A DNA stretch of 64,000 nt from Ruminococcus sp. Lineage in GTDB: Bacteria > Bacillota > Clostridia > Oscillospirales > Ruminococcaceae. This document shows positions 1-64,000 of this stretch, in pieces. A program made the position numbers and the translations under genes. The notes under the pieces are model-generated. The model saw nothing but the letters and a program-made list of their open reading frames with translations. It made no database searches and was not told the DNA's origin. Location of the stretch: NCBI RefSeq assembly GCF_024691275.1, contig NZ_JAILNU010000100.1, positions 1-64,000 of the forward strand, in the 5' to 3' direction. Within the stretch, counting starts at the first letter, position 1. Each line of letters starts with the position of its first letter.

Positions 1-84
1 TGGGATATCCTGCAAAAGAAGGTCAAACCCGAGATCATTGAAGCTTCTGACAGTGTGTTCGGAAAGTTTACCATAAAAAAATGA
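1..84 (+). CDS. 3' end of an unidentified gene (partial)
   Basis: The window opens inside a reading frame that runs without a stop to TGA at 82-84. It gives a 27-residue C-terminal tail that ends GKFTIKK. A hairpin terminator follows 14 bases later, which supports this being a real gene end. The tail is too short to assign to a family. Confidence 0.6.
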   Translation, partial: WDILQKKVKPEIIEASDSVFGKFTIKK

Positions 85-98
85 TAAGAAATCAATAA

Positions 99-136
99 GG
101 CTCCTTTCGGAATGTACCGTCAGGAGCTGTTTTTTT
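99..136 (+). terminator. Rho-independent terminator of the first gene
   Basis: A 7-bp stem (GGCTCCT 99-105 with AGGAGCT 122-128, one G-T pair) is followed by a T-run at 130-136. Confidence 0.8.
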
Positions 137-255
137 ATGCCTGACGGAAGAATTTCAAGGGACTGAATATCGCTATTTTACTATGAAAAGCAGAGCAGAC
201 TATGTACCTTATGTGAAAAATATGAGTATTATATGAACATTTCGCAATTATTGGG

Positions 256-284
256 TTGACATTTTATGAAATTTATGTTAAAAA
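256..284 (+). promoter_or_regulatory. Promoter of the esterase gene
   Basis: TTGACA at 256-261 is separated by 17 bp from TAAAAA at 279-284. The predicted transcript start lies near 291, so a coding start at 285 is unlikely and the ATG at 318 is favoured. Confidence 0.55.
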
Positions 285-317
285 TTGAGCATAATATTGT
301 TTGAAGGAGGATTGGAA

Positions 318-1934
318 ATGAAAAAAACAATTTCTACAATCTCAGCTGCGGTCTTATCCCTCTCAGCAGCCGCAGCAATGCCGACCTGTGCTGCTGAATC
401 AGACTATCTTCTCCACAGCACATTTGAGGACGGAAAAGACCAGTGGAACGGACGAGGCTCTGCTTCCGTAAAGGTCGTTACAGGTACGTCCCGTTCGGGA
501 GAATCATCACTCTATACCAGCGGCAGAGAAGCAGCATGGAACGGTGCAACTGTTGGTCTCGGTTCGAGCTTTAAGGCAGGGCAGGACTACGCTTTCAGTG
601 CATACGTTATGACAGATGATACTTCATCACCTGTAACATTCTACCTCACTCTCCAGTATAGTGACGGCGGAACTGCAAAATATCCAAAGATAGCAGAGGT
701 GACTGCTGAAAAAGGCAAGTGGGCACACCTTGAGAATGCAAGCTTTACTATCCCTGAAGGGGCAGAGGATATACAGCTTTATGTAGAGACCGACGAAACT
801 ACGTGCAACTTCTATGTCGACGAGGTTGTTGGCGCAAAGAGCGGCACTGCTATCGACGAGCCGTCTGCTCCCGTGCAGATGCACAAGGGCGATATAAATT
901 ACGACGGCGTTATTAATTCGCTGGATATCGTTCTCGCAAGAAAGGGTCTCATAACCGAGATCACCGACAAGAAGATGCTGAAGGCTGCCGACGCTGACAG
1001 CAACGGTGTGTATGAGCTCAATGATGCTCTCCTTATCATGCAGTTCGTTGCAGGAAAGATACAGGAATTCCCAGTGGTTGAGCCTGTTATTGTTCCGGGA
1101 CAGCTGAAATACACTATGGAGGAACTCACCAAGATAGTTCAGGATTCTCTTGTCAATAACGAGCCTTCAAGCTCGCATCAGGAGAAGGCAGGAGTCAAGT
1201 ACGGAACTATCAAGAAGGAGAATTATTACTCAAAGAAGGCTAATAAGAACAAGCCTTATAATATACTTCTTCCTGCTGATTATGATCCGAGCAAGAAGTA
1301 TCCTGTACTCTATGTTCTCCACGGCTTCTTCGAGAACGAGGATCGTATGATAACAAAGGGCAACGGTGTAATGTATACTCGACAGATCGTCGGAAACGCT
1401 ATTGCCGAAGGCGCAGCTAAGGATATGATAGTTGTTTGTCCGCTGATATTCACAAGTGCAACGATGAACAGTGCTACAGGCTTCGGCGATGCGGGTTCTG
1501 TACAGGGCTATAACAACTTCGTTGATGATATCGTAGACAGCCTTATGCCGCATATCGAGGAGAAGTACAGCGTTGCTACAGGCAGAGACAATACCGCTGT
1601 AACAGGTTTCTCTATGGGCGGTATGGAATCGCTCCAGATCGGTATGAAGTACGGCGATAAGTTCGGCTACGTAGGCGCTATCTGTCCTGCCCCAGGTGCT
1701 TCGGGCGCATGGAAGTGGAACAGCGAGGAGGAGACACCTCACCTCGTAATGATAACAGGCGGTACTCAGGACGATGTTGTCGGACTGAATACTCCTGAGG
1801 GCTATCACAACAACTTCAACAAGAACGGCGTACCTCATGTATGGCACGTAGTTCAGGGCGGTCACCACGGTGACGATTCTATCCATTCGGCTCTCTATTC
1901 ATTTGTAAGAGCCGTATTCCAGGCTACCGAATAA
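318..1934 (+). CDS. Secreted CBM22-like / dockerin / CE1-type esterase (cellulosomal)
   Basis: This is a predicted extracellular esterase that would remove feruloyl or acetyl groups from xylan while attached to a cellulosome. The 538-residue protein starts with a signal peptide (KKTISTIS...ATCAA type, cut near residue 25). A jelly-roll CBM4/9/22-like module follows at about 27-175. A type I dockerin at about 190-252 has two calcium-loop repeats (GDINYDGVIN and ADADSNGVYE). The C-terminus is an esterase D/CE1 alpha/beta-hydrolase with nucleophile GFSMGG (Ser about 432) and a catalytic His in GGHHGD (about 514). The ATG at 318 follows AAGGAGG at 304-310. The dockerin between binding module and catalytic domain recalls R. 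flavefaciens enzymes. It is monocistronic, with its own promoter and terminator. Feruloyl versus acetyl specificity cannot be told. Confidence 0.9.
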   Translation: MKKTISTISAAVLSLSAAAAMPTCAAESDYLLHSTFEDGKDQWNGRGSASVKVVTGTSRSGESSLYTSGREAAWNGATVGLGSSFKAGQDYAFSAYVMTDDTSSPVTFYLTLQYSDGGTAKYPKIAEVTAEKGKWAHLENASFTIPEGAEDIQLYVETDETTCNFYVDEVVGAKSGTAIDEPSAPVQMHKGDINYDGVINSLDIVLARKGLITEITDKKMLKAADADSNGVYELNDALLIMQFVAGKIQEFPVVEPVIVPGQLKYTMEELTKIVQDSLVNNEPSSSHQEKAGVKYGTIKKENYYSKKANKNKPYNILLPADYDPSKKYPVLYVLHGFFENEDRMITKGNGVMYTRQIVGNAIAEGAAKDMIVVCPLIFTSATMNSATGFGDAGSVQGYNNFVDDIVDSLMPHIEEKYSVATGRDNTAVTGFSMGGMESLQIGMKYGDKFGYVGAICPAPGASGAWKWNSEEETPHLVMITGGTQDDVVGLNTPEGYHNNFNKNGVPHVWHVVQGGHHGDDSIHSALYSFVRAVFQATE

Positions 1935-1948
1935 TATAATATAATATC

Positions 1949-1993
1949 AACAGCCGACAAACCATGGGGAAAGGGTGAGTCGGCTGTTTTTTT
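1949..1993 (+). terminator. Rho-independent terminator of the esterase gene
   Basis: A perfect 10-bp stem (AACAGCCGAC 1949-1958 with GTCGGCTGTT 1979-1988) runs into a T-run ending at 1993. Confidence 0.9.
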
Positions 1994-2024
1994 ATAAAAG
2001 CGAACGTCCATGACGGTAAGGTGA

Positions 2025-2066
2025 GCGAGTTAACGAGCGACAGCGTGGCAAGGGTGCAGCGCCACG
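2025..2066. repeat. Dispersed repeat A, copy 1
   Basis: This 42-bp segment matches 34564-34605 at 38 of 42 positions by direct comparison. It carries an internal hairpin (CGTGGC 2044-2049 with GCCACG 2061-2066). It sits between the esterase terminator and the promoter of the next gene. Confidence 0.7.
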
Positions 2067-2078
2067 ATGCCTGCTGAT

Positions 2079-2107
2079 TTGACATTTTCGGGCTGGTATA
2101 TTATAAT
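2079..2107 (+). promoter_or_regulatory. Consensus promoter of the exonuclease gene
   Basis: A perfect TTGACA at 2079-2084 is 17 bp from a perfect TATAAT at 2102-2107. Transcription should start near 2114, which rules out any coding start upstream of it. Confidence 0.85.
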
Positions 2108-2138
2108 GTATTCGGAAATAACTGAAAGGAGCTTTTGC

Positions 2139-2705
2139 GTGGAACGCATAAAGAGAAAAAAGGGAAAGAGCAGGATCGCTTTTCCCGAGGATTACTGCGT
2201 TGTGGATATAGAGACTACGGGACTTTCGCCAGAGGAGTGCGAGATAATCGAAATAGCTGCGGTGCGCTACAGGAACGGCGAGAAAACTGCCTTCTTCAAT
2301 ACCCTTATAAGACCCCACAGCGCCATAGCGCCTTTTATTACCGAGCTTACAGGCATCACCAACGATATGGTGAAAGATGCTCCCGAAATAGATACTGCTA
2401 TTAAGGATTTTTACGATTTTGCAGGGAATGATATGCTCATGGGGTACAATGTCAACTTTGACATCAATTTCCTGTATGACAACCTTCTGCGCTGTCACGG
2501 GATCTGCCTGAGCAATGATTTCGTGGACGTTCTGCGCTTTGCACGGAAAGTTCTGACCATGCTGCCCGACCGCCGACAAACTACTGTAGCGGCTTACTAC
2601 GGCATAGAGATCACAGGAGCTCATCGTGCTGCAAAGGACTGCGAGATATGCAACGCCTGTTATTTGCGTCTGCGCGACGAGATGCGCAGGCAGTCGGAGA
2701 ACTGA
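2139..2705 (+). CDS. DEDDh 3'-5' exonuclease (DnaQ / Pol III epsilon-like)
   Basis: The protein is a stand-alone proofreading-type exonuclease that hydrolyses DNA (or RNA) from the 3' end with two metal ions. All three Exo motifs are visible: DIETTG near residue 23, NVNFDINFL in the middle, and HRAAKDCE near the end, so it is the DEDDh class. Its 188 residues make one exonuclease domain with no extra polymerase-binding or helicase part. The GTG at 2139 is chosen because AAAGGAG lies just upstream and the promoter at 2079-2107 lies downstream of the farther ATG at 2067. The next gene starts 3 bases after the stop, so the two are probably co-transcribed. The in vivo substrate is not evident. 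Confidence 0.88.
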   Translation: MERIKRKKGKSRIAFPEDYCVVDIETTGLSPEECEIIEIAAVRYRNGEKTAFFNTLIRPHSAIAPFITELTGITNDMVKDAPEIDTAIKDFYDFAGNDMLMGYNVNFDINFLYDNLLRCHGICLSNDFVDVLRFARKVLTMLPDRRQTTVAAYYGIEITGAHRAAKDCEICNACYLRLRDEMRRQSEN

Positions 2706-2708
2706 GCT

Positions 2709-3107
2709 ATGGCTGAAAAGAAAATGAGAGAAGCTGTTTTGGAGTTCGCTGAGGAACGCTTCGGCACAAAGCCCGAATATCTCTGGAGCAGGACACCTGA
2801 CTGCGGAGTCCTGCGCTGCGGAAACAATAAGTGGTATGCCATAATCATGAACGTTGACGGCAGAAAGATCGGACTTCCCGATACGGGAAAGTTGGATATC
2901 ATCAATGTGAAATGCAGCCACCTGATGACAGGTTCGCTGCTTGCCATGAAGGGGATAGTGCCTGCTTATCACATGAACAAGAACAATTGGGTGTCGGTGC
3001 TTCTGGACGGCAGTGTTGATATCGGACAGGTAACAGCTCTCCTTGAAATGAGCCATGAGCTTGTTGACAGGACGAAAAAGAAAGCGAAAAATGCCGCCTC
3101 TGAATGA
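2709..3107 (+). CDS. MmcQ/YjbR-family protein
   Basis: This 132-residue protein fits the MmcQ/YjbR (CyaY-like fold) family. It has the CGNNKWYAIIM core, a G-x-P-DTGKLDIINVK segment, the conserved LLAMKGIVPAYHMNKNNWVSVLLDG block and a C-terminal helix ending in MSHELVDRTKKK. Members are single-domain proteins of about 115-130 residues that may bind DNA; no reaction is established. It is translationally linked to the exonuclease (3-base gap), which hints at a nucleic-acid role, but that is inference. A perfect hairpin overlaps its stop codon. Confidence 0.8.
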   Translation: MAEKKMREAVLEFAEERFGTKPEYLWSRTPDCGVLRCGNNKWYAIIMNVDGRKIGLPDTGKLDIINVKCSHLMTGSLLAMKGIVPAYHMNKNNWVSVLLDGSVDIGQVTALLEMSHELVDRTKKKAKNAASE

Positions 3108-3113
3108 GGCGGC
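3093..3113 (+). terminator. Stem-loop over the yjbR-like stop codon
   Basis: A perfect 8-bp stem (GCCGCCTC 3093-3100 with GAGGCGGC 3106-3113) has a 5-base loop containing the stop region. There is no T-run, so it may stabilise the 3' end rather than terminate. Confidence 0.45.
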
Positions 3114-3157
3114 AGTGCTGCCGAAAAGATATTCGGCTCTCAGATGAAAAGGAACAG

Positions 3158-3186
3158 TTGCATTTTCGGACATTCTGTGTTATAAT
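3158..3186 (+). promoter_or_regulatory. Promoter of the alpha/beta hydrolase gene
   Basis: TTGCAT at 3158-3163 lies 17 bp from a perfect TATAAT at 3181-3186. Confidence 0.75.
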
Positions 3187-3237
3187 ATTATTCGTACATT
3201 AATTTTATTTTTTCCGCTTTTCGACAGGAGGAACTTT

Positions 3238-4245
3238 ATGCTTAATGCTGATCTGAAGGAATTTGAATTTACTTCTGATTTTGATGGACTTGTGATCTCA
3301 GCTGTTCTCGCAGTGCCTTCGGGTGATATAAATGGCATCGTGCAGATAGTTCACGGCATGAATGAGCACAAGGAACGCTATTATCCGTTTATGGATTACC
3401 TTGCCGAGCAGGGCTTCATTACAGTTATACACGATAACCGCGGTCACGGAAAAAGTATCGTTGAGCCTGATGATCTGGGATTTATGTTCAGAAAGGGCGG
3501 CGAGGGCTTTATAAGTGACATAGCACAGCTCAACCAAAGAATCAGGGCAGCATATCCTGAAGTGCCTGTATTTATGCTGGCAAGCGGCTTGGGTGCGGCA
3601 GGGGCGAAGTGCTTCCTGAAGGAGAACGATGACAAGCTCAACGGGCTCGTTCTTCTGGGAACGATATGCTACAGTTCGTTTTCGCCTGTGACAAGAGCCA
3701 TAAACTCTGTTGCGTCCAAGCGCCCGGGAAGCCGTTTCAGGAGCGAGAAGATTTTCAATACCATTGATGATACCTTCGGCAAATTCTTTGAAGATCCCAT
3801 TAATTCATGGAGATGCAGCGATGCAGACGTTGTCCTTGCGTACAACGAGGACGCTCTCTGTAATTTCAGACCTACCCTTAACGGCTATCAGGAGTTCCTG
3901 TGGCTTGTAAAGAGCTCTCAGTCTTCAGGGGGCTGGCAGGTGAAGAATCCTTCACTGCCCATACGCTTTATATCGGGTAAGGACGACCCTGCAATGATCT
4001 CGGAGAAGAAGTTCATGAGTATGATGGGCAAGCTCGAAAAGAGCGGCTATGAGAGCATTTCTCACCGACTTTTTGAAGGTATGCGTCATGATGTTCTTGT
4101 GGAAAAGAACAGCGTTAATGTATACAAGGATATTGCGAAGACCTTATTTTCGTGGCTTGACCGCTGGAATGAGGAACGCGCCGAGTCAATGACTGTTACG
4201 CCAACTGTTGCTGCGGCAGCGGCAGGCGCTCAGCAGGAACAATAA
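3238..4245 (+). CDS. Alpha/beta hydrolase (lysophospholipase / monoacylglycerol lipase-like, Hydrolase_4)
   Basis: The 335-residue cytoplasmic protein has the layout of the serine aminopeptidase S33 / monoacylglycerol lipase family. It has an oxyanion-hole loop VHGMNEHKERY near residue 40, HDNRGHGKS near 75, a nucleophile-elbow region around 120, an acid in GKDDPA near 245 and a catalytic-type His in GMRHDV near 280. The elbow reads ASGLGA rather than GHSMGG, so the nucleophile is one residue off the usual spacing and activity should not be assumed. There is an Ala-rich C-terminal tail. The start follows AGGAGG with good spacing. The gene has its own promoter; the substrate is unknown. Confidence 0.8.
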   Translation: MLNADLKEFEFTSDFDGLVISAVLAVPSGDINGIVQIVHGMNEHKERYYPFMDYLAEQGFITVIHDNRGHGKSIVEPDDLGFMFRKGGEGFISDIAQLNQRIRAAYPEVPVFMLASGLGAAGAKCFLKENDDKLNGLVLLGTICYSSFSPVTRAINSVASKRPGSRFRSEKIFNTIDDTFGKFFEDPINSWRCSDADVVLAYNEDALCNFRPTLNGYQEFLWLVKSSQSSGGWQVKNPSLPIRFISGKDDPAMISEKKFMSMMGKLEKSGYESISHRLFEGMRHDVLVEKNSVNVYKDIAKTLFSWLDRWNEERAESMTVTPTVAAAAAGAQQEQ

Positions 4246-4308
4246 TATGACTTACAGGACCGCCGCAGCGACGACGGTCCTTATATCGTAAACATGAAAG
4301 GATAAATT

Positions 4309-6585
4309 ATGGATATCAACAAGACACTGGCAAAGGAATTCGGACTTAAACAGGAGCAGGTGGACAATACTGTCGCACTTATTGACGACGATAAGACTAT
4401 ACCTTTTATCGCTCGTTACCGTAAGGAGCTGACAGGTTCTCTCGATGACCAGATACTCCGTGAGCTCTATGACAGGCTCATGTACCTCCGTAACCTGGAA
4501 AAGCGCAAGGAGGAGGTAACGAACGCTATCACAGAGCAGGAGAAGATGACTCCCGAGATCGAAGCTGCTATCAGCGCAGCTGTAACTCTCGTGGAGGTCG
4601 AGGATATATACCGTCCGTTCAAGCCAAAGCGCCGTACCCGCGCAAGCATTGCCCGTGAGAACGGCCTTGAACCTCTTGCAGTGATGCTCATGGCTCAGGA
4701 GAATTCTACAGAGCCTGAGAAGGAAGCAGAAGCCTTCATCGACGAGGAGAAGAAGATCAATAACGCTCAGACAGCTCTTCAGGGAGCTATGGACATAATT
4801 GCTGAGGATATCTCCGACGATGCCGATATCAGAAAGAAGCTCCGTGCTCTTGCAGGCGATAAGGGCGAGCTGGTATCCAAGGCAGCAGACCCCGAGGCTG
4901 AGAGCGTATATATGAACTACTATGAGTACGCAGAGGCTATCCCGAAGGTGGCAAATCACCGTGTGCTCGCCCTTGACAGAGGTGAGAAGGAGGGCTTCCT
5001 CAAGGTGTCCGTTACCCTTGACGAGACTATGGCGACCGATGTCATCTTCGGCAAATATATCAAGGCTAACAATGCCTGCGGTGAGCTCGTAAGAGCAGCT
5101 GCCGCAGACAGCTATAAGAGACTTATATTCCCGTCTATCGAGCGCGAGATACGTTCGGAGATGAGCGCAAAGGCTGCTGAGGAGTCAATAAAGGTATTCG
5201 CAGCAAATCTCCGTCAGATGCTTCTCCAGCCTCCGCTTAAAAGCAGCGTTATCCTCGGCCTTGACCCTGGTTACGCACACGGCTGTAAGACAGCTGTTAT
5301 CGACGGCACAGGCAAGGTGCTGGATACAGCTATAATCTATCCTGTAGGCTCTGCGGGAGCAGTTGAGGCTGCAAAGAAGAAGGTCAAGGAGTTTATACAG
5401 AAATACAACGTAAACGTTATCTCTATCGGAAACGGTACGGCTTCCCGCGAAACAGAGAGCTTTGCCGCAGAGATAGTCAAGGAAGTGCCGCAGGACGTAA
5501 GCTACATGGTAGTAAGCGAGGCAGGAGCTTCCGTATACTCTGCATCTAAGGTGGCTGCTGAGGAATTCCCCGAGTATGACGTTTCCATAAGAGGAGCTAT
5601 CTCCATTGCCCGCCGTTTGCAGGATCCTCTTGCTGAGCTTGTAAAGATAGATCCGAAGGCTATCGGTGTAGGACAGTATCAGCACGATATGCCGCAGGCA
5701 CGTATGAGCGAAGCCCTCGGCGGCGTTGTTGAGGACTGCGTTAACTCCGTCGGAGTTGACCTGAATACTGCTTCACATTCGCTCCTTTCGTATATCGCAG
5801 GCATCAACGCAACAGTTGCAAAGAATATCGTTACCTACCGTGAGGAAAACGGCAGATTCACAGACCGCAAGGAGCTCCTTAAAGTTCCGAAGCTGGGCAA
5901 GAAGGCTTTCGAGCAGTGTGCAGGCTTCCTGAGAGTCCGCGACGGCAAGAACCCTCTCGACAATACCGCTGTTCACCCAGAGAGCTATGAAGCAGCAGCA
6001 TCACTGCTCAGTGAGTGCGGATTTACTCTTGCGGATATCGCAGGCAGCGGAGCTGATGGCATCACAGAGAAGGCAGGAAGCATCGGTCTGGATAATATAA
6101 GCAAGAATCTCGGCATTGGTGTCCCAACACTTACCGACATCATCGGCGAACTCAAAAAGCCTGGACGTGACCTTCGTGACGAGCTCCCCGCACCACTCCT
6201 CAGAAGCGGCGACGTTATGGAGATAAAAGACCTGAAGCCCGGTATGGAGCTTGTGGGAACAGTCCGCAATATCATTGATTTCGGATGCTTTGTTGATATC
6301 GGTGTCCATGAGGACGGTCTTGTTCATATCTCTCAGATATGCAGCCGCTACATCAAGCACCCTCTTGAAGCAGTAAAGGTGGGCGAGGTAGTAAAGGTAA
6401 GAGTTCTTGACGTTGACCTCAAGAGAAACCGTATATCGCTCACAATGCGCCTTAACGATGAAGAAGAGAAGAAGCAGCAGAAGTCCGAGCGCAGACCTAA
6501 CAACAGAAAGCGTGAGGACCGCAAGCCAAAGGGCTTTGATGCTTCACAGATACGCAACAGCAGTTTCCGTATCAAGCAGAAGTAA
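4309..6585 (+). CDS. tex: Tex-family RNA-binding transcription accessory protein
   Basis: This is Tex (YhgF family), a 758-residue cytoplasmic nucleic-acid-binding protein tied to transcription and RNA handling. Its order is typical: a helical N-terminus with the KFIARYRKE-type signature (TIPFIARYRKELTG near residue 30), a YqgF/RuvC-like domain beginning LGLDPGYAHGCKTAV near 318, helix-hairpin-helix segments (GINATVAKNIV, LLKVPKLGKKAFEQCAGFLR), and a C-terminal S1 domain (GMELVGTVRNIIDFGCFVDIGVHEDGLVHIS near 645). A basic Lys/Arg-rich tail follows. The length is normal for the family. AAAGGA precedes the ATG. The gene below starts 12 bases after the stop, suggesting co-transcription. Confidence 0.96.
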   Translation: MDINKTLAKEFGLKQEQVDNTVALIDDDKTIPFIARYRKELTGSLDDQILRELYDRLMYLRNLEKRKEEVTNAITEQEKMTPEIEAAISAAVTLVEVEDIYRPFKPKRRTRASIARENGLEPLAVMLMAQENSTEPEKEAEAFIDEEKKINNAQTALQGAMDIIAEDISDDADIRKKLRALAGDKGELVSKAADPEAESVYMNYYEYAEAIPKVANHRVLALDRGEKEGFLKVSVTLDETMATDVIFGKYIKANNACGELVRAAAADSYKRLIFPSIEREIRSEMSAKAAEESIKVFAANLRQMLLQPPLKSSVILGLDPGYAHGCKTAVIDGTGKVLDTAIIYPVGSAGAVEAAKKKVKEFIQKYNVNVISIGNGTASRETESFAAEIVKEVPQDVSYMVVSEAGASVYSASKVAAEEFPEYDVSIRGAISIARRLQDPLAELVKIDPKAIGVGQYQHDMPQARMSEALGGVVEDCVNSVGVDLNTASHSLLSYIAGINATVAKNIVTYREENGRFTDRKELLKVPKLGKKAFEQCAGFLRVRDGKNPLDNTAVHPESYEAAASLLSECGFTLADIAGSGADGITEKAGSIGLDNISKNLGIGVPTLTDIIGELKKPGRDLRDELPAPLLRSGDVMEIKDLKPGMELVGTVRNIIDFGCFVDIGVHEDGLVHISQICSRYIKHPLEAVKVGEVVKVRVLDVDLKRNRISLTMRLNDEEEKKQQKSERRPNNRKREDRKPKGFDASQIRNSSFRIKQK

Positions 6586-6597
6586 GGAGATGGTGGT

Positions 6598-7242
6598 ATG
6601 CCATTAAGAACAGAGGAAAGAGAAATAGTGTGCGCAGTCTGCGGAAAAAGCTCCGTGCAGACTGTTATTGCAGAGTTTGATCCGGATACGAGTACTCCCG
6701 ATCTTGACATGAGACCGAATGGTGAGCACCGTTCATATCTGAAATACTGGGTCAGCGAGTGTCCGCACTGCGGATACTGCAATGCATCTATAGATATACC
6801 TGTCCGCTTCACAAGGGGATACCTTGAAAGCGAGAGATATAATACAGCAGGCGGAAGCGGACTTGCTGAAAAGTTCATGAAAATGTCGCTGGTATGCGAG
6901 AAGAACAAGGTCTACGAAGAGGCTGTGAAAGCCTGTTTGTACGCCGCGTGGTACTATGACGACGAGAATGACAAGAAAAAGGCAGCTGAGTGCCGCAGAG
7001 CTGCTCTCAGGATATATGATCTTCACAGGGCAGAGTTCGCAGCCAATCCCGATATGATACTTCTTGCGGCTGAACTTATGCGAAGAAGCGGCGATTTCGA
7101 GCGCGTGATCCGTGAATACAAGGGAAGGCTCCTTCCTTCCATGCTGCTCATCGCACTTGAAAACTTCGAGGTGGCACTTGCCGAAAAGAAGGACAGCGCC
7201 TGCCATAGAGCAGATGAAGCACCGAGAGTTGCGAAAAAATAA
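6598..7242 (+). CDS. DUF2225-like zinc-binding protein
   Basis: The 214-residue protein has two CxxC pairs in its first 65 residues (CAVCGKSS near 12 and CPHCGYC near 55), a likely zinc ribbon. A helical repeat region follows (AVKACLYAAWYYDDENDKKKAAECRRAALRIY and later) that resembles TPR-like helices. This matches the DUF2225 pattern seen in Clostridia. No function is established. It has an AAGGAGATGG ribosome site and lies just after tex, and the next gene follows after 32 bases. Confidence 0.72.
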   Translation: MPLRTEEREIVCAVCGKSSVQTVIAEFDPDTSTPDLDMRPNGEHRSYLKYWVSECPHCGYCNASIDIPVRFTRGYLESERYNTAGGSGLAEKFMKMSLVCEKNKVYEEAVKACLYAAWYYDDENDKKKAAECRRAALRIYDLHRAEFAANPDMILLAAELMRRSGDFERVIREYKGRLLPSMLLIALENFEVALAEKKDSACHRADEAPRVAKK

Positions 7243-7274
7243 ATACATCTAAAACATATACTTCGGAGGAAAAA

Positions 7275-7820
7275 ATGATGAAGAGAATAGCAGCTTTTAT
7301 AGTTGCAGCAGCGGCAGCAGGCTGTGTTTTTACAGGCTGTCAGCCAAAAAAGAAGGAGATCAAGAGCGAAAAGATCACTCAGCAGGAAAGCGCTTCATAC
7401 GAGGACGCTCTGAAGGAATGCTTCAAGGCTATGCAGTATGAAGGCGGCGGAGAGATATTTTATTCATATATGTATCCGAATGAGACCATTGAGGCTATGA
7501 AGAAAAACGGCGAGTATGACAAGCTTGTAAAGAGCTTCAACGAATCTCAGAGCGATGTGCTGAAGTCACGAGATGTAAAATATGAGTTCAGCGGAATAAA
7601 AACATCAAAGGAACTCAGCGAAAAGCAGGTCGCCGGGGTAAAGAAATATTTAGTGGAGCTAAGTGAACCGTACCTTTCAACACTGACAGAGGACAGACTC
7701 GATGTCAAGGAAGGCTATGAGACCACATATGAGTATCTCAAGGATAATAAGACTACTGCCATTGAAACAGTCATAGTCTTTAAGCTGAACGATGAGGGCT
7801 GGAAAGTCATTACACAGTGA
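7275..7820 (+). CDS. Lipoprotein with a domain shared with the protein at 9048-9914
   Basis: An N-terminal signal with lipobox VFTGC (Cys about 17) predicts a membrane-anchored lipoprotein on the outer face. The 181-residue protein is mostly one charged alpha/beta domain. By eye it lines up with the C-terminal domain of the zinc-ribbon protein 1.2 kb downstream: both have YSYxYPxxxIxxxKKxxxxDxxVxxFN near the start and KGYExxxxxxxDxxx...ExxxVxKxxxxGWKxI at the end. GGAGG at 7265-7269 serves ATG 7275 or the adjacent ATG 7278. It is followed after 12 bases by the fur-family gene, so they probably form one operon. Function unknown. Confidence 0.75.
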   Translation: MMKRIAAFIVAAAAAGCVFTGCQPKKKEIKSEKITQQESASYEDALKECFKAMQYEGGGEIFYSYMYPNETIEAMKKNGEYDKLVKSFNESQSDVLKSRDVKYEFSGIKTSKELSEKQVAGVKKYLVELSEPYLSTLTEDRLDVKEGYETTYEYLKDNKTTAIETVIVFKLNDEGWKVITQ

Positions 7821-7832
7821 CGGAGGTAAGAT

Positions 7833-8249
7833 ATGAAAAGAGAGTCCGGCTATAATACCAAGCAGAAGGAGAACCTTCTGGAATATCTTATAAAGAATAA
7901 AGAGAAGCATACCAATGTTCAGGAGATAAGTGCGTATTTATCTGCTGAGGGAACTCCTGTGGGAGTTGCAACTATCTACAGACAGCTGGACAAACTTGTG
8001 GATCAGGGGATTGTCCGCAAGTATTCTTTCGATGGCAAGACCTGTGCCTGCTATCAGTATATCGAGGATAATGAGCAGTGCCGCAGCCATTTCCATCTCA
8101 AATGTCTTAGCTGCGGCAAACTGATACATCTTGACTGTGAACATCTTGCAGACCTTACCCGTCATATCGAGGGCGAGCACGGCTTCAAGATAGACTTCTC
8201 GCAGACAGTCTTCTACGGAGTTTGTTCAGACTGTTCCGCTGAAGACTGA
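7833..8249 (+). CDS. Fur-family metal-dependent repressor
   Basis: The 138-residue protein has a winged helix (NVQEISAYLSAEGTPVGVATIYRQLDKLVDQGIVRK) and a C-terminal metal/dimer domain with HFHLKCLSCG near residue 90 and a final CSDC. The two CxxC pairs form the structural zinc site of Fur/PerR/Zur proteins. Which metal or signal it senses cannot be decided; the HxHxxCxxC pattern fits several subfamilies. It has a GGAGG ribosome site and is probably co-transcribed with the lipoprotein upstream. A 14-bp stem hairpin at 8322-8358 lies downstream. Confidence 0.9.
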   Translation: MKRESGYNTKQKENLLEYLIKNKEKHTNVQEISAYLSAEGTPVGVATIYRQLDKLVDQGIVRKYSFDGKTCACYQYIEDNEQCRSHFHLKCLSCGKLIHLDCEHLADLTRHIEGEHGFKIDFSQTVFYGVCSDCSAED

Positions 8250-8329
8250 GGAGTTTGTGATGTGCTGCCGCTGTTGGCAGAACCTCTCGGAATGTAAATT
8301 TTAACGTCAGTTTCTGGTTTATCGGGCAT
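8213..8329 (-). CDS. Possible small protein (38 aa), antisense to the fur 3' end
   Basis: On the minus strand an ATG at 8327-8329 is preceded by GGAGG (8337-8341) with a 7-base gap. It opens a 38-codon frame, MPDKPETDVKIYIPRG..., rich in Ser, Gln, Thr and Pro. Its last 37 bases overlap the end of the fur-family gene. The ribosome site lies in the loop, and the ATG in the stem, of the hairpin at 8322-8358. No family is recognised. It may be an artefact of the palindrome. Confidence 0.3.
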   Translation of the reverse strand: MPDKPETDVKIYIPRGSANSGSTSQTPQSSAEQSEQTP

Positions 8330-8358
8330 AATACCACCTCCGCAGGTATTATGCCCGA
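8322..8358. terminator. 14-bp stem hairpin downstream of fur
   Basis: A perfect inverted repeat (stem 8322-8335 with 8345-8358, 9-base loop) is followed on the plus strand by a weak T-rich stretch. It probably ends the fur transcript. On the minus strand it would bury the start codon of the small ORF. Confidence 0.6.
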
Positions 8359-8405
8359 AATTTTGATTTTGATTCATGATGCTGCAGAATGAAAGGTGAG
8401 GGAAG

Positions 8406-8879
8406 ATGAAGGTCGTCAACGTGCTGCTGAGGCTTCTGGCAGCCGATATACTGAGTATGTTCATAAATATGACGCTGGCAGGTTCGAGCAGTACGGCTGT
8501 ACGCGCGGTATGTGCCGTGTGTACGGCAGGGATACTTGTCACAGTATTGGGTGACCATGCAGTAAAAGCTGCACATACCGATCTGAAAGGCAAACAGGGC
8601 AGCGCAGGAATGATACTTGCGGGAGCTTTTGCATCTCTGCCTGCGCTTATAAGCTGGATCATACTGTATGTATCGGCGAACAGCGGCGGATTTGATTATT
8701 ATCGCTGGCATAAGCTGATAAATGCGACGTTTTTGCAGTATTATAACCTCATTGAGCCAGATGCGCTGTCGTCATCGCTTTCCCTGAACGAGCTGCTGAT
8801 GATGCTCCCGACAGCGGCAGTTCCCGCGGCAGCAGTGATAATACCGTACCTGCGCACTAAAAGACGCGGTACATTATAG
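8406..8879 (+). CDS. Small integral membrane protein of unknown function
   Basis: The 157-residue protein has about four hydrophobic segments (ADILSMFINMTLA, AVCAVCTAGILVTVL, ILAGAFASLPALISWIILYV and MMLPTAAVPAAAVIIPYL) and ends in a basic tail. No family motif is recognised. AAGGTGAGG precedes the ATG. It stands alone between the fur hairpin and the promoter of the zinc-ribbon gene. Confidence 0.6.
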   Translation: MKVVNVLLRLLAADILSMFINMTLAGSSSTAVRAVCAVCTAGILVTVLGDHAVKAAHTDLKGKQGSAGMILAGAFASLPALISWIILYVSANSGGFDYYRWHKLINATFLQYYNLIEPDALSSSLSLNELLMMLPTAAVPAAAVIIPYLRTKRRGTL

Positions 8880-8980
8880 ACGGATATACGTTTACCGTTC
8901 AAGGATCGTGCCCGAAAATCGGCGTTTTTATGCAATCTGCTGAAAAAATATGGATTGTCTGAGGGAGTAAACTGTTTTGC

Positions 8981-9010
8981 TTGACATTTTAAGCAAAAAC
9001 ATGATAAAAT
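8981..9010 (+). promoter_or_regulatory. Promoter of the zinc-ribbon membrane protein gene
   Basis: TTGACA at 8981-8986 lies 18 bp from TAAAAT at 9005-9010. Confidence 0.75.
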
Positions 9011-9047
9011 AAAGCTTGATAAACTATTGTTATGGAGGTTTTTAGAT

Positions 9048-9914
9048 ATGGCATTTTGTAGATTCTGCGGAAAGCAGATACCTGAGGGCGGAGTTTGTGA
9101 TTGTCCTGAAGCACAGAAAAAAGCAGCTGAGGAGATCAGCAATGCACCGCAGAGCGCTGAACAGGCTGTTGAAAGTGTAAAGGAAGCTGCTGCTGAGGTA
9201 AAGAACGAAGCAGTACAGGCTGCCGAGACTGTACAGGAAACCGTTAAGGAGACTGCTTCCGAGGTTAAGGAGAACGTTGCTGACAGCGCAAACAAGCCGG
9301 TAAGCGGTGCGGATATCGCAAAGAAGGTCGATGGACTCGCAGGAGAGATCTCGGAGAACCTTCCCGGAAATATGAAGAACAGCAAGAATGCTGTATATAT
9401 CGCAGCCTGCATCGTAGCTGTACTTATCCTTATGCTCCTTATGTGCCTTTTCGGCGGCGGAGCAAAGAGCGCTGTGAAGAAATATGTAAAGGCTGCTTCA
9501 AGCAAGAGCGGCGGAAAGACATATTACTCATACACATATCCTAAACAAGTGATAAAGAAGCTCAAGAAAAAGGACAAGTTCGATGATATGGTCGATGATT
9601 TCAACGAAAAGGTCGAAGACGCTATAGACGATCTTGAGGATAAGGAAACAATGCCTAAGTTCGCAAAGATCGTTTCAAAGTCAAAGCTCAATGATTCCGA
9701 GCTTGACGGAGCTGAGGATTACTTCGAGGGCATATGCGAGATATACGATGTTGATGATGACATTGAGGTATCAAAGGGCTATGAAATGAAGATCAAAACC
9801 AAGTGCAAGGACGAAGACGGCGATACAGAGTATCACAAGACAAAGATATGCGTTGTAAAGATCAAGGGTGACGGCTGGAAGATAATCCCGGCTTCAAAGA
9901 ATTCGCTTGACTGA
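9048..9914 (+). CDS. Zinc-ribbon, single-pass membrane protein with extracytoplasmic domain
   Basis: The 288-residue protein begins with a zinc-ribbon-like CRFCGKQIPEGGVCDC. A long Ala/Glu/Lys helical stretch of repeated VKEAAAEVKNE / VQETVKETASEVKE units follows (about 30-90), then one membrane segment (AVYIAACIVAVLILMLLMCLF near 120-140). The outer domain resembles the lipoprotein at 7275-7820. The layout fits an inside sensor joined to an outside domain, but no function is known. The ATG at 9048 is chosen over the upstream in-frame one because GGAGG (9034-9038) precedes it. Confidence 0.75.
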   Translation: MAFCRFCGKQIPEGGVCDCPEAQKKAAEEISNAPQSAEQAVESVKEAAAEVKNEAVQAAETVQETVKETASEVKENVADSANKPVSGADIAKKVDGLAGEISENLPGNMKNSKNAVYIAACIVAVLILMLLMCLFGGGAKSAVKKYVKAASSKSGGKTYYSYTYPKQVIKKLKKKDKFDDMVDDFNEKVEDAIDDLEDKETMPKFAKIVSKSKLNDSELDGAEDYFEGICEIYDVDDDIEVSKGYEMKIKTKCKDEDGDTEYHKTKICVVKIKGDGWKIIPASKNSLD

Positions 9915-9987
9915 TATGAATGATTAATAGTTTGCATTTTGTCAAGCGTAAATTATAGCAATATTCATATACTAAAATGACGAAAAA

Positions 9988-10029
9988 AGCTTCTGAAGTG
10001 GTAATATTATTACTTCAGAAGCTCTTTTT
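9988..10029 (+). terminator. Rho-independent terminator after the zinc-ribbon gene
   Basis: A 12-bp perfect stem (9988-9999 with 10012-10023) is followed by a T-run at 10025-10029. Confidence 0.92.
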
Positions 10030-10062
10030 GTATATAATTTTTTTATTACACAGCATTAAATA

Positions 10063-10091
10063 TTGACTATTTGTCGGAAATGTGTTAAAAT
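10063..10091 (+). promoter_or_regulatory. Promoter of the AEC transporter gene
   Basis: TTGACT at 10063-10068 lies 17 bp from TAAAAT at 10086-10091. Confidence 0.7.
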
Positions 10092-10169
10092 TATCTGGTT
10101 GCTGTGAAACGAATGACGTAAAAAGATATAATATCTTTTATGTCTAATCCTATTATATCGGAGGATATT

Positions 10170-11099
10170 ATGGCATCAACTATATTGAATCAGACGATCA
10201 TTATGCTTATCCTGATAGGCGTTGGCGTGGTATGTGCCAAAACAAAGCTTATAAGCGAAGCATCAAACAAGGATCTGTCAAAATTCGTGCTTCAGGTAGT
10301 AAATCCAGTAGTTATATTTGTTTCCTATCAGCGTGAATACCGCACAGAGCTTGCAAAGAACCTGCTGCTCACGTTTGTGTTATCTGTGGGAGCAATGGCG
10401 GCGCTTGTTCTGCTGTCGTATGTATTCGTAAGGAAAAAGGAAGGAAAAGAGTTTGAGATAGAACGATTTTCCTCTGTATACTCAAACTGCGGATTTATGG
10501 GGATACCTCTTGTAAATGCCATTTATCACGAAGAAGGCGTCTTTTATCTTACAGCATTCATAACTGTTTTTAATCTTGTAGTATGGACACATGGAGTAAT
10601 ACTCATCTCAGGACAGAAAGATCTCAGACAGGTGGTCAAGGTGTTCTATTCACCGACTATCATCTCGATCCTTCTTGGACTGATCACTTTCTTTGCACAG
10701 GTAAAGCTTCCTGAAACTGCGCTTACAGCACTGGGCTACATCAAGGATATGAATACACCTGTTGCGATGATAGTATCGGGCGTTACTATAGCGGCAACGA
10801 ATGTTCCAAAGCTGCTGAAAAATATCAGGGTGTACTATGTATGTTTTCTGAAATTGCTTGTTATGCCTCTGATATTGGCAGTACCTTTTTCACTTCTGCA
10901 CGGAGTGGACGAGATCGTGAGAATGACTATTCTTATTGCCGCTGCTGCACCTCCTGCTGCCATGTGTACCCTTCTCAGTATACGTTACGGTAAGAATTCA
11001 ATATATTCATCGGAAATATTTACTGCTGGTACTATTTTATCAGTAGGCAGTTTGCCGCTGGTTGTTAAGTTTACGGAATATTTGACAAAAATGTCTTGA
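10170..11099 (+). CDS. AEC-family (auxin efflux carrier) transporter
   Basis: This is an integral membrane carrier of the AEC family, whose bacterial members export organic anions such as malate. The 309-residue protein has about ten hydrophobic helices in two five-helix halves. It shows the family's early NQTIIMLILIGVGVVCAKTKLIS and LSKFVLQVVNPVVIF segments and the YSNCGFMGIPLV motif near residue 115. The start at 10170 is preferred over an upstream in-frame ATG (10140) because GGAGG (10160-10164) sits 5 bases before it. It is monocistronic. Substrate unknown. Confidence 0.9.
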   Translation: MASTILNQTIIMLILIGVGVVCAKTKLISEASNKDLSKFVLQVVNPVVIFVSYQREYRTELAKNLLLTFVLSVGAMAALVLLSYVFVRKKEGKEFEIERFSSVYSNCGFMGIPLVNAIYHEEGVFYLTAFITVFNLVVWTHGVILISGQKDLRQVVKVFYSPTIISILLGLITFFAQVKLPETALTALGYIKDMNTPVAMIVSGVTIAATNVPKLLKNIRVYYVCFLKLLVMPLILAVPFSLLHGVDEIVRMTILIAAAAPPAAMCTLLSIRYGKNSIYSSEIFTAGTILSVGSLPLVVKFTEYLTKMS

Positions 11100-11146
11100 A
11101 AAGTTTGGCAAAAATGCTGATTTTATAAATTTTTGCGCTAAAATGT

Positions 11147-11174
11147 TTGAAATTTAATAATATTGTGTTATAAT
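11147..11174 (+). promoter_or_regulatory. Promoter of the ROK regulator gene
   Basis: TTGAAA at 11147-11152 lies 16 bp from a perfect TATAAT at 11169-11174. It implies a 5' leader of about 155 bases before the ATG at 11336. Confidence 0.65.
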
Positions 11175-11335
11175 ATAATTACATTAATAGAGAATGACTT
11201 TACAATAAAACGTCAAAATTATACAGGCAGTTATCAAATGACTCATATTGCAAAACAGTCCACAGGGGATATGTAGATTGTGCAAACGGAATTCGCGTTC
11301 GACATCTAATCAAGAAGAAATGGAGTTGTTGTTGT

Positions 11336-12556
11336 ATGGAAAAAAGAGGAATCAGTAAGCTTGATCTGAAAAGAAGAAATCGTATGCAGATACTCAGAGT
11401 CATTAGAGAATCTGGCCCTATCTCAAGAGTTGACGTTGCGAGCGCTCTTGAGATCACACGAGCTGCTGTAACGATTATCACAAATGAAATGATCGAGGAA
11501 GGAGTTCTCGTTGAGATCGGAGAAGCACCCGTAAACACCGAGAAACTTCAGAAGGGCAGAAGAAAGATACTTATCGACATCAATGTAAATAGCAGATTTG
11601 CGCTGGGTGCAACTGTTGACGAAAAGGAAGTAAGCATCGGTCTGACCAACCTCAATTCAGAGGTCCTCGATAAGGCAAGCATGGTGATCGACGACAGAAC
11701 CACAAGCAAGGATATTATCAACTACATTATAAAGACCAGCAACGAAATGGTCGAGAACAGCGCACTTACAAAGGATAAGATCCTCGGCCTCGGCGTTGGC
11801 GTAGTACCTTCAATGTGGGGAAAGCTCAAGATATTCTATAAAGACGGAGTACTTGACTTCACTAACTTTATTGATAAGCTCTCAGGCGGTCTCAATTTCG
11901 AGATCCACTGTGGAAATGCTATCGGTCTTATGGCTCTTGCAAGCAATGATTTTAGAACTCAGAACGGCTATCAGACCAATCAGGCATTTATCCACAACGG
12001 TAATCAGGTAAATCTCGCTATCATCAATAAAAACGAGCTTTCAGCTGATTACGTATCCTATACGTCCACTATCGAAAGATATATCGTCTGCCCCAACGGT
12101 AAGTCTTACGAGGGCTATCCTAACGGTTCTGTCAAGGCTGAGCTTTCAAGAACAGCTATGATGAACGCATTCTGTGAGATATACTCCAAGGACAAGACCC
12201 CTGTGCTCTATGAGCTCACAGACGGTGACAAGTCAGCTATCAATACTGACAATGTATTCATGGCTCTTATGAGAGGCGAGGAGCCTGTCAAGAACCTTGT
12301 AGACGACCTTATCGCTAAGTACACTGTACTTATCAATAACCTTTCGATAAGCCATTTTGCGAAGAAGATAGTTCTTCACAACTTCAAGCTCAACGAAAAG
12401 CAGTTTGACTACTGCAAACGTGAGATGATCCGTCTTGTAAGCGAGGAGATCGCTGACAGAGTAGTGCTCAGCAAGCTTGACGGAAAGAACAATTTCCTTG
12501 GCGGCTGTGCTCTTATCATTCAGGATAACTTCTATGTAAGAGGCGGTATGCAGTAA
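11336..12556 (+). CDS. ROK-family transcriptional regulator (NagC/XylR type)
   Basis: The 406-residue protein has an N-terminal winged helix (ILRVIRESGPISRVDVASALEITRAAVTIITNEMIEEGVLVEIG, about 20-65) and a C-terminal ROK-type actin-fold domain (LGATVDEKEVSIGLTNL...LGLGVGVVPS...). Such proteins repress sugar genes until the sugar binds. The usual ROK zinc motif (C-x-C-G-x-x-G-C-x-E) is not seen; the matching area reads IERYIVCPNGKSYEGYPNGS. The nearest sugar gene is xylB 2.2 kb downstream, so a pentose role is possible but unproven. The leader is long, and a strong hairpin follows the gene. Confidence 0.82.
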   Translation: MEKRGISKLDLKRRNRMQILRVIRESGPISRVDVASALEITRAAVTIITNEMIEEGVLVEIGEAPVNTEKLQKGRRKILIDINVNSRFALGATVDEKEVSIGLTNLNSEVLDKASMVIDDRTTSKDIINYIIKTSNEMVENSALTKDKILGLGVGVVPSMWGKLKIFYKDGVLDFTNFIDKLSGGLNFEIHCGNAIGLMALASNDFRTQNGYQTNQAFIHNGNQVNLAIINKNELSADYVSYTSTIERYIVCPNGKSYEGYPNGSVKAELSRTAMMNAFCEIYSKDKTPVLYELTDGDKSAINTDNVFMALMRGEEPVKNLVDDLIAKYTVLINNLSISHFAKKIVLHNFKLNEKQFDYCKREMIRLVSEEIADRVVLSKLDGKNNFLGGCALIIQDNFYVRGGMQ

Positions 12557-12563
12557 AAACTCA

Positions 12564-12600
12564 GAAAGCCTGAGAACTTAATGTTCTCAGGCTTTCTCTT
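12564..12600. terminator. Bidirectional terminator between rok and vanZ
   Basis: A perfect 14-bp stem (12564-12577 with 12583-12596) overlaps the 3' end of vanZ. The stem sequence is nearly the same as in the terminator at 24339-24372. Confidence 0.85.
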
Positions 12601-13093
12601 TGCGCTTGTTTATGATATGCATGACGATATACATTATTATTAAGGAAAAGATCATTCCCAGCACAGCTCCGCCTGTGTCTATCATCATATCCCTGAATTC
12701 GCAGGAGCGTCCCTCAGACATGGTTTGATGCAGCTCATCAGAGAGCGCATAAAGGAAGCCGAACACAACGACGCACAGACTTTTCAGCGAAATGAGCTTC
12801 CTTTTGCCTGCCGTCATGGAAGCACAGAATCCAAGTGCGGTATATATCGTGAAATGCGCAAGCTTTCTCACGATAAATGAGGCTGTGTTCCATATCTCAT
12901 GCTGTCGGTAAAGCGACCTTTTGGAGTAGTCCTTATCAATGATCTTGACTGCAACTTTGGTCATTGAACCGCTGGTTTTAGACGATTCTTCAGCATTTTC
13001 AGCCGAAAGAACGAATATCGCCACCATAACAGCTATCGTCAGGACGAGAAAAATCAACTGTAAGGCTGAAATTTTTGAACTTTTATTTTGCAT
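12587..13093 (-). CDS. VanZ-family membrane protein
   Basis: The 168-residue protein has four hydrophobic segments and the VanZ pattern: an N-terminal helix followed by SAENAEESSKTS, then IVRKLAHFTIYTALGFC, and YALSDELHQTMSEGRSCEFRDMMIDTGGAVLG. VanZ-like proteins are membrane proteins; the founding member raises teicoplanin resistance, but most have no known role. The ATG at 13091-13093 is chosen because AGGGGG precedes it. It converges with the ROK gene on a shared hairpin and has its own promoter. Confidence 0.9.
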   Translation of the reverse strand: MQNKSSKISALQLIFLVLTIAVMVAIFVLSAENAEESSKTSGSMTKVAVKIIDKDYSKRSLYRQHEIWNTASFIVRKLAHFTIYTALGFCASMTAGKRKLISLKSLCVVVFGFLYALSDELHQTMSEGRSCEFRDMMIDTGGAVLGMIFSLIIMYIVMHIINKRKEKA

Positions 13094-13120
13094 TGTTTTC
13101 CCCCTATTCTTACATATTCT

Positions 13121-13149
13121 ATTATACAATTATTGCTCAATTTTGTAAA
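13121..13149 (-). promoter_or_regulatory. Promoter of vanZ
   Basis: On the minus strand TTTACA (13149-13144) lies 17 bp from a perfect TATAAT (13126-13121). Confidence 0.7.
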
Positions 13150-13183
13150 GAGGAATTTTTTTGGGAAAAATTTCAAAAATATC

Positions 13184-13212
13184 TTGTAACCTGAGAATAA
13201 AAATGATATAAT
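13184..13212 (+). promoter_or_regulatory. Promoter of the repeat membrane protein gene
   Basis: TTGTAA at 13184-13189 lies 17 bp from a perfect TATAAT at 13207-13212. It is back-to-back with the vanZ promoter. Confidence 0.7.
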
Positions 13213-13275
13213 ATATTGTGTGTGACTTTATGCCGCATAGCTTTTTACATAGATCAAGATAATTCGGAGGCAATA

Positions 13276-14574
13276 ATGAAGAGTTTTTTAGCAAATGTCT
13301 GGACAAAGAGAGTCGTAGCGACACTTAGTCTTGTTTACACATATTTTGTTTTTAAATTTGCTTATTTTTCAATCTTTTACGATATCCACGTACATCAGCG
13401 GGCTTCACTGTGTCTGGCAATATCGGGTGTATCGCTTGCAGCCCTCATCATCATGCTGTATACGCGAAAACAAATATTCACACGTATAGCAAGCTTTGTG
13501 ATACTTCCTGCGATGCTGCCCGTGGTGCTGCTGTACTTCGGCGAGTGGGGAGCTATACTTCCTATTATTATAGTCGGAATAATCATACTGCTGCTATCGG
13601 GTGCATCTGAAGGCTTGAAGACCGCGATCGCCACTATTATACTTCTCATGTATATATTCGGTGCGCTGGGATATTTTTTGTTCACGTCCTTCTTTGTAAC
13701 ACCTACAAAGGAGAAGGTAATCGAAACAGGTGTTTCACCGTCGGGAACATACAGATACAGGATCGTCAATACAGAGGACAGTTCAAACGGAAGCACAGCA
13801 GTTTATGTTGAGCCGAATACAGCTGATGTCAATTACCAAATGGTATCATTCACCCTCAAGAATATCGAAAGAGTGGTTTACCTTGACAGACCTTCGGACG
13901 ACGAGGTAACTATCGAGTGGACTACACAGTCACGCAAAGAGATAACAGACTACCTTAACTCAATATCAGATCAGGTAGAGCTTTCTATTACCGATGCTGA
14001 GCTTGAACATATCGGCTATACCTATGATAACAAGCTCATGCTCACAACGCTCTCTGCAAGCCGTAAATTTGCTTTGGGTCTTACCGCTTCCGATGTTGAC
14101 CCTGTTCCGCTGGACAGCCTGAATCAGGAACAGCTCGACTTCTTCGGCATCGGCAAGGAGCCTGACGGAAGATACTATATAAAGGATATCTCTGATCGCA
14201 TGAGAGAGGCTCTCGGAGACAAGGCAAACAAGAGAGTTTACTTTAAGGATCTTACCGATAAGGAGTGGAAGGTGTATAATTCCGATCACATTGACGCTCC
14301 TACGGGTATCACTCTTTTCAATGTCAAGAAGTACCACAATATCAGACTTAACACCCTTACCGACGAGCAGCTTGCTTACCTCGGCGTTTCCGAAAGCGGA
14401 GATGTTATGATACTTTCTGCTCTGCGCCACGATAAGCCCGCAGAGGAAGGTGCTGAACCCGGTGAAGATATAATAACAGCTGACAAGAAAATAGTATTCC
14501 GCTACTATGTTGCGGAGATAGATGATTATTACGATGTAAATTCAAGACATTTCTCATTTGATCTTCTTAATTGA
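13276..14574 (+). CDS. Membrane protein with tandem C-terminal repeats, function unknown
   Basis: The 432-residue protein has about five N-terminal hydrophobic segments (to about residue 150), then an extracytoplasmic-looking region. In the C-terminal half a loose unit of about 40 residues seems to recur: LSITDAELEHIGYTYDNKLML, then LDSLNQEQLDFFGIGKEPDGR, then LNTLTDEQLAYLGVSESGDV. The shared core is L-x-x-L-(T/N)-x-(E/D)-(E/Q)-L-x-x-(L/F/I)-G. No known family is recognised. The ATG at 13276 follows CGGAGG. It is monocistronic. Confidence 0.68.
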   Translation: MKSFLANVWTKRVVATLSLVYTYFVFKFAYFSIFYDIHVHQRASLCLAISGVSLAALIIMLYTRKQIFTRIASFVILPAMLPVVLLYFGEWGAILPIIIVGIIILLLSGASEGLKTAIATIILLMYIFGALGYFLFTSFFVTPTKEKVIETGVSPSGTYRYRIVNTEDSSNGSTAVYVEPNTADVNYQMVSFTLKNIERVVYLDRPSDDEVTIEWTTQSRKEITDYLNSISDQVELSITDAELEHIGYTYDNKLMLTTLSASRKFALGLTASDVDPVPLDSLNQEQLDFFGIGKEPDGRYYIKDISDRMREALGDKANKRVYFKDLTDKEWKVYNSDHIDAPTGITLFNVKKYHNIRLNTLTDEQLAYLGVSESGDVMILSALRHDKPAEEGAEPGEDIITADKKIVFRYYVAEIDDYYDVNSRHFSFDLLN

Positions 14575-14593
14575 ATATGATATAACGGCGCTG

Positions 14594-14635
14594 TGGGCAG
14601 ATCTCTCGTAAGTAGTGGTGCTCACAACGCCTTGC
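14594..14635 (+). other. Imperfect stem-loop downstream of the repeat membrane protein gene
   Basis: GGCGCTGTGGGCA can pair with TGCTCACAACGCC about 20 bases later with one mismatch and one G-U pair. Only a weak T-rich tract follows, so it is a poor terminator or part of a leader RNA. Confidence 0.35.
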
Positions 14636-14702
14636 GTTTAATTATATGGTTTGCAAGTCCGCAAAAGAAGCGCAGAATGTAAAAAAATGAGCAAAAAAGG
14701 TC

Positions 14703-14731
14703 TTGCAATACAGACTGATATGAGATATCAT
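14703..14731 (+). promoter_or_regulatory. Weak promoter with operator-like palindrome before xylB
   Basis: TTGCAA at 14703-14708 lies 17 bp from TATCAT at 14726-14731. A palindrome TGATAT-GAG-ATATCA at 14716-14730 covers the spacer end and the -10, the position expected for a repressor site. Confidence 0.4.
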
Positions 14732-14794
14732 GTGTTTAGAGGATCATGATGCAGAGCAGGCACTCTGCAAATATTCATAAAGGAGTTGTAAATT

Positions 14795-16318
14795 ATGGCA
14801 TATTTAATAGGTGTGGACTGCGGTACAAGTGGTACCAAGACAGTTCTTTTTGATGAAAAGGGAAGCGTTATCGCTTCAAAGACTATCGAATATCCGATGT
14901 ATCAGCCTAAAAACGGCTATGCTGAGCAGGAGCCTTCAGACTGGGCAAATGCTATGGTAGAGACTATCAAGGCTGTAATGGCTAAGAGCGGTGTTAAGAA
15001 GGAAGACGTTAAGGGTATCGGCATCTCGGGACAGATGCACGGACTTGTAATGCTGGATAAGGATAATAATGTGCTTCGCCGTTCTATTATCTGGTGTGAC
15101 CAGAGAACAGCTGCTGAGGTCGAGGAAATGAACCGTATCGTCGGCAGAGACAAGCTCGTTGAGATAACTGCTAACCCTGCCCTCACAGGCTGGACAGCTG
15201 CAAAGATACTCTGGGTAAAGAACAACGAGCCTGAGGTATACTCAAAAGTTGCACATATCCTTCTTCCAAAGGACTATCTCAGACTTATCCTTACAGGTGA
15301 GTATGCAACAGAGGTTTCAGATGCTTCAGGTATGCAGCTTCTTGACGTTCCTAACCGCAAGTGGTCTGATGAGCTTCTCAGCGCATTTGAGATCGACAAG
15401 AACTGGCTGGGCAAGGTGCATGAGAGCTGTGAGGTAACAGGTACTCTCACAAAGAAGATGGCTGAGACACTCGGTCTCTGCGAGGGAACTATCGTTGTCG
15501 GCGGCGCAGGAGACAATGCTGCTGCTGCTGTTGGTACAGGCGTTGTCGAGGACGGCAAGGCTTTCACAACTATCGGTACATCGGGCGTTGTTTTCGCTCA
15601 TACATCTAATATATCTATCGACAAGAAGGGCAGAGTACACACTTGCTGTGCTGCTGTTCCGAATACATGGCACGTTATGGGCGTTACTCAGGGTGCAGGT
15701 CTCTCCCTCAAGTGGTTCAGAGACAATTTCTGCATGGCTGAGAAGGAGACTGCAAAGCTCATGGGTGTCGACGAGTACTACCTCATGGATAAGCAGGCTG
15801 AGACAGTTCCTGTAGGAGCAAACAGACTTCTGTATCTCCCGTATCTTATGGGCGAGAGAACTCCGCACCTTGATCCTGACGCAAGAGGAGTATTCTTCGG
15901 ACTTTCAGCTATACACACAAGAAAGGATATGCTCCGTGCTGTTATGGAAGGCGTTACATATTCACTTCGTGACTGTGTTGAGGTATTCCGCGAGATGAAC
16001 GTGAACGTAAGCGATATGATGGCTTGCGGCGGCGGCGGATCATCACCGCTGTGGAGAAGTATGCTTGCCGATCTTTACAACTGCAATGTCAAGACAGTTG
16101 CATCGAAGGAAGGACCTGCTCTCGGTGTTGCTATTCTGGCAAGTGTCGGTGCAGGCATTTACAGCAGCGTATCCGAGGCTTGCAGCGCTATTATCAAGAC
16201 TGATAAGGTACAGGCTCCTAAAGCCGAGAACGTTCCTGAGTACGAGAAGTATTATCAGCTCTACAGAGAGATATACCCTGCTCTCAAGGCTCAGTACGCA
16301 AAGCTTGCTGTACTCTGA
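14795..16318 (+). CDS. xylB: Xylulokinase
   Basis: This FGGY-family kinase phosphorylates D-xylulose with ATP to D-xylulose 5-phosphate, feeding xylose into the pentose phosphate pathway in the cytoplasm. The 507-residue length is usual. It has DCGTSGTKT at the start, ISGQMHGLV near residue 75, WCDQRT near 104, GAGDNAAAAVGTG near 237 (with the catalytic Asp) and GGGGSSPLWRSMLADL near 410. AAAGGAG precedes the ATG. No xylose isomerase gene lies in the window. With the xylan esterase at the window start it fits a hemicellulose user. A GNAT gene follows after 9 bases. Confidence 0.93.
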   Translation: MAYLIGVDCGTSGTKTVLFDEKGSVIASKTIEYPMYQPKNGYAEQEPSDWANAMVETIKAVMAKSGVKKEDVKGIGISGQMHGLVMLDKDNNVLRRSIIWCDQRTAAEVEEMNRIVGRDKLVEITANPALTGWTAAKILWVKNNEPEVYSKVAHILLPKDYLRLILTGEYATEVSDASGMQLLDVPNRKWSDELLSAFEIDKNWLGKVHESCEVTGTLTKKMAETLGLCEGTIVVGGAGDNAAAAVGTGVVEDGKAFTTIGTSGVVFAHTSNISIDKKGRVHTCCAAVPNTWHVMGVTQGAGLSLKWFRDNFCMAEKETAKLMGVDEYYLMDKQAETVPVGANRLLYLPYLMGERTPHLDPDARGVFFGLSAIHTRKDMLRAVMEGVTYSLRDCVEVFREMNVNVSDMMACGGGGSSPLWRSMLADLYNCNVKTVASKEGPALGVAILASVGAGIYSSVSEACSAIIKTDKVQAPKAENVPEYEKYYQLYREIYPALKAQYAKLAVL

Positions 16319-16327
16319 TAATTTATC

Positions 16328-16828
16328 ATGATAGAGACTGAAAGACTATTTATCCGTCCGTTTCGCATAAGCGATGCAGAAGATGCTTTTGAATGGCGCT
16401 CTGATGCAGAAGTCAACAGATTCATGCCATATCCCTGTGATGAAAGCGTTGAGGCTTTGCGTGAAAGGATAGCGGAATGGATCGGGGAAAAAGACAAATA
16501 TGCCATCGTGCTGAAGGATGCTGAAAAGGTGATAGGCGATATCACTCTTGAATTCAGCAAGAAAGACTCTGCGTATGAGATAGGATACAATCTTAACCGC
16601 AGCTTCTGGCGAAAAGGCTATGCAACGGAAGCAGTCCGCGGACTTATTGGCTGGGCATCAGAAGAACTTGGAGCACATGACTTTACGGCTTTTTATGCCA
16701 AAGAAAATGCGGCTTCCGGCAGAGTGCTTGAAAAATGCGGATTTGTTAAGGAGTATACAGGGCAATATTCCCGTGATAACGGAAAAATAGTATTTGAGGC
16801 TCTTTTTGTAAGACTTCATATTGAATAA
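16328..16828 (+). CDS. GNAT-family N-acetyltransferase (RimJ/RimL type)
   Basis: The 166-residue protein has the RimJ/RimL-like opening IETERLFIRPFRISDAEDAF, an acetyl-CoA loop region (YEIGYNLNRSFWRKGYATEAVRGLIGWA, residues about 82-110) and the FYAKENAASGRVLEKCGF motif near 120. It would acetylate an amino group using acetyl-CoA; the acceptor is unknown. It starts 9 bases after xylB and has a weak ribosome site, so it may depend on translation of xylB. A 26-bp palindrome follows the gene. Confidence 0.88.
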   Translation: MIETERLFIRPFRISDAEDAFEWRSDAEVNRFMPYPCDESVEALRERIAEWIGEKDKYAIVLKDAEKVIGDITLEFSKKDSAYEIGYNLNRSFWRKGYATEAVRGLIGWASEELGAHDFTAFYAKENAASGRVLEKCGFVKEYTGQYSRDNGKIVFEALFVRLHIE

Positions 16829-16831
16829 AAA

Positions 16832-16857
16832 CAAAGGCGGACATATGTCCGCCTTTG
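16832..16857. repeat. 26-bp perfect palindrome
   Basis: CAAAGGCGGACAT followed by its exact reverse complement sits between the GNAT stop and the methyltransferase ribosome site. There is no T-run after it. It could form a hairpin in the mRNA or be a protein site. Confidence 0.6.
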
Positions 16858-16880
16858 GAAATTGTGAGGAGGTGAACTGC

Positions 16881-18941
16881 ATGGATAATTCAGTGCTGAA
16901 AAAGTTTGCTGCTAAAGCAAGGAGCGTTTTGTTGAAAAACAGCAGTGAAGAATGTGCATATTTCGGATTCATGCGGCTGTGTTCACTCTTTTCTATTGAC
17001 GTATCAGCAGTTTATGGGATACTATCCGTGCCTGAGAAGCTCCGCAGCGCACTTTTCAGAGAAAAGTGCGGGCAGCTCGAAGAGATATATGGCGGGATAT
17101 TTTCATTAAAGTCCGAGCTGCCTGTTCCGCCGCAGCTTTTAGCTGACGGCGGAACTGCTGCGGAGCTTCTCAGGCTGCCGCGTGATTTTTTCGGCAGTAT
17201 ATCGGTGTTGGGAAGGCTGCACCAGTATTATAACGAGCCGTACAGAAATGAGATAGCAGTGGGTTTGAAGAACAGCAAGAGGCTAAGTTCCGATAAGATA
17301 GCTGCTGCGACGCAGATTTTCACACCTGAGTGGGTGGTAAAGTACATGGTGCAGAATACTCTTACAAGGTATCTGCGTGAGCATAGCTGCGATGTCGGGG
17401 ACGGTGAGTATATTATCGGTGGGGAGACTGCTGATAGGACAAATCTTTGTCCCGAAGAGATAACGTTTATCGACCCGTGCATGGGCAGCGGAAATATCCT
17501 GCTTTACGCCTTTGACGTGTTTATGGAGCTGTATCGGAGCTGCGGATATTCGGATAAGACTGCGGCTGAGAAGGTGCTGTGCTGCAACCTGTATGGTCTG
17601 GAGCTTGATGAACGGGTGTGTGCTGTGGCAGAGACAGCACTTCGCTTTAAGGCACAGCAGTACGGTGCAGATGTTTTGCCGCAGGTCTGCGACTTTTCAG
17701 GTATAAGCGATACGGCAGGCTCGCTCCTTAAAGCCGAACAGATAGCGGACATCAGCTCAAAAGCAGCAGTTGTCAGAAAGCTCCTCAGCCGAAAATACAC
17801 TGTTGTCGTGACAAATCCGCCGTACCTTGGCAAACCTGCCATGAACACTGAACTTTCGGCTTTTGTGCGTGAGAACTACAATGATTACAGCGCAGACATC
17901 TTTTCAGTGTTTGCCGCGAGATGTATGGATATGCTGGAACAAGGAGGATATCTTGGACTTCTAACACCTGCCACATGGCTGTTTTTACAGTCCTATGAGA
18001 AAATGAGACTGCGGATATACAGTGAGTGCTCCGTACAGACTCTCATACACTTCGAGTATTCAGCCTTTGATGATGCAACAGTTCCGCTGTGTGCGTTTAC
18101 AGCGAACATGGGCAGAAGCTCTTCAAAGGGAACGTATCTGCGCCTTACGGATATAAAGGGCGGTATGGAGCTTCAGCGGCAGAAGGTGCTTGAAGCTGCA
18201 TTTGACAAGGAAAGTCCGTACAGATATGAAGCAGATGCAGATGTTTTTCGTGATATACCGTCAGCTCCCGCAGCGTACTGGCTTGGGAAGGCTGCTCTTC
18301 AGGCGTTTTCGGGGACGAAGCTCGGTGAGGTATTTGCAGTCCGTGAGGGACTGATAACAGGGGATAACGACCGATTCCTGCGGCGCTGGTTTGAAGTTGA
18401 CCAAAATAAAACAGCTTTCAAATATAGTCCTGACAAAAAGTGGTATCTTCTGAACAAGGGCGGAGAGTTCCGCAGGTGGTACGGCAACCGCGAATTCGTT
18501 GTAAACTGGGAGAATGACGGCGAGGAGATAAAAAACTTCCGCGACAATAACGGGAAACTACGTTCACGACCGCAGGGGCTTAATTATAATTTTCACCCGT
18601 CGGTAAGCTGGTCGCAGATAACCAACGGTGGATTTTCTGTGCGATATTTCGACGAAAACTTTATGTTCAACGTTGCGGGGACGAGTGTATTCCCAGAGAA
18701 CGAAAAGCAGCTTCTGATGCTGCTCGGACTGCTGAACAGCTGCGTGGTATCAGAACTTTCCCGTGTCCTTAATCCTACTCTTAACATGAACCCGGGGGAT
18801 ATTGCGAGGCTGCCGCTGCCTGATATTCCTGATGAGTGTACGGAGGCTGAAAAGCTTATACGAGAGAATATACGGTTTTGCCGTGATGACTGGGACAGCT
18901 TCGAGACAGCATATGATTTCAGAAGGCACCCACTTATATGA
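16881..18941 (+). CDS. Orphan adenine-specific DNA methyltransferase (PglX / Eco57I-like), apparently C-terminally short
   Basis: The 686-residue protein is a class I N6-adenine methyltransferase. It has a helical N-terminus, IFTPEWVVKYMVQNTL near 140, the SAM-binding motif FIDPCMGSGNIL near 197 and the catalytic NPPY near 312. A target-recognition-like region follows. The end, DDWDSFETAYDFRRHPL, resembles a block in the middle of the BREX protein PglX, which is normally about 1,200 residues, so the C-terminal half seems missing. No other BREX gene (pglZ, brxC, brxL) or restriction nuclease is nearby. AGGAGGTGA precedes the ATG at 16881. The role (orphan methylation or decayed defence gene) is open. 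Confidence 0.82.
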   Translation: MDNSVLKKFAAKARSVLLKNSSEECAYFGFMRLCSLFSIDVSAVYGILSVPEKLRSALFREKCGQLEEIYGGIFSLKSELPVPPQLLADGGTAAELLRLPRDFFGSISVLGRLHQYYNEPYRNEIAVGLKNSKRLSSDKIAAATQIFTPEWVVKYMVQNTLTRYLREHSCDVGDGEYIIGGETADRTNLCPEEITFIDPCMGSGNILLYAFDVFMELYRSCGYSDKTAAEKVLCCNLYGLELDERVCAVAETALRFKAQQYGADVLPQVCDFSGISDTAGSLLKAEQIADISSKAAVVRKLLSRKYTVVVTNPPYLGKPAMNTELSAFVRENYNDYSADIFSVFAARCMDMLEQGGYLGLLTPATWLFLQSYEKMRLRIYSECSVQTLIHFEYSAFDDATVPLCAFTANMGRSSSKGTYLRLTDIKGGMELQRQKVLEAAFDKESPYRYEADADVFRDIPSAPAAYWLGKAALQAFSGTKLGEVFAVREGLITGDNDRFLRRWFEVDQNKTAFKYSPDKKWYLLNKGGEFRRWYGNREFVVNWENDGEEIKNFRDNNGKLRSRPQGLNYNFHPSVSWSQITNGGFSVRYFDENFMFNVAGTSVFPENEKQLLMLLGLLNSCVVSELSRVLNPTLNMNPGDIARLPLPDIPDECTEAEKLIRENIRFCRDDWDSFETAYDFRRHPLI

Positions 18942-18979
18942 TAATTGGCGGAAAGTTCGGAAATATCTTCCTGCGGCTG

Positions 18980-19008
18980 TTGCTTTTTTTTATATAATGT
19001 GATATAAT
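18980..19008 (+). promoter_or_regulatory. Promoter of the dtxR-murL-murD2 operon
   Basis: TTGCTT at 18980-18985 lies 17 bp from a perfect TATAAT at 19003-19008. A second TATAAT at 18993 lacks a fitting -35. Confidence 0.7.
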
Positions 19009-19060
19009 ATAATGAAATAGCCTTTGGAAAAGGCTGATTAAACTATAAAGGAGAATAAGT

Positions 19061-19441
19061 ATGGCTATTACTGAAGCAGTTGAAAATTACCTTGAAACTA
19101 TTCTCATTCTTTCACAGAAACAACCTGACGTTCATGCAATAGACATTTGTTCATATCTGGGCTATTCACGCCCCACAGTTTCCATAATCCTCAAGAAAAT
19201 GAAGGACGAGGGACTTGTAACCGTTGACGGCGATAATCACATCAGACTTACAGATGTTGGAAAGGACGTTGCAGAGCGCATATATGACCGCCATAAGGTA
19301 CTCACCGACTTTTTCACATATCTCGGTGTCAGCCGTGATGTTGCGGCAGAAGATGCCTGCAAGGTCGAGCACGATATCTCTGATGAGACATTCGAGCTTT
19401 TGAGAAAGTATTATGACAAAATTGCCGAAGAGGCAAAATAA
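19061..19441 (+). CDS. DtxR/MntR-family metal-dependent regulator
   Basis: The 126-residue protein opens with the MntR/DtxR-type TEAVENYLETILILSQ helix and a winged helix (IDICSYLGYSRPTVSIILKKMKDEGLVTVDGDNHIRLTDVGKDVA). The dimer/metal region follows: DRHKVLTDFFTYLGVSRDVAAEDACKVEHDIS, with His and Glu/Asp ligands in the usual order. There is no SH3 domain, as in MntR. It probably represses metal-uptake genes when Mn or Fe is plentiful, but no metal transporter is in the window. AAGGAG precedes the ATG. murL starts 20 bases after the stop, so metal-linked control of murL-murD2 is possible. Confidence 0.88.
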   Translation: MAITEAVENYLETILILSQKQPDVHAIDICSYLGYSRPTVSIILKKMKDEGLVTVDGDNHIRLTDVGKDVAERIYDRHKVLTDFFTYLGVSRDVAAEDACKVEHDISDETFELLRKYYDKIAEEAK

Positions 19442-19461
19442 CAGCCTTTTCGGAGGATATA

Positions 19462-20844
19462 ATGGGTAAATATGAATCATTCAGGGAGCAGTATCCCGTT
19501 TTTGTATACAGGTCTTATAAGATAACCGAAACAGACGACAGTATCGAGATAAGCTATGTTTTCGAGTTCCCCGATCTTGCGAAGTTCGAGCCGGGCTGGA
19601 CCTTTAAGAAGCCTGCGGGCTTTACAGCAAAGGGAGATCTAACCTTTGAAAGAATGGCTTTTTCTCTTGGCATGGCTGAGGCAGTAAGCTACTGGAAGGC
19701 TGCCTGTTCTCCTGAGTTCCGCGTTGAATGCGGAGAGCTTGACGATGAACAGATACAGTGGTGGAAGAAGCTATGGTTCATGGGACTTGGCGAGCTTTTC
19801 TTCGTGAACGGTATAAACGCAGACCGTGATACATTTGTGAATATAACTGCAACAGGCAGCTTTGACAGCGCTCTTTCCGAGACAGTTCGTCAGCCAAAGG
19901 GCTGCCTTGTTCCTATCGGCGGCGGAAAGGACTCGGCTCTTACGCTGGAGACCCTTGTCAATGCAGGCATGGAGTGCCGCTGCTACTCTATAAATAAGCG
20001 ACATTCCATAATTGATACGGTCACAACAGCAGGACTTCCCGAGGAGGCGCTGATAATATCTCAGCGTCATTTTGACCGCTCACTGATCGAGCTCAACAAT
20101 AAAGGCTTCATAAACGGTCATACGCCGTTTTCTTCCATAGTTGCCTTTTCGGCAGAGATCACAGCGTATATCAACGGTCTGAAGTATATCGTCCTCTCCA
20201 ATGAGTCCAGTGCCAACGAGAGCACTGTTGTGGGGCAGGAGGTCAACCATCAGTACTCCAAGAGCTTCGAGTTCGAGCAGGATTTCCACAGCTATGAGGA
20301 GAAGTATCTCCATACAGGACAGTATTATTTCAGCTTCCTGCGTCCGCTGGCCGAGTTCCAGATAGCAAAGATGTTCGTATCACACAGGAAGTACCTTCCC
20401 GTGTTCAGAAGCTGCAATCTGGGTAGCAAGGTTTCTCCCGATATATGGTGCGGAGAGTGCCCTAAGTGCCTGTTCGTGAGCCTTATTCTCTCGCCGTTCC
20501 TCAGCCTCAGCGAGCTGAATGATATTTTCGGCAGGGATATGCTCAATGAGCCGAATATGAAGGAGTACTTCATCGAGCTTATCGGACAGTCGGAGCACAA
20601 GCCCTTTGAGTGCGTCGGAAGTATCGACGAGGTCAATTTAGCCGTGTCACTGGCAATACGCAAGCTTGAACGGAACGGCGAAGAACTGCCGCTGCTGTTT
20701 GAGGAATACAAGAATCGCGGACTTTATCACCCTGAGACCATTGACAGTCTCAATGATGAGTGCTGCGGATCATTCAACGAGCAGAATCTGCTGCCCGCCG
20801 AATTCAAGAAAATACTGAAAAAGGAAATGGAGCGTCTGCTTTGA
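19462..20844 (+). CDS. murL: MurL: UDP-MurNAc-L-Ala-L-Glu epimerase
   Basis: The 460-residue protein matches MurL, described in Xanthomonas oryzae. MurL epimerises the terminal L-Glu of UDP-MurNAc-L-Ala-L-Glu to D-Glu, bypassing glutamate racemase. Key segments are VPIGGGKDSALTLE (about 150-163), NGHTPFSSIVAF, LSNESSANES, EVNHQYSKSFEFE, FLRPLAEFQIAKMF and the Cys-rich WCGECPKCLF (about 330-339). It overlaps the next gene by 4 bases; that gene is a Mur ligase of the MurD type, and this pairing is the strongest support. It is cytoplasmic. A ribosome site CGGAGG precedes the ATG. The identification is from remembered family motifs, not a search. Confidence 0.87.
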   Translation: MGKYESFREQYPVFVYRSYKITETDDSIEISYVFEFPDLAKFEPGWTFKKPAGFTAKGDLTFERMAFSLGMAEAVSYWKAACSPEFRVECGELDDEQIQWWKKLWFMGLGELFFVNGINADRDTFVNITATGSFDSALSETVRQPKGCLVPIGGGKDSALTLETLVNAGMECRCYSINKRHSIIDTVTTAGLPEEALIISQRHFDRSLIELNNKGFINGHTPFSSIVAFSAEITAYINGLKYIVLSNESSANESTVVGQEVNHQYSKSFEFEQDFHSYEEKYLHTGQYYFSFLRPLAEFQIAKMFVSHRKYLPVFRSCNLGSKVSPDIWCGECPKCLFVSLILSPFLSLSELNDIFGRDMLNEPNMKEYFIELIGQSEHKPFECVGSIDEVNLAVSLAIRKLERNGEELPLLFEEYKNRGLYHPETIDSLNDECCGSFNEQNLLPAEFKKILKKEMERLL

Positions 20845-22187
20845 ACAAGTTCTGTGAATATGTAAAAAACTACACTGAGGGAAAGAAAATATGTATACTC
20901 GGCTTCGGAAGAGAAGGAAAGTCCACATACAAGATACTGGAGAAGTATTGCTCGCCAAAGTTTGTAGCTATAGCCGACCTGAATCCTGTAGACCGCGAGG
21001 CTAACGGTCTTTCCGAAGATGTGGAGCTTATATGCGGCAAGGACTATCAAGAGTGCCTTGACAGTTTCGATATGGTATTCAAAAGTCCGGGTATCGTTCT
21101 CGAAAAGAAGCTCTCGGAACTTAAATGTCAGATAACCTGTGAAACACAGGTGTTCTTCGAGGTGTACCGCGAGCAGATAATCGGTATCACAGGAACTAAG
21201 GGCAAGAGCACTGTGACTTCGCTCATATATCATGTGCTGAAGGAGAGCGGAGTTGACTGCCGTATCGCAGGAAATATCGGCATACCTGTGTTTGATATAG
21301 CCGAGGGCATGGGCGATGAGACCGTTGTGGTCTGTGAGCTTTCTTGCCACCAGCTTGAGTATATGACAGTTTCTCCGAAATACGCCGTTTTCCTCAATCT
21401 CTACGAGGAGCATCTTGACCACTACGGCACAATGGAGAACTACTACAACGCAAAGAAGAACATATATCTGCATCAGCAGCCCTTTGACGTTCTCTGGTGC
21501 AATGAAGATTTAAGGACCGATGATATGCCGTCTATTGTCATTACAGTATCCGATACTGACGAGAATGCTGATGTATTTGTATCGAACGGCAAAATAATGG
21601 ACGCAGACGGCGATTCCTATGTGATACCTGTTGACAGTATAAAGCTTCTGGGAACTCACAACCATTACAATATAGCTATCGCTTACGGTCTTACGAGCAT
21701 TATGATAGGCGAAGAAGCCTTCACGAAGGCTCTTTGCACATTTGATCCGCTGGCACACCGCCTCGAATATGTGGACACAGTCCGCGGTATACGCTGGTAT
21801 GACGATTCTATCTCTACAGCCTGCGCGACTGCGATATCCGCGCTGAAGAGCGTACCGAATGTGGGAACTATCCTCATAGGCGGTATGGACAGAGGTATCG
21901 ACTATCAGCCGCTTGTGGACTTCCTCGCAGACTTTGACGTAAAGGGCATTTGTATGGAAGCATCGGGCAAGCGCGTGTATGATATGATACAGTCAAGCGG
22001 CAGCTTCAGCAATAAAGACCGAATTCACTATGCAGACCACCTTGAAGACGCAGTGAAGCTTGCTGCGGAGATAACTCCTGAGGGTAAGAGCTGCGTAATG
22101 TCGCCTGCGGCTGCAAGTTACGGAATATTCAAGAATTTTGAGGAGCGCGGCGACGCATTCAAAAAGCTTGTTGCGGAGCTTAAATAA
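20841..22187 (+). CDS. murD2: MurD2-type UDP-MurNAc-L-Ala--glutamate ligase
   Basis: This 448-residue Mur ligase has the N-terminal nucleotide-sugar domain (ICILGFGREGKSTY), the ATP loop GITGTKGKSTV near residue 118, NIGIPV, CELSCHQLE, NLYEEHLDHYG, and the C-terminal GGMDRGIDYQPL and SPAAASYGIFKNFEERGDAF of the MurD group. Next to murL it most likely is MurD2, which adds L-Glu rather than D-Glu to UDP-MurNAc-L-Ala. The start is TTG at 20841, overlapping the murL stop (TTGA), with GGAG at 20829-20832. The dcw cluster of this window has no murD, which fits this gene taking over that step. Confidence 0.88.
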   Translation: MNKFCEYVKNYTEGKKICILGFGREGKSTYKILEKYCSPKFVAIADLNPVDREANGLSEDVELICGKDYQECLDSFDMVFKSPGIVLEKKLSELKCQITCETQVFFEVYREQIIGITGTKGKSTVTSLIYHVLKESGVDCRIAGNIGIPVFDIAEGMGDETVVVCELSCHQLEYMTVSPKYAVFLNLYEEHLDHYGTMENYYNAKKNIYLHQQPFDVLWCNEDLRTDDMPSIVITVSDTDENADVFVSNGKIMDADGDSYVIPVDSIKLLGTHNHYNIAIAYGLTSIMIGEEAFTKALCTFDPLAHRLEYVDTVRGIRWYDDSISTACATAISALKSVPNVGTILIGGMDRGIDYQPLVDFLADFDVKGICMEASGKRVYDMIQSSGSFSNKDRIHYADHLEDAVKLAAEITPEGKSCVMSPAAASYGIFKNFEERGDAFKKLVAELK

Positions 22188-22243
22188 GTGTCTGACGGTT
22201 GGGGGACCATTATTATTGTAATAAGGGGAACGAGGTGAGAAAT

Positions 22244-22441
22244 ATGAAAGAAAACTTTGAGATCTGTCATTGTATGGGAGTTTCTTACGCTGATGTTGAG
22301 GACGCTCTCCATAATAATGAACAGCTCACAGACGTTGTTGCATTGTTTGACAAGGTGCAGGAAGCTACACACTGCTCGACAGGCTGCGGCGGCTGTCACG
22401 ATGATATAATGAAAGTTATATCAGAAATAATGATGGCATGA
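22244..22441 (+). CDS. BFD-like [2Fe-2S] protein
   Basis: The 65-residue protein has the four-cysteine pattern of bacterioferritin-associated ferredoxin / NifU-middle domains: CHCMGVSYADVEDA at the start and CSTGCGGC about 30 residues later. Such domains bind a [2Fe-2S] cluster and pass electrons, for example in iron release or in oxidoreductases. The ATG at 22244 is chosen because GAGGTGAG precedes it. It lies 56 bases after murD2; the DtxR regulator at the head of the operon would suit an iron link, but this is inference. Confidence 0.8.
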   Translation: MKENFEICHCMGVSYADVEDALHNNEQLTDVVALFDKVQEATHCSTGCGGCHDDIMKVISEIMMA

Positions 22442-22457
22442 ATTTGTCAACAGCTAT

Positions 22458-22526
22458 GTAGGGGCGGCATTTTGCCGCCCATTTTTCACATTTAACCCAA
22501 ATTGTAGGGGCGGATATTATCCGCCC
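22458..22526. repeat. Two direct copies of the GTAGGGGCGG hairpin repeat
   Basis: Copy 1 (22458-22480) and copy 2 (22504-22526) both start GTAGGGGCGG and end CCGCCC, each forming a hairpin. Copy 1 is followed by a T-run and can end the BFD transcript. A third, inverted copy lies at 23293-23317. Confidence 0.75.
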
Positions 22527-22535
22527 AATTCTTTA

Positions 22536-22570
22536 CATAAAAAATCGGGACTGTATAACTACAAGTCCCG
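22536..22570 (-). terminator. Terminator of the xre gene
   Basis: On the minus strand CGGGACT (22570-22564) pairs with AGTCCCG (22552-22546), followed by a T-run that reads as A's at 22539-22544 on the plus strand. Confidence 0.75.
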
Positions 22571-22572
22571 TT

Positions 22573-22794
22573 TTACTTTATATGCAGTTTTTTATCGTTT
22601 GTGCGTCCGAGGATATAATCGGCGGAAACACCGTAAAAATCAGCAAGTGTTACAAGGTGACGGATAGGGAGTTCGCGCTCGCCTGTCTCGTAACGTGAAT
22701 ACTGTGGCTGTGTAGTATTGAGCAGCTTTGCAATATCGCTCTGCTGGAGGTCTTTATCCTCGCGCAGATCTTTCAGCCGTTGTAAATAGTACAC
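22573..22794 (-). CDS. Small XRE-family transcriptional regulator
   Basis: The 73-residue protein is a single helix-turn-helix domain (LKDLREDKDLQQSDIAKLLNTTQPQYSRYETGERELPIRHLVTLADFYGVSADYILGRT), which binds DNA as a small repressor. The start is GTG at 22792-22794 after AGGGTGGTG. It is divergent from the hypothetical gene at 22904. An 18-bp palindrome inside that gene's promoter is the likely operator. The pair is bracketed by inverted copies of the GTAGGGGCGG repeat, so it may be a small mobile or accessory unit. Confidence 0.9.
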   Translation of the reverse strand: MYYLQRLKDLREDKDLQQSDIAKLLNTTQPQYSRYETGERELPIRHLVTLADFYGVSADYILGRTNDKKLHIK

Positions 22795-22854
22795 AAAAAC
22801 ACCACCCTAAATTATCTTACAAATAAAATTCTATCATAAATCTACATAATTATA

Positions 22855-22883
22855 TTGACATTATATCCGAATGGATATATAAT
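22855..22883 (+). promoter_or_regulatory. Promoter with embedded operator palindrome (XRE target)
   Basis: A perfect TTGACA (22855-22860) lies 17 bp from a perfect TATAAT (22878-22883). The spacer holds the palindrome TATATCC-GAAT-GGATATA (22862-22879). A repressor bound there would block the polymerase. Confidence 0.8.
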
Positions 22884-22903
22884 ATTCTTGGAGGTGGTTA
22901 TAA

Positions 22904-23287
22904 ATGTATACATCAGAAGATTATAAACGCGATAAACTTATCGCAGAAACAGGACGTGGATACGAAAAAGGCATGGCTGAACTACGCTGTATTCACTACG
23001 AACATGGAAGAATAGGCGAAGCTGACAGACTTCTTCAACAATCGCCATATGCTAATGAAAATACATATTATAACGATACATATACATCATCAAATGGAAT
23101 TTCGGATAAAATAATTGATTTAGAGCACGATATAAAGAATCAAAAATGGCGTCAAGATATGATAGAATCTCAATTGGCTAAAGGGAATAATCCAGATGAA
23201 GAATCATTAAGAAAACTATTAAGAGAAATCAAGAGAAATATAAGGGATTTAGAAGATCAGATTACAAGGCTAAAATTAGGATATTGA
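22904..23287 (+). CDS. Hypothetical protein controlled by the divergent XRE regulator
   Basis: The 127-residue charged protein is mostly helical, with a predicted coiled coil at the C-terminus (KIIDLEHDIKNQKWRQDMIESQL and LRKLLREIKRNIRDLEDQITRLKLGY). It has no signal peptide or membrane segment. No family is recognised. Its codon use looks more A/T-rich than that of its neighbours (many AGA, ATA, AAT), in keeping with acquisition. GGAGGTGG precedes the ATG. It is the only gene on this promoter. Confidence 0.72.
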   Translation: MYTSEDYKRDKLIAETGRGYEKGMAELRCIHYEHGRIGEADRLLQQSPYANENTYYNDTYTSSNGISDKIIDLEHDIKNQKWRQDMIESQLAKGNNPDEESLRKLLREIKRNIRDLEDQITRLKLGY

Positions 23288-23292
23288 TTTGA

Positions 23293-23317
23293 AGGGGCGT
23301 ATGATATCCGTCCCTAC
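23293..23317. repeat. Inverted copy of the GTAGGGGCGG hairpin repeat
   Basis: Read on the minus strand it begins GTAGGGACGGATAT and closely matches the copy at 22504-22526. Together they flank the xre/hypothetical pair in opposite orientation. Confidence 0.6.
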
Positions 23318-23371
23318 AGGCAACAGCTAAAATTGCGCATAAGCTATTATTGCTAAATTTTTATTAAACTC

Positions 23372-23400
23372 TTGCAATTCACAGCAAGCTATGATATAAT
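23372..23400 (+). promoter_or_regulatory. Promoter of fba
   Basis: TTGCAA at 23372-23377 lies 17 bp from a perfect TATAAT at 23395-23400. Confidence 0.78.
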
Positions 23401-23453
23401 ATTAACGATGGGGTCATTGCCCCGTAAATGAATTCTCAGGAGGAATTATATTT

Positions 23454-24317
23454 ATGTTAACTTCAGCTACAGAAATGCTCCAGAAAGCAAGAGCAGGCAA
23501 ATACGCAGTAGGTCAGTTCAATATCAACAACCTTGAGTGGACAAAGGCTATCCTTCTCACAGCACAGGAGTGCAATTCACCTGTTATCCTCGGTGTTTCA
23601 GAGGGCGCAGGCAAGTATATGACAGGTTTCGAGACTGTTGCAGCTATGGTTGCAGCTATGGACAAGTCTCTCGGAATCACAGTTCCTGTTGCACTTCACC
23701 TCGATCACGGCTCATATGGTGCTTGCTACAAGTGCATCAAGGCTGGCTTCACTTCAATCATGTTCGACGGTTCACACTTCCCGATCGATGAGAACGTTGC
23801 TAAGACAACTGAGCTCGTAAATGCTGCTCACAATCTTGGTCTTTCTATCGAGGCTGAGGTAGGTGCTATCGGCGGTGAAGAAGACGGCGTTATCGGTAAG
23901 GGCGAGTGCGCTGATCCTGCTGAGTGTAAGATGATCGCTGATCTCGGCGTTGATTTCCTCGCAGCTGGTATCGGTAACATTCACGGTGTATATCCTGCAA
24001 ACTGGGAAGGTCTCAGCTTTGAGACTCTTGAGGCTATCAACAAGACTGTTGGTGATATGCCACTCGTACTCCACGGCGGTACAGGTATCCCTGACGATAT
24101 GATCACAAAGGCTATCTCACTCGGCGTTGCTAAGATCAACGTAAATACAGAGTGCCAGCTCGTATTCGCAGAGGCTACAAGAGGCTATGTTGAGGCTGGT
24201 AAGGACAAGCAGGGCAAGGGATTTGACCCAAGAAAGCTTCTCGCTCCTGGTTTTGAGGCTATCAAGGCTAAGGTTAAGGAGAAGATGGAGCTCTTCGGAA
24301 GCGTTAACAAGGCTTGA
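23454..24317 (+). CDS. fba: Class II fructose-bisphosphate aldolase
   Basis: This zinc enzyme cleaves fructose 1,6-bisphosphate to glyceraldehyde 3-phosphate and dihydroxyacetone phosphate in glycolysis. The 287-residue protein has the AVGQFNINNLEW opening, the zinc-site segment LHLDHGSY near residue 83, FDGSHFPIDENV near 104, EVGAIGGEEDG near 137, the second zinc region LHGGTGIPDD near 208 and the KINVNTECQ phosphate-binding strand near 228. Codon use is strongly biased to preferred codons, as expected of a highly expressed gene. AGGAGGAA precedes the ATG. It is monocistronic. Confidence 0.96.
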   Translation: MLTSATEMLQKARAGKYAVGQFNINNLEWTKAILLTAQECNSPVILGVSEGAGKYMTGFETVAAMVAAMDKSLGITVPVALHLDHGSYGACYKCIKAGFTSIMFDGSHFPIDENVAKTTELVNAAHNLGLSIEAEVGAIGGEEDGVIGKGECADPAECKMIADLGVDFLAAGIGNIHGVYPANWEGLSFETLEAINKTVGDMPLVLHGGTGIPDDMITKAISLGVAKINVNTECQLVFAEATRGYVEAGKDKQGKGFDPRKLLAPGFEAIKAKVKEKMELFGSVNKA

Positions 24318-24338
24318 GTATAATATTTCCATAAGAAT

Positions 24339-24372
24339 AAAGCCTGAGAACTCATTGTTCTCAGGCTTTTTT
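24339..24372. terminator. Bidirectional terminator of fba and the flavodoxin-like gene
   Basis: A 13-bp stem (24339-24351 with 24357-24369) is followed by a T-run. On the minus strand it also reads into T-rich sequence just after the stop of the convergent gene. The stem sequence nearly repeats that at 12564-12596. Confidence 0.92.
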
Positions 24373-24375
24373 GTA

Positions 24376-24915
24376 TCATATATTCTTGCAGAAGTCGATT
24401 ATTTCCGATTTTCTGGGTTCTACGTCATTCCTGTATTCTATGGAGCAAAGTCCCAAATGACCGCAGCACTCTATTTCCATATGACCGTAGAAGTACTCGA
24501 TAGTGCCGATTATTTTTTTACATTCCTTCATATTCGGACCTGTCCGCAGAGCTACAGCGTAGCCCTTTTTGCCGCTGCTGAGCTTGGCGTGGGGCTCATG
24601 TGTATTACACCATGGAGTACACCTGTCGATGAACGCCTTGAATTGCGCAGGCACATCTGCCCAGTAGGAGGGCGCAACAGCTACGATAATATCTGCGTTT
24701 TCAAACTCGTCTATTATATCGGAAAAGCCATCATTCTGAACACATTTTGCAGTCTTGTGACAGCTCCTGCACCCTTTGCAGAAGCTGAAAGTATAATCGT
24801 CAATACAAATGCTTTTGGTGTTGTGTCTGTGTGAAAGCTGTTCTGAAATAATGCGGACTATTTCTGCGGTAGCGCCGTTTCTGACGGGGCTGCAATTAAT
24901 GATAAGTGCGTTCAT
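24376..24915 (-). CDS. Flavodoxin-like NAD(P)H-dependent FMN reductase family protein
   Basis: The 179-residue protein has the flavodoxin-fold opening NALIINCSPVRNGATAEIV (FMN phosphate loop), the paired-Cys segment FCKGCRSCHKTAKC near residue 45, and VAPSYWADVPAQFKAFIDRC near 80, as in iron-sulfur flavoprotein / multimeric flavodoxin oxidoreductases. It would bind FMN and reduce quinones, metals or similar acceptors; the substrate is unknown. CGGAGG precedes the ATG on the minus strand. It is monocistronic with its own promoter. Confidence 0.87.
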   Translation of the reverse strand: MNALIINCSPVRNGATAEIVRIISEQLSHRHNTKSICIDDYTFSFCKGCRSCHKTAKCVQNDGFSDIIDEFENADIIVAVAPSYWADVPAQFKAFIDRCTPWCNTHEPHAKLSSGKKGYAVALRTGPNMKECKKIIGTIEYFYGHMEIECCGHLGLCSIEYRNDVEPRKSEIIDFCKNI

Positions 24916-24945
24916 AATGAATACCTCCGTTTAATATTAAAACTG

Positions 24946-24974
24946 AGTATATCATATTATCGTACATAAGTCAA
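24946..24974 (-). promoter_or_regulatory. Promoter of the flavodoxin-like gene
   Basis: On the minus strand TTGACT (24974-24969) lies 17 bp from TATACT (24951-24946). Confidence 0.78.
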
Positions 24975-25155
24975 TATGTAACGGTGATGCAAATAAAGAA
25001 ATATAGGCAAATATAGGGAACGCCTTCTCTTGCAAGGCGTTCCCTCTTCAAAAACAGTCCACTGGACTGTTTTTGAATTCACCCTTTGCGATGCGCCTTC
25101 GTATAATTTCGCTGTTCTTTAAAAGCTGGGAACAGCGACCAGAGACGCTGTCTCT

Positions 25156-25192
25156 GGACTCTGCCAAAGGAACGTAGTCCCTTTGGAATCCC
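25156..25192. repeat. Dispersed repeat B, copy 1
   Basis: The segment with CTCTGC, AAAGGAAC and CCTTTG(G/A)AAT elements is closely matched at 34511-34545. It contains the hairpin CCAAAGG / CCTTTGG. Confidence 0.6.
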
Positions 25193-25227
25193 ATTATTAG
25201 TTAAATCCAACTTTTTCGACAAGCTAC

Positions 25228-25250
25228 GGCGGTATTCTTCCGCCTTTTTT
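25228..25250 (+). terminator. Short plus-strand terminator-like hairpin
   Basis: GGCGG (25228-25232) pairs with CCGCC (25240-25244), followed by six T's. No plus-strand gene upstream explains it. Confidence 0.4.
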
Positions 25251-26040
25251 AGCTTTTCAGTACAGTCATAGGGTCGATATATTCGCCGTTATGCGTCATC
25301 TCGATGTGCAGGTGAGATGCGATCGCGCTTTCTATATCGGCAGTTCCGCCCACTGCACCGATAGTGCTGCCGCTCTCGACTGTATCTCCCTGCTGGACAG
25401 CAAGGTCGGAGCCAAGTCCACAATATTTAGTGGTATAGCCGTTTTTGTGGTCGATGGTTAAGGTAACGCCCCAGAGGGGATCGTTTTTCACAGCTGATAC
25501 CTCTCCGTTTGCAACAGCATACACATCTGCGCCGATCTCAGCAGAGAAATCTGTACCGTTATGGGTCTGCCATGAGCCTGTAGTCTCGTTTTTTACGAGC
25601 TCGCCCCCGCTGAAAGGCTGGATAATATTGCTTATATCAGCGAGGGGAGCGGCAGCTTCCTGCATATTTGCATCAGCTGCTACAGGTACAGGTTCCTGAA
25701 CATCTTCAGCAGCCGTATCATCGGCTTCCACAGGCGGCGCATCGACGGTTATTTCAGCAGCAGGCAGAGTGGCCTGCGTTCTCTCTGTCCTGAACAGTGC
25801 AGCAGTAACGGCTGTCGTTATCCTGTAGGCAGGAGTTGTAGCTTTCGGTATGTTGGTAACGTGCTTGTCCACAGCCGTATTGTCGGTTATGGTGGAATGA
25901 CGGATATCCGTGAGCTTATCGCCCTGATCGTGAGCGAACAGGCAGGCAGCGCCGATCATTACAGCGCTGATGCCAAGTGCGGCATAAAAGCCTTTAGAGC
26001 ATTTTCCGTAGTTTTTGTCGGTCAGTTCGTTTTTCTTCAC
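25249..26040 (-). CDS. Membrane-anchored M23 metallopeptidase (LytM / SpoIIQ-like)
   Basis: The 263-residue protein has one N-terminal membrane segment (GFYAALGISAVMIGAACLFA, about 20-40), a Thr/Ala/Val-rich linker, and a C-terminal M23 domain. The zinc ligands are all present: H-x3-D in HNGTDFS and HLH in SHLHIEM. It would sit outside the membrane and cut peptidoglycan cross-bridges, or act as a structural partner as SpoIIQ does. The start is GTG at 26038-26040, 7 bases after GGAGG. It lies downstream of the mre-pbp2 operon but past a terminator, so it is probably transcribed separately. Confidence 0.86.
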   Translation of the reverse strand: MKKNELTDKNYGKCSKGFYAALGISAVMIGAACLFAHDQGDKLTDIRHSTITDNTAVDKHVTNIPKATTPAYRITTAVTAALFRTERTQATLPAAEITVDAPPVEADDTAAEDVQEPVPVAADANMQEAAAPLADISNIIQPFSGGELVKNETTGSWQTHNGTDFSAEIGADVYAVANGEVSAVKNDPLWGVTLTIDHKNGYTTKYCGLGSDLAVQQGDTVESGSTIGAVGGTADIESAIASHLHIEMTHNGEYIDPMTVLKS

Positions 26041-26117
26041 ACTAACACCTCCGACCATATTATTGACAATTCTGCGGAAAATATACATTTTCAGTGTCAT
26101 TACTTACCGCGATCACA

Positions 26118-26151
26118 TACAAAAGAAAACGGGACGATATCTTATCGTCCC
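26118..26151 (-). terminator. Terminator of the mreBCD-pbp2 operon
   Basis: On the minus strand an 8-bp stem (GGGACGAT 26151-26144 with ATCGTCCC 26138-26131) is followed by GTTTTCTTTTG. Confidence 0.8.
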
Positions 26152-26190
26152 TGAATGTTATTGTTTTAAAGTAATATTACCTGTTCGTCA

Positions 26191-28440
26191 TCAGTTGTAA
26201 TTTGGGTCTTGTGATACGTCGGGAGAATATGTGTTGGGGTCGTATGGTACAGCATCTGACGGGAAAGAAGCAGGCTGCTCTGCAAGCGGCTGTTCCCATG
26301 GCTGTGCGGGTGTCTCGACAGGAACAGTAACAGGCTCTGTGATTACCTCTGTAGTAGTTGTAGTGGTGGTCGTTGTGGTAGTTGTTGTCGAAGAAGTAGT
26401 TGTCAGCTCAGGACGTACTTCATCGGGAAGCTTCTGTTTGATCGGCTTAACGCCGTTGAGACCATAGCACTCCTGATAAGCAATGAGAAGATCGCGGATC
26501 ATGTACTTAGCGTATTCACCACTTTCGATAACGCCTGCAAATGCGACCTCAGGGTTATTTGCAGGGGCAAATCCTATGAAGAATGAGTTCTGCTCGTTGA
26601 GATCGGCACCTGTCTGAGGAGTACCTGTCTTTATGGCAACATCATAGCCGAGGTTACTGAGTGAATAAGTCACGGGAGTATTTTTAGCAGCGTCCATCAT
26701 ACCGCCGATGATATAATCATAGACATCAGGCGAAGTAAGCTCTATCTGGTTTGCGATTATGGGATCAGTCTTCTTTATTAGCTTATCTGTGCCGTAGGAG
26801 TAGTAGCTGTCAACGATATAAGGCTGGTATCTTACACCTCTGTTGGCAATAGTATTTGCAACAACAGCCATTTGCAGCGGAGTCATACCGCAGTCCTGGT
26901 TACCGATACCTGCCTGGATAACGTAACCGATATACCATTCCTGACCGTGCTCTGCGAAAGTCTCAGGGTTACAGAGATATCCCTGAGCATCACCTGTTTC
27001 GATGCCTGTGCAGGCACCGAGACCGTAGAGCTTAGCGTACTTTGTGATATTGTCGATGCCGAGCATACTTGAAAGCTCATAGAAGTAGCAGTTACATGAT
27101 ACCTCGATAGCTCTTCTCATGGTGATATTGTTGTGATAGCCCGTACATTTGTATTGAGTACCATAGTAGTTGTATATCTGATTACATACAAGAGGAGTGC
27201 CGCCTGTTACGACTTTTTCATTGAGACCTGCCGTAGCTGTGATAGTCTTGAAAGTTGAACCGGGACGGTACAGACCGTAGGTACAGCGGTTTACAAGAGG
27301 AGAGTTCTCAACATTGAGGAAGTAGTCGTAGTGTTCGGAGTAATCCTTCAGGTTATAGGTCGGAGCAGTTGCCATGCCCTTTACAGCGCCTGTTTTAGCG
27401 TCCAGAACGCATATAGCACCGCATTTACCTTTGAGTATACGGGGGTTCGGGTTGATGCCGGGGAAGACATTGTTCAGGAAGTTGTCAAGTATGCCCTGTA
27501 ATCTCAGTTGATAAGCGCCGTTTACGGTGAGCTTGACCGTTTCGCCTGAGGTAGCGTCCGTTATGGTCTTAACATCGCGGACGATCCCGTCCTTTACAGC
27601 GATCTGTTCCTCGCCGTTAGTGCCTCTGAGTTCTTTTTCCATAGCATATTCAATACCGCTCTTTCCGAGGATATCATTGTAGCTGTAGCCCTTGGTCTTG
27701 AGTTCGTCGTACTCCTCTTTATATATAGGACCCACAGTACCTATCTCGTGGGGGAGTATATCGCCGCGGACTATCTTTCTTTCGGAAGCGTCCACAGCTT
27801 CAATGCCGCGGTAGAAATTTCCCAGCTCCTTCAGGTCGATGACAGTTTCCTCATCAACGCCCTCAGCAAGAAGAAGGTCATTGCTGTAGGAAAAGTCCTT
27901 GTCGATCATCTGATAGCGCATACCTGCGATGATACGTTTTTCCTCATCGGAATAGGTATCAGCTATCTTGTAGTCTGATATGAGCTTGTCTATGCAGTTT
28001 TCAGCGGTAGCATAGACGTTGAGGTTAAGGTCGGATATGAGCTCCTCTGTATCTTCTGAAGTAAAGACGTAAGGCTTGGTGAACGATATAGGGATAGTCT
28101 CCTTGAATTTATGACCGTGTTTTTCCAGTGCGCGGTAGATGCCCAGAAGCACCTTGTTTCCCTCCTGGAGATCGGTAGGGAAGAAAGCCATCTGGAGCAC
28201 TATATCAGTGCGCGCGTCATTTGTAACTATGGTATTGCCGTCGTAGTCTACTATCTCGCCTCGTGTAGCCTTTATGCCCTTGGTATACGTGAGAGTACCG
28301 GGTTCATATAGCTGAGGTGTACTGATATCCTTATCGCCGACTACCTGTATCTTCATAAGTCTGAAAGAACTGAGCATAGCCAGAGATACGACGAGCAGGA
28401 TTATAATTATTGATTTAAGGTTTTCTGCGAATCCTTTCAA
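26191..28440 (-). CDS. mrdA: Class B penicillin-binding protein 2 (elongation transpeptidase)
   Basis: This is the elongation-complex transpeptidase that cross-links side-wall peptidoglycan. The 749-residue protein has one N-terminal membrane helix (SIIIILLVVSLAMLSSF), a PBP dimerisation domain, and the three active-site motifs: PGSTFKT (about 395), SCN (about 450) and KTGT (about 600). The C-terminus carries a low-complexity run of 13 threonines and a Pro/Glu-rich tail. The start is TTG at 28438-28440, 7 bases after AAGGAGG; the farther upstream frame lacks a ribosome site. It is the last gene of mreB-mreC-mreD-pbp2, so its job in rod or ovoid growth is clear from context. Confidence 0.92.
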   Translation of the reverse strand: MKGFAENLKSIIIILLVVSLAMLSSFRLMKIQVVGDKDISTPQLYEPGTLTYTKGIKATRGEIVDYDGNTIVTNDARTDIVLQMAFFPTDLQEGNKVLLGIYRALEKHGHKFKETIPISFTKPYVFTSEDTEELISDLNLNVYATAENCIDKLISDYKIADTYSDEEKRIIAGMRYQMIDKDFSYSNDLLLAEGVDEETVIDLKELGNFYRGIEAVDASERKIVRGDILPHEIGTVGPIYKEEYDELKTKGYSYNDILGKSGIEYAMEKELRGTNGEEQIAVKDGIVRDVKTITDATSGETVKLTVNGAYQLRLQGILDNFLNNVFPGINPNPRILKGKCGAICVLDAKTGAVKGMATAPTYNLKDYSEHYDYFLNVENSPLVNRCTYGLYRPGSTFKTITATAGLNEKVVTGGTPLVCNQIYNYYGTQYKCTGYHNNITMRRAIEVSCNCYFYELSSMLGIDNITKYAKLYGLGACTGIETGDAQGYLCNPETFAEHGQEWYIGYVIQAGIGNQDCGMTPLQMAVVANTIANRGVRYQPYIVDSYYSYGTDKLIKKTDPIIANQIELTSPDVYDYIIGGMMDAAKNTPVTYSLSNLGYDVAIKTGTPQTGADLNEQNSFFIGFAPANNPEVAFAGVIESGEYAKYMIRDLLIAYQECYGLNGVKPIKQKLPDEVRPELTTTSSTTTTTTTTTTTTTEVITEPVTVPVETPAQPWEQPLAEQPASFPSDAVPYDPNTYSPDVSQDPNYN

Positions 28441-28527
28441 TACCTTTCCTCCTTGGTTAATGCCGCACTTCTGAAAAGACATACGGCTGTATAATGATGA
28501 CCGCACGGAAATGTGCGGCCGCTGATA

Positions 28528-29106
28528 TTATCTTCTGTTTTCCGATTGGATATTAGTGTTTATAGCTTCTTCGATCGTAAGGTGTTCCTTAGGCATGAGC
28601 AGGCGGTTGACCAGCTTCAGCAGGAGATATACGAAGACTGAGGATATAACAGTATATATCCAGACTTTCAGGGACACTCTTGTGAATATACGTCCCACAT
28701 TTTCGTATTCCCATATCTGGTAGTAGAACTTATAGTCCAGCCAGCACTGTATGTAGGATACCGCAGCTGTGATGATAAGAAAATTTATGAAGCGGTCTTT
28801 CAGGTAGAGCTCGAACAGCAGGGAAGCGGCAATGCAGAAGAAAGTCAGGATCACTGCATTGAAGCCAAAAAGTCTGCCGCAGCATATATCTGTTAGCAGA
28901 CCGCAGAAAGCACCTGTTACTGCCGAGCCGTAAAGATTGTTCCTGATAGATATGCCAATAGCCAGAGGGACAAAAAGTATCGGTTTATAGAGCGTACCCG
29001 ATGTCATGATGATGAAGCTCAGGAATATGAGCAGATAGTATACTATCCAGCGCAAGGCAGTCTTGATATGGAGGATATGCTGCTCACGGGTAGTTCTAAT
29101 CCTCAT
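28528..29106 (-). CDS. mreD: Rod-shape protein MreD
   Basis: The 192-residue integral membrane protein has about five helices (WIVYYLLIFLSFIIMTSGTL, PILFVPLAIGISI, GAFCGLLTDICCG, FLIITAAVSYIQCW, VWIYTVISSVFVYLLLKL) and the MreD feature G-x-x-C-G-x-L-x-D (GAFCGLLTDICCGRLFGFN). It belongs to the elongation complex that joins MreB filaments to wall synthesis. It overlaps mreC by 11 bases and has AAGGAGGAGG upstream. A hairpin in the 87-base gap before pbp2 has no T-run. Confidence 0.86.
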   Translation of the reverse strand: MRIRTTREQHILHIKTALRWIVYYLLIFLSFIIMTSGTLYKPILFVPLAIGISIRNNLYGSAVTGAFCGLLTDICCGRLFGFNAVILTFFCIAASLLFELYLKDRFINFLIITAAVSYIQCWLDYKFYYQIWEYENVGRIFTRVSLKVWIYTVISSVFVYLLLKLVNRLLMPKEHLTIEEAINTNIQSENRR

Positions 29107-29965
29107 TTTTCTTATCCTCCTCCTTCTTGCCGCTGAAATCGGTTATAACGATGACAGAGGTAAGACGGCTTACATCGACACATGGCTGTATTTCAGCACA
29201 TACCGACAGTCCGTTGGAATCGAGACCTATTTCGAGGATAGTACCTATAGGGTAGTCCTTTGGGAAAAGACCGCTTGTGCCTGCGGTTATCATAAGATCG
29301 CCGCGCTTGAGCTTGTTCTTCTTTGGGACGTGAATGAGCTTTGTTCTTCCGTTTTCGGACGATAGGACATTACCCTCGATGATACCCTGATCCGCACCCG
29401 AGGACGAAGCCACAGCAGCTACGGAGAGATCGGGGGAGAGTATAGTTCTGACGGTGGATACGTGCTTTGATACCTCAACAGTGATACCCACGAGACCCTC
29501 AGCGGTAACAACAGGGCAGTTTACGAGGATACCGTCAGCCGAGCCTTTGTCGATAGTGAAGGACTTGAACGGATCGTTTGTGACATATCCCAGTACTTTA
29601 CAAGGCTGAGAGAGGAGATAGTCTTCATGAACTTCCTTGATGGTAACGAACTTTCTCAGCTCTTCCACCTCTGCCTTGATAGCATCGTATTCTGTCAGCT
29701 GAGCATTGAGTTCGCCTATCTGCTTTTTCAGACGTTCGTTTTCTTCATAGTATTGGTCAGCATTCGAGAGTTTATCCACAGTATTCTCCATTTTCATGCT
29801 TATCCTGTTGGAAGCGGCACGGAATGGCTTGGTAATGGAATTCAAGAATGAAGCTCCCGAAACGGAATATCCGCCTTTCGTAACAGAATAGATCATTATG
29901 CCGATAAGAAAGGCGAGAAAAGCAAGCAGAATTTTAAATCTGGTGCTTTTTAAGAAATCACGCAT
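29096..29965 (-). CDS. mreC: Rod-shape-determining protein MreC
   Basis: The 289-residue protein has a short cytoplasmic N-terminus, one membrane helix (ILLAFLAFLIGIMIYSV), a coiled coil (YYEENERLKKQIGELNAQL) and the beta-rich MreC domain (PCKVLGYVTNDPFKSFTIDKG, VVTAEGLVGITVEVSKHVSTVRTIL, TAGTSGLFPKDYPIGTI). MreC scaffolds PBP2 and MreD outside the membrane. The length is normal. Its ATG follows AGGAGGAGC. It lies 11 bases after mreB and overlaps mreD, so all are one operon. Confidence 0.95.
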   Translation of the reverse strand: MRDFLKSTRFKILLAFLAFLIGIMIYSVTKGGYSVSGASFLNSITKPFRAASNRISMKMENTVDKLSNADQYYEENERLKKQIGELNAQLTEYDAIKAEVEELRKFVTIKEVHEDYLLSQPCKVLGYVTNDPFKSFTIDKGSADGILVNCPVVTAEGLVGITVEVSKHVSTVRTILSPDLSVAAVASSSGADQGIIEGNVLSSENGRTKLIHVPKKNKLKRGDLMITAGTSGLFPKDYPIGTILEIGLDSNGLSVCAEIQPCVDVSRLTSVIVITDFSGKKEEDKKNED

Positions 29966-29976
29966 GGAGCTCCTCC

Positions 29977-30993
29977 TTAATAGTACTTGACGTTTTCGGT
30001 GAGAGCGTCCTGATAATCGCTGATATTTTCAAGTATTTTTCCTGTGCCCTCGGCAACGCAGTCAAGGGGGTATTCTGCGATATATACAGGCATACCTGTT
30101 TCACGGTTTATTAGCTTGTCCAGACCGCGGAGAAGAGCGCCGCCTCCTGCGAGGGTTATGCCGTGATCTATGATATCGGCAGAAAGCTCGGGAGGAGTTT
30201 CTTCAAGGGTAGACTTTATAGCGTCGATAACTCTTGAAAGAGGCTCAACGAGAGCATCGCGTATCTCGGCAGAAGTAACGGTTATATTCTCAGGGAGACC
30301 GTTAAGCAGATTTCTGCCCTTTATTTCCTGAGCTTCTTCCTTTTCGCTCGGGAAGGCAGAGCCGATATCCAGCTTGATATTCTCGGCAGTACGTTCGCCG
30401 ATAAGAAGATTGTACTTTTTCTTGATATAGTTGATTATAGCCGCATCGAACTCGTCGCCCGCACATCTTACCGAACGGGAAGCAACGATGCCGCCCATAG
30501 AGATAACAGCGACTTCGCTTGTGCCTCCGCCGATATCGACGATCATGCTGCCTGCGGGCTCATTGGTCGGTAGACCTGCACCGATAGCGGCAGCCATAGG
30601 CTCTTCGATTATGAGAACGTTGTTAGCGCCTGCTTTTTTGCAGGATTCGCGTACAGCGCGGCGTTCAACGGCGGTAACGCCTGAGGGTATGCATATGATA
30701 ACATTAGCCTTGGTGAAGAAAGTACCCTTCAATGCTTTTCTGATAAATTCCTGAAGCATTGTGGTAGCTATATCGAAGTCGGCGATAACGCCGTCTTTAA
30801 GAGGTCTTACGGCAACGATAGAACCCGGGGTACGACCGATGACATCCTTTGCCTCCTTACCGACATAGCGGCATTTATCCGTTCTTGTATTTACGGCAAC
30901 TACTGAAGGCTCTCTTATTATAATACCTTTTCCCCTCATATATACGAGGGTATTAGCAGTACCGAGGTCAATGCCAATATCTTTTGTAAACAT
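29977..30993 (-). CDS. mreB: Rod-shape-determining protein MreB
   Basis: This actin-like ATPase forms membrane-bound filaments that guide side-wall synthesis. The 338-residue protein has [20 protein letters not shown] at the start (phosphate 1), [39 protein letters not shown] (phosphate 2) and [17 protein letters not shown] (adenosine). The ATG at 30991-30993 follows AAGGAGC and is preferred to an upstream in-frame start. It is the first gene of the operon, with a strong promoter upstream. Confidence 0.97.
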
Positions 30994-31041
30994 TTTGCAG
31001 CTCCTTAAATTATGCAATAATTCTTGATATACTCAAATTAT

Positions 31042-31070
31042 ATTATATCACCAACACGAAATATGTACAA
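31042..31070 (-). promoter_or_regulatory. Promoter of the mreBCD-pbp2 operon
   Basis: On the minus strand TTGTAC (31070-31065) lies 17 bp from a perfect TATAAT (31047-31042). Confidence 0.8.
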
Positions 31071-31171
31071 GAATTTTCTGCGAGAAATTTCTCTGTCTCT
31101 GAATTTTAGTGTAATACGGAAACATTAATGTGGTGAAGTGATAAAAAACTGTCGAAAAGGACAAACAGCGG

Positions 31172-31441
31172 TCATTTCTTTGCGTCAGGAACGACCTTGG
31201 GTGCGGTTTTGATGTAAGCGCAGATGGCGATTATTATTCCGATAACCTGAGCTATGCTTATATTCATTGAGAGTCCGAATGTAAGTGATATTACATCGGT
31301 ATCCACGAAAGTACCGGGGTTGAAGTTGAATCCGCCTGACCAGCCGAGCCATGCAAAAGCACCTGTAGCTTCATTTGCAAGCAATCCGCCTATGACAAGA
31401 GCACATATCAAAAGAAGCAGGAAGTATAATGTCTTTTTCAT
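31172..31441 (-). CDS. DUF4321-type small membrane protein
   Basis: The 89-residue protein has an N-terminal hydrophobic helix (TLYFLLLLICALVIGGLLA) and a C-terminal one (SIAQVIGIIIAICAYIKTAP). The pattern of a Gly-rich middle, then LTFGLSMNISIAQVIGIIIAI, fits DUF4321. It is a membrane protein of unknown role, often near division or wall genes in Clostridia. TAGGAGA precedes the ATG. It is the last gene of the zapA-U32-dut group (30 bases after dut). Confidence 0.75.
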   Translation of the reverse strand: MKKTLYFLLLLICALVIGGLLANEATGAFAWLGWSGGFNFNPGTFVDTDVISLTFGLSMNISIAQVIGIIIAICAYIKTAPKVVPDAKK

Positions 31442-31473
31442 AATAGTATCTCCTAACTTAGTATATTATATAT

Positions 31474-31911
31474 TCAAATGCCTGATGAACCGAAGCCGCC
31501 TGTGCCGCGGTCGGTATCGGAAAGTTCGTCGCTTACCTCAATCTCGGGCATCAATATACGTGTAGGTATCATCTGAGCGATGCGCATACCGTGTTCAACG
31601 GTAAAGGGTTCTTTTCCGTGGTTTATGAGCGGAACGAACCATGCGCCTCTGTAATCGCTGTCCACTACTCCGACGCAGTTAGCGAGAGAGACTCCGAATT
31701 TTGATGACAGTCCCGAGCGCGGATAGATGAGCAGCGCTATATCGTCGGAATCAGGCTGTGCCGTGATTCCGATGGGGATCATTTTTATCTCTCCTACAGC
31801 TAAAGTCACAGGCTCGTCAAGGCAGGCGCAAAGGTCGAGACCCGCACTTCCCGCGGTTGCACGGGAGGGAATAGTTGCTCGTGGATCGAGTTTTTTGAAA
31901 GTCAGTTTCAT
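31474..31911 (-). CDS. dut: dUTP diphosphatase
   Basis: This trimeric enzyme hydrolyses dUTP to dUMP and pyrophosphate, keeping uracil out of DNA and supplying dTMP synthesis. The 145-residue protein shows the five dUTPase motifs: AGSAGLDLCA, PRSGLSSKFGV, GVVDSDYRGAW, EHGMRIAQMI and the C-terminal P-loop-like RGTGGFGSSG. The start lies 2 bases after the U32 gene stop, with its ribosome site inside that gene. It is cytoplasmic. Confidence 0.96.
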   Translation of the reverse strand: MKLTFKKLDPRATIPSRATAGSAGLDLCACLDEPVTLAVGEIKMIPIGITAQPDSDDIALLIYPRSGLSSKFGVSLANCVGVVDSDYRGAWFVPLINHGKEPFTVEHGMRIAQMIPTRILMPEIEVSDELSDTDRGTGGFGSSGI

Positions 31912-31913
31912 AT

Positions 31914-33944
31914 TCAGATACCTCTGTAGTAAAGTCCGCGGGTGATGTTTCCCTGCGGCTTGCGTCCGCTCAGTACAGCCTGAGTTTCGGCAGCGTCCTC
32001 GTCGTGGAGATAGACAGCTCCGAAGACGATATTATGCATTTCGTCAATTCTGTCAAGCATACACAGCTTGTCGGCGTTCATGATCTCGGTGTAGTCCTTT
32101 GAGCATACTACAGGAAGATCACGTCCTGTGCGGTCGGTGAGCTTTTTCGTGCATTTTCCGCAGCCGACTTCGTTCTTTATAGGACAATTCCTTGTGAGCA
32201 TGAGGGGAAGTCTGCCGTAAACAACAGCTCCTATGGGGAGAGATGTGCGTACCTGCGCTATCTGCGGCAGAGTTGCCTCTATTGAAAAGATGCAGTCTTT
32301 AAGTCCAAGACTGTGGAGATATTCTGCACTGTATGAGTTGTACACATTCAGCGTAAAGCTGCCGTGAAGCTTCATTCCAAGAGCTCGTCCCAGAGCTATG
32401 CTGTCGGGAGTATGGCAATATAGCCTTTTTACTCCTGCCTTCATAAGCTCTCGGAGTTCCTCGGTAAGAGCGGTTTCATCTGTAATGAAACGAGGCGGAG
32501 ATACTATTATCTTGTTAGTATCCACGCCGCCGAGTATTTCCTCATTGAGCAGCTTTATCGGAGCAATTATGTACTCGGAAAGGTCAGCGGCAGCCGTTAT
32601 CTGTTCACGGGTGCGGCAGAATGTTCTCAGCGGAAGCTTGTCCGAAAGCGGCTGTTTTTCAGCATTTGAAAGAGCAGGGGAATAGTCGGAAATAGTATAT
32701 TTCGGTGTAAATTCTGCAATAATGAGTGCGGTAAGCTTCTCTATGACATCACGGCGCAGTTCGTTCAGCTTGCCTGCCGTGACTATCAGTCCCTCGTCTA
32801 TGTCGGCAGTCAGCTTTCCGAAGCTGAATACAGTATCGCCGAGCTTTGAAAGCTGCTTTGTCAGCGTTTCCTCGTCTGTGGGACGGTTAAGAGCCTTTTC
32901 GGGGATATCTCCCTTAGCAGAAGCAGAAATATCACCGCATACAGCGGATATCTCCACAGGCTGTCCGCTTTTTATGACTGCATGGAAATCAGCAGTAAAA
33001 GCCTTGCGCTCAAAGCGATAAAGCTCGTGTATCTGCGGGATAAGCTCATGTGCGGAAATAACGTCGTCCTTTTCACGAACTCCGAACATATCGTGCCTTT
33101 CTCCGGTAAAATAGCCGTCTGTGAAACCACTGCGCGAAAAGACACCGCGGAGGAGCTTCATATCTGGAGCATTTCCCTCAACAGCTTTTTTCAGCTCATG
33201 GACAGCAGAAGCAACATATTCGGGACGCTTCATTCTGCCCTCTATCTTGAATGAGTCAACGCCTATATCCGCAAGTTCCTGTGCTTTTGGAAGCAGTGAC
33301 AGGTCTTTCAGCGAAAGAGCTGCTTTGCTCTTATTGCCCACGGCTGAAAAAGGGAGGCGGCAGGCTTGTCCGCAGCAGCCTCTGTTTGCAGAGCGTGAAC
33401 CTATCATTGCCGACATATAGCACTGTCCCGAAACAGACATACACAGCGCACCGTGTACGAATATCTCGGTTTCTATACCCACATTGCAGATACGTGAAAT
33501 AGTGTCCCTGTCCAGTTCGCGGGCAGGAACTACTCTTGTGCAGCCCAGTTCCTTCAGCAGTTTTGCACCGCTTACGGTATGCACCGACATCTGTGTCGAG
33601 CCGTGTATAACAGCATCGGGCACACAGCGGCGAATAAGCTCTATGCAGCCCCAGTCCTGAACTATAAAAGCGTCAATGCCGCATTTGGCGGCATTTTTTA
33701 TGTATTCACAGAATTCGTCAGTTTCTTCGTCGGATATTATCGTATTTACCGCTAAGTCAAGCTTTGCACCGTATTTATGGCAAAGCTGTGCAGCTGCTTT
33801 GATCTCTTCAAGGTCGAAATTGGCTGCGCTGCTTCGTGCGGAAAAACGTTTGCCGCCGATATATACTGCGTCTGCACCTGCTCTCAGTGCGGCACGGAGA
33901 GTTTCCATGCTGCCGGCAGGGGCAAGTATCTCAGTTCTTTTCAT
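31914..33944 (-). CDS. U32 family protein (peptidase U32 / RlhA-like)
   Basis: The 676-residue protein starts ILAPAGSMETLRAALRAGADAVYIGGKRFSAR, the hallmark of the U32 family. It has the HGALCMSVSGQCYMSAMIGSRSANRGCCGQACRLPF signature near residue 165-200, with Cys residues that can hold an iron-sulfur cluster, and later CPIKNEVGCGKC. The two-part layout and length resemble RlhA, which hydroxylates a 23S rRNA cytidine in E. coli; older annotations call the family collagenase-like peptidases. Substrate not certain. It overlaps the zapA stop (ATGA), so the two are translationally coupled. Confidence 0.88.
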   Translation of the reverse strand: MKRTEILAPAGSMETLRAALRAGADAVYIGGKRFSARSSAANFDLEEIKAAAQLCHKYGAKLDLAVNTIISDEETDEFCEYIKNAAKCGIDAFIVQDWGCIELIRRCVPDAVIHGSTQMSVHTVSGAKLLKELGCTRVVPARELDRDTISRICNVGIETEIFVHGALCMSVSGQCYMSAMIGSRSANRGCCGQACRLPFSAVGNKSKAALSLKDLSLLPKAQELADIGVDSFKIEGRMKRPEYVASAVHELKKAVEGNAPDMKLLRGVFSRSGFTDGYFTGERHDMFGVREKDDVISAHELIPQIHELYRFERKAFTADFHAVIKSGQPVEISAVCGDISASAKGDIPEKALNRPTDEETLTKQLSKLGDTVFSFGKLTADIDEGLIVTAGKLNELRRDVIEKLTALIIAEFTPKYTISDYSPALSNAEKQPLSDKLPLRTFCRTREQITAAADLSEYIIAPIKLLNEEILGGVDTNKIIVSPPRFITDETALTEELRELMKAGVKRLYCHTPDSIALGRALGMKLHGSFTLNVYNSYSAEYLHSLGLKDCIFSIEATLPQIAQVRTSLPIGAVVYGRLPLMLTRNCPIKNEVGCGKCTKKLTDRTGRDLPVVCSKDYTEIMNADKLCMLDRIDEMHNIVFGAVYLHDEDAAETQAVLSGRKPQGNITRGLYYRGI

Positions 33945-34306
33945 CAGATGCTGTCACTGAGCTGCTTGAGCTTGACCATATTCTCAAGCTGCACTATCTT
34001 TGACTTGAGGACTTCGATCTCCTTCTGAGCGGCATCGCGTTCGATACGTGTCCTGCCTGCCTCGTCCACGTATTCCTTTGTCTGGTCGCGGATATTGTCG
34101 AGGCGCTGGTTAGCCTTGTTGAGGTCGTCAAGAAGTGCCAGTGATACCATTATTGAAGCAGCATACGGTGAAGAACCGCTTGCTGCGGTGATCTCATTTA
34201 TCTTTGTTTCGAGAGCTCTTGCGAGAGCAAATACATAATTAGGGGCTTCTGCGGTCTTTATCTTGTATTCCTTTCCGCAGATGATTACCTTAACTTCATT
34301 AAGCAT
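33944..34306 (-). CDS. zapA: Cell division protein ZapA
   Basis: ZapA binds FtsZ filaments and promotes their bundling at the septum. The 120-residue protein has the N-terminal NEVKVIICGKEYKIKTAE strand region, the helical ALARALETKINEI and ASIMVSLALLDDLNKANQRLDNI segments, and a C-terminal coiled coil (AAQKEIEVLKSKIVQLENMVKLKQL). The ATG at 34304-34306 is chosen because AAAGGACG precedes it. It starts the operon zapA-U32-dut-DUF4321. A minus-strand TATAAT at 34353-34348 may be its -10, but no good -35 was seen. Confidence 0.9.
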   Translation of the reverse strand: MLNEVKVIICGKEYKIKTAEAPNYVFALARALETKINEITAASGSSPYAASIMVSLALLDDLNKANQRLDNIRDQTKEYVDEAGRTRIERDAAQKEIEVLKSKIVQLENMVKLKQLSDSI

Positions 34307-34510
34307 TTTGTATCGTCCTTTCTTTGGCGAATTTTTAACCACTCTACATTATACACTATTTTTCGCAAAAAGGGAAGTGTTTTTTAAAAAATATTTATTT
34401 TTAGTAGTTAGTTGTTAGTTATCAGCAGTGAAAGCCCTTAATTTATATGGCGATCCTGATCGGGGCATGCACACTCTGTCGTTTTTCGACATCTCCACAC
34501 ACTGTGGGGC

Positions 34511-34545
34511 ACTCTGCAAAAGGAACATAGTTCCTTTGAAATTCC
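34511..34545. repeat. Dispersed repeat B, copy 2
   Basis: It matches 25156-25192 with a few differences and keeps the AAAGGAAC...TTCCTTT hairpin. Confidence 0.6.
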
Positions 34546-34563
34546 GTTCATATTGTGCTGTAA

Positions 34564-34605
34564 GCGAGTTTACGAGCGACAACGCGGCAAGGGTGCAGCG
34601 TCACG
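34564..34605. repeat. Dispersed repeat A, copy 2
   Basis: It matches 2025-2066 at 38 of 42 positions. It abuts the 3' end of lexA. Confidence 0.7.
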
Positions 34606-34609
34606 CTGC

Positions 34610-35191
34610 TTAATAGTAGCGCTTCAAGCCGATGACCTTGCCGAGAACCTCTACTTCGTCAACGATTATCGGCTCCATAGTATCGTTCTGTGGCTGGAGG
34701 CGGTAGTGTCCGCGCTCCTTGTAGAATGTCTTGACAGTAGCCTCCTCACGGTCGATGAAGGCTACGACGATATCGCCGTTTTCTGCGTAGCTGCATCGTT
34801 TGACGATGACGATATCACCGTCGAGGATACCTGCGTTTATCATGCTCTCGCCGCGTATCTTCAGTGCAAAGAGCTCCTGAGGATCAACACCCGGAGCTTC
34901 AAAGCCGACATAGCCTGTGATGTCCTCAACTGCTGTGATAGGCTGACCTGCTGTGACAGTTCCCATTACGGGGACAGAGGTCGTTCCGCTGTTTGGCAGG
35001 CGGAGTGTTCGGTTTAGATTTCCTGTCTTTTCGATAAGTCCTTCGCGGACAAGAGTCTCGATATATCTGTGAGCCGTAGATGTCGATTTAAAGCCCATTG
35101 CGTCCATTATCTCACGTACCGACGGTGACATTCCGTCGCTGAGACGGGATTTGATATAGTTGAAAACTTCGATCTCCTTGTCTTTCAGCAT
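34610..35191 (-). CDS. lexA: LexA repressor
   Basis: LexA represses DNA-damage genes and cleaves itself when RecA filaments form. The 193-residue protein has an N-terminal winged helix (VFNYIKSRLSDGMSPSVREIMDAMGFKSTSTAHRYIETLVREGLI), the Ala-Gly cleavage site in VTAGQP near residue 85, catalytic Ser in GESM near 119 and catalytic Lys in ATVKTF near 156. Length is slightly under the usual 200. The ATG at 35189-35191 follows GGAGG. It begins 1 base after the murC stop, so it is probably co-transcribed with murC, an unusual pairing. Confidence 0.95.
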   Translation of the reverse strand: MLKDKEIEVFNYIKSRLSDGMSPSVREIMDAMGFKSTSTAHRYIETLVREGLIEKTGNLNRTLRLPNSGTTSVPVMGTVTAGQPITAVEDITGYVGFEAPGVDPQELFALKIRGESMINAGILDGDIVIVKRCSYAENGDIVVAFIDREEATVKTFYKERGHYRLQPQNDTMEPIIVDEVEVLGKVIGLKRYY

Positions 35192-35192
35192 A

Positions 35193-36611
35193 TTACTTTT
35201 CCTCCGCAAGTTTTTTCAGTATCATTTTAGCTATCTTATAAGCGTCGCCGCAGCCGAGTGTTATCACGAGATCGCCCTCCTGAGCGTGTTCGCATACATA
35301 GTTGCATATCTGCTCAAAATTGGCATATTTGCGCTCGTCTGTCCACTCTGCGGATTCGTCCTGCGGGAACCAGATACAGTTCGGTATCTTTTCAGCAAGG
35401 TGACGTGTGAAGATGCCGTAGGTATTCTTTTCGCGGCTTCCCATGATATCGGTAAGAACTGCGTGATCGGGGATCTGAAGCACTCTTGCGAAGTCATCGA
35501 GCAGGAGCTTTGTGCGTGAGAAGGTGAATGGCTGGAATACTGCCCATACGTGGTTGAAGTTCATCTCCATTGCGGCGTTGAGAGTAGCTTCCAGCTCTGT
35601 GGGGTGGTGAGCGTAGTCGTCAACGACGGTGATGCCCTTCTCGAAGCCCAGCTTCTCGAAACGGCGTTTAGCTCCGCGGAAGTCTTCAAGACCCTGCTGT
35701 ATGAACTTGAAATCAACTCCGACATAACGGGCAGTCGCAACTGCTGCGAGAGAGTTGAGTACATTGTGTATTCCTGCAACATGGAGTGTTACTGTGCCAA
35801 GCTTTTCTCCCTTATACATGGCATCATAAGTGGTGAGGAGACCGTTCTCGTGTTTTACGTTCTCGGGATAGTAATCACAGGAACTGTCCTTACCGAATGT
35901 GATTATCTCCTTGCCGCTTATGCCTTCAAGGGACTTCATTGAGTTTGCATCTGAGCCGTTGACGATAATGCACTTTGAAGTGTTTTCGTTGAATTTATGG
36001 AAGGACTTGATGATATTTTCGAGTGTTCCGAAGTAGTCAAGGTGATCTGCGTCGATATTGAGGATAACGGATATATCAGGGAAGAATTTGAGGAAGTGGT
36101 CTTCAAATTCGCAGGATTCGCATACCATGATATCGCTTTTTCCTGCAACACCGCTGCCGCCGATGCAGGGGAGCTTTCCGCCGATATACGCGGAGAGGTC
36201 AACACCTGCGGTGAAGAGTATCTGTGTTATCATGGAAGTTGTGGAGGTCTTGCCGTGAGTTCCCGAAACGCAGATAGCGTTGTCGTACCAGCTGGTAACG
36301 ATGCCGAGGAGGTCTGCGCGTTCAAGAACGGGGACACCGCTTGCTCTTGCTGCCATAAGCTCGGGATTATCAGCCATGATGGCAGCAGTATGCACGATAA
36401 GGTCTGCTCCCTCGATATTCTCGGCTCTCTGACCGATGAATACAGGTATGCCCATTGTCCTTACAGCGTCAAGAGTCTCGGTCTCGTTGTTGTCCGAGCC
36501 TGTAAGGTAGTAGCCCTGAGAGTGAAGTATCTGGGCGAGGGGGTACATACCCGAACCGCCGATTCCGATAAAATGAATGTGCTTTTTTCCGTTTAAAATA
36601 TTGATATCCAA
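35193..36611 (-). CDS. murC: UDP-N-acetylmuramate--L-alanine ligase
   Basis: MurC adds L-Ala to UDP-MurNAc with ATP, the first amino-acid step of the wall stem peptide. The 472-residue protein has HFIGIGGSGMYPLA at the N-terminus, the ATP loop CVSGTHGKTSTTSMI near residue 107, CESCEFEDHFLKF, NIDADHLDYFG, VVDDYAHHPTELEA near 310 and a C-terminal FQPFTFSRTK. The start is taken as TTG at 36609-36611, 6 bases after AAAGGTG; GTG at 36618-36620 overlaps that ribosome site. It lies outside the dcw cluster, directly upstream of lexA. Confidence 0.94.
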   Translation of the reverse strand: MDINILNGKKHIHFIGIGGSGMYPLAQILHSQGYYLTGSDNNETETLDAVRTMGIPVFIGQRAENIEGADLIVHTAAIMADNPELMAARASGVPVLERADLLGIVTSWYDNAICVSGTHGKTSTTSMITQILFTAGVDLSAYIGGKLPCIGGSGVAGKSDIMVCESCEFEDHFLKFFPDISVILNIDADHLDYFGTLENIIKSFHKFNENTSKCIIVNGSDANSMKSLEGISGKEIITFGKDSSCDYYPENVKHENGLLTTYDAMYKGEKLGTVTLHVAGIHNVLNSLAAVATARYVGVDFKFIQQGLEDFRGAKRRFEKLGFEKGITVVDDYAHHPTELEATLNAAMEMNFNHVWAVFQPFTFSRTKLLLDDFARVLQIPDHAVLTDIMGSREKNTYGIFTRHLAEKIPNCIWFPQDESAEWTDERKYANFEQICNYVCEHAQEGDLVITLGCGDAYKIAKMILKKLAEEK

Positions 36612-36770
36612 AATTATCACCTTTTCTGAATGAGATATTTATGAGATCGGGATAGCTTCCCGAGAATGAACAATGTTTTACAAATGCCTGTACTTAGGCA
36701 GAATTAAAAAATGCCAAGCATAAAACCAATGATTGAGTTAAAAGAATTACGCACTCCACAAAAAAATAGC

Positions 36771-36799
36771 TTGCATTTTTACAAATTATGAGTTATAAT
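36771..36799 (+). promoter_or_regulatory. Promoter of spoVG
   Basis: TTGCAT at 36771-36776 lies 17 bp from a perfect TATAAT at 36794-36799. Confidence 0.75.
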
Positions 36800-36899
36800 A
36801 GTTTATAGGTTTATAGGCTGAGAAAGAATAATAATAAAAACAGAAATCTTTTTTCAGCATTCCGACCGGTTTCCTATAGACATTTAAGGAGGAAAAACT

Positions 36900-37205
36900 A
36901 TGGAAATTACAGATGTTAAAATCAGAAAGATCATGTCTGAAGGCAGACTCAGAGCAGTCGTTTCCGTAACTGTTGACGATATGCTCGCAGTACATGATAT
37001 CAAGGTAGTTCAGGGCGATGAGAGACTTTTCGTGGCAATGCCCAGCAGAAAAGACGAGAACGGTGTTTTCCGCGACATAGTTCACCCGATATCTCCTTCT
37101 GCAAGAAAGCTTTTTGAGGAGACTATCCTTGATGCTTATGAGAGACAAATGGCTATCCTTGAAACAGAGGCAGCAAATAACTCTGAAGAAGCTGAAGCGA
37201 TTTGA
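36900..37205 (+). CDS. spoVG: SpoVG family regulator
   Basis: SpoVG is a small nucleic-acid-binding protein that affects septation, sporulation and surface genes in Firmicutes. The 101-residue protein matches closely: MEITDVKIRKI, RLRAVVSVTVDDMLAVHDIKVV, LFVAMPSRKDENGVFRDIVHPI and the C-terminal helix. AAGGAGG precedes the ATG. It is monocistronic and converges on the NUDIX gene through a shared terminator. Its presence does not prove that the organism sporulates. Confidence 0.96.
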   Translation: MEITDVKIRKIMSEGRLRAVVSVTVDDMLAVHDIKVVQGDERLFVAMPSRKDENGVFRDIVHPISPSARKLFEETILDAYERQMAILETEAANNSEEAEAI

Positions 37206-37220
37206 CAATGTATCTTACAT

Positions 37221-37250
37221 AAAGACCTGCCTGATACGGCGGGTCTTTAT
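37221..37250. terminator. Bidirectional terminator of spoVG and the NUDIX gene
   Basis: An 11-bp stem (37221-37231 with 37238-37248, one G-T pair) is A-rich on one side and T-rich on the other, so it works on both strands. Confidence 0.8.
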
Positions 37251-37787
37251 TCATATTCCGAGGATACGTGCAGCTTTGAGTATGGTAAGCTGTGTTTTTC
37301 CGTCGCGTATAGTGCCGTCCATTACCTGCTTTACTGCATCGGCAAGTGATACCCGCTCAACATCGAGAAACTCATCGGGATCGAGGTTCTGTCTGCTGAA
37401 TGTGAGCCCTTTTGCAAGGTACATATAGGTTATTTCGGTGTTATATGCGGGAGTTGGCAGCATTTCTCCGAGATAGATATACTCCGAGCAGGTATAGCCT
37501 GTTTCTTCAAGGAGCTCTCGTCTGCCGCATTCAGCGTGATCTTCCCCCTTTTCGAGCTTTCCTGCGGGAACTTCCCTTGTTACTGTCTGAAAAGGATAGC
37601 GGAACTGCTTTACGAGGAATATCTCGTTGTTTTCGGTAACGGGAATAACGCATACACCGCCGTGATGATGCAGAACGTCGCGGACTGCGGTCTTGCCGTT
37701 TTCGAGCTCGGCAGTATCGTGGGTTATGGTGAAGATAGGACCTTCATACTTTAAGTCGCTGGATATTGTTTTTTCCTGTAAGTGCAT
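37251..37787 (-). CDS. NUDIX hydrolase, ADP-ribose pyrophosphatase type
   Basis: The 178-residue protein carries a full NUDIX box, GKLEKGEDHAECGRRELLEETG (key residues Gly, Glu, Arg-Glu, Glu-Glu, Gly). It also has the ADP-ribose pyrophosphatase features VFLVKQFRYP-like (IFLVKQFRYPFQ) and LPTPAYNTEITYMYLAKGL downstream. It would hydrolyse ADP-ribose or related nucleotide sugars to AMP and ribose 5-phosphate in the cytoplasm. Length is usual. It stands alone on the minus strand. Confidence 0.93.
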   Translation of the reverse strand: MHLQEKTISSDLKYEGPIFTITHDTAELENGKTAVRDVLHHHGGVCVIPVTENNEIFLVKQFRYPFQTVTREVPAGKLEKGEDHAECGRRELLEETGYTCSEYIYLGEMLPTPAYNTEITYMYLAKGLTFSRQNLDPDEFLDVERVSLADAVKQVMDGTIRDGKTQLTILKAARILGI

Positions 37788-37828
37788 ATCAAAGCCTCCA
37801 TTATATATTTTGGACGGATTTCGTCTTT

Positions 37829-37872
37829 ATAATAAAACCTCCTATGCTTTGCGTGTTACCATAGGAGGTTTT
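37829..37872 (-). terminator. Terminator of the ricin-lectin/peptidase gene
   Basis: A perfect 13-bp stem (37834-37846 with 37860-37872) is followed on the minus strand by a T-rich tract (TTTTATTAT). Confidence 0.82.
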
Positions 37873-37925
37873 GTTGTGTCTGTAATATCTTGATTTTTAT
37901 GCCTCTGGTTTATGGCTGAAAGGAA

Positions 37926-39125
37926 TTATCTGGTTTTGAGTGTTATATCCTGATTTCCCACTACAACACGATTGCTGCTGTTAGCAGGTGAAGAAGCGTT
38001 GGTCAGAGTGCTCTGTCCTCTTGTACGTACAAATTCATCTACAGCGCTGTTGATAGCCTGCCTGATCGTAATATCAGGGTTTCTTCTGACAGCGTCCATC
38101 ATGTATCTCAGGAAGTCCTCACCGCCTGCTACACTGCCGCTGAATCCGATAGCGCAGGTCGCACCGAGGTCATATGCGGATTGTATCATGCTCTTTCTTG
38201 TATTGTTTTTTGCTGCACTGTTGCAGGTAGCAAAATATACAAGAGAGGTGTGTTTCCATGTTGAGCTTGGGATCACGCTGCCTAAATTCTGAGCGCCGTT
38301 CGGAGCTTTTTCAGAATAGAGGTCGTATAAGGTATTGCCGTTTTTGTCATGAACACGTACAAAACCTGTATTTCCGTGTCCGTGTAAAACTATAACGCTT
38401 GAATCGTTTGAGTTGTTTTTTACAGTTGAAGTGGAAGGATATGTATACTGGTGAGCATCATAGCCTATACTGCTGAATGAATTCACGATAGCATTTGCGT
38501 CGCTCAGATCGCCTGAACTGAGAGTTGTGATCGTGAAATAGGACATTTTTTTCGGAGAAACTCTTTCAAATGCCCAGTTGTCGTTCATTCTTGTATTGCT
38601 GTAATCCCATATCTGGATTATCTCGCCGCTGTTCAGCGATGAATTGGTGACTTCAAGCACCTTCCTGCCGCCGCTTGCAGCAGTTCCTATCTGAAATCCT
38701 CCGCCAACAGCGTTTGTGATAGTGAATTTCTGTTCAGTATAGCCGCTTGAATAAGAATATATCTGTGCATCGGTTCCGTTTTCATTTGCTTTGTCAGATG
38801 ATGAAAGGTCAATGGCTGATGAAGGGCAGTGCATAGGCTTGATTGAATAATAACCGTCAGATTCACGTGTTACCTTGAACTGCTGATTCAGACCGCCGTT
38901 ATATCCGAATTGGATAACTTCGGTGCCGTTGTCTGTTCTTGCCCAGTTTATGTCCATATACTTGTTGCTGTTAAGGTTGCGGATATAGTATACGCCGTCA
39001 GCAATGTATCTGCCGCTTTCCGCCTTAGCTGAAAGGCTGCTGAACGCGGTGAAAGATATGCCTGTGATACAAGCTGATAATGCTGTAATGCCTGAGAAGA
39101 TCTTTTTGATAATATTTTTGTTCAT
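37926..39125 (-). CDS. Secreted ricin-type lectin fused to a clan-CD (caspase/CHAT-like) cysteine peptidase domain
   Basis: The 399-residue protein has a signal peptide (about 1-36). A ricin B-type lectin domain follows (about 40-190; YYIRNLNSNKYMDI...QQFKV and GRKVLEVTNSSLNSGEIIQIW...NDNWAFE repeats), then a C-terminal domain. That domain shows the clan-CD pattern: a hydrophobic strand ending in His (VIVLHGHGNTG, His about 249/251) and a second ending in Cys (LVYFATCNSA, Cys about 300). Caspases, gingipains and CHAT proteases share this order. It would bind glycans outside the cell and cleave or sense something there; the substrate is unknown. It is monocistronic, with a weak ribosome site (AAGGGATCG). 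Confidence 0.75.
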   Translation of the reverse strand: MNKNIIKKIFSGITALSACITGISFTAFSSLSAKAESGRYIADGVYYIRNLNSNKYMDINWARTDNGTEVIQFGYNGGLNQQFKVTRESDGYYSIKPMHCPSSAIDLSSSDKANENGTDAQIYSYSSGYTEQKFTITNAVGGGFQIGTAASGGRKVLEVTNSSLNSGEIIQIWDYSNTRMNDNWAFERVSPKKMSYFTITTLSSGDLSDANAIVNSFSSIGYDAHQYTYPSTSTVKNNSNDSSVIVLHGHGNTGFVRVHDKNGNTLYDLYSEKAPNGAQNLGSVIPSSTWKHTSLVYFATCNSAAKNNTRKSMIQSAYDLGATCAIGFSGSVAGGEDFLRYMMDAVRRNPDITIRQAINSAVDEFVRTRGQSTLTNASSPANSSNRVVVGNQDITLKTR

Positions 39126-39310
39126 AAGTATTCGATCCCTTCAAAAGATTAAATTGTAAAATGCTGAGATGATAGTAAATACATTCTGTTATAACTACAA
39201 AAGAACATATTTTATTATATATGATTCCGATGAAATTGTCAACACAAATGCGAATATATTTTCGATTTTTGCCCGTAATGTGAAAAGTAAGCGAAAAGGT
39301 CACTGCGCAG

Positions 39311-39339
39311 TTGCTTTATCCTCTAATTTATGTTATAAT
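39311..39339 (+). promoter_or_regulatory. Promoter of the cysteine desulfurase gene
   Basis: TTGCTT at 39311-39316 lies 17 bp from a perfect TATAAT at 39334-39339. The position excludes coding starts upstream of 39340. Confidence 0.8.
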
Positions 39340-39378
39340 AAAAAGAATGTTACAATCAAAGGAATGAAGGGCGTAAAA

Positions 39379-40509
39379 ATGGAAGTTTATCTTGATAATG
39401 CTGCTACCACAAAGCCTTGCGCGGAAGCTGTTGCGGCGGCTGTGGAAGCAATGACCGAAAAATACGGAAATCCGTCGTCGCTCCACCGTGCCGGACTCAA
39501 TGCGCAGCTCCTTATGGACGGCGCAAGAAAGGCGATAGCCGACAGCATCGGTGCCGACAGCGGCTGCATATATTTCACTTCGGGAGCTACTGAGAGCAAT
39601 AACCTTGCACTTCGCGGTGTCTCCGCTGCTTACGGCAGAAAGCGCAAAAAGATCGTTATATCTGCCGTTGAACACGCATCTGTGGAGGAGACTGCTGCTG
39701 ATCTTGAAGGCAAGGGCTTTGAGGTGGCAAGAGTTTCTCCCCGTGAGGACGGGCGCTATTATGCGGCGGATTTCGTAAATGCCTGCGACGAGGACACCTG
39801 CCTTATAAGTATGATGTACGTCAACAACGAGACAGGCTATATACTTCCCGTCAAGGAGACATTTTCGGCGGTAAAGCGCAGATTTCCCGATATCATCACA
39901 CATACCGACTGTGTGCAGGCGTACATGAAGCTGCCTGTGAAAGCGAGTGCGCTGTGTGCTGATCTCATCTCAATGAGCGGTCACAAGATCCACGGCGGCA
40001 AAGGTACAGGAGCTCTTTACATCAAAAAGGGCGTGAGAGTTCTTCCCGTTATCACGGGCGGCAAGCAGGAAAAGGGCATACGCTCGGGTACTGAGAGCGT
40101 TCCCATGATAGCAGCCTTCGGTGCGGCTGTCAGGAAGCTTGCTCCCACTATATCGGATCGCTATGACAAAGTCAGCGGACTTAAAGCATATCTGCTTGGA
40201 AAGCTTGGCGATATGGAGAATGTTACTGTGAATTCTCCCGAGGACGGCTCACCCTATGTGGTGAATATCTCGGCTGTGGGCAAGCGCTCGGAGATAATGC
40301 TCCACTTCCTTGAAAGCAAGGAGATATACGTATCCAGCGGCTCAGCTTGTTCAAAGGGACAGCAGAGCGGAGTTCTCGGACAGTTCGGCATACGTGACAA
40401 GCGTGCGGACAGCGCCCTGCGTATCAGCATGACTGCGGAAACTACAGAGGCGGAGCTTGATTTGTTCTGCGAGGCTCTCCGCGAGGGCATGGAAAAGGTA
40501 AGAGGCTGA
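39379..40509 (+). CDS. iscS: Cysteine desulfurase (NifS/IscS family)
   Basis: This PLP enzyme takes sulfur from cysteine as a persulfide for thio-modification of tRNA and Fe-S assembly. The 376-residue protein has EVYLDNAATTKP at the start, GNPSSLHRAG, TSGATESNN near residue 70, HTDCVQAYMK, the PLP lysine in SMSGHKIHGGKGTGALYI near 200 and the catalytic Cys in SGSACSKG near 322. The ATG at 39379 follows GAAGGG and the promoter. thiI lies just downstream, as in many Firmicutes, which points to a dedicated sulfur donor for ThiI. Confidence 0.95.
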   Translation: MEVYLDNAATTKPCAEAVAAAVEAMTEKYGNPSSLHRAGLNAQLLMDGARKAIADSIGADSGCIYFTSGATESNNLALRGVSAAYGRKRKKIVISAVEHASVEETAADLEGKGFEVARVSPREDGRYYAADFVNACDEDTCLISMMYVNNETGYILPVKETFSAVKRRFPDIITHTDCVQAYMKLPVKASALCADLISMSGHKIHGGKGTGALYIKKGVRVLPVITGGKQEKGIRSGTESVPMIAAFGAAVRKLAPTISDRYDKVSGLKAYLLGKLGDMENVTVNSPEDGSPYVVNISAVGKRSEIMLHFLESKEIYVSSGSACSKGQQSGVLGQFGIRDKRADSALRISMTAETTEAELDLFCEALREGMEKVRG

Positions 40510-40514
40510 CTTTT

Positions 40515-40664
40515 ATGGAGTGGATTGGTCTTATAGCTTTTTCAGTAATTGGTACGCTATTATGGATAGCTTGTTACTGTGTGTCGGCGAATGCGAGGGT
40601 AAAAAAGCCGAAAAAGAAGGAAAGTCGCCTAAATTATCTATGTGTCGAATTTTTTATATCGTAA
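40515..40664 (+). CDS. Possible small single-pass membrane protein (49 aa)
   Basis: ATG at 40515, 9 bases after GAGG, opens a 49-codon frame with one hydrophobic helix (IGLIAFSVIGTLLWIACYCV) and a basic stretch VKKPKKKES. The +2 frame (GTG 40520 to 40735) encodes a second helix-like stretch (IFYIVTWIIGQAFYW) downstream. The two may be halves of one two-helix protein split by a frameshift. No family is recognised. Confidence 0.4.
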   Translation: MEWIGLIAFSVIGTLLWIACYCVSANARVKKPKKKESRLNYLCVEFFIS

Positions 40665-40774
40665 CATGGATTATCGGACAGGCTTTTTACTGGAATATGT
40701 GTTTTGGCTTCCGAGAATTTGCCAAAAGTAAGTAAGAAAATAATGTTATATATATAATAGTATAGGAGAAGAAT

Positions 40775-41953
40775 ATGAAAGAACTGATACTTGTAAAATA
40801 CGGAGAAATGGCACTGAAAGGTCTCAATAAAAAGACCTTTGAGGATATGCTCATAAAGAACATAAAGCGCAGACTGAAGCCCCTCGGCCGCTTTCAGCTG
40901 ACCAGCGCTCAGTCTACAACATACATCAAGCCCCTTGATGAGGACATCGACCTCAGTGAAGCTGCGGACGTTGTAGGAAAGATATTCGGTATCGCTACCT
41001 ATTGCCGCGCCTGCGTATGCGAAAAGGACTTCGAGGACATCTGCAATAAGAGTTACGAGTATCTCGACGAGGTACTGAGCTGTGCAAAGACATTCAAGGT
41101 CAACGCAAAGCGCTCCGACAAGGCTTTCCCGATGAAGTCGCCTGAGATATGCATGGAGCTGGGCGGCAAGCTGCTGGATAAGTTCCCGCACCTCACTGTT
41201 GACGTTAAGAATCCTGAAGTTACGGTAACTGTTGAGATACGCGACGAGAACGCTTTCGTTCACGCAGAGAATATCAAGGGTGCAGGCGGACTCCCCGTAG
41301 GAAGCAGCGGTAAGGCTATGCTGCTCCTTTCAGGCGGTATCGACAGTCCTGTTGCAGGCTATATGATGGCAAAGCGCGGTATCCATATCGCCGCTATACA
41401 TTATGTTAGCCCTCCGTACACTTCAGACCGCGCACAGCTCAAGGTGGAGCAGCTCTGCCAGAAGCTCACAGACTACTGCGGCGGTATCGCTTTCTACTGC
41501 GTACCTTTCACGGAACTTCAGGAGGCTATCAAGGACCACTGTCCCGAGGAGTTCTTTACTATTATAATGAGAAGACTTATGATGGAGATTGCTCAGCGCA
41601 TCGCTGCCAAGGATAACTGCCTTGCTCTTATCACAGGCGAGAGCGTAGGTCAGGTCGCAAGTCAGACTATGGCAGCTATGGTGTGTACCGACGCTGTGTG
41701 CCGCATACCTGTTTTTCGCCCCTGTGTAGGCATGGACAAGACCGAGATAATCGAGATAGCCCGCAAGATCGACACGTTCGATACATCTGTCCTTCCTTAT
41801 GAGGACTGCTGTACAGTTTTCACTCCCCGTCACCCAAAGGTTAGACCTCAGCTGGCTGACATTGAAAAGGCACAGAACAGCTTCGATTTTGAACCGCTTA
41901 TACAGAAGGCTGTGGAAAATACGGAGATGAAAGTCTTCAATTATGGAGAATGA
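40775..41953 (+). CDS. thiI: tRNA 4-thiouridine synthase ThiI
   Basis: ThiI adenylates U8 of tRNA and inserts sulfur passed from the desulfurase, and can help thiazole synthesis. The 392-residue protein has an N-terminal ferredoxin-like and THUMP region (ILVKYGEMALKGLNKKTFEDML), the PP-loop LLLSGGIDSPVAGYMMAKRG near residue 190, and GESVGQVASQT. There is no C-terminal rhodanese domain, so this is the short form typical of Firmicutes. TAGGAG precedes the ATG. It pairs with the desulfurase upstream. Confidence 0.95.
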   Translation: MKELILVKYGEMALKGLNKKTFEDMLIKNIKRRLKPLGRFQLTSAQSTTYIKPLDEDIDLSEAADVVGKIFGIATYCRACVCEKDFEDICNKSYEYLDEVLSCAKTFKVNAKRSDKAFPMKSPEICMELGGKLLDKFPHLTVDVKNPEVTVTVEIRDENAFVHAENIKGAGGLPVGSSGKAMLLLSGGIDSPVAGYMMAKRGIHIAAIHYVSPPYTSDRAQLKVEQLCQKLTDYCGGIAFYCVPFTELQEAIKDHCPEEFFTIIMRRLMMEIAQRIAAKDNCLALITGESVGQVASQTMAAMVCTDAVCRIPVFRPCVGMDKTEIIEIARKIDTFDTSVLPYEDCCTVFTPRHPKVRPQLADIEKAQNSFDFEPLIQKAVENTEMKVFNYGE

Positions 41954-42022
41954 TTTTAAGTTTTTTACAAAATAAACACATCATTTTTGTGAAAAATCTA
42001 CTAAAGCAAAGGTGAGTATTTG

Positions 42023-42559
42023 GTGGTAAGCAGTAAATTTTCCGAATGTCAGACCGAAAAACTTGACAAAACAGTCGCAAATGTTGTAAAATTATTAGAA
42101 CGGAAGGGTCTGACCATTGCTACAGCTGAAAGCTGCACGGGCGGACTGCTTTCGGAGCTTATAACATCAGTATCGGGTGCATCTGCGGTCTTTGAACTCG
42201 GGATATGTACTTATTCCGAAAGGATCAAGACTGAGTTTCTGGGAGTTCCCGCCGAGGTCATACAAGAGTTCGGTGTTGTGAGCGAACAGACTGCTATGAG
42301 CATGGTCAGAGGACTGAAAAAATGCTCTGGTGCGGACGTGTGTGTTTCTGTTACGGGTATAGCAGGTCCATCGGGCGGAACTGCTGAAAAGCCTGTGGGA
42401 ACAGTCTATATCGGCTTCGATATCTGCGGAAGGCAGTTTGTCAGACTGCCCGAGCTGTGGAAGCTGGATAATATGAGCAGAGAGCATATCAGAAGATGTG
42501 CGGCTGCTTTTGCGTTCGGCATCATTGAAAAAACGCTGATGGAGGCGAATAGTAACTGA
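42023..42559 (+). CDS. cinA: CinA C-terminal domain protein (nicotinamide-nucleotide amidase, PncC type)
   Basis: The 178-residue protein is the stand-alone CinA C-terminal domain, which deamidates nicotinamide mononucleotide. It has TIATAESCTGGLLSELITSVSGAS, GICTYSERIKTEFLGV, FGVVSEQTAMSMVRGL and VSVTGIAGPSGGTAEKPVGTVYIG. The start is taken as GTG at 42023, 6 bases after AAAGGTGAG; TTG at 42020 is closer than usual. Its stop overlaps the ATG of the first sortase (TGATG), so the two are coupled. Confidence 0.9.
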   Translation: MVSSKFSECQTEKLDKTVANVVKLLERKGLTIATAESCTGGLLSELITSVSGASAVFELGICTYSERIKTEFLGVPAEVIQEFGVVSEQTAMSMVRGLKKCSGADVCVSVTGIAGPSGGTAEKPVGTVYIGFDICGRQFVRLPELWKLDNMSREHIRRCAAAFAFGIIEKTLMEANSN

Positions 42560-44319
42560 TGAGCGATAAATTGACGGATACAAGCTCAGAAGCTCAGCGC
42601 AGAGCTGAGAAAATAAAAGCGATCAGACGGTCGATACACAGTGAGGCAGAAGTCGCACCTACGACCTATGATAATAAGACAACAGACAGTGAACGCTCTG
42701 AGACTATCGCTGACAGGATCAGAAAGGCAAAGGAAAAGAAAAATTCCACTGCCGAGGATATCCTTGTTGAACTGGATCAGGCGATAGCCTTTGAAAAGGC
42801 TGAAGCGGCAAGGTTAGTTGCTGAGAAAGCAGCGGCTGACGCGAAGGAAACTGCCAATGCTGTTCCTGATATCTCGGATATCATCAATGAGATCGAGGCT
42901 CGCGCACAAGATGAGCTAAGCGAGATCGCTGATGAGATCACCGAGGACTTCTCCGAGGTTTCGGGCAATCCCGAGGGGGAGATACTCGACCTTACCGAGA
43001 CATCTGAGGAACAGACAGGCGAAGAATTCCCTGAGGTCGCTGAGATCGAAACAGTTATCCCCGACAAGCAGATCTATGAAGCTCCGCAAACCGAGGAGTT
43101 GTCTGCTGAAAAGGCTGAGGATACAGTCGTATTCACTCCTGTGAAGCACATACCCGAGGATAGGACACCGTTAAGTGTAAGGACGGAGGAGAATTCTACG
43201 GTTCGTGATGCTCTGGAGGCTGAAAGAGCCGAGCTTCCGCTGAATAATGCAGAGGCTGAGGTTCAGGGCGGCACTGTTAAACCGCATAAAAAAAAGAAAA
43301 AGAAGAAGAAAAAATCACTTAAGGAGCGCTTTCTCGGCTTGTTCCCTCAGAAGGGCGACAGCGTGGGCGAGTGCATAAGAAAAGTGGTGTTTCTCTGTTC
43401 TATCATCGCTATCGTCGTCTGCAGTTACCTGGTAGGAAGCTACTACTATGACCGCTGGGCAAGCAAGCGAAAGACAGAGGAGATCATCGGTATCTACGAG
43501 ATATACGATAATACTCCGCCCCACGTCGAGGAAGTCAAGGACGAGGGCGATAAGAGAAAAAAGTATTCGGGTATGCTCGACGGCGCCCGTAAACTCTACG
43601 ATCTCAACCATGATATCGTCGGAGTTATCAATATCCCTGATACACCTATAAATAATCCTGTTTTGCAGGCTGAGGACAATACCAAATATCTGAACAAAAA
43701 GTATGACCTCACCGATAATATAGCAGGTGAGATATTCCTCGATTACCGCAATCACTTCGACGAAGTTGGCGAGGACGGATATCTTAAAGTTCCGAATTCG
43801 GATAATCTGGTTATCTACGGACATAATATGCTGGACGAGCAGATGTTCGGTAGCCTTAAATATTACGCATGGAGAGAAAAATATTATGGTGAACACCCTA
43901 TAATCTATCTCAATTCCAACTATGAAAGATACACATATAAAATATTTGCATTTTTCATTCTTGATGCCGAGGACGAGACCGATACAAAGTTTGACTGCTG
44001 GAATACTCTGGACTTTGCCAATGAAAGAGAGTTCTATGATTATGTGAACGAGGCTAAGCGCAGATCTATCAGACTAAATAATGTTGACGTTAAGTACGGC
44101 GATCCGCTCATCACACTTTTTACTTGCAATACAAGCCTTCCTGATGATGAAAGAGGTCGTCTTATCATAATGGCAAGACAACTCAGAGAGGGTGAGGATC
44201 TGCTTGCTGGTACGCAGGACAGCGTTGCGAATACCAATATCAAGTGGCCTACTATTTATTACGAAGAACACCCTAATGAAATGTATGATCCTAATCAGGA
44301 GTTCACTCCTTACGGATAA
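42559..44319 (+). CDS. Class B-like sortase with a long acidic cytoplasmic N-terminus
   Basis: This 586-residue membrane transpeptidase would link surface proteins to peptidoglycan. The first ~245 residues are very acidic, Glu/Ala-rich and low in complexity, then comes a poly-Lys run (nine or more), a membrane helix (VVFLCSIIAIVVCSYLVGSYYY, about 275-297) and the sortase domain. The active site has His in YGHNM (about 421), Cys in LFTCNT (about 523) and Arg in RLIIMARQLREGE. Usual sortases are 200-300 residues, so the intracellular extension is odd. It overlaps cinA and is followed after 20 bases by a second sortase. Substrates are not in view. Confidence 0.88.
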   Translation: MSDKLTDTSSEAQRRAEKIKAIRRSIHSEAEVAPTTYDNKTTDSERSETIADRIRKAKEKKNSTAEDILVELDQAIAFEKAEAARLVAEKAAADAKETANAVPDISDIINEIEARAQDELSEIADEITEDFSEVSGNPEGEILDLTETSEEQTGEEFPEVAEIETVIPDKQIYEAPQTEELSAEKAEDTVVFTPVKHIPEDRTPLSVRTEENSTVRDALEAERAELPLNNAEAEVQGGTVKPHKKKKKKKKKSLKERFLGLFPQKGDSVGECIRKVVFLCSIIAIVVCSYLVGSYYYDRWASKRKTEEIIGIYEIYDNTPPHVEEVKDEGDKRKKYSGMLDGARKLYDLNHDIVGVINIPDTPINNPVLQAEDNTKYLNKKYDLTDNIAGEIFLDYRNHFDEVGEDGYLKVPNSDNLVIYGHNMLDEQMFGSLKYYAWREKYYGEHPIIYLNSNYERYTYKIFAFFILDAEDETDTKFDCWNTLDFANEREFYDYVNEAKRRSIRLNNVDVKYGDPLITLFTCNTSLPDDERGRLIIMARQLREGEDLLAGTQDSVANTNIKWPTIYYEEHPNEMYDPNQEFTPYG

Positions 44320-44339
44320 TTGGAGGCAAAAGACAAGCG

Positions 44340-45266
44340 ATGAGCAAAAAAGCAAAGATCATTACAGCCTGCGCCGCTTGTGCGGTCGCTTTGGGACTCG
44401 GTTCGTATGTGCTCCTTTTCAATAAGAATAAGGAGTATATTTTAGTACCGGACAACACTAAGGAAACAGTCACAGCTGCTACCGAAGCTGCTGTTGAGCT
44501 CCCTGATGACTGGGCTGATAAATATGGATATTCTCCGTCAGCCGCAGGAATGACGGCAAGAGCCAAGTCACTGCTGCGTATAAGTAAAGATATTGTCGGC
44601 TGGGTGCAGCTCGACAATACCATGATGGATTATCCTGTCGTTCTCGACCCGGGTGAGGTTCAGGAGAACGACCCGTACTACGGTCCTGATTATTATGTTC
44701 CCGATGATTATTACCTTAACCACGATATCGACAGAAGTTACCGTATGGAGGGCGCTATATTTGCCGATTACTGCAATTTTATCGGCAGCGATGATACGCA
44801 GCTCTCAGATAATCTGGTGCTTTACGGTCATGCTATGTGGGACGGATCTATGATGGGGGATCTAAGAAAATACCGTATAAATCCTGAGTTCTATTACTCA
44901 AGTCCCTTTATAAAGTTTAGCTCTAACTACGGGGACTATGATTATGTTATCTTCACATACCTCATTACGCCAGGAAGTTACAATGCTACGGATTTCCACT
45001 ACTGGCAGATGGAAGATTTAAATACAGAGGAAGATTTCAATTTCTACATCGACTGCTGCAAGCGCAGCCAGATGATAGATACAGGGGTCGATGTGAAGTA
45101 CGGCGACAAGCTCATGACGCTCTCTACCTGCTATGCGGACGAGGATAATTCCCGCTTCATAGTCGTGGCAAGAAAGCTCAGAGAGGGCGAGGTCGCAGGA
45201 GACTTAAAAACGATCCAGCACACAGAAGCTTATAATCAGGCTCATAAAGATAAAGAAGAAGCCTGA
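44340..45266 (+). CDS. Class B-like sortase
   Basis: The 308-residue protein has an N-terminal membrane helix (IITACAACAVALGLGSYVLLF), a sortase domain with VGWVQLDNTMMDYPVV, catalytic His in YGHAMW (about 163), catalytic Cys in LSTCYA (about 263) and Arg in SRFIVVARKLREGE. It is related to the sortase directly upstream and has a usual size. Two tandem sortases suggest distinct substrates or pilus-like assembly; no LPxTG-type protein was found nearby. TTGGAGG lies before the ATG. The permuted SpoIID gene follows after 62 bases. Confidence 0.9.
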   Translation: MSKKAKIITACAACAVALGLGSYVLLFNKNKEYILVPDNTKETVTAATEAAVELPDDWADKYGYSPSAAGMTARAKSLLRISKDIVGWVQLDNTMMDYPVVLDPGEVQENDPYYGPDYYVPDDYYLNHDIDRSYRMEGAIFADYCNFIGSDDTQLSDNLVLYGHAMWDGSMMGDLRKYRINPEFYYSSPFIKFSSNYGDYDYVIFTYLITPGSYNATDFHYWQMEDLNTEEDFNFYIDCCKRSQMIDTGVDVKYGDKLMTLSTCYADEDNSRFIVVARKLREGEVAGDLKTIQHTEAYNQAHKDKEEA

Positions 45267-45328
45267 AGACGTTTTTGCTGCCAATGTGCAGCGGTGAGCT
45301 GACCTTATGTTTTTAAAAGGAGATTGTT

Positions 45329-46624
45329 ATGAAAATGCAGAAAATGCTTAAACGAGCAGCAGCTGCGGCTTCGGGAGTACTCGTACTCTCAAGTGCAACA
45401 AGTATGGCTACTGCGGACAGCTCCACGACGGAGGAAACTACTGCCGTGACTGCTTCAGCAGAAGAAAATACTACAGCTGCGGAAACGGAAGCGGCTTCGG
45501 CAGGTACTGCTGATAAAGCAGAAAAAGAGCAGAATATACCTGAGGATTGGGTAAAAGCTGATGTAAGTGAGTACGATTCAAGCCTTACGCTTATCAGTTA
45601 TGAACTTGCTACGCCTGAAATGGCTAAAGTCGGCGAAACAGCTGATCCATATGCAGGCCTTTCCGAGGAGGAGCGCAAAGCCCTTGAGGAAAATATCGCA
45701 AAGAAGAAAAATGCCCTCAAAAAGGGTACACCTACTCTTTCAAAAAATGCTGCAAAGAGCAGAAGTAAAGAGCCGACTGCTGTTGAGCTGAAAACTTCAG
45801 GCGCTTTTGTGGGTGATATTCCTGATTCACAGCCGGGACCTGAGGTGAATGCTCAGCCGGGACAGTTCGCGTTCGTGACTTACGGTTGGGGACACGGTGT
45901 CGGCATGAGCCAGAATGGTGCCAATTTCTACGCTGCTTATGCGGGCTGGACTTATCAGGATATCCTGTTCCACTATTATCCCGGAACATACCTTATGAAT
46001 ACCGGTATGACCGATGAGGAGGAGCTTACTATTGCTCACCAGCCTGCGGGCGATACCCTCAAGGTCGTATCTGAGATCGTAAACCGCGAAGTGGGCGGAA
46101 GCTTCTCATACGAAGCTATTAAGGCTCAGGCTGTTGCTGTATATACTTATATAAAGTATAACGGCGACGATTCCAGAGACCTCAGAGGCAAGGCTAATCC
46201 ACCGCAGATCGTTATTGATGCCTGCGAGGAGGTCCTTGGCGAGGCACTCTACTTCGAGGATAATTATGCTTTGACTGTGTTCTCTGCTTCGAGCGGCGGA
46301 TGCTCAGCTAATTGCTACGAGGTCTTCTATGCGGATTATCCGTACCTCAGAAGTGTACCGAGCGATTACGATGCTGCATTTGACCCTCACTGGGGAACAG
46401 TTACATATATGGACGCGGCAACTGTGAAGAAAAAGCTGGAAGCAGCTTATCATATCACCCTTTCCGATGATCCCGACAACTGGATACAGCCTGTATATTC
46501 AGAAGAAACAGGCTATGTCACAGAGGTCTCCATCGACGGACAGACTACCGCAAAGGGCTATCCGTTCTCAATGATGATGGGACTTAAATCATCAAAATTC
46601 AATCTTACATATACACATGATTGA
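45329..46624 (+). CDS. Secreted SpoIID/LytB-domain protein with apparently permuted domain order
   Basis: SpoIID proteins are lytic transglycosylases of stem-peptide-free glycan. The 431-residue protein has a signal peptide, a Thr/Ala/Glu-rich linker, then the SpoIID elements in changed order. GWGHGVGMSQNGANFYAAYAGWTYQDILFHYYPGT comes first (about 188-222), then the catalytic-Glu region NREVGGSFSYEAIKAQAVAVYTYIKY (about 252-277), PYLRSVPSDYD, and GLKSSKF at the very end (about 418). In ordinary SpoIID the GHGVGMSQ block follows GLKSxxF at the C-terminus, so this looks like a circular permutation. AAAGGAG precedes the ATG. It lies next to two sortases and upstream of mraZ. Confidence 0.82.
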   Translation: MKMQKMLKRAAAAASGVLVLSSATSMATADSSTTEETTAVTASAEENTTAAETEAASAGTADKAEKEQNIPEDWVKADVSEYDSSLTLISYELATPEMAKVGETADPYAGLSEEERKALEENIAKKKNALKKGTPTLSKNAAKSRSKEPTAVELKTSGAFVGDIPDSQPGPEVNAQPGQFAFVTYGWGHGVGMSQNGANFYAAYAGWTYQDILFHYYPGTYLMNTGMTDEEELTIAHQPAGDTLKVVSEIVNREVGGSFSYEAIKAQAVAVYTYIKYNGDDSRDLRGKANPPQIVIDACEEVLGEALYFEDNYALTVFSASSGGCSANCYEVFYADYPYLRSVPSDYDAAFDPHWGTVTYMDAATVKKKLEAAYHITLSDDPDNWIQPVYSEETGYVTEVSIDGQTTAKGYPFSMMMGLKSSKFNLTYTHD

Positions 46625-46662
46625 CAGCGGCTGATTACCGCAAAAAGATAAAGAACAAAAGG

Positions 46663-46730
46663 AATAAGTCTTTGGATGCATTACGATTTTTCATTGTATG
46701 ATAGTATCCGAAGACTTATTTCTCCTTTTT
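46663..46730 (+). terminator. Terminator of the SpoIID-domain gene
   Basis: A 15-bp stem (46663-46677 with 46706-46720, one G-T pair) with a 28-base loop is followed by TTCTCCTTTTT. Confidence 0.65.
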
Positions 46731-46731
46731 G

Positions 46732-46799
46732 GGTGATGAAAGGTGATGCCGAGAGGTGAAAAAATCCTTAAAAAACTCCAAAAAGGTGAAAAAAGGTGA
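46732..46799 (+). promoter_or_regulatory. Upstream cluster of GGTGA repeats (MraZ-box-like)
   Basis: GGTGA occurs at 46732, 46742, 46755, 46785 and 46795. Two pairs are exactly 10 bp apart. They may be extra MraZ sites or a part of the same array. Confidence 0.5.
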
Positions 46800-46927
46800 A
46801 AACTCAGAAAAATATTTAACAATTACAAAAACGTTTGTTTCACTTTGTGCTCACAACTGATTAATCTTTAAACAAAATCGACAAAAAACAGTCGATTTAT
46901 AGGGCTATAGTTGTGAGAAATTACATC

Positions 46928-46956
46928 TTGCTTTTCTCCCCGATTAATGATAAAAT
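46928..46956 (+). promoter_or_regulatory. Promoter of the mraZ-led dcw cluster
   Basis: TTGCTT at 46928-46933 lies 17 bp from TAAAAT at 46951-46956. The start of transcription would fall at about 46963, right at the repeat array. Confidence 0.7.
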
Positions 46957-46964
46957 ATGTTTAG

Positions 46965-47009
46965 GGTGAAAAAAGGTGATTGGATGTGAAATTTTCCAAA
47001 TTAGGGTGA
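46965..47009 (+). promoter_or_regulatory. MraZ operator array
   Basis: GGTGA at 46965 and 46975, TGTGA at 46985 and GGTGA at 47005 all sit on one 10-bp register. MraZ is known to bind direct repeats spaced by one helical turn at its own promoter. This array lies just downstream of the -10, so bound MraZ would repress. Confidence 0.72.
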
Positions 47010-47049
47010 TCGGATCCTAAGAGGTTGTACGAAAGTGAGGCGAAGTTCT

Positions 47050-47481
47050 ATGGCAGATCTGTTATGCGGTACCTACTACCCAAGTATAGATCAGAAAGGC
47101 CGAATGAGCTTCCCGACTAAGCTTCGTGAGATCCTCGGACCTGAGTTTTTTCTCTGTCAGGGTCACGATGATTCCTATATCGCCGTATATTCGCCGGAAG
47201 CATTTCAGGAGTACTGTGATACTCTTAATTCCATACCCGGTAAGCAGGGCAGCGACATCAGACGTAAGCTCCTTGCAGGTGCAGATAAGCAGACACCTGA
47301 TAAACAGGGTCGTATCTTCATCACCCAGCAGCTCAGAGACCACGCAGGTATAACCGACGAGGTCGTTGTTATTGGTGCAAACCGCAGAGCTGAAATATGG
47401 AATAAGTCAAAATGGGAAGAATTCAACAGTAATATCTCTCAGGAGGAGATCAACAATGTTCTTGCAGGTCTCGTCCTCTGA
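47050..47481 (+). CDS. mraZ: Transcriptional regulator MraZ
   Basis: MraZ is a ring-forming DNA-binding protein that controls the dcw cluster. The 143-residue protein has two SpoVT/AbrB-like halves: CGTYYPSIDQKGRMSFPTKLREIL and AGADKQTPDKQGRIFITQQLRDHAGI, each with the (D)xKGR(M/I) motif. The ATG at 47050 is chosen because GAGG (47037-47040) precedes it by 9 bases, and it gives the usual length. It heads the cluster and has its likely operators just upstream. Confidence 0.96.
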   Translation: MADLLCGTYYPSIDQKGRMSFPTKLREILGPEFFLCQGHDDSYIAVYSPEAFQEYCDTLNSIPGKQGSDIRRKLLAGADKQTPDKQGRIFITQQLRDHAGITDEVVVIGANRRAEIWNKSKWEEFNSNISQEEINNVLAGLVL

Positions 47482-47539
47482 TACGGACGCTTCTGTCTTT
47501 GATCCCGATATCTATCGGAACTAAGGAGAGTATTTAATA

Positions 47540-48481
47540 ATGGAATTCAGCCATATACCTGTTATGCTTGAGGAATGTATAGAAGGACTTGCCATTCGTC
47601 CTGACGGTGTCTACGTTGACGGTACCGCAGGTGGCGCAGGTCATTCCTCTGCTATCGCTGCCAGATTAAACGAAAATGGCAGGCTCATCGCTCTTGACAG
47701 AGACCCCGACGCTGTCGCGGTCGCTACCGAAAGGCTGTCAAAGTACAGCAACGCACGAGTGTTCCACAGGAACTATTCGGAGATAAGAGCGGTTCTCGAT
47801 GAACTTGATATCGACTATGCCGACGGTATCCTCATGGATCTTGGCGTTTCGTCGTTTCAGCTTGATGAGGGAAGCAGAGGCTTCTCGTATCATACCGACG
47901 CTCCTCTCGATATGCGTATGAGCAAGGAGGGAATGAGCGCTGCTGATGTAGTCAATACCTATTCCGAGCAGGAGCTCACAAGGATCATATTCGAGTACGG
48001 AGAAGAAAAATTCTCCCGCAGGATAGCGTCGAATATCATCAGAGCAAGAGAAATTGCTCCCATAGAGACAACCTTGCAGCTTGCCGATATCATAAGAGAA
48101 AGCGTTCCTCAGAAGGCGCGACGTGAAAAAAACCCTTGTAAAAAGACCTTTCAGGCAATCAGAATCGCCGTAAACGGTGAGTTTGAGCACCTTTCAAAAG
48201 GACTTGAAGATGCTTTTTACAGCCTGAGGGCAGGCGGACGGCTTGCAGTTATTACCTTTCATTCCCTTGAGGACAGACTCGTTAAACAAAAGTTTGCCGA
48301 GTGGTGCAAGGGCTGTATATGTCCACCGGATTTCCCACAATGTGTATGCGGTCGTAAACCGCAGGGAAAACTTGTAAATAGAAAGCCGTTAGAGGCTAAA
48401 GAACAGGAACTCGAAAGAAACAACAGAAGCAGAAGCGCTAAGCTCAGAATAATAGAAAGGAGTGCGGAAAGCAATGGCTGA
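47540..48481 (+). CDS. rsmH: 16S rRNA m4C1402 methyltransferase RsmH (MraW)
   Basis: RsmH methylates N4 of C1402 in 16S rRNA with SAM. The 313-residue protein has HIPVMLEECIEGLAIRPDGVYVDGTAGGAGHSSAI at the start (SAM motif I), LALDRDPDAVAVA-type motif, DGILMDLGVSSFQLDEGSRGFSYHTDAPLDMRM, FQAIRIAVNGEFEHL and FHSLEDRLVKQKF. The length is typical. It lies 58 bases after mraZ and overlaps ftsL by 8 bases. Confidence 0.97.
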   Translation: MEFSHIPVMLEECIEGLAIRPDGVYVDGTAGGAGHSSAIAARLNENGRLIALDRDPDAVAVATERLSKYSNARVFHRNYSEIRAVLDELDIDYADGILMDLGVSSFQLDEGSRGFSYHTDAPLDMRMSKEGMSAADVVNTYSEQELTRIIFEYGEEKFSRRIASNIIRAREIAPIETTLQLADIIRESVPQKARREKNPCKKTFQAIRIAVNGEFEHLSKGLEDAFYSLRAGGRLAVITFHSLEDRLVKQKFAEWCKGCICPPDFPQCVCGRKPQGKLVNRKPLEAKEQELERNNRSRSAKLRIIERSAESNG

Positions 48482-48977
48482 AAACACTGTACGCTATTAT
48501 AATGACGAAAGCTACGACGATGTCGATACGGACGAGACAACCGCTATCGACGGCAGTTCGCATAAAGGAACTGAGCAGGAGCATGAGATAGAAGTGAGAA
48601 GAAATGAAGCGCGAAGCGGTTCAATATTAATGATCGTTTTCATATCTATGCTTGCAGCCGCACTGCTTGGCTCGGTTATTTATTCGCTTGATAAGCGGAA
48701 TACAATGTATAACAAGGTTTCCGCTATGAATGATAAGCTATCAAGCGCCGCAGCCGAAAATGTAAGACTCCAGTCTGAACTTGACAGTAAAATGTCCGCT
48801 AAGAATATAGAAGAATATGCGGAAAATGTGCTTGGAATGGAAAAGATAGATTCAACACAGATAACATACATCAAGATACAGACAGGCGATGTCGTAACAA
48901 TTCCAAAACAGAAAAAAGGTATGATAGCGAAAATAAAATCCTTTTTTGACAGCTGTGTGGAATATTTCAGAGGGTAG
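48474..48977 (+). CDS. ftsL: Cell division protein FtsL-like
   Basis: The 167-residue bitopic protein has a charged cytoplasmic N-terminus, one membrane helix (GSILMIVFISMLAAALLGSVIYSL, about 48-72) and an outer coiled coil (KVSAMNDKLSSAAAENVRLQSELDSKMS) ending in the IEEYAENVLGMEKIDSTQITYI motif typical of FtsL/DivIC-like proteins. FtsL joins FtsW-PBP with DivIB at the septum. The ATG at 48474 follows AAAGGAGTG and overlaps rsmH. Its place in the cluster supports the call more than sequence does. Confidence 0.85.
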   Translation: MAENTVRYYNDESYDDVDTDETTAIDGSSHKGTEQEHEIEVRRNEARSGSILMIVFISMLAAALLGSVIYSLDKRNTMYNKVSAMNDKLSSAAAENVRLQSELDSKMSAKNIEEYAENVLGMEKIDSTQITYIKIQTGDVVTIPKQKKGMIAKIKSFFDSCVEYFRG

Positions 48978-49226
48978 TACCAATATAAATATATTACATG
49001 GACTGCCTGTATAATTAACGAACACTATCGGCAAACAAAAAATATATATAAAGCCGAAGTTATATGTAGAACACGGAGATACAGCGGGTGATCGGAATAT
49101 CGGAATGACGTTCCCCGAGCTTTGGGCGTTAATAAAGCTCGGGAACGGCTTTCCACGCTTGAATAGCGATAAATCCTTCGTCGTATCAAAACAAAAGGAC
49201 ATCCCAAAAAGAAATAAAAGATGTTC

Positions 49227-49258
49227 AAAGGCGGGGCACATGAAAACCCTGCCTTTTT
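49227..49258 (+). terminator. Intrinsic terminator or attenuator between ftsL and the PBP gene
   Basis: AAAGGCGGGG (49227-49236) pairs with CCCTGCCTTT (49247-49256) over 10 bp with one G-T pair, then TTTTATTTT. A second long hairpin lies just upstream (about 49110-49147). Confidence 0.7.
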
Positions 49259-49296
49259 ATTTTATAGAGAATTTCGCGGAGAGGAAGAATTTCGCA

Positions 49297-51723
49297 GTGA
49301 TAAATACAAATCCGTCAAAGGCAATGCGATTCAGGACGAAAGTTGTTATGACAGCTGCTTTCAGCGCATTGTTTGCGGCTGTTGCAGGTAACTTTTTTAA
49401 GATATCTGTACTTGATAACAAAAAATATCAGGATATGGCAAACGATCAGCACTTTGGTTCGATAAGCCTTTCAGCTCACAGAGGTGCTATATATGACGCT
49501 AATGGCGTTACTCTTGCAAAGAGCGCCACTGTGTATAAGGTGTTTGTCGATCCGAAAAACTTCAACGAGAGCCTTGAAAGTATGCAGAAGCTCATCGACA
49601 AGCGCAACCTCGACAAGGCGAACGGTACATATACCCCGTCGTATGACGAGGACGGCAACGAAAAAGGCGTTCTGCCTGCATCATCAGATGCGTTCAAGGA
49701 AGAAGCTGCCAATTACCTCGCTTCAAAGCTGGGTGTATCTGCCGATAAGGTGAAAAGAGCCTTCGAGCAGGACAGTCAGTACGTCGTCCTTCAGGATAAG
49801 GTCGAAAAGCCCATCGCAGATGAGATAGTGGATTACTTCCTCGATGCAGGTATAGTTGCTGTAAACGTCGAGGAGGACACCAAGCGCTACTATCCTCAGA
49901 AGGAGCTTGCAGCTTCTGTCATAGGATTTACGACAGACGATGCCAATGTTGCTTATGGTGTTGAGTCATATTATGATAAGTACCTTGCGGGTATTGACGG
50001 CAGAACTGTTTCCGCCAAGGATTCAACAGGTAAGGAGCTGCCTTACAGGTACTCGAAGACCTTCGAGCCTAAGGACGGCTCAGATGTATATCTGACTATT
50101 GACAGAGAGATACAGTATATCCTCGAAAAACATCTTCAGGAAATGATACAGGATCACGGTATCAAGAACCGTGCTTGTGCTGTACTTATGAACCCTAAAA
50201 CAGGTGCTGTTCTCGGAATGGCTACCTATCCGAGCTTCGATATCAATGAACCATCAGAGCTTTCAAGTGATATGCTGCTCAAGAAGGTATTCACCGAGAA
50301 GGAGATAGACAATCCGACTGAACAGGACATAAAAAAGTATCTTCCCGAAGCTATTGAGCGTCAGCGCCGAAACAAGTGCATAAGCGAGCGTTACGAACCC
50401 GGTTCGGTATTCAAGATAATCACAGCTGCTTCTGCTATTGAGGAAAAAGCTATCGACATAGACACATTCTCGTACTGCTGTAACGGTTTTGAGTTGCTCC
50501 CGAACGGTAATGATACCCTCAGGATCAACTGTCATGAGCTTGGAGGTCATGGTATAGAGTCATTCCAGAAAGCACTCACCGATTCGTGCAACCCGTCATT
50601 CATGGCAATGGGAAATGCCCTCGGCATAAATAAGTTCCACTACTATTTCGATGCTTTCGGCTTTGAAGAGGCTACGGGTATAGACCTTCCTTATGAAGGA
50701 AACGGAATACTTCCTCCGCTCAAAGAAACTAACGGCATACCTGCTATGAACCACATAGACCTTGCCGAGGCTTCTTTCGGACAGTGTGAAACTGTTACCC
50801 CGATAGAGCTTATAACAGCTTGCAGCGCTGTTATCAACGGCGGATATCTTCTTCAGCCTTATGTTGTCAGCAAGGTGGTCGACAGCGACGGAAATATCGT
50901 CCTCAAAAATGAGCGCACAGTAAGACGACAGGTTATTTCAGAAGATACATCGGCTAAGATGCGCAATGCTCTTCACGAAGTCGTTGAAAAGAATCCTAAT
51001 GGAAATGTCAACCTCAAGGGTTATGCAATAGGCGGCAAATCGGGTACATCTCAGCGACTCAGTGAGCTGAACAACTCTGATTCCGCAAATAACAAGGAAG
51101 ACGCAAATACAATGGAATACGGTGCGTCATACATCTGCTTTACACCTGCGGATGATCCCGAACTGATACTCCTTGTGCTTGGTGATATGCCTGACAACAG
51201 ACCTGACCGTTATTACGGAAGCTTCGTTGCAGTTCCTTGTGCGAAGGATATACTCACAGATGTGCTCCAGTACCTGGACAAGAGCCCTGAGTATAACGAG
51301 AAGGAGCTTGAAAACCTCGATATAAAGGTGCCTCTCATAAAGGGCGCATCAATAGATGAAGCAAAAAGACAGCTCATGGAAAAGGGTGTGCTTGAAGAGA
51401 ACATCATTGTTAAGGGCAGCGGAATTGAGGTAATTGAACAGTCGCCGCAGACAGGTAAGTATATCTCCAAGGACGGAATGGTATACTTGTATACAGAGAA
51501 GGGCAATACTTCAGAAATGGTATCTGTTCCTGATTTCTCATACTACTCGCCGGCTGCGCTGGATCAGGCGATATATGAATATGAGCTGAATTATCTGGTC
51601 AAAACTGCAATAACAGGGCAGGAAGACGCTTACGTCAAGAGCCAGAGCATAGCTCCCGGAACTATGGTGCCAAAGGGTACGACTATTGAATTTGAGTTCC
51701 AGCTGCAATTGTTCAACGACTGA
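49297..51723 (+). CDS. ftsI: Division-type class B penicillin-binding protein with PASTA domains (FtsI/SpoVD-like)
   Basis: This transpeptidase cross-links septal peptidoglycan. The protein has one N-terminal membrane helix (VVMTAAFSALFAAVAGNFF), a PBP dimerisation region, active-site motifs PGSVFK (about 369), SCN (about 430) and KSGT (about 580), and two C-terminal PASTA domains (about 678-808; VPLIKGASIDEAKRQLMEKG and VPDFSYYSPAALDQAIYEYE). The start is uncertain: GTG 49297 follows AGAGGAAG with 9 bases and gives 808 residues, ATG 49324 lacks a good site, and ATG 49240 lies inside the terminator hairpin. It sits between ftsL and murE as usual. Confidence 0.9.
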   Translation: MINTNPSKAMRFRTKVVMTAAFSALFAAVAGNFFKISVLDNKKYQDMANDQHFGSISLSAHRGAIYDANGVTLAKSATVYKVFVDPKNFNESLESMQKLIDKRNLDKANGTYTPSYDEDGNEKGVLPASSDAFKEEAANYLASKLGVSADKVKRAFEQDSQYVVLQDKVEKPIADEIVDYFLDAGIVAVNVEEDTKRYYPQKELAASVIGFTTDDANVAYGVESYYDKYLAGIDGRTVSAKDSTGKELPYRYSKTFEPKDGSDVYLTIDREIQYILEKHLQEMIQDHGIKNRACAVLMNPKTGAVLGMATYPSFDINEPSELSSDMLLKKVFTEKEIDNPTEQDIKKYLPEAIERQRRNKCISERYEPGSVFKIITAASAIEEKAIDIDTFSYCCNGFELLPNGNDTLRINCHELGGHGIESFQKALTDSCNPSFMAMGNALGINKFHYYFDAFGFEEATGIDLPYEGNGILPPLKETNGIPAMNHIDLAEASFGQCETVTPIELITACSAVINGGYLLQPYVVSKVVDSDGNIVLKNERTVRRQVISEDTSAKMRNALHEVVEKNPNGNVNLKGYAIGGKSGTSQRLSELNNSDSANNKEDANTMEYGASYICFTPADDPELILLVLGDMPDNRPDRYYGSFVAVPCAKDILTDVLQYLDKSPEYNEKELENLDIKVPLIKGASIDEAKRQLMEKGVLEENIIVKGSGIEVIEQSPQTGKYISKDGMVYLYTEKGNTSEMVSVPDFSYYSPAALDQAIYEYELNYLVKTAITGQEDAYVKSQSIAPGTMVPKGTTIEFEFQLQLFND

Positions 51724-51759
51724 TATACTTTTAAATATAAAGACAGGAGGCAGACAAAA

Positions 51760-53199
51760 ATGAAATTACGCGATCTTATAGAAAATAACGCCGTTACTGC
51801 AATTGGTGATATTGAAATAAGCTCCGTGACCGATGATACGCGCAAGGTGACTGAGGGCAGCCTCTTTGTCTGCGTAAAGGGCGGAAGCTTTGACGGTCAT
51901 ACCGCAGCTGCGGAAATGCTCGAAAAGGGTGCGGCAGCGGTCGTGTGCGAGCGTGACCTCGGACTGGGAGACCGCCAGATAATCACAGACAATTCAAGAA
52001 AGCTCTACGGACAGATATGCTCCGCATGGTTCGGACACCCCGAACGCAAACTGAAAATGATAGGCGTTACAGGTACTAACGGTAAGACTACCATTACTAA
52101 TGTTATAAAGCATATCCTCATGAAGAACGGTCACAAGACAGGTCTTGTGGGAACTATACAGAATGAGATCGGCAATGAGGTCGTCCATACCGATAATACC
52201 ACACCTATGGCTTACGACTTCATGCAGCTTCTCGCAAAAATGGCTGATGCAGGCTGCGAGTATGTGGTAATGGAGGTATCCTCCTTCGGACTGTGCCAGT
52301 ACAGGATAGGCGCTTCATATTTCGATATTGCGGTGTTCACTAACCTTACTCAGGATCACCTCGACTATCACAAGGATATGGAGGAATACTATCAGGCAAA
52401 GAAGATGCTGTTCGATATCTGTGATACGGCAATTATCAATGCAGATGATGACTACGGCAGAAGACTTTACGGTGAAGTTGACTGTAAAAAGCTCAGCTTC
52501 AGCGTCAGGGAAAATGCGGATTTTTATGCAGACGGCATAAAGATAAAGTCAACAGGTTCCAGCTTCTGGTTCTGCAGCGGTGATAAGTCTCACCTTATCA
52601 AGGTGAGAATGCCGGGACTGTTCAATGTCTCGAATATAACGGCTGCAATAGCAGCCTGCCTTGAAGCAGGTCTTAGTATCGACAATATTATCCCCGCTGT
52701 TGAAGAGTACAACGGCGTGAAGGGAAGATGTGAAGTCATTCCGACAGGCAGAGATTTTACCGTTATCTGTGACTATGCTCATACTCCCGATGCAATTGAG
52801 AATATTCTTCGCAGCGTTAAGGAGTATACGGAAAATGACCTGATCTGCCTTTTCGGCTGCGGCGGAAACCGCGATGCTGCAAAGCGCCCGAAAATGGCAA
52901 GAGCAGCAGCAAAATATGCCGATAAGCTCATCGTTACCTCGGATAATCCGCGAAATGAAGACCCCGATGCCATTATCAGGGACATTCTTGCGGGTCTTGA
53001 AGGACAGCAGGTCAACTATGATGTTGTAACCGACAGAAGAGAAGCTATATATCATGCCTTGAAAATTGCTGAGAAAGGTGATATAATAGTACTTGCGGGC
53101 AAGGGACATGAGGATTATCAGATACTTGCCGGCATGGAGCATATCCACTTCGATGAGCGCGAAGTGGTTGCCGATGGTCTTAAATTGCTCGATAAATAA
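51760..53199 (+). CDS. murE: UDP-MurNAc-L-Ala-D-Glu--meso-diaminopimelate ligase MurE
   Basis: MurE adds the third residue of the stem peptide with ATP. The 479-residue protein has DDTRKVTEGSLFVCVKGG at the N-terminus, the ATP loop GVTGTNGKTTITNVI near residue 105, NTTPMAYDFMQLL, EVSSFGLCQYR, FTNLTQDHLDYH and CDYAHTPDAIENIL. The DNPR motif (VTSDNPRNEDP near 395) predicts meso-diaminopimelate, not lysine. CAGGAGG precedes the ATG. It lies between the PBP and mraY genes. Confidence 0.97.
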   Translation: MKLRDLIENNAVTAIGDIEISSVTDDTRKVTEGSLFVCVKGGSFDGHTAAAEMLEKGAAAVVCERDLGLGDRQIITDNSRKLYGQICSAWFGHPERKLKMIGVTGTNGKTTITNVIKHILMKNGHKTGLVGTIQNEIGNEVVHTDNTTPMAYDFMQLLAKMADAGCEYVVMEVSSFGLCQYRIGASYFDIAVFTNLTQDHLDYHKDMEEYYQAKKMLFDICDTAIINADDDYGRRLYGEVDCKKLSFSVRENADFYADGIKIKSTGSSFWFCSGDKSHLIKVRMPGLFNVSNITAAIAACLEAGLSIDNIIPAVEEYNGVKGRCEVIPTGRDFTVICDYAHTPDAIENILRSVKEYTENDLICLFGCGGNRDAAKRPKMARAAAKYADKLIVTSDNPRNEDPDAIIRDILAGLEGQQVNYDVVTDRREAIYHALKIAEKGDIIVLAGKGHEDYQILAGMEHIHFDEREVVADGLKLLDK

Positions 53200-53222
53200 A
53201 AAACTGGAGTTGTTATATTAAA

Positions 53223-54260
53223 ATGTCTTTCTGGGTAATTAATCTTGTCACAGCACTTCTTTCATTCGTGATAGCAGGAGTTTCGGGTATATTCCTTGTA
53301 CCGTTCCTGCATAAGATAAAATTCGGTCAGCCTATCAAGACTGAGGACGGCCCTAAGTGGCACGCCAAAAAACAGGGAACTCCCACAATGGGCGGCTTCA
53401 TGTTCATAATCTCAACGATCATAACCGCTATTGCAGGATACTGGATATACAGGTGGAAAACAGGGATAGATACCACTGACAGCGAAAGCTTCAAGATGTT
53501 CTACCGCCTTCTCAGCTGTATAATATTTGCCGCTTCATTCGGATTCCTCGGATTTATTGATGACTATAAAAAGGTTGCCCAGAAGAAAAATGACGGTCTT
53601 ACACCGTGGCAGAAAATAGCCATACAGGTAATATGCGGCGGAGGGTTCCTCTTTGCGATAAGATACTTTGGAGATAAGTCAACAAAAATCGACTTAGGTT
53701 TCTGGAGTACGCCTTCCCTGGGGATATTCTACTATATCCTTATGATGCTTGTGATAATATACCTTACAAATGCGGTTAATCTCACAGACGGAGTTGATGG
53801 TCTGTGCGGTTCGGTAACATTTGTGGCTATGCTGATATTCACAGTATGCTGCTCGATACTCAAACAGAATGAGATGACCTGCTATACCATGGCACTGGCA
53901 GGAGGCTGCCTTGGCTTCCTCCTGTGGAACCTCAACCCTGCAAAATGCTTCATGGGCGATACGGGTTCTATGTTCCTCGGCGCTTCTGTTACAGCTATCA
54001 GTCTTATTCTTCATAAGCATCTGCTTATGATACTTGTTGCTCTTGTTTACATCATCGAGGCACTCTCCGTTGTTATACAGGTAAGCTACTTCAAGTATAC
54101 AAAGAAGAAGTACGGAGAGGGCAGACGTATATTCAAGATGACTCCTATCCACCACCATTTTGAAATGAGCGGATTCAGTGAGTACAAAATAGTGATAACT
54201 TTTTCGCTCTGCGGCATTATTTTCGGAGTTCTGGGAATAATTACACTGCTGGCATTCTGA
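53223..54260 (+). CDS. mraY: Phospho-N-acetylmuramoyl-pentapeptide transferase MraY
   Basis: MraY moves phospho-MurNAc-pentapeptide to undecaprenyl phosphate in the membrane, giving lipid I. The 345-residue protein has about ten helices, KWHAKKQGTPTMGGFMFI near residue 45, GFIDDYKKVAQKKNDGLTPWQKI with the Asp pair near 117, NAVNLTDGVDGLCG near 185, FMGDTGSMFLGA near 243 and the MTPIHHHFEMSG end. GGAGTTG precedes the ATG. The next gene is ftsW after 35 bases; the usual murD is missing between them. Confidence 0.97.
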   Translation: MSFWVINLVTALLSFVIAGVSGIFLVPFLHKIKFGQPIKTEDGPKWHAKKQGTPTMGGFMFIISTIITAIAGYWIYRWKTGIDTTDSESFKMFYRLLSCIIFAASFGFLGFIDDYKKVAQKKNDGLTPWQKIAIQVICGGGFLFAIRYFGDKSTKIDLGFWSTPSLGIFYYILMMLVIIYLTNAVNLTDGVDGLCGSVTFVAMLIFTVCCSILKQNEMTCYTMALAGGCLGFLLWNLNPAKCFMGDTGSMFLGASVTAISLILHKHLLMILVALVYIIEALSVVIQVSYFKYTKKKYGEGRRIFKMTPIHHHFEMSGFSEYKIVITFSLCGIIFGVLGIITLLAF

Positions 54261-54295
54261 TGAAGATACATTAAGTCAGACCATAAGGAGGAAAA

Positions 54296-55573
54296 ATGGC
54301 TGCAAGCAATACTGAAAATAAAAAGCGTCCTGTATTCAGAAACGTGGTTTCCGGAGGCAGACGCGGAGATATAAGTCTGTCATTCTTTGCTTATGTAATG
54401 ATACTGCTTGTAGTCGGTATCGTTATGATGTCCTCGGCAAGCTATGCGTGGGCATACAGTGAGCACGGCGGTGACGGACTGTACTATGCTAAGAATCAGG
54501 CGAAGAATGCTGTTATCGGCTTCATCGCTATGATTTTTTTCATGAGACTGGATTATCACAATTTCAAGAACCTGAAAATACCTATGCTGAAAAAACTGAA
54601 TATTGCAAGCCTGTTTTATATCATAGGAGCTGTGCTGCTTATAGCCGTTCTTCTTATCGGTAACGATGAGGGCGGTTCTATGGGAGCTCGCCGCTGGATA
54701 GACATAGGCCCGCTCAACCTTCAGCCTTCTGAGGTGGCAAAGCTGGCACTTATCATATTCTTTGCCTACAGCATGGAGCGCGACGGAAAGAAAATGGATA
54801 CCTTTATGACAGGTGTTGTGAAATATGCCTGCATCATGGGCTTGTATGTGCTGCTCATAGCGCTTGAAAGGCACATTTCAGGTATCATGCTTATCGGCAC
54901 CATAGCGGTTGCAATGATGCTCTGCGGCGGTGTCAACAGGAAACATTTCATTGCACTGGGCGCAAGTGCGATCGGTCTTGCGATAGCGTATGTCTCGTGG
55001 CAGGCGCAGATTCCCGGAAGTTACGTAAGTGTGCGTATAAAGTCATGGGATAATCCGTTCGCTGATAAGCTGGGCGATACATGGCAGACTGCAAACTCAC
55101 TCATCGCTATTGGTTCGGGCGGACTTTTCGGTCTCGGTCTCGGAAACTCACGTCAGAAGTATCTCTATCTCCCTGAGACAAAGAACGACTTCGTTTTCCC
55201 TATAGTTTGCGAGGAGCTTGGCTATGTGGGAGCACTGGCGATAATTATTGTATTCTTCCTTCTCGTTGTGGAAGGTTATTCTATAGCTGTACGCTGCAAG
55301 GATCGTTTCGGTATGCTCATCGCTGTTGGTATCACTACACAGATAGGCATACAGACAGTTCTTAACCTTGCCGTTGTCAGCAATCTGATACCTAATACCG
55401 GTATCAGTCTGCCGTTTTTCAGCTACGGCGGTACTGCACTTATAATGCAGCTTGCAGAAATGGGCATAATGTTGAATATCTCACAGCACAGGTATTATCC
55501 TGATGAAAAGCCCAAGATCCAAAAGAAGAAAAGGCAGAAGCAGATAAATGAAGCTGAGCCAAAAGGAGCATAA
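54296..55573 (+). CDS. ftsW: SEDS-family peptidoglycan polymerase FtsW
   Basis: This integral membrane glycosyltransferase polymerises lipid II at the septum with its partner PBP. The 425-residue protein has about ten membrane helices and the SEDS features: GARRWIDIGPLNLQPSEVAKLALIIFFA near residue 125, SYVSVRIKSWDNPFADKLGDTWQT, ALIAIGSGGLFGLGLGNSRQKYLYLPETKNDFVFPI near 270, and ISLPFFSYGGTALI near 372. AGGAGG precedes the ATG. It directly precedes murG by 2 bases. Elongation SEDS (RodA) is less likely from its place in dcw. Confidence 0.95.
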   Translation: MAASNTENKKRPVFRNVVSGGRRGDISLSFFAYVMILLVVGIVMMSSASYAWAYSEHGGDGLYYAKNQAKNAVIGFIAMIFFMRLDYHNFKNLKIPMLKKLNIASLFYIIGAVLLIAVLLIGNDEGGSMGARRWIDIGPLNLQPSEVAKLALIIFFAYSMERDGKKMDTFMTGVVKYACIMGLYVLLIALERHISGIMLIGTIAVAMMLCGGVNRKHFIALGASAIGLAIAYVSWQAQIPGSYVSVRIKSWDNPFADKLGDTWQTANSLIAIGSGGLFGLGLGNSRQKYLYLPETKNDFVFPIVCEELGYVGALAIIIVFFLLVVEGYSIAVRCKDRFGMLIAVGITTQIGIQTVLNLAVVSNLIPNTGISLPFFSYGGTALIMQLAEMGIMLNISQHRYYPDEKPKIQKKKRQKQINEAEPKGA

Positions 55574-55575
55574 GT

Positions 55576-56706
55576 ATGAGAGTACTCATTGCCTGCGGCG
55601 GAACAGGCGGACATATCAACCCAGGTCTTGCGATAGCAGATATTATCAAGAAAAAATATCCCGATACAGAGTTCCTTTTTGCAGGAACTCCAAAGGGCAT
55701 GGAGGCAAAACTTGTGCCGAAAGCAGGATATAAGCTTGAAACTATCAAGGTCGCAGGCTTTCAGAGAAAGATCTCTCTTGAGAATATCGGAAGAAACGCA
55801 AAGGCTGTCGCTTATCTTGTCACATCAGGCAGGAGAGCTGCGCAGATTATTGAGAACTTCAAACCCGATATCGCTATCGGTACAGGCGGATATGCAGCAG
55901 GTCCCGTTATCAGAAAGGCTGCAAGAATGGGAATACCTACGGCTATCCATGAGCAGAATGCGTACCCCGGCGTAACGAATAAGCTGCTTTCAAAAGAAGT
56001 GGACTATGTTATGCTCACGGTTAAGGAAGCGCTGAAATTTATGGACAAGAGCAAGTTCGAGTACAGCGTTACAGGTCTCCCCGTAAGAAGCAATATCAAT
56101 ACTATGAGCCGAGAGGAAGCACGTAAGAAGCTGGGCTTCGATGACAGCTTCACTATACTTTCGTTCGGCGGCAGTCTGGGTGCAGGCTGTATAAACGAGA
56201 CCATGACCGAGGTCATAAAGTGGCACGTCGGCAAGGGACTCAACATAAATCATATCCACGGCTACGGCGGAATGGGCAAGGATACTTTCCCGCAGGCTAT
56301 GCAGGAAGCAGGTATACCGCTCAAATCAGACAGACTTCGTATCACCGAGTACATAAATGATATGGACGTTTGTCTTGCAGCAGCAGACCTCGTTATATGC
56401 CGTTCGGGAGCTTCAACTCTTGCAGAGCTTGAAGCGGCAGGAAAGGCTTCCATACTTATCCCATCGCCGATCGTTGCAGGAAACCATCAGTACCACAATG
56501 CTATGGTGCTTGGAAATGCAGGGGCAGCTGTAGTCATCGAGCAGAAAGATGTTACCAATGATCGCATGATAGCCGAGATTGAAAAGCTCTACGGCGATCA
56601 GCCAAAGATAAAGGCAATGTCGGAAAGCGCTGCAAAGCTTCACCTTACCGATACCAACGAAAGAATACTTGCTGTAATTGAAAAGCTGTTGAAAAAAGCA
56701 AAATAA
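55576..56706 (+). CDS. murG: UDP-GlcNAc:lipid I N-acetylglucosaminyltransferase MurG
   Basis: MurG adds GlcNAc to lipid I to make lipid II at the inner membrane face. The 376-residue protein has ACGGTGGHINPGLAIA at the start, IGTGGYAAGPVIRKAARMGIPTAIHEQNAYPG near residue 100, SFGGSLGAGCINE near 195, and ICRSGASTLAELEAAGKASILIPSPIVAGNHQYHNA near 275. Its ribosome site AAAAGGAG is inside the end of ftsW. It ends the first block of the cluster; two non-dcw genes follow. Confidence 0.97.
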   Translation: MRVLIACGGTGGHINPGLAIADIIKKKYPDTEFLFAGTPKGMEAKLVPKAGYKLETIKVAGFQRKISLENIGRNAKAVAYLVTSGRRAAQIIENFKPDIAIGTGGYAAGPVIRKAARMGIPTAIHEQNAYPGVTNKLLSKEVDYVMLTVKEALKFMDKSKFEYSVTGLPVRSNINTMSREEARKKLGFDDSFTILSFGGSLGAGCINETMTEVIKWHVGKGLNINHIHGYGGMGKDTFPQAMQEAGIPLKSDRLRITEYINDMDVCLAAADLVICRSGASTLAELEAAGKASILIPSPIVAGNHQYHNAMVLGNAGAAVVIEQKDVTNDRMIAEIEKLYGDQPKIKAMSESAAKLHLTDTNERILAVIEKLLKKAK

Positions 56707-56707
56707 T

Positions 56708-57646
56708 ATGGATATTTTGTTCTGTAATATCAAGGAGTACTCTTTTTATAATGGAGTGTAGGAAAAAGAAGCAAATATCGGCGAAGAGATAAATAATTTC
56801 ACTTGTTTAAATGGGACGTATTATGGATATGCAGTAGCCCCCGGAAAGGCGAAGATGTTGAATATAGCAATTCGTTTTTCAAATATCTATAACAGGTATA
56901 AGATGGATTCTTATGCAGATGATGTTCTTGTTGTATGGTTTGCACACGGAAAAATTGCAGGCTGGTATAAACACGCAAGAGTTTATGAAAATATTCAGAC
57001 TCTATCCGAGGATACAGGGAGAGTTTATAGTACATACAATATCGTTTCAAGAGAGGCTGTTCTCATTCCTTTAGAACAGCGCGAGTATTGGGGAGTAAAA
57101 TGGAGATACGTTTACTATCCGACAGATGACAGAGATAGAATTTTTGTTGAACGAGTTTTGGAGTATATAGATAAACATGAAAGATATCTCAGATTTGTCT
57201 CTCAGAAAAGCGAAGAAGAACTGAATAATCTTGACGAGAACAGACTTACAGGCGAAGATGTAGAGCATCTTGGCAAGTACCGCAGAAATCAGGAAGCTTT
57301 CAGGCGGCAGCTTATACGAAAATACGACGGAAAATGCTGTATATGTCCATGTGGGATTAATATGACGGAAGTGTTAATGGCGAGCCATATCAAGCCTTGG
57401 GCGGACAGTGATTGCAACGAAAAGCTCTCATCGTGTAACGGTCTGCTGCTGTGTCCGAATCACGACAAGCTTTTCGACAAGTTCTTGATTTCTTTTGACG
57501 ACGACGGAAAGATACTTATTTCTGAGAAGCTGAAAAAGAATTCTCCTCATTTGTTCAATATCTCAAAAAATACACGCATAGAAGTTGATGAATCAATGAA
57601 ACCGTTCTTAGCATTCCACAGAGCTAAGTTTTTTGATAAAAAATAA
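56708..57646 (+). pseudogene. HNH endonuclease gene with an in-frame amber codon
   Basis: A reading frame from ATG 56708 to TAA 57646 is intact except for one TAG at 56759-56761 (codon 18). Upstream of the TAG it reads MDILFCNIKEYSFYNGV; downstream it continues in the same frame with GEEINNF...YYGYAVAPGK, which looks like the usual N-terminus of this HNH family. The C-terminal part has zinc Cys KCCICPCG, ASHIKPW and CNGLLLCPNHDKLFD, an H-N-H nuclease site that looks complete. If translation starts at ATG 56855 instead, a 263-residue protein lacking about 49 residues results. It lies 2 bases after murG, within dcw. Nonsense mutation or amber read-through are both possible. Confidence 0.7.
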
Positions 57647-57651
57647 ATAAC

Positions 57652-58545
57652 ATGACTAATTTTAAAAAAACATTTACAAACAAAATAATGCTTGACAGCG
57701 GCGCTCTTAACGTATATACTGAGGGTAGCGGAAGTGTTACCATTGTTTTTATGTCAGGCAACGGGGTAACTTCTCCTATACTTGAATATAAGCCTGTATA
57801 TCGCAGAATGTCGCAAAAGTACCGCATAGCTGTCATTGAAAAAGCAGGGTACGGATTCAGCGACAATATGACAACTCCGCGTACTATCGAAAATCTCGTC
57901 GGAGATGACAGGGAAGCGCTGAGGAGAGCTGGCATTGAGCCTCCGTATGTGCTCGCTGCACATTCATATTCGGGACTTGAAGCTGTGTACTGGGCGAATA
58001 CTTACCCCAATGAGGTGAAAGCTCTGCTGAGCATGGATATGGGAATTCCAGATTATGCGCTGTTACAGGCAGATGAAGTTCCTGATGATAAGCGTGACAA
58101 GCTGCTTGAAAGATATCACAGATTCTTGAAACGGGTGGCTAAAGACGGCATTATTGCAAGACTTGTGAGAAATAAAGCCGAGAATGTCTCGGGACTGCTC
58201 ACAGGAAATGCACTGACAGATGACGAAAAAAAACTCTACCGCAGCCTTTTCTATCAGAATATCGCAAACCGCGAATTCGTTGAGGAATCGCGGCAGATGA
58301 CCTATAATGCGAGAAAAGCAGTCGAAACAGGTGCTTTGAAGTGTCCGTGCTGCTTTTTTATAAGCGATATGAAGGGAATGAGCAAAAAAATATCATGGCG
58401 GCAGGCAGGACTGGACTATGCCGAAAAATGCGGCGGAGAGGTCCATCTGTCCGATAAGGGGCATATGATGTATGCTTTTATTCCCGATGAAATGTCGGAA
58501 ACTTTCGATAAATTCCTTGAAGCACACGACATAGGTGTGCAGTAA
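57652..58545 (+). CDS. Alpha/beta hydrolase
   Basis: The 297-residue cytoplasmic protein has the alpha/beta-hydrolase core: GSGSVTIVFMSGNGVTSP near residue 25, IEKAGYGFSDN, nucleophile Ser in AHSYSGLEA near 103, acid in FISDMKG near 250 and His in DKGHMMY near 276. Catalytic residues look intact. Its substrate is unknown. It begins 6 bases after the HNH gene stop with no clear ribosome site, so it may be coupled to it. Both genes interrupt the usual dcw order between murG and murA. Confidence 0.85.
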   Translation: MTNFKKTFTNKIMLDSGALNVYTEGSGSVTIVFMSGNGVTSPILEYKPVYRRMSQKYRIAVIEKAGYGFSDNMTTPRTIENLVGDDREALRRAGIEPPYVLAAHSYSGLEAVYWANTYPNEVKALLSMDMGIPDYALLQADEVPDDKRDKLLERYHRFLKRVAKDGIIARLVRNKAENVSGLLTGNALTDDEKKLYRSLFYQNIANREFVEESRQMTYNARKAVETGALKCPCCFFISDMKGMSKKISWRQAGLDYAEKCGGEVHLSDKGHMMYAFIPDEMSETFDKFLEAHDIGVQ

Positions 58546-58597
58546 CATATATACCTTCCACGGCATACAATACATAAAAATGCTGTGGGGTGGTATA

Positions 58598-59857
58598 ATG
58601 CAGAAATTTATAATAGAGGGCGGTAAAAGTCTGAGAGGTGAGCTTCCGCTTCAGGGCAGCAAAAACAGTTCGCTGCCTATAATGGCGGCAACACTGCTTA
58701 GCTGCGGCGAAAGTACGCTGCACAGCTGTCCTCAGCTGACCGATGTTTATGCAGCGGCGCGGATCCTTAACTGCGTGGGCTGCAAATGTTCTTTTTCGGG
58801 AAATACAGCGGTAATTGATTCAGCTGTGATCGAAAAAACAGAGATATCAGAGCAGCTTATGCGTGAAATGCGCTCTTCCATTATCTTTATGGGAGCTATG
58901 CTCGGAAGGGCAGGCGAGTGCGTGGTCAGCGTCCCTGGAGGGTGTGAGCTCGGACCACGCCCAATTGATATGCATCTTGCGGCTCTTGGAAAAATGGGGG
59001 TCGATATCCACGAGAGCGGCGGCAGGATCATTTGCAGGATCGCATCAGGCAGGGCGAAAGGCGCAAAGATATCACTTGCTTTCCCGTCTGTGGGGGCGAC
59101 AGAGAATATCATTCTCTGTGCGGTAACTGCCGACGGCGAGACCGTCATAAATAATGCTGCCCGTGAGCCTGAGATATGCGATCTGTGTGGATTTCTCAGG
59201 AAGTGCGGAGCTGAGATAAAAGGCGACGGAGAAAGCCGCATAGTTATAAAAGGAAAAAAACAGCTTCACGGCTGTGAATATAAAATAATGTCCGACAGGA
59301 TCGTTGCGGCAACATATCTCTCGATGGTGGCAGCCGCAAAAGGTGAGATCATACTTACAAATGCCTGCGTCCCCGAAACCGAGCCGTTCTTATCAGTGCT
59401 TGAGCAGACGGGGTGCAGTATTTATATGTCTGACAACAGGATATACCTGCGAAGCGGTTCGCGGCTGAAGGCTGTCAGGGAAAGGATAAGGACTATGCCT
59501 CACCCGGGATTCCCGACAGATGCACAGGCTGTACTTATGGCAGCACTTGCTGCCGCTGACGGAACGAGCATTTTCGAGGAGAATATCTTTGACTGCCGTT
59601 ACCGTCATGCCGATGCTCTCATAAAAATGGGAGCCGATATTCAGGTGCTTGGAAAAGTAGCTGTTGTAAAGGGCAGAGAAAAGCTTCACGGAGCAAATGT
59701 TCAGGCAACTGACCTGAGAGGCGGTGCCGCAATGGTCATCGCTGCACTGAGTGCAGAGGGAGCTTCCGAAATTACCCGAATATGTCATATCGACAGGGGC
59801 TATGAAAAAATGGAGTATGCCGTAAGACTTCTCGGCGGTGAAATGCGCCGCGTCTGA
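58598..59857 (+). CDS. murA: UDP-N-acetylglucosamine 1-carboxyvinyltransferase MurA
   Basis: MurA moves enolpyruvate from PEP to UDP-GlcNAc, the first committed wall step. The 419-residue protein has LQGSKNSSLPIMAATLL near residue 20, RSSIIFMGAMLGR near 88, the catalytic Cys in PGGCELGPRPIDMHL near 115 (fosfomycin target), and GFPTDAQAV near 300. The ATG at 58598 is chosen because GGGGTGG precedes it and length is usual. An upstream in-frame start would overlap the hydrolase. divIB follows after 22 bases. Confidence 0.95.
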   Translation: MQKFIIEGGKSLRGELPLQGSKNSSLPIMAATLLSCGESTLHSCPQLTDVYAAARILNCVGCKCSFSGNTAVIDSAVIEKTEISEQLMREMRSSIIFMGAMLGRAGECVVSVPGGCELGPRPIDMHLAALGKMGVDIHESGGRIICRIASGRAKGAKISLAFPSVGATENIILCAVTADGETVINNAAREPEICDLCGFLRKCGAEIKGDGESRIVIKGKKQLHGCEYKIMSDRIVAATYLSMVAAAKGEIILTNACVPETEPFLSVLEQTGCSIYMSDNRIYLRSGSRLKAVRERIRTMPHPGFPTDAQAVLMAALAAADGTSIFEENIFDCRYRHADALIKMGADIQVLGKVAVVKGREKLHGANVQATDLRGGAAMVIAALSAEGASEITRICHIDRGYEKMEYAVRLLGGEMRRV

Positions 59858-59879
59858 GGCAGAAGGATTTGGAGTAAAT

Positions 59880-60941
59880 ATGAAAGATGTCGAAAAAACA
59901 AATGTCGAAAGGCTGAACAGCCGTAAAAGGATAAGACGGCGCAAAAGAATGATGAATGTATACGGACTCGTTGTTATACTTCTTGTTCTGACCGCAGGTA
60001 TTACAATAAGCTATACATTCCTGTTCAATATCAACGAGATACGTGTTTCGGGAGAATCGGATATGTACTCGGCTGAGGAGATAGTTACGGCTTCAGGCAT
60101 AAAAGAGGGGGATAATCTGCTGCGGCTCGATGCAAAAAAGAGCGAACAGCGTATCCTCGATGAGCTCTTATATGTTGAGACAGCAAAGGTGGACAGAGAT
60201 TTTCCGTCATCACTTGAAATAACTGTTAGCCGCTGTATCCCCGCATTCAACGTCAATTACGGAGAGGGAACTCTTCTCGTAAGCAAAAAAGGTAAGATCC
60301 TTGCGGACAACGGATTCATTACCGACGGCCTTCCTATTATATATGGCTTTGATCCCGCAGATACTTCGGCAGGAAAAACTATCGAGTCGCTGAATACCCA
60401 TAAGAATGAGGCGTTTCAGGCTATAATAAGCACTCTGTCATCAAAAAACGACGACAAGATCTCAACAGTTGATATGAGCGATGAACATTCCATTATAGTC
60501 AATTACAAGAATGGCATCATCTTCAAAATGGGCAACTGGAGCGATGTGGAATACAAGCTCAATCTTGCCGAGACAGTAATGAATGAGGACTACGTCAAGG
60601 GTAAGAAAGGCTATCTCAGAATGATCGGATCGAATCAGTGCAGCTTCAGAATGACCGACGGACCTGTTATTACAGCAGGTAAGACTGAAACAACAACTCA
60701 GCCCCTTACCGATGCTAACGGCAACCCTATCGCCAAGGGCGAGCAGAATCCCGATCAGGAAGCAATTTTTGACCGCGCAAATAAGCGTGAGGACACGACA
60801 ACAACGGAAGCGAATGCGTATAATGATTCAAATAATGCATACGATAACTACGACGACGGCAGCCAGTGGCAGGACAACAGCGGAAACGCCGATTATAGCG
60901 GACAAAACAGCTATGATGACGGCTCATATCCGCAGTGGTGA
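59880..60941 (+). CDS. divIB: Cell division protein DivIB/FtsQ
   Basis: This bitopic protein bridges the FtsL/DivIC pair and the PBP. The 353-residue protein has a basic cytoplasmic N-terminus (NSRKRIRRRKRMM), a membrane helix (VYGLVVILLVLTAGITISYTF), a POTRA domain (FNINEIRVSGESDMYSAEEIVTASGIKEGDNLLRLDAKKSEQRIL...AKVDRDFPSSLEITV) and an outer domain. The C-terminal 90 residues are Asn/Asp/Thr/Tyr-rich and low in complexity. The ATG at 59880 follows GGAG. ftsZ comes next; there is no ftsA between them. Confidence 0.92.
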   Translation: MKDVEKTNVERLNSRKRIRRRKRMMNVYGLVVILLVLTAGITISYTFLFNINEIRVSGESDMYSAEEIVTASGIKEGDNLLRLDAKKSEQRILDELLYVETAKVDRDFPSSLEITVSRCIPAFNVNYGEGTLLVSKKGKILADNGFITDGLPIIYGFDPADTSAGKTIESLNTHKNEAFQAIISTLSSKNDDKISTVDMSDEHSIIVNYKNGIIFKMGNWSDVEYKLNLAETVMNEDYVKGKKGYLRMIGSNQCSFRMTDGPVITAGKTETTTQPLTDANGNPIAKGEQNPDQEAIFDRANKREDTTTTEANAYNDSNNAYDNYDDGSQWQDNSGNADYSGQNSYDDGSYPQW

Positions 60942-61025
60942 CAAAATTAAAAATGTACAAATCATATAGTTGCTACTGCTCATTATTGTTTAATTCGCTG
61001 AAAATAAAAAATGTTTTATTTGCAC

Positions 61026-61054
61026 TTGAAAAAAATGCATCAGTATGCTAAAAT
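61026..61054 (+). promoter_or_regulatory. Promoter of ftsZ
   Basis: TTGAAA at 61026-61031 lies 17 bp from TAAAAT at 61049-61054. Confidence 0.7.
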
Positions 61055-61127
61055 ATAAAGTGTATTTATAGGTTAATATATAAATTTAGATGATTTATAA
61101 GGATAATAAACAGTAGGAGGAGTTCAA

Positions 61128-62264
61128 ATGTCAGATTTCAATTATGAGGAAACACTCGAACCCGATGTTAATATAAAGGTTATTGGTGTTGGCGGCGGCG
61201 GCGGAAACGCTGTAAACTGCATGGTGGATTCGGGTGTCAATAATATAGAGTATATCGCAATAAATACAGACGCAAAGGCTCTTAATAAATCAAAGGCTAC
61301 AACAAGGATACCGATCGGTGCTAAGCTCACAAAGGGCAGAGGCGCAGGCAACAGACCTGAGGTCGGTCAGCGCAGCGCTGAGGAGAACCGCGACGAGATC
61401 GAGACACACCTCAAGGGTGCTGATATGATCTTCATTACAGCAGGTATGGGCGGCGGAACAGGTACAGGTGCTGCTCCTGTAGTTGCTAAGATAGCTAAGG
61501 AAATGGATATTCTTACTGTTGCTGTTGTTACTAAGCCTTTCCTCTTTGAGAGAGAGCAGAAAATGGCTCAGGCTGAGAAAGGTATCGCTGAACTCAGAAA
61601 GTATGTTGACTCCCTTATTGTTATCCCTAATGAGAGGCTTCTCGTAGGTCTTGACAAGCCGCTTACAATGATACAGTCATTCGCACTTGCTGATGACGTT
61701 CTCAAGACAGGTGTAAAGAGCATTTCTGATCTGATCGTTGAGGAAGGTTACATAAACCTCGACTTCGCAGACGTATCTACTATCATGAAGGATGCAGGCT
61801 ATGCTCACATGGCTATCGGTCACGGTACAGGTAAGGATAAGGCAAGAGATGCTGCAAATGCTGTTATCTCCAGCCCGCTTCTTGAAACATCTATCTCAGG
61901 CGCTAAGAGACTCCTCATCAATATCGCAATGTCTGAGGATATCCTTTCATCTGATGTTGATGCAGCTACAAAGATGATCACAGATACTGCTGCTGAGGGC
62001 GTTGAGTTCATCTTCGGTACAGCATTCAAGGAAGATATGCAGGACGAGATGACTATCACTGTTATTGCAGCAGGATTTGACGATGACGATATCGTATCAG
62101 ATGCAGCAGCTGCTGAAGAAGCTCATGAAGAGGACGTTATCCCGATAGACAATCCTCTTATCGACGGTCTTGGCTTCGGCGGAAGCGCTCCACAGAGACC
62201 TGCACAGCCTTCTTCAAGTCAGGATTATGATCTTGATGATATCTTCAAGATGCTTGGCAACTAA
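61128..62264 (+). CDS. ftsZ: Cell division GTPase FtsZ
   Basis: FtsZ polymerises with GTP into the division ring. The 378-residue protein has [13 protein letters not shown] near residue 18, NTDAKAL, the tubulin signature [15 protein letters not shown] near 105, and the C-terminal domain. The extreme C-terminus, [12 protein letters not shown], differs from the usual (D/E)-I-P-x-F-L-R tail that binds FtsA, SepF and others. AGGAGG precedes the ATG. It has its own promoter and terminator. Confidence 0.98.
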
Positions 62265-62277
62265 TAAATAAGCATAT

Positions 62278-62302
62278 AGCGGTCCGAATGGACCGCTTTT
62301 TT
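62278..62302 (+). terminator. Terminator of ftsZ
   Basis: AGCGGTCC (62278-62285) pairs with GGACCGCT (62290-62297), followed by six T's. Confidence 0.92.
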
Positions 62303-62534
62303 GTTGCGCGTACATTTTTTCAATGTCGTCGGCGTATGCACATCATACTTTTTTAAATGATATATGAAAAAAATATATTGTAAATTGATTGTATATTTCA
62401 AGAGTGTGATTAAATATATTGAAATTACTGTTTTTAGTAAAGAGATTAACCACTTCTTGTACTTCAAGTATATTTAAACGTTATTTTATAGTAAATTGCA
62501 CTAAAATCAGTTCAAATTTTCTACATTTGAGTAG

Positions 62535-62563
62535 TTGAAATAATATATTCAATATGTTATAAT
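62535..62563 (+). promoter_or_regulatory. Promoter of the DivIVA-like coiled-coil gene
   Basis: TTGAAA at 62535-62540 lies 17 bp from a perfect TATAAT at 62558-62563, giving a leader of about 148 bases. Confidence 0.78.
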
Positions 62564-62569
62564 CTATAT

Positions 62570-62717
62570 AAGGCAAATCGGCAGAACCTGTAATCGCGGA
62601 CTGTGAAGGCTTAAATATATGCAAAGTTACAAATTCGTTCCTTCACATACGGGCGCGATACGGGTTCTTGTTCCTTAATTTTTTACCTCGGTTCCACCGA
62701 GGGGAATGGAGAGTACC
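62570..62717 (+). promoter_or_regulatory. Structured 5' leader, candidate regulatory RNA
   Basis: From the predicted transcript start the RNA can fold into a long hairpin. The outer stem is 62584-62598 with 62654-62667 (14 pairs, one bulged A, one G-U), and the inner stem TGTGAAGG 62602-62609 with CCTTCACA 62640-62647, around a 30-base loop. It is followed by a T-rich tract and a small CCTCGG/CCGAGG hairpin next to the ribosome site. I could not match it to a known riboswitch. Confidence 0.5.
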
Positions 62718-64000
62718 ATGAGCGATTCAACAAACACCCTTTTGAGAGAGACAAAAATTGGTCAAAAAGGCTTTGTCAAGGAAGATGTTATCACTTACCT
62801 TGATGAGCTCAATTCAAAGCTTGTCACCCTTGAGGAAGAAAATAAATCTTTAAAAGAAAACGGATCTAATGACTCACAGGAAGTCAATAAGTATAAAAGT
62901 CAGGTCGAGAACCTTCAGGAGAAGCTCAATACCTCTAATAACGCTCTCAGAGCTGCTAAGAAGGAAAATGAGGAACTTCAGAAAACTATTGCTCAGTTAA
63001 AGGCTGCCGGCGGAGCACAGGCAAATGCAACTTCTGTCGCTGCTCTTGAAGCTGCTAAGAAAGAGATCGAAACACTTAAAGAACAGCTTAAAGCTGCTGA
63101 ACAGAAAAACACCGCTGCTCCACAGCCTAACGCTCAGACTACAGCTGCTCTTGAGGCTGCTAAAAAGGAGATCGAGGATCTCAGAAGCCGCCTGAAGGCT
63201 GCCGAGGCTAAGGCTGCTTCCGCAGGCGCTGCTGCTGTTGCTGGTGTTGGAAATAACGACAACGGCGAGATCGCTAAGCTCAAGCAGGAGATCACTAAGA
63301 TCTCGGAAGAGCTCGCTGCTAAGAAAAAGGAAATAGCTGAAAAGGAAAGCAAGATCGCTGATATTGCTAAGAAGGACGAGGAGATCAAGTCACTTAACGA
63401 ACAGCTCAAGAAGGCTAAGGAAGAATCTACTGATCCTATCGCTCAGATGGGCGCAATGTTCGCTGAGGCTCAGAAGAACGTTAACCAGATCAAGAATCAG
63501 GCTAAGCTTGATGCTGAAGCTGTTACAAAGGAAGCAAACGATAAGGCTGCTAAGCTCCTCGACGATGCAAATATTGAGGCTGAAAAGGCTGTTGCAGTTG
63601 CTAATGCCGCTGCTGAGGCTTGCATAAAGGAAGCTAATGATACTGCAAGAAATACTATCAACGAGGCTAATACTCACGCTGATAAGGTAAATGCAATGTC
63701 CAAGACAGTACGCGAGATGCTCCTTACTGAGATTGAGAGCGTAAACAGCAAGTTTGCTGATATCTCTTCTGTTCTCAATAACCTTACAGGTCAGTGTTCA
63801 AGCAGAATGAGCGAAGCTCAGAGTATAATCGGTGAGGCACGCAAGACTGTTGATGTTGCTAAGTCAGATAACAATATAAAGAAGAGCGAACCTCCAAAGG
63901 CTGAGTTCACACCTTCAAAGGCTCCAAGAGCTGATATTACCGAACTCTCATCTGCAAAGATATCACCTTCTGATCCTTTCGCAAATGTCGGCGGTTTCAA
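62718..64000 (+). CDS. DivIVA-like coiled-coil protein (partial, runs off the window)
   Basis: An open frame from ATG 62718 (GGGGAATGGAG upstream) runs to the window end without a stop, giving at least 427 residues. The N-terminus KIGQKGFVKEDVITYLDELNSKL resembles the DivIVA/GpsB membrane-binding head. The rest is long coiled coil with Ala/Lys/Glu repeats (AALEAAKKEIE, twice) and a hinge, then a Pro/Ser-rich stretch. DivIVA-like proteins mark poles or septa, so its place after ftsZ fits. It might also be a general coiled-coil scaffold. Confidence 0.72.
   Translation, partial: MSDSTNTLLRETKIGQKGFVKEDVITYLDELNSKLVTLEEENKSLKENGSNDSQEVNKYKSQVENLQEKLNTSNNALRAAKKENEELQKTIAQLKAAGGAQANATSVAALEAAKKEIETLKEQLKAAEQKNTAAPQPNAQTTAALEAAKKEIEDLRSRLKAAEAKAASAGAAAVAGVGNNDNGEIAKLKQEITKISEELAAKKKEIAEKESKIADIAKKDEEIKSLNEQLKKAKEESTDPIAQMGAMFAEAQKNVNQIKNQAKLDAEAVTKEANDKAAKLLDDANIEAEKAVAVANAAAEACIKEANDTARNTINEANTHADKVNAMSKTVREMLLTEIESVNSKFADISSVLNNLTGQCSSRMSEAQSIIGEARKTVDVAKSDNNIKKSEPPKAEFTPSKAPRADITELSSAKISPSDPFANVGGF

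Follow-up and report, generated by a model that had tools for sequence, protein, structure and literature searches.

Two overlapping genes in a 64,000-nucleotide stretch of DNA (the whole stretch analysed, referred to here as the window) from a Ruminococcus flavefaciens-like draft genome very probably encode the MurL/MurD2 route by which peptidoglycan obtains its D-glutamate, most likely as the sole route in this organism. This reading is based on gene content, the identity of key residues, the clade to which the ligase belongs and the mutual exclusion of MurL and glutamate racemase (MurI). The pathway is known from Xanthomonas oryzae (XOO_1319/XOO_1320), and assays are also reported for Micromonospora sp. 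and Salinispora tropica (PMC8788868). Our results appear to add new members and a wider range to this known pathway, which was previously known from a small number of proteobacteria and actinobacteria. Clostridia are not named as bearers of MurL in two open reviews (PMC8788868, PMC5808125), and one of these describes the route as limited to relatively few genera and as a proposed narrow-spectrum drug target.

In the proposed pathway, MurC would attach L-Ala to UDP-MurNAc and MurD2 would then add L-Glu, not D-Glu, spending one ATP. MurL would activate the newly added L-Glu by adenylating its alpha-carboxyl, turning ATP into AMP and loosening the alpha-proton, and MurE, encoded in the dcw cluster, would act in the step after MurL. 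The MurD2 and MurL reactions are reported for Xanthomonas in the same reviews, where the MurL reaction is stated to turn ATP into AMP and the adenylate intermediate is given as the reviews' own hypothesis (PMC8788868, PMC5808125). Both reactions are carried over here to the window pair, as predicted activities, by homology. The features of the window that are relevant to this pathway are as follows.

19061..19441, + strand: DtxR/MntR-type metal-dependent regulator gene; Pfam Fe_dep_repress and Fe_dep_repr_C above cut-off, NCBIfam MntR below cut-off
19462..20844, + strand: murL, 460 aa; NF041275 E 3.8e-72 and alignment to X. sacchari MurL
19918..19935, + strand: GGGKDS, PP-loop-like ATP motif of MurL (residues 153-158), conserved across aligned MurLs
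20413..20469, + strand: CN...WCGECPKC four-cysteine motif of MurL (C318, C330, C333 and C336), predicted metal site with conserved cysteines
20841..22187, + strand: murD2, TTG start, 448 aa; TIGR01087 324 bits, cut-off 212
21408..21410, + strand: E190 codon of MurD2, aligned with E. coli D182 and X. oryzae E197
21891..21893, + strand: R351 codon of MurD2, aligned with E. coli K348 and X. oryzae R358
22244..22441, + strand: small BFD-like [2Fe-2S] protein, 3' of murD2; PF04324 43 bits (scanned on the ORF from 22199)
35193..36620, - strand: murC, step preceding MurD2; TIGR01082 402 bits
51760..53199, + strand: murE in dcw, step following MurL; NF001126 (murE) 578 bits
53223..54260, + strand: mraY in dcw, with ftsW directly after; TIGR00445 262 bits
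54296..55573, + strand: ftsW/spoVE-type gene in dcw; matches under the cut-offs of TIGR02615 (333 bits) and TIGR02614 (325 bits)

The window MurL scored 243 bits against NCBIfam NF041275, the match covering positions 45-391 of the 447 in the profile. This model is named for Xanthomonadales and has a cut-off of 700 bits, which X. sacchari MurL passes at 836 and which none of the MurL genomes in our family and class searches reached. The window and X. sacchari proteins share 35% identity over 324 aa (E 1e-51); this low identity and the distance of the score from the cut-off count against the pathway reading. The alignment of the two proteins was observed to hold at the two regions singled out in the preliminary description: both have GGGKDS and WCGxCPKC, and across the family the second motif is conserved as WCxxCxKC. 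Our alignments show that GGG and DS are invariant in all 116 aligned MurLs (103 after dropping rows more than 90% identical), while K156 is lysine in 114 and arginine in two, and the four motif cysteines are present in 116 of 116. A PDB sequence search with MurL returned no relative (best E 0.22). In a phage collection the search turned up a single record, 8.9 kb long and without annotation.

Relatives of this MurL were found at 580 or more places in GTDB species genomes, of which the best 80 of at least 580 were named. The taxa among these 80 include Ruminococcus flavefaciens, Pseudobutyrivibrio and other Lachnospiraceae, together with metagenome-assembled genomes labelled Erysipelotrichales, Bacilli and Bacteroidales, labels that may be wrong. 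As described earlier for the window, murL overlaps the MurD-type gene by four bases, which were checked and read TTGA (20841-20844). Of the 18 loci whose MurL is 68% or more identical (L146-L162 and L205, from the best 80 of at least 580), 16 overlap by TTGA and two by GTGA. The overlap in related loci exceeds chance, and it probably couples the translation of MurL and MurD2. The order murL-murD2 with overlapping genes is also found in X. sacchari, where two genes precede the pair, one for an aspartate kinase/DAP decarboxylase and one hypothetical. In contrast, the window pair belongs to a rumen/gut bacterium, a Clostridial anaerobe, and has a DtxR-type gene upstream. This gene lies at the head of the operon as the preliminary description had it, and it was observed 5' of murL in all 18 Ruminococcus-clade loci (split in two in L156), but it is absent from that place in the other 62 named loci of the best 80 of at least 580, some of which have less than 1 kb upstream. 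It is a local trait of the Ruminococcus clade rather than of the MurL/MurD2 pathway. The BFD-like gene was observed after murD2 in one locus (L149) of the 80 named (best 80 of at least 580), and its membership of the operon is doubtful.

In the ligase, E190 and R351 occupy the positions of E197 and R358, the residues that govern L-Glu specificity in X. oryzae MurD2, and X. sacchari MurD2 carries the same E and R. With the double change E197D/R358K, X. oryzae MurD2 is reported to take D-Glu instead of L-Glu (PMC8788868). Glutamate at the D182 position was found in 31 of 33 MurDs of MurL genomes and in none of 40 canonical MurDs, which mostly have N or D there and K at the second position; arginine at the K348 position was found in 33 of 33 against one of 40. 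Both unlinked MurDs of genus g108 likewise have E and R. The window protein shares with canonical MurDs the family itself and the P-loop lysine (K122), but it belongs to a different clade: the MurD2s group with that of Xanthomonas in a single clade (SH-aLRT 98), apart from the canonical MurDs of the window's own family, in a tree made by a quick method in one run, where the X. sacchari protein, the sole MurD2 from outside the Clostridia, has a long branch. For both the residue counts and the tree, L131 from another contig was used in place of a 133-aa MurD fragment (L086, from G295). The remaining two of the 33 have D at the D182 position, and the window MurD2 differs from that of X. oryzae in having A and Y in place of P433 and F435; both observations count against the pathway reading. 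The second mismatch is not defining, because P433A and F435L are reported to leave the stereospecificity of X. oryzae MurD2 unchanged (PMC8788868). I319 (E. coli numbering) was considered as a mark of L-Glu use and dropped, as isoleucine is also present in 34 of the 40 canonical MurDs.

MurL and MurI were observed to be mutually exclusive. MurI scored above the TIGR00067 cut-off in 0 of 33 MurL genomes and in 201 of the 219 MurL-negative genomes tested. Within the family, where all 197 drawn genomes were scanned, the counts are 0/19 MurL genomes against 163/178 others; in the class, where 41 genomes picked from the 375 MurL-negative ones were scanned, they are 0/14 further MurL genomes against 38/41. 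Across the class MurL occurs in 16 of 391 genomes, scattered over nine families, and murL lies beside murD2 in 31 of the 33 MurL genomes, including one fusion. Some named loci are from the same assemblies as these genomes (for example L155/G019 and L222/G295), so that the two sets of counts are not independent. Eight of 19 family and two of 14 class MurL genomes have weak TIGR00067 matches (E 2.6e-4 to 1.3e-9), which fall under the cut-off and were rejected as MurI. The eight family genomes also match PF01177, which was scanned across the family genomes, strongly (E 1.8e-29 to 8e-42), and we read these strong matches as probably of the aspartate-racemase type. In G096 the PF01177 match reaches only E 2.2e-4.

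The preliminary description held that this lineage uses the MurL/MurD2 route, a claim with which the gene content of the window genome agrees. Searches of this 93.4%-complete genome for glutamate racemase gave no hits with either PF01177 or TIGR00067, a single murD was found with no second copy, and no D-amino-acid transaminase (Dat) was detected, the sole PF01063 protein being ilvE (494 bits, cut-off 307). Dat would be a third way to D-Glu; scans of other MurL genomes showed none either, their PF01063 matches being judged mostly by length. In having no detected MurI or D-transaminase, the window genome resembles the Xanthomonas MurL/MurD2 system. At 93% completeness one gene could be absent by chance, and with the assembly in 117 contigs MurI might be carried by the organism and be missing from the draft, the pair being accessory or silent. 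This is extremely improbable: chance loss is unlikely because the absence repeats in 33 genomes, among them the same-genus G019 (100% complete) and G135 (98%), and the window genome was found to have no second murD.

It is also improbable, if less extremely so, that the ligase is an ordinary D-Glu-using MurD, with MurL acting otherwise (for example on another peptide) and D-Glu coming from an undetected racemase or from outside. Four of the 33 MurL genomes (G225, G258, G378 and G430) keep a second, canonical MurD, which counts against the pathway reading, and in these neither MurI, whether above or below the cut-off, nor a Dat-like protein was found; beside the second murD of G225 and G430, no D-Glu-making enzyme was found among the eight proteins scanned. 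Furthermore, G072, G194 and G201 have a canonical MurD and no detected MurI, MurL or Dat-like protein (G194 being assigned by elimination as one of the genomes lacking a TIGR00067 match), which indicates that some source of D-Glu may escape the models. MurL-like genes with no murD neighbour are likewise found on Pseudonocardia plasmids. Against this stand the E and R residues of the window MurD and its place in the MurD2 clade, the linkage in 31 of 33 genomes, the fusion protein and the 0/33 co-occurrence with MurI. Among MurI-negative and MurL-negative relatives, G003, G125 and G098 have Dat-like proteins at 226-233 bits (TIGR01121 cut-off 277), and G208, which is 83% complete, has two PF01063 matches; six MurI-bearing genomes (G002, G013, G060, G199, G202 and G222) were scanned for PF01063.

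The dcw cluster of the window was confirmed to run from mraY (ending at 54260) directly into ftsW (starting at 54296), with 35 bases and no murD between them. The preliminary description took this loss of murD as an argument for the route, and we rejected the argument, as MurI-bearing relatives also do not have the mraY-murD-ftsW order. Of 43 MurD-centred loci (L099-L141), three (L129-L131) hold MurD2, and murD lies between mraY and ftsW in five of the 40 canonical ones (L099, L100, L104, L106 and L118) and in none of the 17 canonical loci of the window's family, 12 of which are MurI-bearing; gene order was taken from tblastn with the window's proteins, and most loci span about 1.5 kb or less per side.

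The two motifs of MurL recall those of QueC. QueC is 7-cyano-7-deazaguanine synthase, an enzyme that activates a carboxyl group in an ATP-dependent manner. In the same order, QueC has SGG-x-DS and MurL has GGG-x-DS, each followed by C-x(n)-C-x2-C-x2-C. MurL differs in that it is extended at the N-terminal side and has a KPFECVG segment behind its cysteine motif. The [SG]GG-x-DS pattern was found in 116/116 MurL and 89/89 QueC sequences, and the downstream four cysteines, in order, in 116/116 and 71/89 respectively. A resemblance to QueC-type PP-loop enzymes with a four-cysteine motif would suit ATP-to-AMP chemistry, but is only suggestive. MurL may act through a PP-loop domain like that of QueC, together with a metal site formed by the four cysteines. 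It is nevertheless quite conceivable, if not favoured, that MurL has no PP-loop, its motifs resembling QueC by chance on an unrelated fold, which would bear on the fold and not on the pathway. The hhalign score of MurL against QueC was 27.0 (probability 4.8%), not significant by itself and below the best of 60 column-shuffled controls (27.8, mean 16.5), and smaller alignments gave only 31 columns around the PP-loop (probability 12.5%). The Pfam QueC gathering score of 22 was passed by one of 23 MurLs, at 22.4, and X. sacchari MurL had no match to this profile; the reviews credit MurL with no known domain (PMC8788868, PMC5808125). On the other hand, the hhalign path covers QueC positions 3-205 of 231 with the PP-loop and cysteine motifs both in register, and the reviews give ATP-to-AMP turnover for MurL (PMC8788868, PMC5808125). 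Such turnover suits a PP-loop enzyme. A wider proposal, which we regard as speculative and rather unlikely, is that MurL is a QueC-like PP-loop enzyme turned epimerase, with a four-cysteine metal site, which would adenylate the carboxyl not for amide or nitrile formation but to loosen the alpha-proton for a one-way flip, that the DtxR-type gene of Ruminococcus would link this metal-needing wall step to metal supply, and that murD-less MurL-like proteins such as those of the Pseudonocardia plasmids would act as epimerases on other peptides, inverting glutamate or a different residue. If true, the QueC-like reading would provide the first mechanistic home for MurL.

The exclusion between MurL and MurI provides a rule by which the D-Glu supply may be predicted from a genome, with a few genomes fitting no known supply. 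If the MurL/MurD2 route works in the taxa named above for the MurL relatives, compounds that inhibit MurD2 or MurL would affect commensals of the gut and rumen as well.

The murL-murD operon of the window is arranged as follows:

19061-19441: dtxR-like gene, at the head of the operon
19462-20844: murL, following the dtxR-like gene
20841-22187: murD, whose TTG start overlaps the murL stop (TTGA)
22244-22441, + strand: small ORF encoding a BFD-like [2Fe-2S] protein, following murD

The encoded MurL shares 84% identity with its counterpart in Ruminococcus flavefaciens Y1. The preliminary description had proposed that this lineage adds L-Glu with MurD2 and then inverts it with MurL, and our search of the source genome (a draft of 3.41 Mb in 117 contigs, 93.4% complete) agrees with this, as neither MurI, a D-amino-acid transaminase nor a second murD was detected. 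The racemase profiles PF01177 and TIGR00067, each of which matched in 10 of 14 control genomes, gave no match. The sole PF01063 protein was found to be a branched-chain aminotransferase (NF009897, 494 bits, cut-off 307) and reached just 47 bits with the D-amino-acid transaminase profile TIGR01121 (cut-off 277). One MurD scored over the TIGR01087 cut-off; three further matches to this profile are MurE, MurC and MurT.

MurL and MurI were observed to exclude each other among relatives. NF041275 matched in 19 of 197 genomes of the family, spread over 10 genera and all scoring under the profile's cut-off, and in 16 of 391 genomes drawn class-wide, from nine families, 14 of them new relative to the family set. 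MurI over the TIGR00067 cut-off was found in none of the 19 family MurL genomes compared to 163 of the remaining 178, and in none of the 14 class genomes compared to 38 of 41 MurL-negative genomes hand-picked out of 375. The pooled counts are 0/33 against 201/219 (Fisher's test, p ~1e-28, with related genomes being non-independent). Each family MurL genome has exactly one PF01063 protein, ilvE-like by its length (open frame of 357-440 aa); the window's was profile-scanned, and those of G167 and G015 are 79% and 57% identical to it by BLAST. In the 14 class MurL genomes, PF01063 matched in seven (six proteins of 358-379 aa and one contig-end fragment) and not in the other seven. Every match in six MurI-bearing genomes examined was of ilvE length. 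Dat-like proteins are present in three family genomes negative for both MurI and MurL (G003, G125 and G098), and therefore a third D-Glu supply seems to be in use within the family. MurI, MurL and Dat-like proteins were all undetected in G072 (99% complete), G194 (93%) and G201 (0.9 Mb, 100%), which have a canonical MurD; these may be D-Glu auxotrophs or users of a yet undescribed route.

The substitutions E197D/R358K are reported to convert Xanthomonas oryzae MurD2 from L-Glu to D-Glu use (review PMC8788868). The window MurD carries E190 and R351 at the positions of E. coli D182 and K348. Among the MurDs of the 33 MurL genomes, E was observed in 31 (G167 and G505 have D) and R in all, compared to none and one (G202), respectively, of 40 other MurDs taken from MurL-negative genomes or as second copies. 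These residues track the presence of MurL rather than the neighbourhood, since the MurDs unlinked to murL in G108 and G188 carry both. At the four positions given in that review, the residues are E, R, P and F in Xanthomonas sacchari MurD2 (plasmid record NZ_CP010410.1) and E, R, A and Y in the window MurD. In G202, of the same genus as MurL genome G430, the canonical murD with R adjoins a convergent murI (locus L101, contig C11, 2399-4478).

A tree of 75 MurDs places the 33 from MurL genomes and X. sacchari MurD2 in one clade (SH-aLRT 98). Of the 41 canonical MurDs, 34 make up the sister clade (SH-aLRT 99), among them all 17 of the window's family, and the remaining seven fall outside both; the tree was built by a quick method and the exact placement of Xanthomonas, on a long branch, is unsure. 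The separation from resident canonical MurDs argues that the pair was most likely inherited or moved as a unit, with no local re-evolution out of a resident MurD. The D-bearing MurDs of G167 and G505 are sisters, which suggests a single change.

The murD lies directly 3' of murL in 17 of the 19 family genomes (the exceptions, G108 and G188, belong to genus g108) and in all 14 class genomes, cut by the contig end in G295. Among named loci from GTDB species genomes (best 80 of at least 580), murL is followed by murD2 in 77, the exceptions being L182, L183 and L186; at L188 the downstream murD2 is in two pieces. Furthermore, the two genes form a single open frame of 1019 codons in G220 (locus L082, 4475-7534, + strand), with MurL first and followed by a MurD half whose specificity positions are E and R. 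MurL in Clostridia is not peculiar to one lineage: it occurs in nine families of the class, and at least 580 stretches in GTDB species genomes hold MurL relatives.

The lack of murD between mraY and ftsW, put forward earlier in support of the route, fails as evidence because the murD of MurI-bearing relatives is not found there either: it occupies this place in just 5 of 40 canonical loci and in none of the 17 of the window's family, 12 of which are MurI-bearing. With a threshold of E 1e-50, a single murD was found in 29 of the 33 MurL genomes and two copies in the other four (G225, G258 and G378 of genus g164, and G430 of genus g141). The second MurD is of the canonical type (N/K residues), yet these four genomes yielded neither a MurI match nor a Dat-like protein, and the neighbours of this murD scanned in G225 and G430 gave no pointer to a D-Glu source.

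The dtxR-like gene, noted earlier as an oddity, is real and conserved in all 18 Ruminococcus-clade loci but confined to them, being seen at none of the other 62 named loci, for some of which the upstream sequence is short. Within the family set it adjoins murL in 3/3 genomes of the window's genus and 0/16 others, among which G082 offers just 241 upstream bases. Of the 18 clade loci, 16 have TTGA as the murL/murD overlap and two have GTGA. A counterpart of the BFD-like ORF follows murD2 in one of the best 80 of at least 580 loci.

In two reviews (PMC8788868; PMC5808125), MurL is described as a unidirectional enzyme without known domains that converts ATP to AMP, and adenylation of its substrate is proposed. 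We found GGG, DS, NHQ-x-SK, SCN, W-C-x2-C-x-K-C and KP-x2-C to be invariant in 116 MurL sequences (103 once near-copies were dropped). GGG-x-DS is similar to the QueC PP-loop, and the cysteines repeat, in unchanged order, the QueC pattern C-x(n)-C-x2-C-x2-C; here n is 9-15 for MurL and 7-20 for QueC, where 71 of 89 sequences match. With hhalign, MurL 147-338 aligned to QueC 3-205 so that the two motifs coincided (score 27.0, probability 4.8%). Among the controls, 60 shuffled profiles averaged 16.5 but reached 27.8 at best, the reversed profile scored 21.9 and MurD 22.3; smaller alignments limited the match to 31 columns around the PP-loop. Pfam QueC matched one of 23 MurLs slightly above the gathering score, and DUF6395 matched 22 of 23, mostly weakly. 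On balance, these comparisons lean towards MurL being QueC-like.

Other carriers were also observed. MurL-like genes annotated as hypothetical occur on three Pseudonocardia plasmids (NZ_CP052772.1, NZ_CP010991.1 and NZ_CP011869.1; loci L227, L228 and L333), with no murD beside them in the annotation and two convergent with a WD40-repeat gene; the L227 protein, the sole one scanned, scored 323 bits with NF041275. The X. sacchari pair (NZ_CP010410.1, locus L226) resides on a replicon of 509 kb whose record calls it a plasmid, and therefore an apparently essential pair lies off the main chromosome record. MT836755.1 ('Bacteriophage sp.', human faeces, 8.9 kb, unannotated) encodes a MurL that shares 42.6% identity with the window's across 99% of its length; the record could be a bacterial contig that was mis-sorted.

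The reactions, the gene order and the logic of an absent MurI are already known from Xanthomonas. Judged against literature searches and the reviews PMC8788868 and PMC5808125, original reports aside, the MurL-MurD2 fusion, the quantified MurL/MurI exclusion and the QueC-like reading of MurL are apparently new, as is the occurrence of MurL in many Clostridia and in MAGs labelled Bacilli and Bacteroidales.
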